Shown here: positions 1 through 42,251 of the stretch, in pieces
How the letters are laid out: each line of letters opens with the position of its first letter
How positions within the stretch are numbered: position 1 is the first letter of the stretch
NCBI GenBank assembly: GCA_947491305.1
Contig: CANLIL010000020.1
Span: 1 to 42,251, forward strand
Origin: Flavobacteriales bacterium
Lineage (GTDB): Bacteria > Bacteroidota > Bacteroidia > Flavobacteriales_D > Crocinitomicaceae
Length of the DNA stretch: 42,251 nucleotides
Reading direction: 5' to 3'
Position numbers and translations under genes: made by a program
Notes under the pieces: model-generated
Database searches by the model: none
Seen by the model: the letters and a program-made list of their open reading frames with translations, nothing else
What the model was told of the DNA's origin: nothing

Positions 1-119
1 AATCCAACATCCAATGCTTTTCTGAGTGAAGCTCCTTGTTGCAACAAATGTGTTTGACCTACGTAATCTTCTAAAGATTTAGGTCGCATACGTTCTGCAA
101 GTGGTGCTAAAAAAGACAT
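1..119 (-). CDS. rarA: RarA/MgsA replication-associated recombination ATPase, N-terminus only
   Basis: Only the first 39 codons lie in the window; the gene runs off the left edge. The translation begins MSFLAPLAERMRPKSLEDYV and continues GQTHLL, the signature N-terminus of the RarA/MgsA/WRNIP1 clamp-loader-like AAA+ ATPases (xPLAxRMRPxxLxxYxGQxHLL). The family acts at stalled replication forks. The Walker motifs lie beyond the edge, so the call rests on this N-terminal signature alone. The ATG is clear and a -7-like box lies 26 bases upstream, so it probably has its own promoter although yqgE ends just upstream on the same strand. Confidence 0.8.
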   Translation of the reverse strand, partial: MSFLAPLAERMRPKSLEDYVGQTHLLQQGASLRKALDVG

Positions 120-144
120 CTTTCTTTTTAAGAATTTTAAGAAA

Positions 145-152
145 CAAATTTA
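145..152 (-). promoter_or_regulatory. -7-like box (TAAATTTG) upstream of rarA
   Basis: On the minus strand the sequence matches the Bacteroidota sigma-ABfr -7 consensus TAnnTTTG. No TTG is found 17-23 bases upstream, so only half of the promoter is supported. A transcript would start roughly 20 bases before the rarA ATG. Confidence 0.4.
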
Positions 153-175
153 ATAAAATAAAAAGATAAATTGGT

Positions 176-754
176 TTAATTATCAATTGGATTGATTGGA
201 AATTTTGCGATTGTTTTAAATCGTTCACCTTGCTTTTCTATGCAATATTGCCAAAAATCTTTTTGATGAATGGTTAAAAGTTCTTCAGTTCTGATATTTG
301 TTGCAACGATCCATGAATTTTCACTCATTTCACGTGACAATTGAAGTTTTCCCCAACCTGAATAACCAAGGAAGAATCTAATTTTTGAATGATTTTTTTG
401 ATCTTTTGAAAGCGCTTCTTTAATTTGTTCAAAATTCCCTCCAATTGAAATTGAATCATTTACCGGAGTACTACCCTCGATAGCATCACCAAAACTATGG
501 ATGTAAAATAGACTTTCCGTTTCTACAGGTCCACCAACACTTATAACAGCTTTAATATCAGGGAAATCTTTGTCAATTTCGTGTAAATCTATGTCTAAAA
601 AATTATTCAACACAAAACCAAAGGAGCCTTCACTGGAATGATCACATAATAAAATGACAGATCTACGAAAAAAATCCTCATCTAAAAAAGGATCTGAAAT
701 CAAGACACAACCATTAGTTGGTTTGATATTATTTTTAAAAGCAATATCAATCAT
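176..754 (-). CDS. YqgE/AlgH family protein (UPF0301)
   Basis: A 192-residue soluble protein, the usual length of the YqgE/AlgH family. Hallmarks are the N-terminal GCVLISDPFLDEDFFRRSVI segment (residues about 15-34), the GSFGFVLN strand, the GGPVE motif near residue 75 and FLGYSGWGKLQLSREM in the second half. The biochemical role of the family is unsettled; AlgH was named for a regulatory effect on alginate in Pseudomonas. The ATG overlaps the stop of lptD (ATGA), so the two are translationally coupled. No signal peptide is seen, so it is probably cytoplasmic. Confidence 0.9.
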   Translation of the reverse strand: MIDIAFKNNIKPTNGCVLISDPFLDEDFFRRSVILLCDHSSEGSFGFVLNNFLDIDLHEIDKDFPDIKAVISVGGPVETESLFYIHSFGDAIEGSTPVNDSISIGGNFEQIKEALSKDQKNHSKIRFFLGYSGWGKLQLSREMSENSWIVATNIRTEELLTIHQKDFWQYCIEKQGERFKTIAKFPINPIDN

Positions 755-3288
755 AAGAAAACTGGCGGTTTACGAATATCTATTTTCGCTGACTGAAAAA
801 TAGAGGAGGTGTTTCTAATTGAAAACAAGAAACTTTGATTAAATCCAATAGGTGTTAAATTAAACGAAAGCGCCCAGCAATGAAGATTTCTAGAAAGTGT
901 GAAACGAACATTTGTTATCTCTTTTGAAGTGAAATCATAGTTGGAAATACAAGCGATGTTCCAGCGTTTTGTAAAACTTATATCAGCTGTTAAAGCTAAG
1001 GTGTGTACTGTTCTGAATTCGTCAGGATTGGTTACAGTTTTTGAAGTGTTTCTAACAAGTGAATATACATGAGAAATTGATGCTTTCCAGGGAATGTTGA
1101 AATTTAAAAGTGCTTCTGGATGTAAAGCGAAATAATTGTAATCTGCATTCCATTCGGATGAACTAACAATCTGAGCTGAGTTTTTTAATTCGTCTTGGCT
1201 CTTTTTTGGAACCAATGTTAATGTTGTCGTGAAATTCGCATTTAAAAAACGCCCCAATCCTTGTTTGTTAGCAAGTGCATATTGACTTGTTTTAGCACCA
1301 GTAGATGTGTTCCATGCATAAGGTGAAAAACTTGAATTGGCAACAAAATTTAACCAAGTAGCAGGACTAATTCGTAGGTTGATAGTTAAATCAGATAAAT
1401 TCATAGAGTCTTTTATCAAATCATAATTTCCAGTAATGGACAAGATATCAATAATGCGTGTTTTTTTAAATCCTGTAATGGTGTCTTTATCAGATTTACG
1501 TTTCAATTCAAACGTATTGTTGATACCAAAATTTATTGCTGCAGAATTTTTACCAGTACTTGATGAATAGATACTACGTTCGAAAGGAGAGTAGGTAATC
1601 AACGATTGATTCGTTCCAGCAAAAGCGCTTATTAATTCATTTACTTGCGGCGTATATCTAAATCCAATAGATGGCGTTATTATTTGGCGAAGTAAAGGTT
1701 GTTTTTTTCCAATGAATTTGTAATAGCTGTATATTAATGTGGTTAATTGAGCAGAAAAACTTAACTCATGTGCCATTCCCATTTTTTGAATGGTATCAAT
1801 TTGAGTGCTATTCGTTGATGCATTGTATGATTTTTCAATCTGTTGAAAATTGATTTTATTTCCATAATTGAAAGAAGGTGAAAACTTTACTGTGTTTTTG
1901 AAAAAACCTGAAGTTGTTTGAACGGAAACTGTTTGATTGAAACCATTTTGAAATTGATTGCCTATTTCTTTGAAGTAACCATTCGTTAACAATGAATCTT
2001 GAATGTTGGACTTATTTTGACCTTCCAAATTGTAGGTTATACCAATTTTTGAAATCAACGATGATAATCCAGTAGTTTTTGTGAAACTATTTTTAAATGG
2101 AAAAAAACGAGTGACATTAAAATTGAAAACTGGTGCAACAAGCGCGATTTTTTTGGTGATTGAATTCTGACGAACAGAAATTTTCATTCCAGTTGTAATT
2201 GGTTTCCCTGGAAATAAGCGATTAATATTAATATCAGAAAAGAAACTGTTGTTGAAGTAATCTTTATTTAATGGGTCTAAATTGTTTTTTGATTGGTTAT
2301 CCGAAATAAAGTTAACATTGGATGAAAAATTCCAAAATGGATTTGATTTAGCTTCTTTTGTATGGGTCCAACTGATCGTTAATTTATTGGATTTTGTATC
2401 CGTTGGGAAACCAAGTTTAAATTGCTGAAAACCAACATCGAAAGTACCTCTGTATCCGTATTTTTTGGCGTAATTCAATACGTTTCTTAGACCCCAACTT
2501 CCTCTTGAATAAAGGTTTGCATAAACAGACGTTTGTAAATAGTCGTTAATTGGAATAAAGTAACCCAAGTTTTGAACACCAAATCCATACGATGAAGTGG
2601 GAACGATTTCAGGGAATAATATTCCACTTGTTCGTTTTTTCTGTTGTGGGATCATACTAAAAGGTAAGCCTAGTGGAGTAGGTATGCCAGCAACCCATAA
2701 ATTCATTGGACCAGTGACAATTCTTTTTTCAGGAATCATAATGGCACGTGAAAGCTGAAAATGATAATGCGGTTCTTCTAAATCGCACGTAGTAAATCGT
2801 CCTTTTATAAAATGAATTTCATCATTTGCTTGGCGTTTAGCTGTACCCATGTACAAATGGATTTCATCCTGTTTAATTTTTAATTCTTCTATGTAACCTT
2901 TTTTTGTATCCATGTTATAGCGAATACTGGTAGCGTTAATTTCTTCGGTTCCATCAGAGAATTTAGGGAATTGTGTTCTTACACTGTCTTTGTCGTAAGA
3001 ATAGCGTGCATAAATCTCACGTTTGTTTAAATCGACTAAAATGTAACCTGCATCCATGTTGATTTGTCCATTAGTGATTTTTGCATTACCATATAAATGT
3101 ACTTGGCGTTTTTTTAAATCATTGAAAATAGAATCGCGTGCGCTGTAAATTATTTTTTCAGAAATAGAGGAATCGTCAAGCGTTATAGTATCTTTAATTA
3201 AGTTCTTTTGAGAAAACGTGGATGTAGGAAACAACATTATTAACAATGTAACGAAGATAATTATTGATATGTCTTGTTTTTGCTTCAA
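751..3288 (-). CDS. lptD: LptD-like outer-membrane LPS assembly protein
   Basis: 845 residues. An N-terminal signal peptide ends near FPTSTFSQ (about residue 27). An OstA-like N-terminal beta-jellyroll follows (about 50-190, including ARDSIFNDLKKRQVHLYGNA), then the conserved passage with CDLEEPHYHF and GPMNLWVAGIPTPLGLPF near residues 170-210, and a long beta-barrel domain rich in alternating hydrophobic strands. The family inserts lipopolysaccharide into the outer leaflet as the end point of the Lpt bridge. The start codon appears to be TTG: no ATG is available that would keep the signal peptide. It is co-transcribed with yqgE and divergent from the amidase. Confidence 0.85.
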   Translation of the reverse strand: MKQKQDISIIIFVTLLIMLFPTSTFSQKNLIKDTITLDDSSISEKIIYSARDSIFNDLKKRQVHLYGNAKITNGQINMDAGYILVDLNKREIYARYSYDKDSVRTQFPKFSDGTEEINATSIRYNMDTKKGYIEELKIKQDEIHLYMGTAKRQANDEIHFIKGRFTTCDLEEPHYHFQLSRAIMIPEKRIVTGPMNLWVAGIPTPLGLPFSMIPQQKKRTSGILFPEIVPTSSYGFGVQNLGYFIPINDYLQTSVYANLYSRGSWGLRNVLNYAKKYGYRGTFDVGFQQFKLGFPTDTKSNKLTISWTHTKEAKSNPFWNFSSNVNFISDNQSKNNLDPLNKDYFNNSFFSDININRLFPGKPITTGMKISVRQNSITKKIALVAPVFNFNVTRFFPFKNSFTKTTGLSSLISKIGITYNLEGQNKSNIQDSLLTNGYFKEIGNQFQNGFNQTVSVQTTSGFFKNTVKFSPSFNYGNKINFQQIEKSYNASTNSTQIDTIQKMGMAHELSFSAQLTTLIYSYYKFIGKKQPLLRQIITPSIGFRYTPQVNELISAFAGTNQSLITYSPFERSIYSSSTGKNSAAINFGINNTFELKRKSDKDTITGFKKTRIIDILSITGNYDLIKDSMNLSDLTINLRISPATWLNFVANSSFSPYAWNTSTGAKTSQYALANKQGLGRFLNANFTTTLTLVPKKSQDELKNSAQIVSSSEWNADYNYFALHPEALLNFNIPWKASISHVYSLVRNTSKTVTNPDEFRTVHTLALTADISFTKRWNIACISNYDFTSKEITNVRFTLSRNLHCWALSFNLTPIGFNQSFLFSIRNTSSIFQSAKIDIRKPPVFL

Positions 3289-3330
3289 AAATGAACTGTA
3301 AATTTGTTTGTTGTTACTTATTATAGATTA

Positions 3331-3338
3331 CAAAACTA
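3331..3338 (-). promoter_or_regulatory. -7-like box (TAGTTTTG) for lptD-yqgE
   Basis: This minus-strand match to TAnnTTTG lies in the 69-base divergent gap. It would start a transcript about 35 bases before the lptD TTG. No TTG -33 element is found at the expected spacing. No equally good box for the rightward amidase gene was seen in the gap. Confidence 0.4.
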
Positions 3339-3357
3339 TTAAATTTAAGGCTTAAGA

Positions 3358-4497
3358 ATGGAAAAAAATTCAACATATCTCAGAAAGAGTCATTTTTTAT
3401 TTTTTTTAACCTTCTTTTTTGTTGGTTTAAACTCAGCTCAAAAATCAAATCAAGATAATCATTTAATTAAAACAGTAGTAATAGATGCGGGACATGGTGG
3501 TAAAGACCCAGGCTGTCATGGAGCTTCTGTAAATGAAAAAAATGTTTGTTTATCCATGGCTTTGAAATTAGGAGAGGCGATCAAAAGAAAATTTCCAGAA
3601 GTAAAAGTTATTTACACACGAGATAAAGATGAATTTGTTGAATTAGATGACCGTGCAATGATCGCGAATAAAGCAAAAGCGGATTTATTTATTTGTATTC
3701 ATGCCAATTCTGCTTCTCCAGCTGCTTATGGAACGGAAACGTTTGTATTGGGTTTGCATCGAACAGAATCGCAACAAAAAGTAGCAGATCGTGAAAATGC
3801 AACTATTTATTTAGAGGATGATAAAGGAGCTAAATACAAGGATTTTGATCTATCACCAGACGCTTTGATAGCGCGTCAAATGCAGTTATCTGTTTTTTTA
3901 AATCACTCTATAAAGTTTGCAGATAAATTACAAAAGGAATTTAAAAAAATCGGTCGTTACAATCGTGGCGTTAAACAAGCAGGTTTTTTAGTGTTGTACA
4001 AAACAACGATGCCCAGTGTTTTGATTGAAACAGGTTTCTTGACAAATCCGACAGATGAAAGTTTTATTGGTTCATCTGAAGGACAGCATGCAATGGCAAA
4101 TGCCATGTTCACAGCTTTTGAAAATTATAAAAAGGAGTTAGAAGGTGTACAAACTAAACCGAATCAACAAAATAATAACACTAGTGAAAATCAAGAAATT
4201 GAAATAATTCAAACAACAACTGATACTACAGAAAAATTAGTTTTTACTGTTCAAATTGAAACATCTGAATCGCCTATTCCATTTGATCATTCAAAATTTA
4301 AAGGTTTAAAAGTTGCAGAATATAAACAAGATGGGTTCTATAAATACACAACTGGATTGTTTGGTAAAGATTTTAAAGCGGCAAATAATTATAAAAATGA
4401 ATTAAGAGGAAATGGGTTTCAACATGCATTTGTAGTGGCTTTTTTAAATGGTGAACGAATTAGTTTGGAAAAAGCGATGAATTTATCCAATAAATAA
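3358..4497 (+). CDS. N-acetylmuramoyl-L-alanine amidase (Amidase_3) with SPOR-like tail
   Basis: 379 residues. A signal peptide (about 1-27, ending LNSAQ) directs it to the periplasm, where the family cleaves the amide between MurNAc and the stem peptide during cell separation. The AmiC-type catalytic domain spans about 38-256: VIDAGHGGKDPG with zinc ligand His46, Glu60 in NEKNV, His115 in IHANSAS and catalytic Glu224 in VLIETGFLTNP. A Gln/Asn/Thr-rich linker (about 257-295) leads to a C-terminal SPOR-like peptidoglycan-binding fold (about 298-379; YKYTTGLFGKDFKAANNYKN). It is divergent from lptD and precedes mlaD, an envelope arrangement I recall from other Flavobacteriales. Confidence 0.93.
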   Translation: MEKNSTYLRKSHFLFFLTFFFVGLNSAQKSNQDNHLIKTVVIDAGHGGKDPGCHGASVNEKNVCLSMALKLGEAIKRKFPEVKVIYTRDKDEFVELDDRAMIANKAKADLFICIHANSASPAAYGTETFVLGLHRTESQQKVADRENATIYLEDDKGAKYKDFDLSPDALIARQMQLSVFLNHSIKFADKLQKEFKKIGRYNRGVKQAGFLVLYKTTMPSVLIETGFLTNPTDESFIGSSEGQHAMANAMFTAFENYKKELEGVQTKPNQQNNNTSENQEIEIIQTTTDTTEKLVFTVQIETSESPIPFDHSKFKGLKVAEYKQDGFYKYTTGLFGKDFKAANNYKNELRGNGFQHAFVVAFLNGERISLEKAMNLSNK

Positions 4498-4509
4498 TTT
4501 AGTTATTAT

Positions 4510-4517
4510 TAATTTTG
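4510..4517 (+). promoter_or_regulatory. -7-like box (TAATTTTG) upstream of mlaD
   Basis: This matches TAnnTTTG in the 71-base gap between the amidase and mlaD, leaving a leader of about 45 bases. No TTG lies at the right distance upstream. The mlaD operon may therefore have its own promoter besides read-through from the amidase. Confidence 0.35.
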
Positions 4518-4568
4518 AAACCTCTTACAATTCAACCAACAGAATGTTAAATTGGTGAGAAATAAACT

Positions 4569-5606
4569 ATGAAAATAAGTAAAGAAATAAAAACTGGGAT
4601 AATTACGATTTTAGCAATAGCTTTGATGGTTACAGGTATTAACTTTTTAAAAGGAAATAGTTTCTTCGGAGGCGATGATATTTATTACGCCTACTTTCCT
4701 AATTCTGGTCAATTAGTTCCTTCAAGCAATGTTACGCTAAATGGTGTTGTTGTCGGTAAAGTTTTGAAAGTTGAATACGTTCCAAGTCAACCTGCAGAGC
4801 GTTGTGTCAAAATTGCTTTTTCAATCCAAAATGATGAAGTTAAAATCCCTAAAGGATCTGTTGTTCAAGTTGGTGCTTTGGATTTATTTAGTAAGGGAAT
4901 GCTTATTAATGTGAGTGGTAATCTATCTAAAGGTTTTTACAAACCCGGAGATGCTGTCCCAGGAGAAATGGCTATTGATATGTTTGGTCAAGTTAAATCC
5001 TTTGCTGACCCATTATCGAAAAAAGTTCAGACAGCCTTGGTTTCAGTTGACAAAATGGTAAATTCTTTAAATGCATTTTGGGATAAAACAGCGACATCAG
5101 AAATTGAAGAAAGTTTTTCTATTTTAAAACTTACCATCAAACGTTTCGGAAATGTTGCCGTAAATATTGAAGATTTAGTGCGAGATGAGAAAATTAAATT
5201 AGCAAATATTTTAACCAATGTGGAAAGTATTTCTTATAATTTAAAAAAGAGTAACGATCAAATTGCTGGAATTCTTGGAAACGCAAAAACAATTACGGAT
5301 GATTTGGTAACTGCTGATTTTAAGAAAGTTATTGGAAATGCAACTGAAACATTAAAGAACTTGAATCTTATTTTAGCAACAGCTGAAAAAGGTGAGGGTA
5401 CTTTGGGAAAGTTATTAAAGGATGAAAAATTGTACAATGAATTAGTCACTACAAATAAAGATTTACAAAATTTAGTGATAGATATTCAAATGCACCCAGA
5501 GCGATTTATTCATTTTTCTGTATTTGGTGCTAAAACAAAAGGTGTTCCTTTGAATCAACGTGAAGAATTAAAATTAAGACAACTATTGGACTCTGTTCCA
5601 AACTAA
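4569..5606 (+). CDS. MlaD-family (MCE domain) lipid-transport protein
   Basis: 345 residues. One N-terminal transmembrane anchor (about 9-26, ITILAIALMVTGINFL) is followed by a single MCE domain (about 37-115). That domain contains YYAYFPNSGQLVPSSNVTLN and GVVVGKV, the typical MCE core. A long helical C-terminal part (about 140-345) carries a repeated LxNLN-type amphipathic pattern. MCE proteins form hexameric rings that move phospholipids between the inner and outer membranes. The usual partners MlaE and MlaF are not in this window. The downstream iron-sulfur gene starts 10 bases after the stop, so they are probably co-transcribed. Confidence 0.9.
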   Translation: MKISKEIKTGIITILAIALMVTGINFLKGNSFFGGDDIYYAYFPNSGQLVPSSNVTLNGVVVGKVLKVEYVPSQPAERCVKIAFSIQNDEVKIPKGSVVQVGALDLFSKGMLINVSGNLSKGFYKPGDAVPGEMAIDMFGQVKSFADPLSKKVQTALVSVDKMVNSLNAFWDKTATSEIEESFSILKLTIKRFGNVAVNIEDLVRDEKIKLANILTNVESISYNLKKSNDQIAGILGNAKTITDDLVTADFKKVIGNATETLKNLNLILATAEKGEGTLGKLLKDEKLYNELVTTNKDLQNLVIDIQMHPERFIHFSVFGAKTKGVPLNQREELKLRQLLDSVPN

Positions 5607-5616
5607 TAATTTTAGA

Positions 5617-6930
5617 ATGATAGCAAATGTGATTTTTACCGTACTATTTTTAGGTGGTTTCGGTTTCTTTTTTATTCAAATCTTTAAAATAAGAGCAAAT
5701 ATTCTTTTAGGAAGAGAGCTGGATAGGAGTGGTGATGCTGCATCAAGATGGAGAACAATGATATTAGTAGCATTGGGGCAAAAGAAAATGTTTACACGAC
5801 CAATTCCTGCTTTATTGCACTTGACTTTGTATGTTGCTTTTGTTATTACTCAAATTGAATTAATTGAAATAATTGTTGATGGTATTTCAGGCAACCATCG
5901 TTTTTTCGCCCCAACTTTAGGCTCTTTTTATACGTTTATAATAAGTTTTATCGAAGTCTTATCTGTATTAGCTTTGATTGGTACAATTGCGTTTTTAGCG
6001 CGTAGAAATTTATTGAAATTGCCGCGTTTAACGATGAAAGAATTAGCTGGATGGCCTAAAAAAGATGCAAATCTTATTCTAATTATGGAGGTTGTTTTAG
6101 TTTCGTTTATCTTCACAATGAATGGTGCTGATGAAGCGTTATTAAATTTAAGTTCAAATCAATCAAATGGCTTTTTAATTAGTCAATATGTTGGCCCATT
6201 ATTCTTTGGAAGTGTAAAGAATCCTGAGACGCTTCATTTATTAGAACAAATTGGTTGGTGGGGACATTTCACAATGGTTTTAGTGTTTTTAAATTACTTA
6301 CCATTCTCTAAACATTTACACATACTTTTTGCTTTCCCGAATACGTATTATTCAAATTTAAATCCAAAAGGTCAATTTACAAACATGGAGGCAGTTACAG
6401 CTGAAGTAAAATTGATGATGGATCCAACTGCAGATCCTTACGCTCAACCTGCTTCAGACGAAGCCCCTCAACGATTTGGAGCAAAAGATGTGACAGATTT
6501 AACTTGGAAAAATTTAATGGATGCTTATTCGTGTACCGAATGTGGTCGATGTACATCTTCTTGTCCAGCAAATATAACTGGAAAATTGCTTTCACCCAGA
6601 AAGATCATGATGGATACAAGAGATCGTTTGACAGAACTTGGAAATGGTATTCGAAAAAATGGAAAAGATTTTTCAGATGGCAAAAGTCTTTTGGGAGATT
6701 ATATTTCAGAAGAAGAAATTTGGGCATGTACTTCGTGTAATGCGTGCGTTCAAGAATGTCCAGTGAATATCGATCCGTTGTCAATTATTGTTGATCTTAG
6801 AAGGTATTTAGTGATGGAGGAATCTAAAATGCCAACTGAATTAACGGGTATGTTAACCAATATTGAGAACAATGGGGCTCCTTGGCAGTTTTCTCAAAAT
6901 GACCGTTTAAATTGGGCAAATGAAGACTAA
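5617..6930 (+). CDS. Membrane (Fe-S) oxidoreductase with two 4Fe-4S clusters (HdrD/GlpC-like)
   Basis: 437 residues. The N-terminal part has about five membrane segments (about 2-22, 66-88, 104-127, 153-170, 210-240) and resembles the NarI/HdrE cytochrome-b-type membrane module, with His68, His217, His233 and His235 as possible haem ligands. The C-terminal part is a 4Fe-4S dicluster: Cys306-309-312-316 (CTECGRCTSSCP) and Cys371-374-377-381 (CTSCNACVQECP). Such proteins pass electrons between the quinone pool and a soluble partner. The CCG-domain protein two genes downstream is the natural partner. The next gene overlaps its end by 11 bases. Confidence 0.88.
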   Translation: MIANVIFTVLFLGGFGFFFIQIFKIRANILLGRELDRSGDAASRWRTMILVALGQKKMFTRPIPALLHLTLYVAFVITQIELIEIIVDGISGNHRFFAPTLGSFYTFIISFIEVLSVLALIGTIAFLARRNLLKLPRLTMKELAGWPKKDANLILIMEVVLVSFIFTMNGADEALLNLSSNQSNGFLISQYVGPLFFGSVKNPETLHLLEQIGWWGHFTMVLVFLNYLPFSKHLHILFAFPNTYYSNLNPKGQFTNMEAVTAEVKLMMDPTADPYAQPASDEAPQRFGAKDVTDLTWKNLMDAYSCTECGRCTSSCPANITGKLLSPRKIMMDTRDRLTELGNGIRKNGKDFSDGKSLLGDYISEEEIWACTSCNACVQECPVNIDPLSIIVDLRRYLVMEESKMPTELTGMLTNIENNGAPWQFSQNDRLNWANED

Positions 6931-7348
6931 CGATTTGAAATTAGTAGAAATTGAAGAAAATGGGAATAAAATTTCCCCAGTACTTCCTGATCACATCAAA
7001 AATTATTTGATCGATATTGATGGGACAATTTGTGATGATATCCCAAATGAAGAACCAGAAAGAATGGCTACAGCTGCATTGTATCCGGATGCCTTAGTAA
7101 CGATTAATAAGTGGTTTGAAGAAGGGCATGTTATTACTTTTTTCACTTCAAGAGTGGAAGAACATCGAGAAGTAACTGAAATTTGGCTGAAAGATAATGG
7201 ATTCAATTACCATGCTTTATTAATGGGTAAACCTAGAGGCGGTAACTATCATTGGATTGATAATCATATTGTTAGAGCAACTCGTTTCGAAGGTAAGTTC
7301 ACAGATTTAGTGGATAAAACAGTAAGTATTCAAGTATTTGAAAAATAA
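6920..7348 (+). CDS. Small HAD-superfamily phosphatase-like protein
   Basis: 142 residues. The HAD motif I is IDIDGTI with Asp32 and Asp34, motif II is the Thr76-Ser77-Arg78 strand end, a conserved Lys104 sits in LMGKPRGGNYHW, and Asp114 in WIDNH could be motif III/IV. Such small HAD proteins hydrolyse phosphate esters; the substrate here is unknown. From memory, relatives are often labelled 'phosphoheptose isomerase', but there is no SIS fold here and that name should not be carried over. It overlaps the iron-sulfur gene upstream by 11 bases and ends 4 bases before the next ATG, so it is fully embedded in the redox operon. Confidence 0.75.
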   Translation: MKTNDLKLVEIEENGNKISPVLPDHIKNYLIDIDGTICDDIPNEEPERMATAALYPDALVTINKWFEEGHVITFFTSRVEEHREVTEIWLKDNGFNYHALLMGKPRGGNYHWIDNHIVRATRFEGKFTDLVDKTVSIQVFEK

Positions 7349-7352
7349 AATT

Positions 7353-8141
7353 ATGGCATTACAAGTACCAACAATGGCCGAAATGATGGCGAAAGGAGAA
7401 ACTCCAGATATTTTATTCTGGGTAGGTTGTTCTGGAAGTTTTGATGATCGCGCCAAAAAAATAACTAAAGCAATTGTTAAAATATTAAATCATTGCAACG
7501 TTAAATTTGCAGTGTTAGGAGCGGAGGAAAGTTGTACTGGAGACCCCGCTAAAAGAGCTGGAAATGAATTTACTTTTCAAATGCAAGCAATGATGAACAT
7601 TCAAGTTTTGAATGGTTATGAGGTAAAAAGAATTGTTACTGGTTGCCCACATTGCTTTAATACACTTAAAAACGAATATCCTGAATTAGGCGGATCATAT
7701 GAAGTAATCCACCACACACAACTGATTCAAGATTTGATTAATACAGGGAAACTTCAATTAGAAGGTGGTTCAACATATAAAGGAAAGAAAATTACTTTTC
7801 ACGATCCGTGTTACTTAGGAAGAGCAAATGATGTGTATGAAGCTCCCCGTATGTTGATTGAAAAGTTAGATGCTGAATTGGTTGAAATGAAACGCTGCAA
7901 AACGAATGGTTTGTGTTGTGGTGCCGGTGGCGCACAAATGTTTAAAGAAGCGGAGAAAGGCAACAAAGAAATTAATATTGAACGAACTGAAGAGGCCGTT
8001 GAAACAACTGCTGAAATTATCGCAACAGGATGTCCTTTTTGCAATACAATGATGACTGACGGTGTGAAAACTGTTGAGAAAGAAGCAAGTGTAAAAGTAT
8101 TAGATATCGCAGAATTAATCGCAAATGCAGCAGAACTTTAA
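7353..8141 (+). CDS. CCG-domain (Fe-S)-binding protein, HdrB/GlpC-like
   Basis: 262 residues from the ATG. An in-frame TTG 15 bases upstream would overlap the preceding gene and is less likely. Two cysteine-rich CCG domains are visible. The first has VGCSGSFDDRAKK, an ESCTGDPAKR loop and GCPHCF. The second has FHDPCYLGR followed by GLCCGAGGAQMF and GCPFCN. These domains form a noncubane iron-sulfur or zinc site in heterodisulfide reductase HdrB and related enzymes. With the membrane protein two genes upstream it makes a complete quinone-linked redox module of unknown substrate. Confidence 0.88.
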   Translation: MALQVPTMAEMMAKGETPDILFWVGCSGSFDDRAKKITKAIVKILNHCNVKFAVLGAEESCTGDPAKRAGNEFTFQMQAMMNIQVLNGYEVKRIVTGCPHCFNTLKNEYPELGGSYEVIHHTQLIQDLINTGKLQLEGGSTYKGKKITFHDPCYLGRANDVYEAPRMLIEKLDAELVEMKRCKTNGLCCGAGGAQMFKEAEKGNKEINIERTEEAVETTAEIIATGCPFCNTMMTDGVKTVEKEASVKVLDIAELIANAAEL

Positions 8142-8598
8142 CCAATCATTTCAAGGATTTTCAGATGCGAGCCGCGTTTGGATTTACAGTGCAAATCGTG
8201 AAATAACTGTAAATGAATCCAGTTTTATCCAAGATAATTTAGCTGAATTCACCAAGCAATGGGCTACGCATGGGAAAGATTTGATTGCTTCAGCTGAAGT
8301 TTTTCTTAATAATTTTATTGTATTTGTTGTAGATGAGAGTAAAGTAAAAGCCTCAGGTTGTTCGATTGATTCTTCTGTGAGATTTATAAAATCTATTGGT
8401 TCGGAGTTGAAAATTGATTTCTTTAATCGTTTATCAGTTTTAATTGAGAACAATGGTGTGCTACAACGCATCCATTACAATGAATTAAAATCCTTTCCTG
8501 ATAGTATTCTTTTTGATACATCGATTCAGAATTTAGGAGAATTCAGATCGTATTTTGCTATTAATTTATCTGAAAGTAAGCTATTTACTTTGATTTAA
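8125..8598 (+). CDS. Conserved Bacteroidota protein of unknown function
   Basis: 157 residues, no signal peptide or membrane span. I recall close relatives being catalogued as 'ABC transporter ATPase' in flavobacteria, but there is no Walker A, Walker B or LSGGQ signature, so that name looks wrong. The sequence looks like a compact alpha/beta protein, with SRVWIYSANREI near the start and FRSYFAINLSESKLFTLI at the C-terminus. The ATG lies 17 bases inside the CCG-domain gene, which implies translational coupling and a shared role with the redox module. Its end overlaps the end of the opposing gene by 14 bases. Confidence 0.7.
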   Translation: MQQNFNQSFQGFSDASRVWIYSANREITVNESSFIQDNLAEFTKQWATHGKDLIASAEVFLNNFIVFVVDESKVKASGCSIDSSVRFIKSIGSELKIDFFNRLSVLIENNGVLQRIHYNELKSFPDSILFDTSIQNLGEFRSYFAINLSESKLFTLI

Positions 8599-9589
8599 TT
8601 TTTGAAATCCTCCAATCTTTCAATGTTTTTAATCGAACACCGACGGTTAAATTCACAGAAATATAATTTTGATAATAACTTAATTCGTTAAAAGTAACAG
8701 ACTTATTATCATATTCTAAAGATAGAAAAGAAAAGAATCTAGGCACATTGTATCCACCATTTATCCTGAAATCAAAGCGTGGTGCCAATCCAATAAATGA
8801 ACGATTGATTTCAGTTGTGCTGTAATCTTTCAATTGAAGTGCGCCACCTATACCTATTAAAATTGAATACTGCCAATTATTCTTTCTATTGACATAAGCA
8901 AAACCGGGAATCAATGAAAGTTCGACAGATGAAAAATTGTTTGAAAGAGTTTTAGTGTTAAGCGAATCTGTTAACTGTGTTGGAATAATCGTATTTGTTA
9001 AATTATTTAAATTAAAAATATTAAATGCTGATTTTGCATAAAACGACATGATTTCTTTGTTGTAGTGTCCGATTCTTCCTTTCAATAATTGCATTTTCAT
9101 GAATTTATTATGAAAATACCAAGTTCTCAATCCTAGATCAATTGTATTCATATCAGGTAAGATTTGATGGTTTGAATTTGACCATTTATTCGAATTTAAT
9201 AGCGTATAACCAGCAGCAAAATTTAAATCTACTTCAAAATAATTTTTTTTCACCGAGAAATTAAATCCTAAATTAAATTGAGAGGTTTTACCGTATTCTT
9301 TTAATGATAACATGTTTCCAAAAATCGCCACACTTAATCTACCAGAAATCCATTTATAAGTGCCACCTAAGGAGAGTATTAATCGTGGATTATTTATATA
9401 TGTAATGGATTTTAAGTTGTTTTTAAATTCTCCAGATATAACAATTGGAGTTGTGTTGAAGCCTAAATCTTGATAAAAAAGTATTTTTTCTTTGAAAAGT
9501 GTATAAGGAAGGCTGTTATTTTGAGCTAAATTACTGAATGAAAAATACAACAAAGTAAAAAATAGTACTAATTTTTTCAAAATATTCAA
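8585..9589 (-). CDS. Outer-membrane beta-barrel protein, DUF4421-like
   Basis: 334 residues with a signal peptide ending SFSNLAQ (about residue 23). The rest alternates amphipathic strands with aromatic ends and finishes in a hydrophobic strand (ISVNLTVGVRL), as expected for an outer-membrane barrel. LSLGGTYKWISGRLSVAIF followed by EYGKTSQFNLGFNF resembles DUF4421 proteins; I am moderately sure of the family and know no function. No ATG is available at the front: the first codon shown is TTG, and a second TTG three codons in (giving MKKLVLFF) is as likely. A good promoter lies upstream. Confidence 0.65.
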   Translation of the reverse strand: MNILKKLVLFFTLLYFSFSNLAQNNSLPYTLFKEKILFYQDLGFNTTPIVISGEFKNNLKSITYINNPRLILSLGGTYKWISGRLSVAIFGNMLSLKEYGKTSQFNLGFNFSVKKNYFEVDLNFAAGYTLLNSNKWSNSNHQILPDMNTIDLGLRTWYFHNKFMKMQLLKGRIGHYNKEIMSFYAKSAFNIFNLNNLTNTIIPTQLTDSLNTKTLSNNFSSVELSLIPGFAYVNRKNNWQYSILIGIGGALQLKDYSTTEINRSFIGLAPRFDFRINGGYNVPRFFSFLSLEYDNKSVTFNELSYYQNYISVNLTVGVRLKTLKDWRISKIKSK

Positions 9590-9629
9590 GAAATTGATAA
9601 AATATATAACAGCAATTAACTACAATATA

Positions 9630-9659
9630 CAAAATTAGTAGAAATTTAAGTTTTTACAA
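9630..9659 (-). promoter_or_regulatory. Bacteroidota promoter: TTG-N19-TAATTTTG
   Basis: On the minus strand a TTG (9659-9657) is followed after exactly 19 bases by TAATTTTG (9637-9630). This is the most complete sigma-ABfr-type promoter seen in the window. The predicted start near 9623 gives a leader of about 33 bases before the DUF4421-like gene. Confidence 0.7.
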
Positions 9660-9683
9660 TTCAAAGTTTTCTTTTCTTTTCAT

Positions 9684-9691
9684 TAAATTTG
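9684..9691 (+). promoter_or_regulatory. -7-like box (TAAATTTG) immediately before the methyltransferase gene
   Basis: This matches TAnnTTTG but ends only four bases before the ATG, so a transcript from it would be leaderless or nearly so. No TTG element is present at the usual spacing. Confidence 0.35.
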
Positions 9692-9695
9692 TGAT

Positions 9696-10466
9696 ATGAA
9701 GAAACTATATAAGTTTTTATTGAATAAATTACCGCGACCTTTGTTGATTCGATTGAGTTATTTATTTAAAAAAATTGCTCCAATTGTATACAAAGGAAAC
9801 AATGTAGAATGCCCTGTTTGCAACCGATCTTATTCGAAATTTTTATCCTATGGATCTTCAATAGCGCACCGTGAAAATGTGTTATGTCCGGGAGATTTAA
9901 CACTTGAACGGCACCGTTTAATGTGGTTATATTTAAAAGATCATTCAGATTTTTTTACGAATAATAAACTGAATGTGTTGCACATTGCACCAGAACAATG
10001 TTTTCACAAACGTTTCAAGCAACAGCAAAATCTTAACTATTTAACAGGAGATTTAGTTTCTCCTATAGCAGATATTCATTTTGATTTACACCATATTCCT
10101 TTAGAAGAAAATCGTTTTGATGTAATCTTTTGCAATCATGTATTAGAACATGTTGAAGATGCAAACCAATGTATGCGAGAACTGTTTCGTGTTATGAAAC
10201 CAGGAGGCTGGGGAATAATGCAAGTGCCACAAGATTTTGAGCGCGAAATTACTTTTGAAGACCCTTCAATTACAAGCGAAGAAGATAGAGAACATTATTA
10301 TTGGCAAAAAGACCATGTTCGATTATTTGGTAAAGACTATCCAAATTGGTTAGAAAAAGCAGGATTTAAAGTGGACGTATTTGAAAAAGAAAAATTCTAT
10401 TCAAGTTCACAAATTGAACGTTTTAGATTACAAGAAAAAGAAATTTTGTATATTTTACGCAAATAA
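9696..10466 (+). CDS. SAM-dependent methyltransferase (class I, Methyltransf_11 type)
   Basis: 256 residues. An N-terminal part holds a CPVCNRSYSKF segment that may be half of a metal-binding knuckle. The Rossmann methyltransferase core has LNVLHIAPEQCFHKRF in place of the canonical glycine-rich motif I, then FDVIFCNHVLEHVEDANQCM (motif II/III) and FRVMKPGGWGIMQVP. The substrate cannot be told from the sequence. The MbnP-like gene begins six bases after the stop, so the three genes to the right may share a transcript with it, though a functional link is only inferred. Confidence 0.8.
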   Translation: MKKLYKFLLNKLPRPLLIRLSYLFKKIAPIVYKGNNVECPVCNRSYSKFLSYGSSIAHRENVLCPGDLTLERHRLMWLYLKDHSDFFTNNKLNVLHIAPEQCFHKRFKQQQNLNYLTGDLVSPIADIHFDLHHIPLEENRFDVIFCNHVLEHVEDANQCMRELFRVMKPGGWGIMQVPQDFEREITFEDPSITSEEDREHYYWQKDHVRLFGKDYPNWLEKAGFKVDVFEKEKFYSSSQIERFRLQEKEILYILRK

Positions 10467-10472
10467 AAAATA

Positions 10473-11450
10473 ATGAGAAATTTACTTTCAATAATTAGTG
10501 TTTTTGGTTTTTGTATAACATTAACCGCGCAAAAAAATGTTTACTTAACATTTGCTCCAAAAGTTGGAAGTGATTTGCTTCAATTAGATCAAAATTACAC
10601 CAGTTTAAATGGTGATTTGTTTAAATTGGCTCATTTTAATTACTACTTATCCAATTTGCATTTAATTCATGATGGTGGGCAAGATTTAGATTTATCGGAC
10701 ACCGTTTTTTTAATTAAACATAACCAGTATGTTTTAAATCTTGGTCTATTAGCTATTCAAAACATTGAGTCAATTCAATTTGGTATTGGAGTTCCACCAA
10801 ATCTAAATACGCAAGCCGGAGCTAATGCTATAGATATTTCTACACGTCCTGCTAATCATCCTTTAAGTTTTCAAGATCCATCAATGTATTGGGGTTGGTC
10901 AGCTGGCTACATGCACATGATTATTGGTGGAAGGGCAGATGCAAACAACGATCAAGATCCTGAAAAAGTTTTTGAATTACACAATTTAGGTGATGCAAAT
11001 TATCATTCACTTTCATTGAATGTGATACAAACAAACACATCAACTAACGTGATTGATGTATTCATGGATTGCCATGTCGATCGATGGATGAAAAATATTC
11101 CTATTAAAACTATTGGTGTTCAGCATACTTCTATTAATTACAATGCTTCAATCATGTTGAATGTTGTACATGAGAATGTGTTTGATCAACCTGCTACAGC
11201 ATCTGTAAACGCTCTTGAATTCACTAAAGGAACTATAATTTATCAAACAGAAAACAAAACCATGCTTTGGCAGAATGTTAAAAATGCTAATCGTTTTCAA
11301 TTGGTAGATTTATCTGGAAGAATACATTTAACAGCTCAAGCAAATGAATCTGGTTCAATTGATTTAAATGAACAAAATAATGGAGTTTACATATTTACAA
11401 TAGTGAGTGAAGATGGAACTGTTTTAAATTCGCTTAAAATAAATCATTGA
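10473..11450 (+). CDS. MbnP-like copper-binding protein with T9SS type A sorting domain
   Basis: 325 residues. A signal peptide ends CITLTAQ (about residue 20). The body matches the MbnP family: FNYYLSNLHLIHDGGQ near residue 55, FGIGVPPNLNTQAG (103-116), MYWGWSAGYMHM (138-149; Trp140, Trp142, His148) and FELHNLG with His170. In characterised MbnP and CorA a tryptophan is oxidised to kynurenine and helps bind copper. Residues about 255-325 form a T9SS type A sorting domain (FQLVDLSGRIHL, NNGVYIFTI), so export across the outer membrane is predicted. The MbnH-like enzyme gene overlaps its stop by one base. Confidence 0.8.
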   Translation: MRNLLSIISVFGFCITLTAQKNVYLTFAPKVGSDLLQLDQNYTSLNGDLFKLAHFNYYLSNLHLIHDGGQDLDLSDTVFLIKHNQYVLNLGLLAIQNIESIQFGIGVPPNLNTQAGANAIDISTRPANHPLSFQDPSMYWGWSAGYMHMIIGGRADANNDQDPEKVFELHNLGDANYHSLSLNVIQTNTSTNVIDVFMDCHVDRWMKNIPIKTIGVQHTSINYNASIMLNVVHENVFDQPATASVNALEFTKGTIIYQTENKTMLWQNVKNANRFQLVDLSGRIHLTAQANESGSIDLNEQNNGVYIFTIVSEDGTVLNSLKINH

Positions 11451-12442
11451 TGCGCTTTAAGTCATTTTCTTTTACATTGTTTTCAATAGGCGCATTTATT
11501 GTGCCTTTTTTTATTGCTAAAAACACGATTGAAATTAAAAAAATCTCTAAAGAAATTGATCGCACTAAAGAACGTTTAACAGTTCAACTTGGTGAGTTGC
11601 TTTTTTTTGAAAAACGACTTTCCATTAATAATTCGGTTTCTTGTGCGACATGTCACGTGCCAAAATATGCATTTACAGATCGGAAAAAAGTAAGTGAAGG
11701 TGTTTTTGGAAGAAAAACAGAACGAAATTCACCATCACTATTCAATGCCTACAAATTAAAAACCGTAATGTATGACGCACATTTATCAACATTAGAAATG
11801 CAAGTTATCGTTCCAATTCAAGAACATGTTGAAATGGATATGAAAATGATTGATTTAATCAAGAAAATAAAACAAGTCGAGCAGTATAATGCATTAGCAA
11901 TCAAAGCATTTGACAGAGAGTTTGATGCGTTTGTATTAACTAGAAGTATTGCTGCTTATGAACGTACGTTGCTTTCAGTAGACTCACGGTTTGATCGTTA
12001 TTATTCAAAGAAAAACAACAATTCATTAACAAAAAATGAAGTTGCCGGTTGGAAATTGTTTAGTGAAAAATTATATTGTACCAAATGTCACCCAGCACCT
12101 GATTTTACAACATTTTTACCTGAAAACAATGGTCTTTACAAAGAATATAGTGCCGATAAAGGAAGGTTTAGGATTAAATTAGACTCAACACAAATCGGCT
12201 ATTTCAAAATCCCATCTCTAAGAAATATCGCGGTTACTTATCCATATATGCACGATGGTAGTTTGAAATCTCTAACTGAGGTAATTGACCAGTATAGTAG
12301 AGGAGGAGCAGGTCATTCATTACAAAGTAAAAACATTCAACCTTTTAAGTTATCTAAACAAGAAAAATACCAATTGATTGTATTTTTAAAATCCTTGACA
12401 GATTTATCTTACTTAAAAAACAATACGAAACATACGAAATAA
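11450..12442 (+). CDS. MbnH-like di-haem cytochrome c peroxidase/MauG-family enzyme
   Basis: 330 residues from the ATG in TGATG; an in-frame TTG one codon earlier is unlikely. A hydrophobic N-terminus (about 5-23) is a signal or anchor. Two c-type haem motifs are present, CATCH (65-69) and CTKCH (210-214), spaced as in bacterial di-haem peroxidases, followed by PSLRNIAVTYPYMHDGSL near residue 255-272. MbnH enzymes oxidise a tryptophan of the neighbouring MbnP to kynurenine. One-base coupling to an MbnP-like gene makes MbnH a better call than a plain peroxidase. This assignment is an inference from context. Confidence 0.82.
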   Translation: MRFKSFSFTLFSIGAFIVPFFIAKNTIEIKKISKEIDRTKERLTVQLGELLFFEKRLSINNSVSCATCHVPKYAFTDRKKVSEGVFGRKTERNSPSLFNAYKLKTVMYDAHLSTLEMQVIVPIQEHVEMDMKMIDLIKKIKQVEQYNALAIKAFDREFDAFVLTRSIAAYERTLLSVDSRFDRYYSKKNNNSLTKNEVAGWKLFSEKLYCTKCHPAPDFTTFLPENNGLYKEYSADKGRFRIKLDSTQIGYFKIPSLRNIAVTYPYMHDGSLKSLTEVIDQYSRGGAGHSLQSKNIQPFKLSKQEKYQLIVFLKSLTDLSYLKNNTKHTK

Positions 12443-12462
12443 TTTTTTTCTACGTTTATGTG

Positions 12463-12486
12463 TAACGGAAGTCTCCAATTCCGTTA
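12463..12486. repeat. Inverted repeat TAACGGAA-N8-TTCCGTTA upstream of the sigma factor gene
   Basis: Perfect 8-bp arms separated by GTCTCCAA. It lies 50 bases before the sigma factor ATG and 20 bases after the MbnH-like stop. No T-run follows on either strand, so it does not look like an intrinsic terminator. An operator or a leader hairpin is more likely. Confidence 0.55.
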
Positions 12487-12535
12487 TCTCCATAAAGTCT
12501 AACAGCTTTATTTTATAAACTAGAAAAATAAGCGT

Positions 12536-13117
12536 ATGAGAGTTCATTCAAATTTTCACCAAACGAATCAACTACTTCAAGATGAATTAGACTTGATTAA
12601 AAAAGCGCAGAAAAATCCTGAGCAATTTGGACCATTGTATAAGAAATACCATGAGCAAATATTTCGATACATCTATCAACGAATGGATGATATTGATTTA
12701 GCCCATGACATAACGGCTCAAGTTTTCATGAAAGCAATTTTACACATTTCAACGTATGAATATAGAGGCGTTCCATTTTCTTCTTGGTTATACAGGATCG
12801 CCAAAAGTGAATTGTATCAATCATTTCGTGATAAAAAGACTGAACGAACAATCAATATTGACACAATCAATGTTGCTGTAATTATTGATGAAATAGAATC
12901 AGATGAAACAGAAGAAAATAAAAAGCACTTATTAAACACGCTTTCATTATTAAAAGAAAAAGACGTTCAATTAATTGAATTAAGATTTTTCGAAAAAAGA
13001 TCATTTAAGGAAATGGGTGAGATGCTAGAGCTTACTGAAAACAATGCTAAAGTAAAGACTTTTAGAGCACTTGAGAAATTAAAAACATTATTTTTAACTA
13101 AAAAACCAGCGTTATGA
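12536..13117 (+). CDS. ECF-type RNA polymerase sigma factor
   Basis: 193 residues. Sigma-70 region 2 spans about 25-95 (FGPLYKKYHEQIFRYIYQR, DIDLAHDITAQVFMKA, PFSSWLYRIAKSELYQSFR). Region 4 with its helix-turn-helix spans about 135-190 (LIELRFFEKRSFKEMGEML, TENNAKVKTFRALEKL). There is no region 3, as expected for the ECF group. Its stop overlaps the next ATG (ATGA), so the membrane protein downstream is its probable anti-sigma partner. The regulon is unknown; the beta-barrel gene two genes on is a candidate. Confidence 0.9.
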   Translation: MRVHSNFHQTNQLLQDELDLIKKAQKNPEQFGPLYKKYHEQIFRYIYQRMDDIDLAHDITAQVFMKAILHISTYEYRGVPFSSWLYRIAKSELYQSFRDKKTERTINIDTINVAVIIDEIESDETEENKKHLLNTLSLLKEKDVQLIELRFFEKRSFKEMGEMLELTENNAKVKTFRALEKLKTLFLTKKPAL

Positions 13118-13815
13118 AAATAAATTATAACCGTCCAGAACTCACACGTTCAGAAATTGAAAAAAGACAAGATTTTGATAGTATATTAAAGCAAATAAAA
13201 TCAGTCAAACCCTATTTGTTTAAAAAGATTCTATTCTATGGGGCAATTGGCTTGGCATCCATCACAGGAATAATTATTTTTAATTCTAACACATATAAAA
13301 CGACAAAAAATAAGACATATGATTCTAAAATTACTTTAAATAATACCGCAATAACTTCTAAAAATGAAACTTTACTGATTAAGTCCGATGAGACTGTTAA
13401 ATCAACTCGTTATGTAAAAAACAATTCAAAAATCATTAAAAATGAGGTTGTCATTACTTCAAGCATAGAAAAGTCAGATGAAATAGCAAATGAAGTGAAA
13501 ACGGATTTTTATCAAAAATCTAACTTACCTTCAATTTCAGGAGTTGAAAATGGAGATATTTCAAAAGAACAGTTTTTGAATGCTAAAAATATAGAAATAG
13601 CAAATTCAGCTACAATTCTTAGCTTTAAAGTAAATTATTTTAAAATTTCAGATTTTATCGAAAAACCAATTATTGGAAATGTTCTAACTGATGATTTAAA
13701 AAATGAAATTATTTCTTACCACAATCAACTCCCGATTTCAATAACAGAAATCAAGGCTTTGACCTACAAAGATGAAGTAATTTCCTTGCCATCAATAAGA
13801 TTGTTTATTAAATAA
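13114..13815 (+). CDS. Single-pass membrane protein, putative anti-sigma factor
   Basis: 233 residues. A short cytoplasmic part (about 1-37; NRPELTRSEIEKRQDFDSILKQ) is followed by one transmembrane segment (about 38-56, ILFYGAIGLASITGIIIF) and a Ser/Asn/Lys-rich extracytoplasmic part with little recognisable fold. No zinc-binding ZAS motif (HxxxCxxC) is present. The anti-sigma role is inferred only from topology and from start-stop overlap with the sigma gene. In Bacteroidota such partners are poorly conserved and often annotated as hypothetical. Confidence 0.6.
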   Translation: MKINYNRPELTRSEIEKRQDFDSILKQIKSVKPYLFKKILFYGAIGLASITGIIIFNSNTYKTTKNKTYDSKITLNNTAITSKNETLLIKSDETVKSTRYVKNNSKIIKNEVVITSSIEKSDEIANEVKTDFYQKSNLPSISGVENGDISKEQFLNAKNIEIANSATILSFKVNYFKISDFIEKPIIGNVLTDDLKNEIISYHNQLPISITEIKALTYKDEVISLPSIRLFIK

Positions 13816-13874
13816 ACTTTTGAAATTAATTTTATTATAAAGTTTTATTTTATTTTTTTTAAGAAAAGTAGGTG

Positions 13875-13908
13875 ACGTTTAATAAATTTTCATAAATTTG
13901 TTAAACGT
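13875..13908 (+). promoter_or_regulatory. Promoter bracketed by an 8-bp inverted repeat
   Basis: ACGTTTAA (13875-13882) and its complement TTAAACGT (13901-13908) flank a -7-like box TAAATTTG (13893-13900). A transcript would start near 13907 with a leader of about 30 bases for the beta-barrel gene. No TTG lies at the usual -33 distance; the left arm occupies that place instead, which suggests binding of a regulator or of an alternative sigma factor. Confidence 0.5.
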
Positions 13909-13935
13909 TATTATTGAAACCCAAAAAAAATTAAA

Positions 13936-14856
13936 ATGAAATACGTTATTTTTACCTTAACAATTTTTTCTTCTTTATTTGCTATTTCTCAACATGCAAA
14001 TTTTAATACCCAAAAAAATTGGTCTTTAAACAAAAAGGAAATTCTATTCGGTATTGGTGCTACACAATTCACTGGTGATGTTGGTGGCTCTGATGGAATT
14101 GGAAAAGATTACAGCTTAAGAGATTTGGATTTAAGAGCCACTCGATTCTCAGGTTTAATCGGATTCAGATATCGTTTTGCGCCAATGTGGTCTACAACTA
14201 CAGTTTTAAATTTTGGAATGTTAGCAGGAGATGATGCTTATACGGAAGACATTGTTCGTAAAAGTAGAAATTTACATTTCAGATCTTGGGTGGTTGAATT
14301 AAATCAACGAATTGAATTTATTGTTTATTCAAATGAAGGCTTTGTATCATCAAAAAACAATTCAAAAGCTAGAAATAAAAATGAAAGAGTCTATTTATTT
14401 AGTGGGATTGGTATTAACTACTTTTATTCTCAAGCAAGGTACAATAATGAATGGGTTGGTTTAAGAGAGTTAAAAACTGAAGGACAAGGTTTAGCCGGTG
14501 GGCCTTCAGAATATTTACCAATAACTGCAACAATTCCAATGGGTATAGGATTTAGAACTGCGTTGGGTAGAATGTGGAGCATTGGAATTGAAGCGAGTTA
14601 TGTTAAAACATTTAGTGATTATATTGATGATGTACACGGTGTATATTACGATCCAGCGAATTTAGGTTCGCCAGCCGCTCAATATTTATCTAATCCTGCA
14701 CAAATGAATGCCGATTGGTTTAATCCTGGATCTAAAAGGGGAGATAGCCAAAATGATTCGTACTACTATTTAAATTTTGTTGTAACTAAAAACATTACTT
14801 ACAAGGACAATAAAAGAAATTCTGGTGGTATTATTAAAGGAAGGTACAAATTCTAA
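13936..14856 (+). CDS. Outer-membrane beta-barrel protein (DUF6089-like)
   Basis: 306 residues with a signal peptide ending LFAISQ (about residue 18). KKEILFGIGATQFTGDVGGSDG opens a barrel typical of the DUF6089/OmpA-like beta-barrel proteins of Bacteroidota. Later strands such as FRSWVVELNQRIEFIVY and ERVYLFSGIGINYFYSQ fit an eight-strand barrel, and WSIGIEASYVKTFSDYIDDVHGVYYD is a hallmark of the group. The function is unknown. It has its own promoter inside an inverted repeat and its own terminator. Confidence 0.7.
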   Translation: MKYVIFTLTIFSSLFAISQHANFNTQKNWSLNKKEILFGIGATQFTGDVGGSDGIGKDYSLRDLDLRATRFSGLIGFRYRFAPMWSTTTVLNFGMLAGDDAYTEDIVRKSRNLHFRSWVVELNQRIEFIVYSNEGFVSSKNNSKARNKNERVYLFSGIGINYFYSQARYNNEWVGLRELKTEGQGLAGGPSEYLPITATIPMGIGFRTALGRMWSIGIEASYVKTFSDYIDDVHGVYYDPANLGSPAAQYLSNPAQMNADWFNPGSKRGDSQNDSYYYLNFVVTKNITYKDNKRNSGGIIKGRYKF

Positions 14857-14881
14857 GAAAAAAATACTAATTTTGAAAATG

Positions 14882-14906
14882 AAGGTGGCGAATGTCACCT
14901 TTTTTT
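14882..14906 (+). terminator. Intrinsic terminator after the DUF6089-like gene
   Basis: An eight-pair stem (AAGGTGGC with GTCACCTT, one G-U pair) closed by a GAAT loop runs straight into seven T residues. It separates the beta-barrel gene from pyrD. Confidence 0.8.
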
Positions 14907-14925
14907 ATAGCTAATATTTAAGTTA

Positions 14926-15963
14926 ATGTATAAACTCTTTAGAAATTTACTTTTTTTATTTGACCCTGAAAAAGTTCATTACTTTACAATGAACATGTTG
15001 AAAATACTATTTAAAATTCCTGGGTTCAAGAGTTTATGGAGCAATTATTACACCGTTAACAATAAAAAATTAGAAACAACTGTTTTTGGTTTGACTTTTA
15101 AAAATCCAGTTGGATTAGCTGCAGGATTTGATAAGAATGCTGCAATGTATAATGAATTGGCTGCTTGCGGTTTTGGATTCATTGAAATCGGAACAATCAC
15201 ACCTAAAGCGCAAGATGGAAACCCAAAACCTCGGTTATTTCGTTTGAAAGATGATAATGGAATCATTAATAGAATGGGATTTAATAATGACGGAGTAGAA
15301 GTAGCGATTGAAAATTTAAAAAAACGAAAAACTTCGATATTGATTGGTGGTAATATTGGAAAAAACAAAGTTACGCCAAATGAAAATGCTACTAATGATT
15401 ATGTAATTACTTTCGAAGCATTATTTCCTTATGTTGATTATTTTGTTGTAAATGTTTCTTCGCCTAACACGCCTGGCTTAAGAGAGTTACAAGAAAAAGA
15501 ACCATTAAAAGAATTACTTTTATCCTTGATGGATCTCAATAAAATAAAAGTAAAAAGAAAACCAATTTTGTTGAAAATCGCACCAGATTTATCCAATGAA
15601 CAGTTGGATGATATCGTTGAGATTGTAAATGAAACTGCTATTGATGGTGTTATCGCAACAAATACAACAATTAGTAGAGAAGGACTAAAAGCATCTAAAA
15701 AATTGGTTACTTCTATGGGTGCAGGAGGTCTTTCTGGTAAACCATTAGCAAATCGGTCAACAGAAGTAATTCGTTATTTGGCAGAGAAATCGAATCATTC
15801 GTTTCCAATCATTGGTGTGGGCGGTATTCATTCAGCTGAAGATGCACTCGAAAAATTACATGCTGGCGCATCTCTGATTCAATTGTATACAGGATTTATT
15901 TATGAAGGATCTGGATTGATTAAAAAAATAAATCAAGCAATTTTAAAAGAACGCACGAAATGA
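14926..15963 (+). CDS. pyrD: Dihydroorotate dehydrogenase (quinone), class 2
   Basis: 345 residues, the class 2 length. It oxidises dihydroorotate to orotate with quinone as acceptor, the fourth step of pyrimidine synthesis, bound to the inner membrane. The N-terminal amphipathic helices ([17 protein letters not shown]) form the quinone tunnel. FMN-barrel motifs are [13 protein letters not shown] (60-72), [42 protein letters not shown] with the catalytic Ser pair 178-179, [20 protein letters not shown] and [10 protein letters not shown]. The next gene overlaps its stop (ATGA). Confidence 0.97.
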
Positions 15964-16811
15964 AATCCTTGAAAATAATTGAATGTCCAAGAGATGCAAT
16001 GCAGGGAATAGTTGCGTTTATTCCAACTTCAAAAAAAGTAGAATACATCAATGCTTTATTGAAATGTGGTTTTGACACCCTAGATTTCGGAAGTTTTGTT
16101 TCACCAAAAGCAATACCTCAAATGCAAGATACTGCTGAAGTTCTGGAACAATTAAATCCATCTGACACAAAATTATTAGCAATTGTTGCGAACGAAAGAG
16201 GAGCAATAACAGCTTGTAACTATGAGCAGATTAATTATTTAGGATTTCCATTTTCTATTTCTGAAGAATTTCAAAAAAGAAATACCAATACAACAATTGA
16301 AGCTTCATTTTTAGAAGTTGAAAAAATGCAAAATTTATGTGCCAAATCGAATAAAAAACTCGTTGTATATTTATCGATGGGATTTGGGAATCCTTATGGT
16401 GAAATTTGGAATACCGATCTATTATATAAATGGTGCAATAATTTACATTCGAATTTAGGAATTGAAATTTTAGCTTTATCAGATACTATTGGTGTCGCAA
16501 CGCCAGAATTAATTAGTAATACTTTGATAGATTTAATCCCAGCTTTGCCTAATGCTGAAATTGGAGTTCACTTACACACCGTTTCAAGTGATGCAAAATC
16601 ATTAGTTTCTGCAGCATATAGAGCAGGTTGCAGAAGGTTTGACGGAGCAATAAAAGGGTTTGGGGGTTGTCCAATGGCAATGGATAGCTTGACAGGAAAT
16701 ATGCCGACAGAAATAATGTTAGAATGGTTCCGAGAAAACAACATTGAAACTGGAATCCAACCTGAAGAATTTAATAATTCTTATAATTTATCTACCACAA
16801 TTTTTAATTAA
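15960..16811 (+). CDS. Hydroxymethylglutaryl-CoA lyase-like (HMGL/DRE-TIM) enzyme
   Basis: 283 residues forming a DRE-TIM barrel. It starts [12 protein letters not shown], the catalytic Arg/Asp motif (EVGPRDGLQ in classical enzymes, so this copy differs at the Gly positions). [30 protein letters not shown], the metal-binding HLHT pair near residue 203 and the GFGGCPMA loop with the catalytic Cys all fit HMG-CoA lyase. That enzyme splits HMG-CoA into acetyl-CoA and acetoacetate in leucine breakdown. It is coupled to pyrD by a four-base overlap, which looks like operon convenience rather than shared pathway. Confidence 0.85.
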
Positions 16812-16819
16812 TCTGAATT

Positions 16820-17470
16820 ATGAAAAATACCTATTTATTTGTTTTACTTAGTTTAATAGTCGTTTCTTGTTCGAATGATGAAGAACCTGTTATTAAAAAG
16901 AAAGTTGACTTAACAGGTGAAATTATTTCAATAGAAACTTTGTTTGATACAGATGAATTTCACGATAAAGCACACAAAGAAATTCTTGAAGAATTGAAAA
17001 TTTGCTCATCATTTCAAAAAGATACTTCTAATTATTTAGAACCAGCTTGTTCACCTAGATTTTTTAAAGTTTTCCCAATAAATGATAAGATCAACGTGAA
17101 AAATGCTTTCTTGGTTCAAATAAAATCTAAAGTTGGAGGAATTAAATTAAGAAGATTTTTAGCTTTTGTTCGTGAACGTGGAGAATTAGTGAAATGCAAT
17201 GCTTTTGTAGCAAATTTAATCGCTAAAATCAAAACAAAAAATGGTTACGACGATTTGGTTTTACGTTTCAATGACAATGTAGATGGTGAAATTATTTTTT
17301 ATAATTGCTTATTTTCTTGGGATGGCTTTAAATATGTATTTAAAACAGTTGTTGCTATTGAAGGTTATGAAAATGGTGAATTGTGGCGCCAACGAATCAA
17401 GGCTGAATTAAAAGATTCAGTTTCAAATGAAATTTATAAGACGCTTCAGAAAAATCAAATGATTTTATGA
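16820..17470 (+). CDS. Lipoprotein of unknown function
   Basis: 216 residues. A lipoprotein signal peptide ends LIVVSCSND with the lipidated Cys at 17. The mature part is mixed alpha/beta, with paired Cys in LKICSSFQK and EPACSPRF and a basic stretch around KVGGIKLRRFLAFVRERGE. I do not recognise a family. It begins eight bases after the HMGL-like gene, and the next lipoprotein gene overlaps its stop, so all four rightward genes probably form one transcript. Confidence 0.6.
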   Translation: MKNTYLFVLLSLIVVSCSNDEEPVIKKKVDLTGEIISIETLFDTDEFHDKAHKEILEELKICSSFQKDTSNYLEPACSPRFFKVFPINDKINVKNAFLVQIKSKVGGIKLRRFLAFVRERGELVKCNAFVANLIAKIKTKNGYDDLVLRFNDNVDGEIIFYNCLFSWDGFKYVFKTVVAIEGYENGELWRQRIKAELKDSVSNEIYKTLQKNQMIL

Positions 17471-17880
17471 TTAAAATTGGAGTAGGGGTACTGTTAATTT
17501 TTTTCTTTGTCAATTGTTCAAATACAGTTCTTGAACCGGTTAATTTAACTGGTTTTTTTAATGATAATTCAAGTAAAATTTGGGTATTAAATCATCCTGA
17601 AAATGAAATTAACACAGTTAAATTACCTGAAAAATTAGCCTTAATTTTTTATAATTCTGGCAATGTTATTCTTCAAAAAATATCAGATCTAGGCAGCAAG
17701 CAACTCACAAGAGGAACTTTCTTTGTTAATTCAAAACAACAATTATTAGAAATCAACTTTATCAAAAATAAATGGAAGTTTAAACTGAAGTTCCTTAAGG
17801 AAAATACAGTTTTATTATCACCAATGAAAGGATCAACAATAATGAAAAAAATACTACTGAAACCTTTTCCTGAATATTAA
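17467..17880 (+). CDS. Small lipoprotein, possibly lipocalin-like
   Basis: 137 residues. The lipobox FFVNCSN puts the lipidated Cys at 17, the same position as in the preceding lipoprotein. The mature part starts NLTGFF and continues with short beta strands (KIWVLN, LALIFYNSGNVIL, QLLEINFIKNKWKFKLKFL), the pattern of the small lipocalin-like Bacteroidota lipoproteins. The fold is a guess and the function unknown. Its ATG overlaps the preceding stop. Its end overlaps the end of the opposing gene by four bases. Confidence 0.55.
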   Translation: MIKIGVGVLLIFFFVNCSNTVLEPVNLTGFFNDNSSKIWVLNHPENEINTVKLPEKLALIFYNSGNVILQKISDLGSKQLTRGTFFVNSKQQLLEINFIKNKWKFKLKFLKENTVLLSPMKGSTIMKKILLKPFPEY

Positions 17881-18680
17881 TTCTTTACAAATCGAACAGA
17901 AACAACACCTTTTGAAGTTGCAATAGAGATAAAATAAACGCCATTTTCTAAATCACGAATGTTTATTTTTTGATCAATTGTTGTAAGTATTTCTTGACCA
18001 TTTAATGAATAAATTGTTGCTGAAATATATGGATCAATAGTTGATATTTTGACATAATCGCTTGAAGGATTAGGGAATACATCTACAGTGTTTATCGAAC
18101 TTACTTCTATTAAATTAGCTGGATCTTCCTTCCAAATACGAATGTCATCCACGTAAAGCTTGTATCCGTCATTTGTCTTATTTACAAAAGCAACATAAAC
18201 AGAATCATTATTAAAACCTTTCAATGATAAATCTACTGTTCTTGTTGTCCAATCAACATATTCTGCACTTAATTTAGCAATCGTATCTTCAAACGCAGCA
18301 ATTGTAGGAGTTGTTCTAGAAACTAAAACCAAATAATCATCTGGAAATGAAGCGTCTTGGGAACGTGCATTCCATTCAATAAAGTTTCCAAATGAACCAA
18401 GTTTAACTTTAGGAGTAATCAACCATCTATTAGCTGTTCCAACTGGAGAGAAAAATGAGGTCGAAGCTGCAATTGAATCTGTTAAATTTGAAGGATCAAT
18501 TGTGCTAATCCATGCCGAAGTATATTCTGAAACTGTTGAAGCAGGAGTGAGTCCATCGTTATTAATTATTGAAAAATTCGAAGGAATTCCATTTTGAAAA
18601 TCAACGTTAAACAACGTGACTTGAGCGTTAATTTTTGAAATAGTTAAAACAACTGTTAAAAAGAAAATGTATTTTACCAT
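17877..18680 (-). CDS. Secreted protein with choice-of-anchor J domain and T9SS sorting tail
   Basis: 267 residues. Signal peptide 1-19 (ISKINAQ). Residues about 22-185 form a choice-of-anchor J (cleaved-adhesin-like) jelly roll: FNVDFQNGIPSNFSIIN, ANRWLITPKVKL, YKLYVDDIRIWKED. Residues about 195-267 form a T9SS type A sorting domain (INTVDVFPNPSSDYVKIS, ATIYSLNGQEI, LENGVYFISI). It should be moved across the outer membrane by the T9SS and end up on the surface or outside. The likely ligand is a glycan or protein but is not evident. Confidence 0.85.
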   Translation of the reverse strand: MVKYIFFLTVVLTISKINAQVTLFNVDFQNGIPSNFSIINNDGLTPASTVSEYTSAWISTIDPSNLTDSIAASTSFFSPVGTANRWLITPKVKLGSFGNFIEWNARSQDASFPDDYLVLVSRTTPTIAAFEDTIAKLSAEYVDWTTRTVDLSLKGFNNDSVYVAFVNKTNDGYKLYVDDIRIWKEDPANLIEVSSINTVDVFPNPSSDYVKISTIDPYISATIYSLNGQEILTTIDQKINIRDLENGVYFISIATSKGVVSVRFVKN

Positions 18681-18709
18681 GGAATCTTAAAATGATTAAT
18701 CAATAAGTA

Positions 18710-18717
18710 CAAATTTA
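18710..18717 (-). promoter_or_regulatory. -7-like box (TAAATTTG) for the anchor-J/T9SS gene
   Basis: This minus-strand match to TAnnTTTG is about 30 bases before the ATG, giving a leader of about 23 bases. No well-spaced TTG is seen. Confidence 0.4.
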
Positions 18718-18729
18718 ACGAAACAATTC

Positions 18730-19194
18730 TTAATCTGTAAGAGATATTAGGATTTCTTTAAATTCTTGGTAAAATTCATCAAATTCTATTAATCGATCTT
18801 TTAAAAATTCATAAATTTTTTCTTGATCATTTTCGTTGAAATAATTTACACCGGATAATTCCCAATAAATTTTAGAATATATTTTACCATCAACTGAATA
18901 AGATTTTTCATCCCAAATTGTTTCGTGCTGCATAGATGCTTCCATGACTTTTTTTAATTCAGTCATTTGCTCCCAGATAATTTCACGAATTGAATTGTCT
19001 TTTGGTTGAATTTCAAAACTTAGTCGCGCAACTTTAGAATCTGTATATAAACGTATGTATATATTTTTCACATCTGAAGGATACGAAACCCAATTCATTC
19101 GTTTACCATTTGAAGACTTATGTTTTTGCATGAATTTTTTAAATCCATTCCAAAATAGGGTATTCTTTATTTTTAATTCTTCTTTAGAAAGCAT
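18730..19194 (-). CDS. DUF4268 protein
   Basis: 154 residues, cytoplasmic. FWNGFKKFMQKHKSSNGKRM, NIYIRLYTDSKVARLSFEIQ and KIYWELSGVNYFNENDQEKI match the DUF4268 family, which in some proteins is fused to restriction or nuclease domains but here stands alone. The function is unknown. A -7-like box lies just upstream, and neighbouring genes on the same strand are separated from it by a promoter on one side and a terminator on the other, so it may be monocistronic. Confidence 0.75.
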   Translation of the reverse strand: MLSKEELKIKNTLFWNGFKKFMQKHKSSNGKRMNWVSYPSDVKNIYIRLYTDSKVARLSFEIQPKDNSIREIIWEQMTELKKVMEASMQHETIWDEKSYSVDGKIYSKIYWELSGVNYFNENDQEKIYEFLKDRLIEFDEFYQEFKEILISLTD

Positions 19195-19210
19195 TCAATA
19201 TATTTTACTG

Positions 19211-19218
19211 CAAATTTA
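19211..19218 (-). promoter_or_regulatory. -7-like box (TAAATTTG) for the DUF4268 gene
   Basis: The minus-strand match lies 17 bases before the ATG. The nearest TTG is only 14 bases upstream, short of the usual 17-23. Confidence 0.4.
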
Positions 19219-19284
19219 CAATTTATATATAACAATAAACTATTTAACATAATGTTAATTATAAGACAAAATTAAATAAAATAA

Positions 19285-19304
19285 AAGGGAGAATTAACTC
19301 CCTT
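19285..19304 (-). terminator. Intrinsic terminator after the cold-shock-domain gene
   Basis: A seven-pair perfect stem AAGGGAG/CTCCCTT with a six-base loop. On the minus strand it is followed by a T-rich run, and it lies 20 bases after the stop of the cold-shock-domain gene. Confidence 0.75.
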
Positions 19305-19323
19305 AAAAATTTAGTAAGTTAGA

Positions 19324-19770
19324 CTATGCTTTCTTAACACGAACTGCATTCATTCCTTTCATTCCACGTTCAACTTCAAACGTAACATTATCATTTTCTT
19401 TAACTGGATCAATTAAACCATTTATGTGAACAAAAACATTTTCTTGTGTCATTAAATCTTTAATAAATCCATATCCTTTTGAATCATTAAAATAAGTGAT
19501 TTTTCCTTGACGTCCAGTTACCTGAGGTTCGTCCTCACGTTTAGGGATTCCAATTTCTATATTACTTGCAATGATTTTTTTCTTTTTTAATGGATCTGGC
19601 GGTGTATCTGATAAATTTCCAAACTCATCTACATAGGCCATCATACTTTCTAAAGAGCCACCTTCAGATGTTGATTTGCGTTCTTCTTTTTTTACTAATT
19701 TATCTTGACGTTTTTTTAAACGTTTTTTTTCCTTTTCCTTTTTACTAAATGTTTCTTGTGATTTTCCCAT
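19324..19770 (-). CDS. Cold-shock-domain protein with a basic N-terminal extension
   Basis: 148 residues. The C-terminal cold-shock domain (about 82-148) carries RNP1 (KGYGFI) and RNP2 (VFVHI), which bind single-stranded nucleic acid, and ends VERGMKGMNAVRVKKA. A classical Csp is about 66-70 residues. Here it is preceded by a very basic segment (about 5-35, alternating Lys/Arg/Glu) and a linker with DPLKKKKIIASNIEIG. The tail may raise RNA affinity or tie it to ribosomes. The gap upstream could encode a leader of about 160 bases, a feature of many cold-shock mRNAs. Confidence 0.9.
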   Translation of the reverse strand: MGKSQETFSKKEKEKKRLKKRQDKLVKKEERKSTSEGGSLESMMAYVDEFGNLSDTPPDPLKKKKIIASNIEIGIPKREDEPQVTGRQGKITYFNDSKGYGFIKDLMTQENVFVHINGLIDPVKENDNVTFEVERGMKGMNAVRVKKA

Positions 19771-19943
19771 TCGTTAACCGTGATAATATTATGTTAAATA
19801 GCCTTGCCTTATTAAAAAGGAAATCACAAAAAGACGAAATGAAAATTGATGAACGAAATGCTGCTATTTCTACTACCGATATATCTCTCGAGTTGTCATG
19901 ATGACTAAATCAAATTGATTTTCAATTCAATGATGCAAATATA
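19771..19943 (-). promoter_or_regulatory. Promoter and long 5' leader of the cold-shock-domain gene
   Basis: A minus-strand -7-like box TATATTTG lies at 19943-19936 and predicts a start near 19929, giving an untranslated leader of about 160 bases. The leader contains a short perfect hairpin, GTCAT-G-ATGAC. No small open frame or terminator was noticed in it. A temperature-sensitive fold is possible but not shown. Confidence 0.4.
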
Positions 19944-19978
19944 AGAAAAATATTGATGATATGGGTTAAGAGTTCTTA

Positions 19979-20173
19979 TTACTCAATTATTTCTTTTACC
20001 CTACCTACTCTGCCATCAGTAAGTTTCACTTTGATCCCATGATGATGATCGGGTGAATTAGTAAGTATTTGTTGAATAATCCCATCTGTTAAATTACCGG
20101 AAGATTGATCTTTTTTTAAAACAATGGACACTTCCATTCCTACTTTCAACAAATTTCTTTTTGTAATTGACAT
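19979..20173 (-). CDS. YwbE family protein (DUF2196)
   Basis: 64 residues, the standard YwbE length. KVGMEVSIVLKKDQSSGNLT, DGIIQQILTNSPDHHHGIKV and GRVGRVKEI are the family hallmarks. The fold is thought to be a small beta barrel that may bind nucleic acid; the function is unknown. The ATG overlaps the aminotransferase stop by one base (TAATG), so it is the last gene of the rhomboid-aminotransferase-YwbE operon. Confidence 0.9.
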   Translation of the reverse strand: MSITKRNLLKVGMEVSIVLKKDQSSGNLTDGIIQQILTNSPDHHHGIKVKLTDGRVGRVKEIIE

Positions 20174-21033
20174 TATAGTTCTAAAGAAAGTTGATTATCC
20201 CAATAATCATTCAATAATGCTACAAGTTTTCGTGAAACATTATTAAAATAACGCTTTGTTCTATAGCCACTTACCCAATTCACGCCTCTAATAGCATTTG
20301 TAATAAAAATTTCATCCGCTGCTAAAAGATTTTGAGGAACAATTGATGATTCATATACTTTAATCCCATTAGCTAACGCTAAATTAATTATTTGCATACG
20401 CATGGTTCCTGCTAAACATCCCTCATCTAATCCGGGTGTATACAAAACACCATTACTAACAATAAAAATATTGCAACTTGAAGTTTCAATAATACCACCT
20501 TTATCGTTGGAAATCAGCATATCATCTAATTTTTTTTCACTAGCTTGAATTGCTGCTAAAACGTAAACTAATCCACTTTTTGTTTTGAAATTTGAAATTG
20601 GATTTATGTGTTTTTTAATATCCATGAATTGATCCACTTCAATACCTTTGCTATTTAATTCAAAATTATTACACTCATAAGGATAGATATCTATGAAATA
20701 ATTTACTTCATTCGAATCTGGTTTGTAAGCTCCACCTGGAACACGGTCGAGAGAGATTCTGCACCTACCCCCCTCATTTATGCCCGAAAGTTGAATTAAT
20801 TCATTGATTTTTTCAGAAAAGTATTCAACAGTTAAAAACGATGCTGTTCTCATTTTTACTGCCCTTGCACCTGCTAATAATCGATGAATATGATTTTCTA
20901 CATTTATCGCTTTACCGTTAAAAATTCGTATACTTTCAAAAACACCATCGCCATACAAATAAGACCTATTAGTTGCATCGATTGCAGCACCTTCATTCAC
21001 TAAAACCGAACCGTTATTATTTAAGTAAAGCAT
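20173..21033 (-). CDS. Class IV aminotransferase (aminodeoxychorismate lyase/BCAT fold)
   Basis: 286 residues from the ATG. A GTG nine bases upstream overlaps the rhomboid stop and is an alternative start. Fold-type IV PLP enzymes include branched-chain aminotransferases and PabC, which releases p-aminobenzoate for folate. Motifs are YGDGVFESIRIFNG (27-40), the PLP lysine at about 150 in ISNFKTKSGL, and ETSSCNIFIV for phosphate binding, then CLAGTMR. Single-domain length and the DGVFES motif fit a PabC-like or D-amino-acid aminotransferase-like enzyme; the substrate is unresolved. Confidence 0.82.
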   Translation of the reverse strand: MLYLNNNGSVLVNEGAAIDATNRSYLYGDGVFESIRIFNGKAINVENHIHRLLAGARAVKMRTASFLTVEYFSEKINELIQLSGINEGGRCRISLDRVPGGAYKPDSNEVNYFIDIYPYECNNFELNSKGIEVDQFMDIKKHINPISNFKTKSGLVYVLAAIQASEKKLDDMLISNDKGGIIETSSCNIFIVSNGVLYTPGLDEGCLAGTMRMQIINLALANGIKVYESSIVPQNLLAADEIFITNAIRGVNWVSGYRTKRYFNNVSRKLVALLNDYWDNQLSLEL

Positions 21034-21038
21034 ATTAA

Positions 21039-21656
21039 TCACTTGAAAATTAAATAGAAGAATTCTTTTCCTTTGTCAAAATTAATCAATAAAATGAAAA
21101 TAACACCAAAAATTGCTCCTCCAATATGTGCATCGTGAGCAATTACTGAATTCCCTTTCTTATCAGCTAAATATTCAATAAATAAATAGATTGGTCCAAA
21201 TATATACGCAGGAATTGGTATTGGGATAAAAAGAATACCTAATTGCATGGTTGGATTCCATAATATTGCGGCAAATACTATTGCAGAGACAGCACCTGAA
21301 GCACCTAAGGATTTATAATTTCTATTTTCATGATGCCTGTAATACGGAATAAAAGTCGCGAAAATTCCTCCTAAAAAATAAAGTATTAAGAAAAAAGATT
21401 CCCCTTCATAAAATCCATAATATTGAATAAAAGAATTTTCTAAAAATGATCCTAGAAAATACAATGAAAACATATTAAAAGCTAAATGTGTTAAATCAGC
21501 ATGAATTAATACATGTGATATTATTCTAAGGTGTTCATTGTTGTGTTTAATTCTAAAAGGGACAAACAATAGTCGTTCTTTTAAATTATTGTTATTGAAC
21601 CCATTAAGAGAAACAATAATTGTCACGCCCATTAAAATTGTTAAAACACTTATCAT
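21039..21656 (-). CDS. Rhomboid-family intramembrane serine protease
   Basis: 205 residues with about six membrane segments. The catalytic dyad is Ser120 in GASGA and His177 in AHIGGAIFG. The oxyanion-hole region HLAFNMF (His57, Asn61) is intact, so the enzyme is predicted to be active. Rhomboids cut transmembrane helices near their tops. The next gene starts within its stop codon. Nothing in the neighbourhood points to a substrate. Confidence 0.92.
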   Translation of the reverse strand: MISVLTILMGVTIIVSLNGFNNNNLKERLLFVPFRIKHNNEHLRIISHVLIHADLTHLAFNMFSLYFLGSFLENSFIQYYGFYEGESFFLILYFLGGIFATFIPYYRHHENRNYKSLGASGAVSAIVFAAILWNPTMQLGILFIPIPIPAYIFGPIYLFIEYLADKKGNSVIAHDAHIGGAIFGVIFILLINFDKGKEFFYLIFK

Positions 21657-21790
21657 TTATATTTTTTTAATCAAACGAATTTAAGAAAATCAACCGAATT
21701 AAATGTTTTGTAGAATGAATTTTACAACAAAACTGATGCATTCATAATATCTATAATATATTATGTAATTTTACAGAAAAATTTAAAACT

Positions 21791-22441
21791 ATGAAAACAA
21801 TCATCTCCCCTTCTATGTTATCGTGTGATTTTGCAAATATTCAACGCGATGTTGAAATGATCAATGCATCTTCAGCTGATTGGTTCCACATAGATGTAAT
21901 GGATGGTGTTTTTGTTCCTAATATTTCATTTGGTTTTCCAGTTATAAGTGCTATGAAAAAGCATGCTAAAAAACCAATGGATGTTCACATAATGATTGAA
22001 AATCCAGATGCTTATATTCAAGATTTTAAAGCTGCTGGTGCAGATATTTTGACTGTTCATTATGAAGCGTGTCGTCATTTACACCGAACTATTCAAGCCA
22101 TCAAAGCAGCAGGAATGAAAGCTGGAGTCGCTTTAAATCCTCACACACCTGTTTCTTTATTAAGTGATGTTATTGCTGACTTAGACTTAGTTTTGATAAT
22201 GTCAGTTAACCCTGGTTTTGGCGGTCAAAAATTCATTGATCATGCTGTTGAAAAAGTGAAACAAACGCGTTTATTAATAGCAGCTTCAAATTCTTCGGCT
22301 TTGATTGAAGTTGATGGTGGTGTGAATTTAGAAACTGGAAAACGTTTAGTTGATGCAGGAGCAAATGCATTAGTAGCAGGTAGTTTTGTTTTTAATGCTG
22401 AAAATCCAACTCAAACAATTCAAGATTTAAAAAATCTATAA
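21791..22441 (+). CDS. rpe: Ribulose-phosphate 3-epimerase
   Basis: 216 residues, a TIM barrel that interconverts ribulose-5-phosphate and xylulose-5-phosphate in the pentose phosphate pathway. Motifs are ISPSMLSCDFANIQRDVEMI, the metal-binding FHIDVMDGVFVPNISFG (His and Asp), PMDVHIMIENPD, VHYEA, VLIMSVNPGFGGQKF and VDGGVN near residue 180. All catalytic residues are present. The gap to the divergent rhomboid gene is 134 bases, with no clear promoter box. The DinB-like gene follows after one base. Confidence 0.97.
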   Translation: MKTIISPSMLSCDFANIQRDVEMINASSADWFHIDVMDGVFVPNISFGFPVISAMKKHAKKPMDVHIMIENPDAYIQDFKAAGADILTVHYEACRHLHRTIQAIKAAGMKAGVALNPHTPVSLLSDVIADLDLVLIMSVNPGFGGQKFIDHAVEKVKQTRLLIAASNSSALIEVDGGVNLETGKRLVDAGANALVAGSFVFNAENPTQTIQDLKNL

Positions 22442-22442
22442 G

Positions 22443-22883
22443 ATGAAATCATTTTTTTTAGAGAAATTCGAATACGACTTTTATGCCTCTAAAAATTTAA
22501 TTGATTGCATTGAAGGACAAGAGGATTTAGTTTCTTCATTTGTGCTTACATCTTTTTCACACGTTATAAATGCACATCATATTTGGTTGTCACGTCTAAA
22601 AGGTTCAATTGCTGAATCACATTTTTGGGATGAATTGCCCTTGCACTATTTTCAAAAATTACACGAAGCAAATTACACCGTAACAATAGACTTTATTGAG
22701 AAAATTGAACTTGAAAACAAGGTAAATTACCATTCATCTGAAGGGGTTGAATTTACTAAGTCAATTAATGATGTTTTATACCATATTTTAAACCATTCAA
22801 ACTACCATCGTGCACAAATAATTATGGACCTAAAAAACAATAATTTAGCTGTGCCTTCGTTTAATTTTATTACTTTTAAATAA
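22443..22883 (+). CDS. DinB/YfiT-like four-helix-bundle protein
   Basis: 146 residues predicted to form a four-helix bundle. His-rich helices HVINAHHIWLSRL (about residues 36-48) and YHILNHSNYHRAQI (about 112-125) provide the three-histidine metal site of the DinB superfamily. These proteins are metal-dependent and often act as thiol transferases or are damage-induced; the substrate here is unknown. It is coupled tightly to rpe and precedes the secreted unknown by eight bases, so the three genes are likely one operon. Confidence 0.8.
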   Translation: MKSFFLEKFEYDFYASKNLIDCIEGQEDLVSSFVLTSFSHVINAHHIWLSRLKGSIAESHFWDELPLHYFQKLHEANYTVTIDFIEKIELENKVNYHSSEGVEFTKSINDVLYHILNHSNYHRAQIIMDLKNNNLAVPSFNFITFK

Positions 22884-22891
22884 AAATCCAA

Positions 22892-23947
22892 ATGAAATTG
22901 TTTTTGATATTTTCTTTCCTGTCATTTGCTGTCATTGGTCAAGAGATGGATCAATTACAACGGATTGAAAGTTCCTTATCAATAACATTGGATAGTTTAA
23001 GAAACGCTTCTTCAGATTCATTGAAGATCGAATTGAATAAGCGGTTAAAATATCAAGTGAAAGAATGTCTTAATGATAAAGCTGCCTTCTCCTATCCTTT
23101 TAACAAGTTAAAATCAATTGGTTTTGTCGATAGTCCCGATAAATTAGTTCGCATTGTTAATTGGAACATTGAATTAAGTGATCAAACTCAAAAATACGTC
23201 TGTTTTATTCTTAAGAATTCTACCAAAAACGATCAAATCGATGTTACAGAATTGATTGATTCAGATCAAAATTGTGTTGCTCGACCAGATGGAATCATTG
23301 AGCCCCAAAATTGGTACGGTGCGCTGTATTACAAAATAATTCCGATCCAAAAAGGAACAAAAACTGTTTACACGCTTTTAGGTTGGGATGGAAACAACTC
23401 AATAAGTAATATTAAAATAATTGAAAGTTTATTTTTTACAGGTAAGACGCCAAAATTAGGCAGCCCAATTTTCAAAACACCTGAAGGAATGTTAAAAAGA
23501 ATTATTTTTGAGCATACAAAAAAATCAACCATGTCGTTGCGTTATGAGGCTGAAAATAAGCGAATAATTTTTGATCATTTATCTCCTGAAGTCCCAAGTT
23601 TAAAAGGGTATTATTCTTTTTACGCACCCGATTTATCCTATGATGCTTTTTTATTAGATGGCAATAGGTGGTTGTTAAAAGAAGATGTAATTGGCCTTAA
23701 TAAAGCATCGGATTCAAAAAGCACTATTTATGTGATGAATCAGAAATCTGGTAAAGTTGAAAAAAGAACTGTGAAAACAAAATGGATAAATCCTTCCAAT
23801 GAAGCCCCACAAAAAGCAACAATTGAAGATGGCGCAAACAATTCCAAAAAAGAACAAGTCTCTCCAGTTTTAAAATCCAAAGACAAACGTGACCCAACGG
23901 ATATGAAAGCGACACTTGGAAAACGAAAAAGAAGAAATAATCACTGA
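22892..23947 (+). CDS. Secreted protein of unknown function
   Basis: 351 residues. A signal peptide ends AVIGQEM (about residue 18). The body (about 20-275) has a coiled segment (LQRIESSLSITLDSLRNA), the strand-rich part YKIIPIQKGTKTVYTLLGWDG and FYAPDLSYDAFLLDGNRW, and the whole looks like a compact globular domain. The last about 60 residues are charged and low in complexity, ending KATLGKRKRRNNH, a basic tail that may contact envelope polymers. I recall no named family; similar proteins in Bacteroidota are hypothetical. Confidence 0.6.
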   Translation: MKLFLIFSFLSFAVIGQEMDQLQRIESSLSITLDSLRNASSDSLKIELNKRLKYQVKECLNDKAAFSYPFNKLKSIGFVDSPDKLVRIVNWNIELSDQTQKYVCFILKNSTKNDQIDVTELIDSDQNCVARPDGIIEPQNWYGALYYKIIPIQKGTKTVYTLLGWDGNNSISNIKIIESLFFTGKTPKLGSPIFKTPEGMLKRIIFEHTKKSTMSLRYEAENKRIIFDHLSPEVPSLKGYYSFYAPDLSYDAFLLDGNRWLLKEDVIGLNKASDSKSTIYVMNQKSGKVEKRTVKTKWINPSNEAPQKATIEDGANNSKKEQVSPVLKSKDKRDPTDMKATLGKRKRRNNH

Positions 23948-24043
23948 AAAGGTTAAAACGTTCATTAAATCACTATAAATATTCATTTAGGTCGAATTAA
24001 TTTTCAAATTTCAATAAATAAGATTATTTTCAAAAAAAAATAT

Positions 24044-24850
24044 ATGAGTAAGAATTTATATATTGTAATGCATGATTTCTCTCCAGTCGGAGATGTAGCA
24101 TTAAATTATGCTTTGCATTTAGGTCGTCATATTCATACTGAGATACAAGTTCTTCATTTGGTTTCATCGAAAGAAGAATTAGTAAAAGCTCAATTGAAAA
24201 TGAATAGTTTAATTGATTCAATTTCATGTCCTGAAGGCATTGAATTATCCAAATTGGTAAAAGTTGGAAGTATTTTTGAAGATGTTGGCAAAATAGCAAA
24301 ACAAGAAGGTGCTCAATTGATTTTAATGGGGACGCATGGCGCAAAAGGCATGCAAAAGTTACTTGGGAGTAATGCTATGAAAGTGGTTACTAGTTCCGAA
24401 ATACCATTTTTAGTGGTTCAAAAAGACACACAGCTAAATGAAATCAATAATATATTAGTACCAATTGATTTAACAAAAGAAAGCTTGCAAATCGTTAATA
24501 TTGCTGGAGATATGGCTACTATTTGCGGAGCAGTTGTGCATGTTATTGGCGAAAAGCACAATGATGAATTATTGAGTCAACAAATGAAAAACAGAATTCT
24601 AATTGTTAAAAATCAATATTTGGAGCGTAAAATACCTTGTACAGTTGAATTATTAAAAGATAGCGGTTCTTATCAGAAGAAAATAATGAAATACGCAAAT
24701 GAAAAAAATATTGATTTAATAAGTATTGCTTACCATTCTGAAAGTTTGTTGCCGCAATTTGATACCTTTGCACAATCATTGATAACCAATGAACAACAAT
24801 TACCGTGTATGGTGTTAAATTCTAAATTAGCATCTGCACTTTATTTTTAG
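24044..24850 (+). CDS. Tandem universal stress protein (UspA family)
   Basis: 268 residues with two Usp domains. The first (about 1-126) has the ATP-binding signature GTHGAKGMQKLLGS (96-109; G-2X-G and the Gly-Ser end) and VPFLVV-type final strand (PFLVVQ). The second (about 134-268; NNILVPIDLTKESLQIV) lacks that signature and is probably a degenerate partner, a common state in tandem Usps. Such proteins respond to starvation and stress and bind ATP or other nucleotides. The CvfB-like gene begins three bases after the stop. Confidence 0.9.
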   Translation: MSKNLYIVMHDFSPVGDVALNYALHLGRHIHTEIQVLHLVSSKEELVKAQLKMNSLIDSISCPEGIELSKLVKVGSIFEDVGKIAKQEGAQLILMGTHGAKGMQKLLGSNAMKVVTSSEIPFLVVQKDTQLNEINNILVPIDLTKESLQIVNIAGDMATICGAVVHVIGEKHNDELLSQQMKNRILIVKNQYLERKIPCTVELLKDSGSYQKKIMKYANEKNIDLISIAYHSESLLPQFDTFAQSLITNEQQLPCMVLNSKLASALYF

Positions 24851-24853
24851 CAG

Positions 24854-25681
24854 ATGAATATTGGAGAATACAACGAATTAACACTATTAAGATTTACAGC
24901 TCCAGGAGCTTATTTAGGTGATGAAGAAGACAATGATGTGCTACTTCCAGGGAAATATTTGGAAGATGGAATGGAATTAGACGATAAAGTCACTGTATTT
25001 CTTTACAAAGATTCTGAAGATAGAATTGTTGCAACAACAGAAAAACCATTAATCGTATTAAATCAATTTGCTTTTTTGAAGGTAAAAGAAGTAAATGCAT
25101 TCGGTGCATTTTTAGATTGGGGATTAGAGAAGGACTTAATGGTTCCATTTAAAGAACAAAATCAATTAATGGAAGAGGGTAAATATTACCTTGTAACATT
25201 AAGAGTAGATGATTTAACAGATCGTTTGTTCGCTTCAACGAAGGTAAACCGCTATTTCGATTTGTGTACGGATGAGGAATTGATCAACCAAGAAGTGGAA
25301 TTGTTAATTGGTGACACCACCGATTTAGGTGTTAAAGTTATTGTCAACCAAAAATATTCAGGAATTATTTATCGAAACGATGTTAGCAAACAAGCTAGAA
25401 GAGGCTCAAATTCAACAGGTTACATATACAATATCCGTGAAGATGGGAAAGTAGACGTTCGATTTGAAAAAGCAGGTTTCGAGAAATTTGATTTAGCAGC
25501 TGAAGCGGTTTTATCCAAATTAAAATCAGATAAAGTAATCTATCTTTCAGATAAAAGTGATCCAGATGAAATTCGTGAAATCATGCAAATGAGTAAGAAA
25601 ACATTCAAGCAAGCAATTGGGAAATTGTACAAAGCGAAATTGATCACGCTAACAGAAAACTCAATAGAATTAATCGATTAA
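24854..25681 (+). CDS. CvfB-like S1 RNA-binding protein
   Basis: 275 residues in the order S1 domain (about 1-60), second S1-like domain (about 70-135, KVKEVNAFGAFLDWGLEKDLMVPF), third S1-like domain and a C-terminal winged helix (about 215-275, DEIREIMQMSKKTFKQAIGKLYK). This is the CvfB layout; the Staphylococcus protein is a virulence regulator that binds RNA. The exact role in Bacteroidota is not known. It shares an operon with the universal stress protein. Confidence 0.88.
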   Translation: MNIGEYNELTLLRFTAPGAYLGDEEDNDVLLPGKYLEDGMELDDKVTVFLYKDSEDRIVATTEKPLIVLNQFAFLKVKEVNAFGAFLDWGLEKDLMVPFKEQNQLMEEGKYYLVTLRVDDLTDRLFASTKVNRYFDLCTDEELINQEVELLIGDTTDLGVKVIVNQKYSGIIYRNDVSKQARRGSNSTGYIYNIREDGKVDVRFEKAGFEKFDLAAEAVLSKLKSDKVIYLSDKSDPDEIREIMQMSKKTFKQAIGKLYKAKLITLTENSIELID

Positions 25682-25736
25682 TGCTAATTCTGCCAAAATG
25701 TTAATATTTTTTTAAAATGAAGCATAAAAAAGCTCG

Positions 25737-25764
25737 TTTGAATTCAAAGAATATCCTAACTTTG
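25737..25764 (+). promoter_or_regulatory. Promoter of pyrG: TTTG-N16-TAACTTTG
   Basis: TAACTTTG (25757-25764) matches TAnnTTTG exactly and is followed by the GC-rich start CGCCCC. The upstream TTTG is 16 bases away, a little short of the usual 19-21. The leader would be about 22 bases. Confidence 0.6.
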
Positions 25765-25774
25765 CGCCCCGTAG

Positions 25775-27403
<1,629 letters not shown>

Positions 27404-27405
27404 TT

Positions 27406-29265
27406 ATGGATAGAAATACAGTCATTGGTTTAGTTTTAATCGGAGTGATATTATCAGTTTTTACAATTGTTAATCAACCATCCGACGCAGAAATCAAAAA
27501 AGAACAAAAAGAACTTGCACTTCAAAAAAAGCAAGCGAAAGAAGCTGCTAAAGCTGATGCAGTTCAAGCTAAAAAATCAAAAAAAGTTACTGCTTCAACT
27601 TCAATCTCAACTCCAAATTTAAAACAAGAATCAAAATTAATTCGTTTAGAAAATGAAAAATTAATCATTGATTTCTCAACTAAAGGTGGGAAAGTTGCAG
27701 CTGTTTATTTGAAGAAATTTGAATCTTACAAGGACTTTGCTAAAAAAGATGGTAAAATTACTGCTTTAGAATTATTCAGAGAAGGTGATGCATTAAATGA
27801 ATTAGTGATTCCTTTAAATGGAAAGAAAATTCATACTGGTTCTTACATTTTTGATATTGAAAGTCAAACAAAAAATGCGATTACTTTTACCTTAGACTTA
27901 GGAAATGGTCAATTGGTGAAAAACCGTTATTCCTTGAACCCTAATAAATATGACATTAATTACGCTGTAAACATTCAAGGTTTTGGTGGTAAGGTAAGTC
28001 CAAAAAACATCGCATTTAATTTACAAACTGCGTTTAGAAAATCGGAACGTTTATTTAGTGAGCAACGAAAAATGACAACGATTTGCTTTAATAACAAAGA
28101 AAGTGGGTTGGATTATTTATCTGAAATGGGTAACGATGACGAAGTTGCTGAAGAAGATTTTGAATGGATTGCTTTCAAACAAAGCTACTTCTCCTCTATT
28201 CTTCGTCCAGATAACGGATTTATTAAAGAAGGCTCTTCGTTCAAGGTTTTTCAATACTCAGAGGGTCACCCAAAAATGTGGACGAATTTAAAAGATTTTA
28301 AAGCGAAAACTAATTTGAATTTTGCTGACGCGAATAACTCTACTGTTAATATGTCTTGGTATTTTGGACCAAATGACTTTGAAACATTAAAAACGTACAA
28401 ACACAATTATGACGATATTTTAAATTTCGGATGGGGATTGTTTAGATGGATCAATTTATATGCAGTTCAACCATTGTTTAGTTTCTTATCTAGCACAGGG
28501 ATGGGCTTAGGAATTGCAATTTTGATGTTGACTTTGGTATTAAAATTCGTTTTGATGCCGATTCAATGGAAAATGTTTGTTTCTTCAGCTAAAATGAAGA
28601 TTTTAAAACCTGAAATCGATGAATTGAATGCGAAATATCCAAACAAAGAAGATGCGATGAAAAAGCAAATGGATATGATGACATTGTACAGAGAATCTGG
28701 CGCTAGTCCTTTGGCAGGTTGTGTTCCAATGTTGATTCAAATGCCAATTTTGTTAGCCGTATTTAGATTTTTCCCTTCTGCATTTGAATTGCGTCAACAA
28801 TCTTTTTTATGGGCTGAGGATTTATCATCGTATGATTCAATTTGGAATTTCGGAGTTAACATTTGGTTTTATGGTGATCACATGAGTTTATTTACTTTAT
28901 TGATGGCTGGTACAACATTGATTTACACATCGTTAAATTCAGGAAATATGCAACAACCGCAACAACCTGGAATGCCAAACATGAAAGTAATTATGTACTT
29001 CTTCCCTGTTATGATGATATTCTTCTTCAATAATTATTCTGCAGGTTTAAGTTATTACTACTTCATTTCAACCTTGGTTTCAATCTTAATTATGCTATTA
29101 ATTAAGTGGTTTTTTGTTGATGATGAAAAATTACGTTTAAAAATGGCTGAGCGTAAAGCAAGTAATTCTGCAAATCCAAAAGTAAAAAAGAAATCGAAAT
29201 TTCAAGAGCGCTTAGAGCAAATGCAAAAAATGCAACAAGAGCAATTGAAAAATAAAAAGAAATAA
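27406..29265 (+). CDS. yidC: Membrane protein insertase YidC
   Basis: 619 residues. An N-terminal transmembrane helix (about 5-21, TVIGLVLIGVILSVFTIV) is followed by a Lys/Ala-rich linker, a large periplasmic beta domain (about 70-345, KLIRLENEKLIIDFSTKGG) and the conserved insertase core (about 355-575). The core has LGIAILMLTLVLKFVLMPIQWK, where the hydrophilic-groove Lys/Arg is expected, and SGASPLAGCVPMLIQMPIL. The basic tail (ending KMQQEQLKNKKK) can contact ribosomes. It inserts membrane proteins with or without SecYEG. The pyrG-yidC pairing is common in Bacteroidota. Confidence 0.96.
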   Translation: MDRNTVIGLVLIGVILSVFTIVNQPSDAEIKKEQKELALQKKQAKEAAKADAVQAKKSKKVTASTSISTPNLKQESKLIRLENEKLIIDFSTKGGKVAAVYLKKFESYKDFAKKDGKITALELFREGDALNELVIPLNGKKIHTGSYIFDIESQTKNAITFTLDLGNGQLVKNRYSLNPNKYDINYAVNIQGFGGKVSPKNIAFNLQTAFRKSERLFSEQRKMTTICFNNKESGLDYLSEMGNDDEVAEEDFEWIAFKQSYFSSILRPDNGFIKEGSSFKVFQYSEGHPKMWTNLKDFKAKTNLNFADANNSTVNMSWYFGPNDFETLKTYKHNYDDILNFGWGLFRWINLYAVQPLFSFLSSTGMGLGIAILMLTLVLKFVLMPIQWKMFVSSAKMKILKPEIDELNAKYPNKEDAMKKQMDMMTLYRESGASPLAGCVPMLIQMPILLAVFRFFPSAFELRQQSFLWAEDLSSYDSIWNFGVNIWFYGDHMSLFTLLMAGTTLIYTSLNSGNMQQPQQPGMPNMKVIMYFFPVMMIFFFNNYSAGLSYYYFISTLVSILIMLLIKWFFVDDEKLRLKMAERKASNSANPKVKKKSKFQERLEQMQKMQQEQLKNKKK

Positions 29266-29280
29266 GTTTTATTTTTAAAA

Positions 29281-29311
29281 AAATTCCAGCAAAATTGTTG
29301 GGATTTTTTTT
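29281..29311 (+). terminator. Intrinsic terminator after yidC
   Basis: A ten-pair stem (AAATTCCAGC with GTTGGGATTT, two G-U pairs) with a six-base loop ends in a run of T residues, 16 bases after the yidC stop. Confidence 0.75.
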
Positions 29312-29402
29312 ATTAATTTGCTTTTTGTAAATAATACACTATTCCTTTATTTTTCATTAATTATTAAGTAATTTTACAATTCACAATCGTTAATTTACAA
29401 GC

Positions 29403-30473
29403 ATGATTAATTCTGTTATTACTGGATCTGGATCATACATTCCAGAAGTTGAAGTAGAAAATAGTAGCTTTATTGAAAACCCTTTTTGTACAGATGATGG
29501 TAAAAGAATTCAGAATGACAACCAGCACGTAATTGATAAATTTCAAGAAATTACCGGTATTCAATCTCGTAGATATGTGAATGAAGACCAATCGTGTTCT
29601 CAAATTGCAGCAATCGCCGCTAAGCGAGCAATCGAAGACGCAGGTATCAATCCGGAAGAATTAGACATGATCATAGTTGCGCATAATTTTGGTGATGTAA
29701 TCAGTGGCTCTAATCAAACGGATATTGTTCCAAGTATTGCATCACGTGTTAAACATGAATTGGGAATTAAAAATGAATTTTGTGTTCCGTATGATTTAAT
29801 ATTTGGTTGTCCAGGTTGGATTCAAGGAATGATTCAAGCACACATGTTTATTCAATTAGGAGAAGCTAAAAAATGTTTAGTCATTGGTTCGGAAGTACTT
29901 TCACGCGTTGTTGATCCTTACGATCGTGATACGATGATATTTGCTGATGGCGCTGGTGCAACAATTATTGAAGGTGTTGAAGAATCAGAAAAAAGAGGAA
30001 TTATTTCGCATGCAACTGTTTCCCATTCACAGCAAGAAAAAGACTATTTATATATTGGTGAAAGTTTTAATCGTTTTGGAAAAGACACTACCAAGTACAT
30101 TAAAATGAAAGGACATCGAATTTATTCTTATTCCTTGATTCAAGTTCCAAAAGCCATTCAATTTTGTTTGGATAAAATTGATTTACCATTAAAAGAAATC
30201 AATAAAATCTTAATTCATCAAGCCAATGAAAAAATGGATGAAGCAATCATTGAACGCTTGTACAAAAATGCAGGAATTGACACACCTCCAAAAGGAATTA
30301 TGCCCATGATTATTGAACGTTTAGGAAACAGCTCAGTAGCTACTGTTCCAACTCTTTACGATATGATTGTTAAAGGGAAACTTAAAGAACATTCTATTCA
30401 TATAAATGATTTATTGATTTTTGCATCTGTTGGAGCAGGAATGAATATCAATTGCATTGTCTACAAAGTTTAA
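29403..30473 (+). CDS. KAS III-family (3-oxoacyl-ACP synthase-like) enzyme
   Basis: 356 residues with the thiolase fold of FabH-type enzymes. The triad is Cys136 in FGCPGW (FabH has GCSGF), His272 in IHQAN and Asn309 in GNSSVATVPTL. The N-terminal region SVITGSGSYIPE and TGIQSRRYVNEDQS fit the family. FabH joins acetyl-CoA and malonyl-ACP; the altered cysteine loop suggests a different acyl donor, so I avoid the name FabH. The gene has its own gap upstream and no obvious pathway genes nearby, so it may be a stand-alone housekeeping-like copy. Confidence 0.85.
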   Translation: MINSVITGSGSYIPEVEVENSSFIENPFCTDDGKRIQNDNQHVIDKFQEITGIQSRRYVNEDQSCSQIAAIAAKRAIEDAGINPEELDMIIVAHNFGDVISGSNQTDIVPSIASRVKHELGIKNEFCVPYDLIFGCPGWIQGMIQAHMFIQLGEAKKCLVIGSEVLSRVVDPYDRDTMIFADGAGATIIEGVEESEKRGIISHATVSHSQQEKDYLYIGESFNRFGKDTTKYIKMKGHRIYSYSLIQVPKAIQFCLDKIDLPLKEINKILIHQANEKMDEAIIERLYKNAGIDTPPKGIMPMIIERLGNSSVATVPTLYDMIVKGKLKEHSIHINDLLIFASVGAGMNINCIVYKV

Positions 30474-30538
30474 AGTGATTGAAGATGAAATTCATTGTTT
30501 GAAATAAATTCATTATTTTAGATGCTTTATTTTAACAA

Positions 30539-31036
30539 ATGCGCCAACTAGTTGTATTTATTTTTTTAATGATTGGGCTAACAAGCTTTTCTCACGAATA
30601 CTATTTTGCATTTGCTGAGTTGAAGTACAACGATTTCAATCAACAATTTGAAGGAACAATCCTAGTTTCTTCCCATGATTTTGAGCATCTTTTGCAATCA
30701 AAAAAAATATTAACGAATGAATTACCTACCTTTTCAAGTGATTCAATACTATTAAACACGATTCAAGCAGTTGTTGGAACAGGCTTTACCATTGAAGGAA
30801 ATAAGCAACAACTCACGCTATCTCTTATCGGTTTTGAAAAATTACAAAATGGATTATCGTACATTCATTTCACTACGAATAAAATTGAAAATCCAACGTT
30901 ACTCAACATTTCTTTTAATTTGTTGATGCCCGTTTTTCAAAACCAACAAAATAAAGTTACCATCTATTTCAAAAATAAAACGTTTACGGAAGTGTTTTTA
31001 AACACACAACCAACAAAAGAAATACAATTGCTATGA
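30539..31036 (+). CDS. DUF6702 family secreted protein
   Basis: 165 residues with a signal peptide ending LTSFSH (about residue 19). HEYYFAFAELKYNDFNQQFE is the DUF6702 hallmark, followed by a short beta-rich domain with GLSYIHFTTNKIE and LLNISFNLLMPVF. The function is unknown. The M1 metallopeptidase gene starts inside its stop codon (ATGA), a pairing I recall from other Bacteroidota, which suggests the two proteins act together in the periplasm. Confidence 0.78.
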   Translation: MRQLVVFIFLMIGLTSFSHEYYFAFAELKYNDFNQQFEGTILVSSHDFEHLLQSKKILTNELPTFSSDSILLNTIQAVVGTGFTIEGNKQQLTLSLIGFEKLQNGLSYIHFTTNKIENPTLLNISFNLLMPVFQNQQNKVTIYFKNKTFTEVFLNTQPTKEIQLL

Positions 31037-33327
31037 AAAAGAAATTACTACTAATCATCGTTTTTATTCCGGGATTGTTTTTAGCACAATCTAAATTCGC
31101 TCAACTCGATCAATTGCTGCCTACTCCAAATGAATACAGAAATGCTTCTGGCGGACCAGGTCACGCGTATTACCAGCAAAAAGCGGATTATAAAATTGCG
31201 CTTACAATTGATGATAAAACACAGAAGTTATCTGGGGTTGAAACAATTACGTACACCAATAATTCTCCTGATTATTTGGAGTTTTTATGGTTACAACTGG
31301 ATCAAAATATCTACAATCAAGATTCAGAGACAAAATTAATTGAAATCGAAAAAATGGAAGATTTCAAGTCTATTGGTGACGTAAAGAAACGATTGTTCTA
31401 TTACGATGGTGGTTTTAAAATTGATGCAATCACAACTACTTCAGGTCAAAAAATGAGTTATGCCATCAATAAAACAATGTTACGCATAAATTTAAGCAAA
31501 CCTTTAGCACCACATTCATCTATTTCTTTTACTATTAAATGGTGGTACAACATCAACGATCGAATGGCAGTTGGTGGTCGTTCAGGATATGAATACTTCG
31601 AAAAGGATAAAAACTATCTTTATACCGTTGCTCAATTCTTTCCAAGAATGTGTGTTTATAGTGATATCGAAGGATGGCAGAATAAACAATTTTTAGGCAA
31701 AGGAGAATTTGCATTACCATTCGGTGATTACGACGTTTCTATTACCGTTCCTGCGGATCACATTGTAGGAGCGACAGGTGAATTACAAAATGCTTCGGCT
31801 GTTTTGACTTCAGAAGAACGAAATCGCTTTGAAAAAGCAAAAAAGTCTGATACCCCAATTCTAATTACCACACAAAAAGAAGCGGAAGAAAAAGAGAAAA
31901 ACCCAATTTATAAAACCAAAACATGGAACTTTAAAGCGATAAATGTTCGTGATTTTGCGTTTGCAACTTCTCGAAAATTTATTTGGGACGCCCAAAGAGT
32001 AACAGTGAATGGAAAAGACATACTTGCAATGTCCTACTACCCGAAAGAAGGGAATCCAATGTGGGAAAGATATTCTACAAAATTGGTTGCACATACCGTA
32101 AAAACCTATTCTAAATATACTGTTGATTATCCATATCCTGTAGCAATTTCTGTTCATTCAAAATGGATTGGAATGGAATATCCAATGATTTGTTTCAATG
32201 GTGGACGACCTGATGAAGATGGAACGTATTCAGAAGAAACAAAATATGGAATGTGGGGTGTAATCATTCACGAAGTTGGACATAACTTTTTTCCAATGAT
32301 TATAAATTCAGACGAACGTCAATGGACATGGATGGACGAAGGGTTGAATACATTTGTTCAGTATTTAACAGAACAAGAATGGGAACGCGGCTATCCTTCA
32401 AGAAGAGGTCCAGCCTATTTAATTGCAGATTACATGCGCGGTGATAAAAAATTCATTTCTCCGATCATGACCAATTCAGAATCTATTTTTCAATTTGGGA
32501 ACAATGCATATGGAAAACCTGCTACTGCATTAAATATTTTACGTGAAACGATTATGGGTCGCGAATTATTTGATTATGCGTTTAAAATGTATTGCGAACG
32601 TTGGAAATTTAAACATCCAACACCAGCAGATTTCTTCCGAACAATGGAAGATGCTTCAGCAGTTGATTTAGACTGGTTTTGGAGAGGCTGGTTCTACTCT
32701 ACTGATAATGTAGATATTTCCTTAGACAATGTAAAATGGTTTCAGTTAAACACACAGAATCCTGAAATTGAAAAAGGAATCAAAGAACAAACGGATAAAG
32801 CAAAAGATAAATTTATTGGGGATACACGCAATAAAATTGCAATCACCAAAACAATTAACGAAAACGACCCCGAAATTGATGATTTCTATGCAAAGCGTTC
32901 AATATACAAAGTTGATGCTTTAGACAGGAAAGAATTCGAGGTGTTTAACGCTAAGTTATCAGATGAAGATCGAAAATTATTAAATTCGAATAAACAGATT
33001 TATGAATTAAGTTTTTCAAATTTAGGAGGATTAGTTTCACCGATTATTATTGAAGCAACATTTGATGACAATTCAACAGAAGTGGTTCGTATTCCAGCTG
33101 AAATATGGAGAATGTATGAAGAAAAAGTTTCGAAAGTACTCATTTTCGACAAGCAAGTTATTTCGTTTAAAATAGATCCATTTCTTGAAACTGCAGATAC
33201 AGATTTGAATAACAATTCTTGGCCCGCTAGAGTTGAACCTACACGGTTTGACATGTTTAAAGAAAAACAAACAGTTAGAGAAAATCCGATGCAGCGTCAA
33301 AAACGTGTTGAAGCTATAGGGAATTAA
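31033..33327 (+). CDS. Secreted M1-family zinc metallopeptidase
   Basis: 764 residues. A signal peptide (about 1-19, GLFLAQ) exports it. The N-terminal beta domain (about 50-260) includes YKIALTIDDKTQKLSGVETI and ends with a catalytic gluzincin domain: HEVGH at 413-417, 18 residues on to Glu436 in WMDEGLN, the HExxH-x18-E zinc site of aminopeptidase N relatives. A GGxEY-like element is seen as VGGRSGYEYF, although GxMEN is replaced by IGMEYPMI. Substrate specificity is not predictable. It is coupled to the DUF6702 gene. Confidence 0.9.
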   Translation: MKKKLLLIIVFIPGLFLAQSKFAQLDQLLPTPNEYRNASGGPGHAYYQQKADYKIALTIDDKTQKLSGVETITYTNNSPDYLEFLWLQLDQNIYNQDSETKLIEIEKMEDFKSIGDVKKRLFYYDGGFKIDAITTTSGQKMSYAINKTMLRINLSKPLAPHSSISFTIKWWYNINDRMAVGGRSGYEYFEKDKNYLYTVAQFFPRMCVYSDIEGWQNKQFLGKGEFALPFGDYDVSITVPADHIVGATGELQNASAVLTSEERNRFEKAKKSDTPILITTQKEAEEKEKNPIYKTKTWNFKAINVRDFAFATSRKFIWDAQRVTVNGKDILAMSYYPKEGNPMWERYSTKLVAHTVKTYSKYTVDYPYPVAISVHSKWIGMEYPMICFNGGRPDEDGTYSEETKYGMWGVIIHEVGHNFFPMIINSDERQWTWMDEGLNTFVQYLTEQEWERGYPSRRGPAYLIADYMRGDKKFISPIMTNSESIFQFGNNAYGKPATALNILRETIMGRELFDYAFKMYCERWKFKHPTPADFFRTMEDASAVDLDWFWRGWFYSTDNVDISLDNVKWFQLNTQNPEIEKGIKEQTDKAKDKFIGDTRNKIAITKTINENDPEIDDFYAKRSIYKVDALDRKEFEVFNAKLSDEDRKLLNSNKQIYELSFSNLGGLVSPIIIEATFDDNSTEVVRIPAEIWRMYEEKVSKVLIFDKQVISFKIDPFLETADTDLNNNSWPARVEPTRFDMFKEKQTVRENPMQRQKRVEAIGN

Positions 33328-33331
33328 TTTC

Positions 33332-34036
33332 TTATTTCACACCAATGAAATGCTCATACTTATCTTGAATAAAGGTGATTAATTCCATTTCCGTTGCAGT
33401 TTTTAAAAACTCTTCGTTAATGTTTAGGAAAGAAATGAAATCGTCAAATTCATCTTCCGTTAAATTAATGATATCATTAGCAACATATAGCCTAAGTAGT
33501 TCTTGAACAACTTTTCGTTGATTGTCTTTGTATTGTTGTTCTGCAATCCATCTTTTGTTGCGCTCTTTTTTAGAAAAAACCTGGTATAAAGCTGTAATTG
33601 GACTTTGCATCATTTCGATCCCTGTCACCATTCGTGTTTCTCTTAAAGAAAGAGAACTTCTTTCTTCTTTTATTTGCTCCAATGATTTTAAAGGTCGAAC
33701 CACCACTTCTCTTAACTGCTTAGCTAAATGATAAATTGGTATTGCAACTTTATATTGACAATTAGAATCCGCTTTTACGACAAAATAGACCGATTCATAT
33801 TCTTTTACAGAGAGAATAATTGTGTCATTATTCAATAAATATGTTGCAAATGTACCGTTAGGTTGACCAAACACACCTTGTCCTGTTCGTTTATTTATCA
33901 CCATTAAATTATAAAACGCTTGTGGACGCAATGAGTCGATTACTTTTCCTGTAACAAAAACTTTATCGCATTGTTGCGCATGAATGTTATTGAAACATAT
34001 CAATGCTGTTATAAAAAACAAAAATTTTAATTTCAT
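33332..34036 (-). CDS. Secreted protein with carboxypeptidase-like regulatory domain
   Basis: About 234 residues when started at the ATG giving MKLKFLFFITALICF, which makes a proper signal peptide (cut near NNIHAQ). A longer in-frame start 51 bases upstream would bury the signal and is less likely. Residues about 22-110 form a CarboxypepD_reg-like beta sandwich (CDKVFVTGKVIDSL, GVFGQPNGTFATY, DTIILSVKEYESVYF). A helical C-terminal half (about 115-234) has KQLREVVVRPLKSLEQIKEE and several acidic helices. The function is unknown. Confidence 0.6.
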   Translation of the reverse strand: MKLKFLFFITALICFNNIHAQQCDKVFVTGKVIDSLRPQAFYNLMVINKRTGQGVFGQPNGTFATYLLNNDTIILSVKEYESVYFVVKADSNCQYKVAIPIYHLAKQLREVVVRPLKSLEQIKEERSSLSLRETRMVTGIEMMQSPITALYQVFSKKERNKRWIAEQQYKDNQRKVVQELLRLYVANDIINLTEDEFDDFISFLNINEEFLKTATEMELITFIQDKYEHFIGVK

Positions 34037-34105
34037 TGAAGCTAAAATATACAATATGTTTAGAATAGGTGTCTTTTTGATTGACAATATCTGTTAAAAT
34101 CATTA

Positions 34106-34121
34106 ATTTACATTTGTAAAT
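34106..34121. promoter_or_regulatory. Dyad ATTTACA-TT-TGTAAAT upstream of mnmA, overlapping a -7-like box
   Basis: A palindrome with perfect 7-bp arms around a TT centre. It contains TACATTTG (34109-34116), a match to TAnnTTTG, so binding here would block transcription to the right. The stretch ACATTTGTAAATA (34110-34122) is repeated exactly at 35671-35683, inside the XRE gene dyad. Confidence 0.5.
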
Positions 34122-34167
34122 AAAATTTTCACACTAATGTAACTACTAAATCTCTTATAAAAATGAT

Positions 34168-34175
34168 TAATTTTG
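34168..34175 (+). promoter_or_regulatory. Second -7-like box (TAATTTTG) just before mnmA
   Basis: This matches TAnnTTTG and ends four bases before the ATG, so a transcript would be leaderless or nearly so. No upstream TTG at the usual distance. Confidence 0.35.
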
Positions 34176-34179
34176 TAAC

Positions 34180-35358
34180 ATGAAAAGAGTCGTAGTCGGT
34201 TTGTCAGGTGGAGTAGATTCGAGTGTTGCAGCTCATTTATTAATTCAGCAAGGATATGAAGTCATTGGCATGTTTATGCGAAACTGGCACGATGAATCTG
34301 TTACACTCTCTGACGAGTGTCCCTGGATAGACGATTCAAACGATGCATTATTAATCGCACAACAACTTGGCATACCATTCCAAGTCATAGATTTGAGTGC
34401 AGAATACAAAGACCGTATTGTAGATTACATGTTTAATGAATATGAAGCTGGCAGAACTCCAAATCCGGATGTGCTTTGTAACCGTGAGATTAAATTTGAT
34501 GTATTTCTAAAAGCAGCATTAGAACTTGGTGCTGATTATGTTGCTACAGGTCATTACTGCAGAAAAATTGAACATTCAGATGGTACTTTTGGATTATTGG
34601 CAGGAAAAGACCCTAACAAAGATCAGTCTTATTTTTTATGTCAACTAAACCAAGAGCAACTCAGTAAAGCACTATTCCCAATTGGTGAATTATTAAAACC
34701 AGAAGTTAGAGCAATTGCAACTGAACTAGATTTAGTTACAGCAGATAAAAAAGATTCGCAAGGCTTGTGTTTTGTAGGCAAAATTAGTCTGCCACAATTT
34801 TTACAACAGAAATTAACTGCAAAAACAGGTGCGGTCATTGAAATTCCAACCGATTTAAAGCAATATTTAGATTACGGAAAAATTTCTACAACATGCGAAA
34901 ACCTAGAGCTACTTTGCAAACCTTTTGAATATAATCAAGAAATGGGACAAGAAGTAGCTCATCATCAAGGAGCACATTTCTATACCATTGGTCAACGAAA
35001 AGGTTTACACATCGGAGGTCGACCACTTCCCTCTTTTGTTATTGGAACAGACACCGTTAATAACCTTGTTTTTTCTGGACAAACAGATGAACACCCAGGC
35101 TTGAACAGGATTGCTTTAAAATTAGACGATCATCAAATGAATTGGATCAATCAATCATATGCTATTTCTGAAGGAGAACAATTAGATTGCTTGGTTCGCA
35201 TTCGGTACCGTCAACAATTGCGCCCTGCATCTTTGATTCGAAAAGAAAGTGGCAATTACATTTTATTTCCTGAAAAAGAAAGAGGGATTACTCCTGGTCA
35301 ATTTGCAGCTTGGTATATCGGTGAAGAATTAATTGGATCTGGAGTTATTCACTCTTAG
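34180..35358 (+). CDS. mnmA: tRNA-specific 2-thiouridylase MnmA
   Basis: 392 residues. It thiolates U34 of tRNAs for Lys, Glu and Gln, using ATP and a sulfur carrier. The PP-loop SGGVDSS (9-15) binds ATP. The catalytic cysteines are Cys100 in [12 protein letters not shown] and Cys197 in [25 protein letters not shown] and the C-terminal beta domain (about 270-392, HYQGAHF-type [18 protein letters not shown]) fit the family. The end of the gene overlaps the stop of the opposing XRE gene by 14 bases. A palindrome upstream suggests repression by that regulator. Confidence 0.95.
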
Positions 35359-35674
35359 GGTAATATATTTTTATTGAATCGTCTGCGTAAAACTCTATAA
35401 TTTTAACAATTTTTTCCTCATTAAATTTTTCTGGTGAATGAATTTCATCAACTGTCGATACAATCTTATCTTTCATCTCTCCAGTAAGTAGCCAATTTGC
35501 ATTAACCCTCGGATAATTTAAGATTACTTTTTGAAGAAAATCAAAACTTGGCTTACTTCTACCAGATAGAATATGACTTATATTAGAACGCTGCACACCT
35601 AATTTATCTGCAAATACAGATGGTGTTATTGCGTGCATTTTTAAAATTAATTGAATCCGTTCTTGAATTGACAT
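35345..35674 (-). CDS. XRE-family helix-turn-helix transcriptional regulator
   Basis: 109 residues. A single HTH_3 domain (about 5-60) has [35 protein letters not shown], with recognition-helix residues in QRSNISHI. The C-terminal part (about 65-109; acidic, ending YYPKSE) has no clear fold and may dimerise. Its start codon lies inside a 28-bp dyad that also covers a -7-like box, a strong hint of autorepression. The gene faces mnmA head-on and overlaps it by 14 bases. Confidence 0.85.
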
Positions 35675-35703
35675 TTGTAAATAGTTATTAGTTTACAAAT
35701 ATA
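35673..35703 (-). promoter_or_regulatory. Promoter and operator-like dyad of the XRE regulator
   Basis: ATTTGTAAA (35673-35681) and TTTACAAAT (35692-35700) are perfect 9-bp arms around a 10-base spacer. The right arm overlaps a minus-strand -7-like box TATATTTG (35703-35696), and the left arm overlaps the start codon. A protein on this site would block its own gene. TTTA, not TTTG, lies at the -33 distance. Confidence 0.55.
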
Positions 35704-35745
35704 AATAAAAATCTACACTCTACTAAACACTTTAAAATTATAAGA

Positions 35746-35771
35746 ACAAAAAAAAGGAGCTAACGCTCCTT
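35746..35771 (-). terminator. Intrinsic terminator after the 65-residue protein gene
   Basis: A seven-pair perfect stem AAGGAGC/GCTCCTT with a four-base loop. On the minus strand it is followed by nine T residues, and it lies 21 bases after the stop of the small gene. It isolates that gene from the XRE gene. Confidence 0.85.
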
Positions 35772-35792
35772 AAAATATTGTAATTCAATTAT

Positions 35793-35990
35793 TTAATTCA
35801 GACTAAATGAATGAAAGATTGAATTTGTTTTTAAATTTTTCATTTGATCTGCTAATTTCAAAGCATCCATTAATCGCGCTACTTCGAAAATAGATAAATT
35901 AGTACTTGTACCATCCAATCTATGTTGGTTTAATTTATACTCAGCGATTTTAACTGTATTGTTTATCATATATTTTTCAATTACTTCCAT
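35793..35990 (-). CDS. Small protein of unknown function
   Basis: 65 residues, probably helical: MINNTVKIAEYKLNQHRLDG, then NLSIFEVARLMDALKLADQM and a short tail NSIFHSFSLN. No signal peptide, membrane span or known domain. A clear terminator follows, which supports it being a real transcription unit. The upstream gap (35991-36163) holds a TTACA-AAAAA-TGTAA inverted repeat at 36041-36055, similar to the half-sites of the XRE dyad, and no obvious promoter box. I recognise no family. Confidence 0.55.
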   Translation of the reverse strand: MEVIEKYMINNTVKIAEYKLNQHRLDGTSTNLSIFEVARLMDALKLADQMKNLKTNSIFHSFSLN

Positions 35991-36163
35991 AACTAATAAA
36001 ACTTAATTCTCTCCCATTTACGGAAAGAAAAAACTAAAAGTTACAAAAAATGTAAAATAATTGAAATTTGTATACTAAAATTAAATTATTCACTTGATGA
36101 AATGAATATTAAATACTTGAAAAACAATTAGTTGTGTTAAAATTAAAAAATAACAGAAATAAC

Positions 36164-36388
36164 TTATTTTATTATCAAAGGATAAATTAATTGCTCCAAG
36201 CCATTTGTTTTAATTTCAAGGATAAGCGCTAATTGTTCTCCCAATTTACCCGTAGGAAATCCTTTTTGGCGGTACCAAACCAAATAATGTTCTGGAATAT
36301 GAATCAAAAAATACCCTTCGTATTTCCCGAAAGGCATTTTCATATTCGCTAATTTGATTAGCTCGTCTTTTGAATTAAAAGATTCCAA
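36164..36388 (-). CDS. DUF3820 family protein
   Basis: 74 residues with the hallmark ANMKMPFGKYEGYFLIHIPEHYLVWY and the closing GLEQLIYPLII. DUF3820 proteins are small and soluble, with no firm function. The start is TTG; an in-frame TAA stop lies four codons upstream of it, and the first ATG would cut off the N-terminal 15 residues that relatives have. It begins one base after pepD ends, so it is the last gene of the ettA-pepD operon. Confidence 0.75.
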   Translation of the reverse strand: MESFNSKDELIKLANMKMPFGKYEGYFLIHIPEHYLVWYRQKGFPTGKLGEQLALILEIKTNGLEQLIYPLIIK

Positions 36389-36389
36389 C

Positions 36390-37847
36390 TTAATTTGTTA
36401 ATGGGACACTTTCGATCGTCGCTAACAAATAGCGCCAAAACTTCTGAACAGAAGAAATTTGAACTTTTTCATCTGGCGAATGTGCTGCTCGAATATTTGG
36501 TCCAAAAGAAACCATGTCTACATTCGGTAAATGCTTCCCTAAAATACCACACTCTAATCCAGCGTGACAAGCTTTAATATGTGGGGATTCATGAAACATT
36601 TCTTTGTATAAGTCAGCCATCAAAGAAACAATTGGAGAAGATGGATTAGGTTGCCATCCTGGATAATCACCGCTTTGAACAACAGAAGCTCCCATATTTT
36701 CAAATGCTGCTCGAATAGTATTAGCGACGTCATCTTTACTCGTTTCAACACTGCTTCGTTGAAGAGATTGCGTTATAAATTCACCATCTTTAATTATAAC
36801 CCTTGCTAAACTTGAAGATGCCTCAACTAAATCCTTAATTTCTGGACTCATTCTAAATACACCATTTTGAACGCCATGAAGTGTATTTATTATTTTTTGA
36901 AAATCAGTTGAATCCATCGCTAATTCTTCCGTTGAAATCGATTCTGTATTTAATTTGAAATTTGGTTCAATAGATTTATATTCATTCACTAATACCGCGC
37001 CTAATTCTTGAATTTTTTCATTTATTTCAGCCGATAATTCACTTTTAATAGCAATAACGCAATTTGCTTCTCTTGGAATTGCATTGCGAAGACTTCCTCC
37101 ATCAAATGAAATTAACTGAACCTCAAAAAGAGAACTTAGTTGATAAAGAAACCTAGTCAATAATTTATTTGCGTTACCTCTACCCTTGTCAATATCCATT
37201 CCTGAGTGACCTCCAAGCAAACCTTTTATAGCTATTTTTAATTTTTTAAAATCTTTATTAACAGTTACTTGATTATACTTATATGAAGTATTTGTATCAA
37301 TCCCTCCTGCGCAACCGATCGATAATTCATCGTCATCTTCTGTGTCTAGATTCAATAATATTTTTCCAGAATACAAGGAACCGTCTAATTCTTTAGCACC
37401 CGTCATGCCTGTCTCTTCGTCAATAGTAAACATTGCTTCTAAAGCAGGATGTTGAATGTCAGTTGAAGCTAAAAGCGCCATAATTGCAGCAACGCCAATA
37501 CCATTATCTGCTCCCAACGTTGTGCCGTTTGCTTTTACCCAATCACCATCAACGAGCATTTCAATCCCTTGAGAATTAAAGTCAAAAACAGTTTCTTCAT
37601 TCTTTTGGTGAACCATATCTAAATGAGATTGGAGAATTAACGTTGTTCTGTTTTCCATTCCAATAGTTGCTGGCTTTTTAATCACTACATTTTGAATGCG
37701 ATCAAGGCGAGTTTCTAGACCAAGTTGATTTCCAAAATCTACCATAAATTGAATAACACGTTCTTCCTTTTTTGATGGTCGAGGTACTGCATTCAAATCT
37801 GCAAAATGATTCCAAAGGGCTTTTGGTTCTAAATTTCTAACTGACAT
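36390..37847 (-). CDS. pepD: Aminoacyl-histidine dipeptidase (M20, PepD/carnosinase-like)
   Basis: 485 residues, the usual PepD length. It splits Xaa-His and other dipeptides with two metal ions. Motifs are LILQSHLDMVHQKN (metal His and Asp near residue 80), TTLGADNGIGVAAIMALL with the bridging Asp, and FTIDEETGMTGAKELD with the catalytic Glu pair near 150. GGHSGMDIDKGRGNA in the lid domain and KACHAGLECGIL near the C-terminus supply the remaining metal and substrate residues. It is predicted to be cytoplasmic and recycles peptides. Confidence 0.92.
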   Translation of the reverse strand: MSVRNLEPKALWNHFADLNAVPRPSKKEERVIQFMVDFGNQLGLETRLDRIQNVVIKKPATIGMENRTTLILQSHLDMVHQKNEETVFDFNSQGIEMLVDGDWVKANGTTLGADNGIGVAAIMALLASTDIQHPALEAMFTIDEETGMTGAKELDGSLYSGKILLNLDTEDDDELSIGCAGGIDTNTSYKYNQVTVNKDFKKLKIAIKGLLGGHSGMDIDKGRGNANKLLTRFLYQLSSLFEVQLISFDGGSLRNAIPREANCVIAIKSELSAEINEKIQELGAVLVNEYKSIEPNFKLNTESISTEELAMDSTDFQKIINTLHGVQNGVFRMSPEIKDLVEASSSLARVIIKDGEFITQSLQRSSVETSKDDVANTIRAAFENMGASVVQSGDYPGWQPNPSSPIVSLMADLYKEMFHESPHIKACHAGLECGILGKHLPNVDMVSFGPNIRAAHSPDEKVQISSVQKFWRYLLATIESVPLTN

Positions 37848-37868
37848 TTTATAATCTTTATGTGCTTA

Positions 37869-38084
37869 TTAACTATTTTTAATATTGTAAACTCGATTAA
37901 TCCACAAATCTTCTACTTTCGATCGCGCCCAAGGGGTTTTACGTAAAAACGTTAAACTCGATTTCACACTTGGATTACTAAGAAAACAATTTATAGGTAT
38001 TAGTTTTCCTAGGTTCTCAAAACCAAACTCTTGTTCTAAATCAATTACAATTTGCTCTAATTTTACACCGTGTAGTGGATCCAT
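37869..38084 (-). CDS. VF530-type DNA-binding protein (DUF2132)
   Basis: 71 residues. DPLHGVKLEQIVIDLEQEFG, NPSVKSSLTFLRKTPWARSK and VEDLWINR are the signature of the VF530 family, a small double-helix fold reported to bind DNA. Its target is unknown. It sits between ettA (nine bases upstream) and pepD (21 bases downstream), all on the same strand. Confidence 0.88.
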   Translation of the reverse strand: MDPLHGVKLEQIVIDLEQEFGFENLGKLIPINCFLSNPSVKSSLTFLRKTPWARSKVEDLWINRVYNIKNS

Positions 38085-38093
38085 AGATATAAT

Positions 38094-39776
38094 TTACACT
38101 AATTTTCTATACTTGATTCGTTTAGGACCATTGTCACCCAAACGTTTCTTTTTATTTTCTTCGTATTCTGTGTAAGAGCCTTCGAACCAATAAACTTGAG
38201 AATCTCCTTCAAAGGCTAAAATATGCGTGCAAATTCGATCCAAGAACCATCTATCATGCGAAATTACAACGGCACAACCTGCAAAATTCTGAATTCCTTC
38301 TTCTAAAGCGCGCAATGTATTGATATCAATATCATTGGTAGGCTCATCTAGTAACAGAACATTTGCTTCAGTTTTCAAGGTCATAGCCAAATGCAAACGA
38401 TTTCGCTCACCACCTGATAGAATTCCAACTTTTTTATTTTGATCTGAACCATTGAAGTTAAATTTTGATAAATAAGCCCGAGCGTTTAATTTCTGACTTC
38501 CCACCTCTATAAATTCCAATCCATTTGAAACAACATCGAAAACCGTTTTATCCGGATGAATGTCCTTGTGTGTTTGATCAACGTATCCAATTTTAACCGT
38601 TTCACCCACTTCAAACGTTCCATTATCAGAAGCTAATTCACCCATTATCATTTTGAAGATGGTCGTTTTACCAGCACCATTCGGACCAATTATCCCAACA
38701 ATTCCAGCAGGAGGTAATTTGAAATTTAAATCATCGTACAACAATTTTTCTCCAAATGATTTCCCCACATGTTCTGCATCGATAACATTGTTTCCTAATC
38801 GAGGACCGTTTGGAATTGGCATTTCTAAAATTGCTTCTTTTGCATTCACATCTTCTGAAAGCATTTTATCGTAGTTTGCTATACGTGCTTTGTTTTTAGC
38901 GTGTCTTCCTTTTGGATTCATCCGCACCCATTCCAATTCACGCGCTAACATTTTTTGACGTTTAGATTCCGATTTCTCTTCATCTTTTAAACGATTACCT
39001 TTTTGTTCCAACCAAGATGTGTAATTTCCTTTCCAAGGAATACCTTCACCTCTATCCAATTCTAATATCCAACCAGCAACATTATCCAAGAAATAACGGT
39101 CGTGCGTTACAGCAATTACTGTTCCTTTGTATTGTTGTAAATGCTGTTCTAACCATTCAATTGACTCAGCATCCAAGTGATTGGTAGGTTCATCTAGTAA
39201 CAAAATATCAGGATTTTGAAGCAACAAACGACACAAAGCAACACGGCGTTTTTCACCGCCAGAAAGCGTGCCAATCAATTGATCATCAGGTGGACATCGC
39301 AATGCATCCATCGCTCTGTCTAATTTTGAATCCAATTCCCAAGCATCCAATGCATCAATTTTATCCGAAACGGCGCTTTGACGTGCAATTAGTTTGTCCA
39401 TTTTATCAGGATCATTTAATACCGCTTCATCCATGAAAGAATTATTGATTTCTTCGTATTCTTTTAGTACGTCAACTGTTTCTTGTGCACCTTCAAGCAC
39501 GACTTCCTTTACTGTTTTAGTTAAATCTAAATCTGGCTCTTGAGCCAAATAACCAACGGAATAACCAGCTGAAAAAACAACATCCCCTTGATAGGTTTTA
39601 TCTAAACCAGCTATTATTTTCATAACAGTTGATTTACCTGAACCATTCAAACCAATGATTCCAATTTTGGCACCATAGTAAAATGATAAATAAATGTTTT
39701 TAATAATTTGTTTTCCTTGGGGAGTTGATTTTGAAACCCCTACCATTGAAAAGATTACCTTTTTATCGTCAGACAT
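38094..39776 (-). CDS. ettA: Energy-dependent translational throttle protein EttA (ABC-F)
   Basis: 560 residues with two ABC domains and no membrane span, as in the ABC-F group. Walker A at 42-50 (GLNGSGKST), the first signature LSGGEKRRVALCRLLLQNP with DEPTNHLD, a charged linker with RELEWVRMNPKGRHAKNKAR (the P-site tRNA-interaction motif of EttA), then GPNGAGKTT, LSGGERNRLHL and DEPTNDIDINTL. EttA enters the ribosomal E site and gates the first peptide bond according to the ATP/ADP ratio. It leads a leftward operon after DUF1456. Confidence 0.95.
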   Translation of the reverse strand: MSDDKKVIFSMVGVSKSTPQGKQIIKNIYLSFYYGAKIGIIGLNGSGKSTVMKIIAGLDKTYQGDVVFSAGYSVGYLAQEPDLDLTKTVKEVVLEGAQETVDVLKEYEEINNSFMDEAVLNDPDKMDKLIARQSAVSDKIDALDAWELDSKLDRAMDALRCPPDDQLIGTLSGGEKRRVALCRLLLQNPDILLLDEPTNHLDAESIEWLEQHLQQYKGTVIAVTHDRYFLDNVAGWILELDRGEGIPWKGNYTSWLEQKGNRLKDEEKSESKRQKMLARELEWVRMNPKGRHAKNKARIANYDKMLSEDVNAKEAILEMPIPNGPRLGNNVIDAEHVGKSFGEKLLYDDLNFKLPPAGIVGIIGPNGAGKTTIFKMIMGELASDNGTFEVGETVKIGYVDQTHKDIHPDKTVFDVVSNGLEFIEVGSQKLNARAYLSKFNFNGSDQNKKVGILSGGERNRLHLAMTLKTEANVLLLDEPTNDIDINTLRALEEGIQNFAGCAVVISHDRWFLDRICTHILAFEGDSQVYWFEGSYTEYEENKKKRLGDNGPKRIKYRKLV

Positions 39777-39794
39777 ATTATGCTTATTTTTATA

Positions 39795-40040
39795 TTAATC
39801 AATTGTATTTGTTGCAGATTCATCACGCGGTCCCCTTTTATGAATAATTAATCCATTTAAGAAATTGCGTAAAAATTGATCGCCACAATCCTTGTAATTT
39901 GGATGATCTTCTTTTCGAAATAAAGCACCCAATTCACTTGCTGTAACGTTGAAATCAACTAATTTCATGATTTCAATGATTTCATCATTTCGCAAATGAA
40001 GTGCTACGCGAAGTTTTTTTAATATATCGTTATTTGTCAT
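39795..40040 (-). CDS. DUF1456 family protein (single domain)
   Basis: 81 residues carrying one DUF1456 module: MTNNDILKKLRVALHLRNDE, IMKLVDFNVTASELGALF and QFLRNFLNGLIIHKRG. The E. coli relative YehS has two such modules in about 156 residues, so this is a half-length form. Function unknown; the module is basic and could bind nucleic acid. It lies 18 bases before ettA and probably opens that operon, with a -7-like box just upstream. Confidence 0.85.
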   Translation of the reverse strand: MTNNDILKKLRVALHLRNDEIIEIMKLVDFNVTASELGALFRKEDHPNYKDCGDQFLRNFLNGLIIHKRGPRDESATNTID

Positions 40041-40057
40041 GTTTGAAATTTACTTCA

Positions 40058-40065
40058 CAAATGTA
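40058..40065 (-). promoter_or_regulatory. -7-like box (TACATTTG) for the DUF1456-ettA operon
   Basis: The minus-strand match to TAnnTTTG gives a start near 40051 and a leader of about 11 bases. TTTG repeats lie further upstream but not at the standard 19-21-base spacing. Confidence 0.45.
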
Positions 40066-40125
40066 ATGAAAACAAACAAATAATTCAGATACATTGAGCG
40101 TTCATCTTGAGTTTTTGGAAATAAA

Positions 40126-40152
40126 AAAGTCCTCAACAATGTTAAGGACTTT
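40126..40152 (-). terminator. Intrinsic terminator after the DUF4389 gene
   Basis: Arms AAAGTCCT and AGGACTTT with an inner AAC/GTT pairing. On the minus strand a T run follows. It separates the DUF4389 gene from the ettA operon. Confidence 0.8.
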
Positions 40153-40172
40153 CAAATTATTTTCTCAAGGAA

Positions 40173-40763
40173 TTATGCTTCTTCTTCCAAAGAAAATGGA
40201 GGGTAAGTATCTGTTAAATAACCCATGTAAGCATTTACTCTAAATCCCCAACGCATTACTCCAACAGAGAAACCATGCATTCCAGCTGGGTATTTCCCTG
40301 TAAACAAAACAATCCACCATGCAACAAAACGTACAAATGAAGCTGCAATATTCAGGAAATAAAGGCAAAATAAATGAGGAATATAAACATAAAAAATCCC
40401 TAAAAAGAAACGCAATAATAGTTTTCCTCTACTTGAAGATTCTGGATATTCTAATTCAATCCACGTGTTCTCATCTGTTCCTGATAAACCAAATTTAGGA
40501 TAACCATCTGATAAATTAGAGAAACGAGCTATAACCCTTAAATTCCAACGTTGCATGTTTAATTGGTAATTAAAAAAGGAAAGTGGAAATTTACCTGAAA
40601 ATAAAATAATCCAAAAAGTAAGGAAATTTAAAAACAAGCTACCTATAGCAACGAAAAGCAATAAAAAAGCATGCGGTAATAAAATGTAAAACATTCCAAA
40701 AAATGTTCTTAAAAGTAATTCTCCACGAGAATAAGATTCTTGATGTTTAATTCCAAATTTCAT
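40173..40763 (-). CDS. DUF4389 membrane protein, internally duplicated
   Basis: 196 residues made of two copies of one module of about 79 residues (about 14-92 and 113-191). Each has G(E/K)LLLR(T/F)F(F/L)GxFY then PHxFxL, a membrane segment, FxxxWIxLF(T/S)GK(F/Y)P, and a final MxRWxxRVxAxxxxLxDxYPxF. The first copy reads KFPLSFFNYQLNMQRW and the second KYPAGMHGFSVGVMRW. DUF4389 proteins are integral membrane proteins of unknown function. Its promoter overlaps a 16-bp palindrome. Confidence 0.82.
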   Translation of the reverse strand: MKFGIKHQESYSRGELLLRTFFGMFYILLPHAFLLLFVAIGSLFLNFLTFWIILFSGKFPLSFFNYQLNMQRWNLRVIARFSNLSDGYPKFGLSGTDENTWIELEYPESSSRGKLLLRFFLGIFYVYIPHLFCLYFLNIAASFVRFVAWWIVLFTGKYPAGMHGFSVGVMRWGFRVNAYMGYLTDTYPPFSLEEEA

Positions 40764-40782
40764 AATAAGTAATAGTTTTTAG

Positions 40783-40825
40783 TTTATATTAATATAAATA
40801 TAACTTTTTATTTTCATGTAACCAA
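40783..40825 (-). promoter_or_regulatory. Promoter with overlapping 16-bp palindrome upstream of DUF4389
   Basis: On the minus strand TTG (40825-40823) is followed after 20 bases by TATATTTA (40802-40795), one mismatch from the -7 consensus. A perfect palindrome TTTATATTAATATAAA (40783-40798) covers the box end and the predicted start, 20 bases before the ATG. It may be an operator or simply AT-rich sequence. Confidence 0.45.
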
Positions 40826-40850
40826 CAAATTTTTATCTATTTTTATTCTC

Positions 40851-41468
40851 ATGAAACATGCATTTATATTAATTTTCTTAGTTATTATTTTTTTTTCTTG
40901 TGAAAAAGGAAAAGCAAATTTTGTTTTAAAAGGAACGATTAGTGATGTTACTTTTTCTAAAAAATTAGACGGTGCAACTATTTCCTTGTATCAAATAATT
41001 GTTGGTACATCCGAAGAAATATTTGTTGCATCTCAAACGATTGGAAGTGATGGGAACTACTCATTTACATTTCCTCGTGATAACATGGAAAAATACATTT
41101 TACGTATTACAAAAGAAAACTATTTCCCATTAGATCAAACCATTTATTTCTCTTCTTTATCATTGAATGCGGATAATATCAGAGATTATTCAACAACGGC
41201 AAAAGCGTGGGTGAAATTGAATTTTATTAACGATCCAAACTTTGGTGGAAATCAATTAGAATATACCATTCAACAAGGAAAAGAAAATGTAGATGGAAGT
41301 TGTCAACACGGAACATATACCATTAATACATCTACCAGTTATTACTGCATTAACGATGGAAACCAGCTCTACTCCTATTTGTATTTTGCTTTTGGTCCAA
41401 ACGACACAGGTGTGAAATCAGTTATTACGACTCCATTCGATACTACAGAACTTACATTAACGTATTAA
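40851..41468 (+). CDS. Lipoprotein with carboxypeptidase-like regulatory domain
   Basis: 205 residues. The lipobox IIFFSCEKG lipidates Cys17. Residues about 24-105 look like a CarboxypepD_reg-like beta sandwich (VLKGTISDVTFSKKLDGATI, SLYQIIVGTSEEI, GSDGNYSFTFPRDNMEKYIL). The C-terminal strands (NQLEYTIQQGKENVDGSCQHGT, YYCINDGNQLYSYLYFAFG) contain a Cys pair that may form a disulfide. The role is unknown; anchored to the outer membrane, it could bind envelope polymers. Confidence 0.65.
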   Translation: MKHAFILIFLVIIFFSCEKGKANFVLKGTISDVTFSKKLDGATISLYQIIVGTSEEIFVASQTIGSDGNYSFTFPRDNMEKYILRITKENYFPLDQTIYFSSLSLNADNIRDYSTTAKAWVKLNFINDPNFGGNQLEYTIQQGKENVDGSCQHGTYTINTSTSYYCINDGNQLYSYLYFAFGPNDTGVKSVITTPFDTTELTLTY

Positions 41469-41603
41469 ATTATTAGTTTAACATCGAGAAGAACCTAGTA
41501 ATAAAAGACTTAAACTGCTTTTTAAACAATTAATTGTTAATAAATTTAAACTAAATATTTTGATTTCCTGTATTTTAACTATAAATTTAACATGGTTAAA
41601 AAT

Positions 41604-41656
41604 GGCGGGAATCCGAAAAGCCTTATGAGTAGGAGCTTATTTTTATTTATACTACT
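41604..41656 (+). promoter_or_regulatory. Folded leader with two hairpins before the last membrane-protein gene
   Basis: Hairpin 1 is CGG-GAAT-CCG (41606-41615). Hairpin 2 pairs AAGCCTT with AGG-A-GCTT (41618-41638; one G-U pair, one bulged A, six-base loop) and is followed by T-rich sequence. This GC-rich island in AT-rich sequence ends 18 bases before the ATG and could be an attenuator or riboswitch-like element; I cannot match it to a known class. Confidence 0.4.
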
Positions 41657-42172
41657 ATGGAAACAACTACTATTGCTACAGAACAAAAAACAGAAAATTT
41701 TAATTTTTCGAACCATTTCGTTAAAGCTTTAATATCAGCGCTTTATTATTTAATTATCTATATCCCATTCATTTTGCCATTTGCAATTTGGGGAAAAGCA
41801 GCAGCACGTTTAAGCATGTTGTGGGAATCAAAATCACTTGGATATAATGAAGAAAATTCTAATTATCCAATTTATAATTTTTACTTTAATTATATTGTTA
41901 ATTTCATTTTTGATGCTTCAATGTTTTTGATTTGGCCAATTGGATTAATTATCACTATCATTTCAATGACTGATAATGCCGATGCTATTGGAGCATTAAC
42001 AATGTTATTTAGCTATTATGCTTCAGTAATAGGAATGAGAGCTGGAAAAGAAGTAGTGTTTTTTGTCTTAAACACTTTAGTCTCTTGGTTTATTTCTGTT
42101 ATTGTAAACATTGGTCAACTAATCAAAAACATGTGGTTATTGAATATTGTAATCAAAAGAAAAGACGCATAA
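41657..42172 (+). CDS. Polytopic membrane protein of unknown function
   Basis: 171 residues. A polar N-terminus (ETTTIATEQKTENF) is followed by about four membrane segments (about 26-46, 78-100, 108-124, 130-155). Motifs of note are FAIWGKAAARLSMLWESKSLGYN and GMRAGKEVVFF, a Gly/Arg/Lys segment near residue 125. I do not recognise the family. It has a structured leader and a good terminator, so it is a stand-alone transcription unit. Confidence 0.55.
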   Translation: METTTIATEQKTENFNFSNHFVKALISALYYLIIYIPFILPFAIWGKAAARLSMLWESKSLGYNEENSNYPIYNFYFNYIVNFIFDASMFLIWPIGLIITIISMTDNADAIGALTMLFSYYASVIGMRAGKEVVFFVLNTLVSWFISVIVNIGQLIKNMWLLNIVIKRKDA

Positions 42173-42193
42173 TAAAATGATATATTTTTAACC

Positions 42194-42227
42194 AAAAAAA
42201 AGGCAGTTGAAAAACTGCCTTTTTTTA
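42194..42227. terminator. Bidirectional intrinsic terminator
   Basis: GGCAGTT and AACTGCC form a perfect stem closed by a GAAA tetraloop, with an A run before and a T run after. It therefore works on both strands, between the membrane-protein gene and the leftward gene entering from the right edge. Confidence 0.9.
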
Positions 42228-42251
42228 TTCGTCATCTAAAACGCCTCTTAA
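42225..42251 (-). CDS. C-terminal end of a leftward gene (partial)
   Basis: Nine codons including the stop read LRGVLDDE and TAA, with the stop embedded in the T run of the bidirectional terminator. The placement of a two-way terminator between convergent genes makes a real gene end likely. Eight residues are too few to name the product. Confidence 0.4.
   Translation of the reverse strand, partial: LRGVLDDE

Follow-up and report, generated by a model that had tools for sequence, protein, structure and literature searches.

Among the described systems closest to the gene pair studied here is that of MbnP (7l6g) and MbnH (6e1c) of Methylosinus trichosporium. The Cu(I) of MbnP is reportedly held by a His, a Met and solvent, close to a kynurenine that is said to derive from the first Trp of a WxW motif. 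Surface proteins with kynurenine and copper(I) whose genes are co-transcribed with that of a di-haem enzyme are also known, namely CorA and MopE (PMC3912023, available part). With respect to the enzymes, MauG and the earlier characterised peroxidases have a Trp between the two haems which was held necessary, whereas BthA of Burkholderia thailandensis (6nx0), a MauG-type enzyme with Tyr-His ligation, has no such Trp (Ser257) and yet forms the bis-Fe(IV) state (PMC6405878, available part).

In this study, we report a related gene pair in the window, which is the whole stretch of 42,251 nucleotides analysed and comes from a member of the Bacteroidota. The position and the evidence of its features are provided in Table 1. 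It resembles MbnP and MbnH of M. trichosporium in the folds, in a M-x-W-x-W motif with a later His and in the axial Tyr of the enzyme, and differs from them in a T9SS tail on the first protein, in a genome without a match to MbnB and in the residue between the haems, which by alignment is Tyr in the window enzyme and Trp in 6e1c. The pair is a conserved variant of a known system, with an enzyme that lacks an amino acid once thought essential. In our opinion, it probably, though by no means certainly, makes a surface copper protein in which kynurenine would form in the periplasm, Cu(I) would be bound and export would follow through T9SS. A surface kynurenine-copper protein is not new, as CorA and MopE indicate; the T9SS route and the enzyme without Trp are the variation. 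The pairs MopE/SACCP and CorA/CorB are the precedent for the one proposed here, and no T9SS tail is mentioned for MopE or CorA in the available part of the report (PMC3912023).

Table 1. Features of the gene pair and its upstream neighbour, with window positions.
Feature	Position	Strand	Evidence or remark
SAM-dependent methyltransferase (Methyltransf_11)	9696..10466	+	Pfam 8.3e-15
MbnP-family protein with T9SS type A tail, 325 aa	10473..11450	+	PF20243, fold match to 7l6g
Probable Sec signal peptide, residues 1-19	10473..10529	+	Hydrophobic N-terminus, then Gln20
Met138-x-Trp140-x-Trp142: predicted copper Met and predicted Trp to be oxidised (Trp140)	10884..10898	+	Conservation, 7l6g alignment
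His170, predicted copper ligand	10980..10982	+	103/115, aligned with His of 7l6g
T9SS type A C-terminal domain, residues 252-325	11226..11447	+	TIGR04183
MbnH-type di-haem enzyme, 330 aa from ATG 11450; TTG 11447 also possible	11450..12442	+	TIGR04039, 6e1c
Haem 1 site CATCH, residues 66-70 counted from TTG 11447	11642..11656	+	Invariant 107/107
Tyr109 at inter-haem (MauG Trp93) position	11771..11773	+	Aligned with Trp of peroxidases
Haem 2 site CTKCH, residues 211-215	12077..12091	+	Invariant 107/107
Tyr283, MauG-type axial ligand position	12293..12295	+	Met in peroxidases

The product of the first gene matched PF20243 with 94 bits (cut-off 27; E = 1.4e-26), which places it in the MbnP family. 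Its score against TIGR04052, the MbnP equivalog, was 41 bits for a cut-off of 140, and therefore the protein was filed as a PF20243 member only and not as an equivalog. The model predicted with AlphaFold2 from 65 sequences had a mean pLDDT of 87, and the first six Foldseek chains for it were all of MbnP 7l6g. VIA-align superposed the predicted fold on 7l6g with a Z of 16.4 and 2.9 A over 202 residues, and none of the other VIA-align matches listed covers the MbnP part of the model as well. The MbnP-like assignment proposed in the sequence-only reading is thus confirmed by both family score and predicted fold. MopE and CorA were not among the profile or fold matches listed for this protein. The predicted signal peptide is probably cut before Gln20, which is kept in 111 of the 118 MbnP ORFs aligned.

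Residues were counted in 115 MbnP relatives, these being the 118 ORFs minus three that are cut short (L041, L046, and L113). Trp140, Trp142, and Tyr146 were invariant (115/115 each), while Met138 was found in 114, His218 in 111 and His170 in 103; Met138, Trp140, Trp142, and His170 occurred jointly in 102 relatives, and all four were invariant among the 65 closest MbnPs. A profile of 30 MbnPs (A6) retrieved 7l6g (E = 8.7e-8) with the Met-x-Trp-x-Trp and the later His aligned, and this alignment placed Met138, Trp140, Trp142, and His170 of the window protein at the M-A-W-N-W and His columns of 7l6g. A profile from the tailed set alone retrieved T9SS tails from the PDB and no MbnP. Given the alignment with 7l6g and the site reported for MbnP, Trp140 is the predicted target and Met138 and His170 are the predicted ligands, so that the WxW motif would be accompanied by the Met and the His of a copper site. 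By comparison, the copper ligands of CorA are two His, H64 and H114 (PMC3912023, available part).

The sequence-only reading had named Trp140, Trp142, and His148. The three residues are at these positions, and the key tryptophan of the family is present, given that both Trp of the WxW motif are kept in every relative counted. His148, however, was rejected as the copper ligand of the family because of its partial conservation (61/115, with Phe there in 37/115), Met138 and His170 being the residues that align with 7l6g instead. The 12 relatives without His170 had Phe (five), Arg (five) or Asn (two) at this position. Among them, L084, L086, L088, L090, and L095 keep the WxW motif and the enzyme, which means that one common copper site cannot be the purpose in every case. 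In loci L105, L109, and L111, two tailed MbnP genes lie in tandem before a single enzyme gene, whose product has Leu between the haems, and one of the tandem copies in L105 and in L111 had Arg for His170. The tailed proteins of L100 and L101 (13-kb loci L282 and L283) presented WxW and Asn for His170, and no di-haem enzyme was found in the 13 kb around them.

The C-terminal domain of the window protein was recognised by TIGR04183 with 28.7 bits (cut-off 23), as in other T9SS type A cargo, while PF18962 remained below its cut-off (22.3 bits for 27). The predicted fold of the tail was most similar by VIA-align to the DUF3244 domain 4g5a_A (Z 10.0), followed by the T9SS entries 8gl8_D (Z 8.8, 2.2 A, 70 aligned) and 8gl6_D (Z 8.6, 2.5 A, 71 aligned). 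It must be considered that this Ig-like fold is common, and therefore TIGR04183 is better evidence than the fold. The own genome of the window encodes both the translocon SprA (2416 bits) and the sortase PorU (981 bits). Unlike other T9SS type A cargo, this one is a putative copper protein accompanied by a gene for its maturase. The tail reported from the sequence alone is thus real, but it is not unusual as had been claimed: tailed pairs are common in the same bacterial family and occur in others too. A gene with weak similarity to PorG of T9SS (13936-14856; 66.9 bits for a cut-off of 130) was also observed downstream of the pair, past a sigma factor gene.

The stop codon of the MbnP gene (TGA, 11448-11450) overlaps the ATG of the enzyme gene by one base, in agreement with the ORF coordinates first proposed, whereas a start at the in-frame TTG would give an overlap of four bases. 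The loci of the family-level set contain 106 tailed MbnP ORFs. Of these, 93 are followed immediately by a gene for an enzyme of 250 aa or more, and three others by one cut by a contig end, which excludes an adjacency by chance. The remaining ten comprised one contig edge (L046), the three first copies of the tandem MbnPs mentioned above, two loci with the enzyme on the opposite strand (L110 and L112) and four (L099, L100, L101, and L123) in which no enzyme was found within the stretch fetched. A one-off fusion or a mis-assembly was ruled out, since the same architecture is present in many separate assemblies. In 76 of 81 loci the methyltransferase gene immediately precedes the pair in the same orientation, with a gap of −56 to +14 bases in 73 of those 76, and one of the five exceptions lies at a contig end. 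Its product has no evident export signal, and the gene is likely co-transcribed with the pair. It does not precede the C22 or the C42 pair of the own genome (the C82 pair is cut by a contig end) and it was absent in several other genera of the bacterial family. The divergent genes found upstream are a relative of DUF4421 proteins in 52 of 81 loci, without a Pfam match in the window copy and with one in the L158 copy, and an S9 peptidase in 48 of 81 loci, which the window lacks.

With respect to distribution, a protein search gave a match in 156 of 200 genomes of the same bacterial family at E ≤ 1e-5, a threshold at which weak matches may rest on the tail alone. The 118 MbnP ORFs aligned, from family loci and the own genome, included 106 tailed by length, a share biased upward because the query itself is tailed; two of the other 12 are cut short. 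In a survey of the phylum 75 of 296 genomes matched (E ≤ 1e-10), and it yielded ten long MbnPs from outside the family (L128-L137). For nine of these, TIGR04183 was above the cut-off in four, weak in two and absent in three; it was also above the cut-off in L253, a further tailed MbnP from a class survey. Among the best 80 of 112 confirmed loci from named genomes, which share genomes with the family set and do not form an independent sample, the relatives were mostly metagenome assemblies of Crocinitomicaceae, Flavobacteriales, Flavobacteriia, and Cryomorphaceae, together with several other names such as Chitinophaga pinensis. The nearest among the matches listed was L156 (84% identity), from an assembly of Crocinitomicaceae; its place on the contig is that of G051, a genome of the genus of the window. 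A DNA search of plasmids gave no match.

The own genome contains four MbnP genes with four partner enzymes (C82, C22, C42, and the window), and only the window MbnP is tailed. The C82 and C22 pairs have lipoprotein-like N-termini on both proteins, and the C42 MbnP is untailed and has no clear lipobox. Each of the 20 genomes searched within the genus has three to six PF20243 matches, a count that includes some gene fragments at contig ends. The absence of nearby methanobactin genes claimed by the sequence-only reading stands for MbnB, as TIGR04159, the one methanobactin profile searched, had no match anywhere in the genome, and on this ground a link to methanobactin was discarded. A fifth MauG-like enzyme gene was observed on contig C40 (L015, 7606-8796), which carries none of the four MbnP genes. 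On contig C42, the untailed MbnP-MbnH pair is followed by the gene of a T9SS-tailed YHYH protein (L014, 10942-12303); YHYH genes also accompany untailed pairs in L297, L300, L305, and L311, and the copy in L265 is the gene of L297. The C42 pair is preceded by a sigma-factor-like gene and a small CpxP-like gene, both named by eye (L014, 7905-9252), which suggests stress control.

Regarding the enzyme, its best NCBIfam match was MbnH (TIGR04039) with 239 bits, under the equivalog cut-off of 363, and therefore it is called MbnH-type and not filed as an equivalog. MauG (TIGR03791) was second with 176 bits, and the nearest solved relative by sequence was MbnH 6e1c (E = 6.1e-39). The two CxxCH motifs noted beforehand were both found, and the position of Tyr283 is occupied by Tyr in 105 of 107 enzymes. 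BthA is also of MauG type, and it is 26% identical to the window enzyme in the structural alignment; no MbnP partner is named for it in the available part of its report (PMC6405878), whereas the window enzyme adjoins an MbnP gene.

An argument against a kynurenine-copper site arises from the inter-haem position, in which the window enzyme does not have the Trp of characterised MauG and MbnH. In 107 enzymes at family level this residue was Phe in 76, Trp in 14, Tyr in 8, Leu in 7, and Met in 2; thus Trp is missing in 93. It was present in none of the 93 enzymes whose best-matching query was the window enzyme and in all 14 that are nearer to the other enzymes of the own genome. The 93 tailed pairs at family level included 85 without Trp and 8 with it. 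Outside the family, the partners of the ten long MbnPs all had Arg and that of L253 had Trp, while the 57 untailed MbnPs had a partner with Trp in 44 cases, a Trp-less one in 11 and none found in two. An association between tail and loss of Trp is strong in these raw counts, but it was rejected as not independent of descent on a FastTree tree of 129 enzymes, from which part of the family-level set was left out. In this tree the tail changed three times and Trp seven times; independent pairs of tail change numbered two on supported branches (three on all), and in the two supported pairs the residue class of the enzyme was the same throughout.

It could be, although we think it unlikely, that the Trp-less enzyme oxidises MbnP in another way (on the second Trp, by a crosslink or by partial oxidation) and that the product is not the kynurenine-copper site of methanotrophs. 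In addition to the missing Trp, this is favoured by Trp142 and Tyr146 being as invariant as Trp140, and by the loci in which two di-haem enzymes are encoded within 3 kb. Of 20 such distinct loci, some of which are close relatives so that the counts are not independent, 17 combined an enzyme with Trp and one without, two had Trp in both (one of these includes a peroxidase, L247) and one had it in neither. Three of the 17 mixed loci (L131, L172, and L192) have an MbnP for each enzyme; in the other 14, one MbnP or none was seen in the available stretch. A doubtful extension of this idea would be that MbnH enzymes with and without the Trp share out the work, the Trp-less ones forming a class with a function of its own and carrying out another oxidation, such as that of the second Trp in the WxW motif. 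Two-enzyme loci might then hold one enzyme of each class per MbnP, lineages such as that of the window might keep at the locus only the Trp-less enzyme for the T9SS-exported MbnP, and the product might be a surface metal or redox centre unlike a kynurenine-copper site. Evidence against a different chemistry comes from the 102 of 115 relatives in which WxW is combined with both Met138 and His170, and from the 11 of 55 untailed pairs outside the family that are Trp-less as well. Furthermore, BthA makes the same high-valent state with Ser in this position (PMC6405878, available part), and consequently the absence of the Trp does not show a loss of function.

A kynurenine-copper site might also mature on the surface, the enzyme being a surface lipoprotein that meets MbnP after export, which we regard as improbable. 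A Cys after the N-terminal hydrophobic stretch is nearly invariant (61 of 64 orthologous enzymes), and SACCP and MopE are both on the cell surface of Methylococcus capsulatus (PMC3912023, available part). However, this Cys is absent in the window enzyme, in its nearest relative L156 and in L212, and it is preceded by Arg, Lys or Gln in 47 of the 61, which makes a poor lipobox. In addition, CorB and its counterpart in Methylomicrobium alcaliphilum are mainly periplasmic (PMC3912023, available part). The window enzyme may be held in a membrane by its N-terminus.

Finally, it is very improbable that the enzyme is mainly a peroxidase, coupled through common regulation in oxidative stress to a neighbouring surface protein whose WxW has only a structural role. 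The shared fold speaks for this but leaves the matter undecided, being nearly equal in Z for MbnH 6e1c (29.9, first) and for the peroxidases YhjA (29.6) and 3o5c (29.4). Against it, the axial Tyr is Met in three peroxidases of the class survey (L240, L247, and L250), MbnH is nearest by sequence, and the enzyme and MbnP genes stay paired across bacterial families. An ordinary cytochrome c peroxidase was discarded on the axial Tyr and the sequence ranking, and the tree, in which these three peroxidases were the outgroup, agrees. The MbnH-type identity given from the sequence alone is thereby upheld.

From the characterised relatives we infer that the surface copper protein would be made as follows. 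MbnP would pass the inner membrane by Sec and fold in the periplasm, where the MbnH-type enzyme, powered by peroxide or oxygen, would dock on it and oxidise Trp140, the first Trp of M-x-W-x-W, to kynurenine. The matured site, formed by Met138, His170, kynurenine 140 and water, would hold one Cu(I). SprA would then recognise the tail, the folded protein would cross the outer membrane, and PorU would cut off the tail and anchor or release the protein, which may serve for copper capture or handling at the cell surface. It must be noted that several points stand against this reading: the inter-haem Trp is missing, 12 of 115 relatives lack His170, TIGR04052, TIGR04039, and PF18962 scored under their cut-offs, TIGR04183 is recognised in only 76 of 115 MbnPs, and four tailed MbnPs have no enzyme in the stretch fetched. 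A literature search gave no paper on MbnP with T9SS or on type IX secretion with kynurenine and copper, which is weak evidence given that subscription papers were mostly outside its coverage.

If the reading of a surface copper protein is true, kynurenine-copper proteins would not be confined to methanotrophs: they would recur at the cell surface of Bacteroidota and have a secretion route of their own, and one small genome would carry several differently sorted copies. The Trp-less enzymes, in turn, are natural variants with which to probe how oxidising equivalents may be moved without an inter-haem tryptophan.
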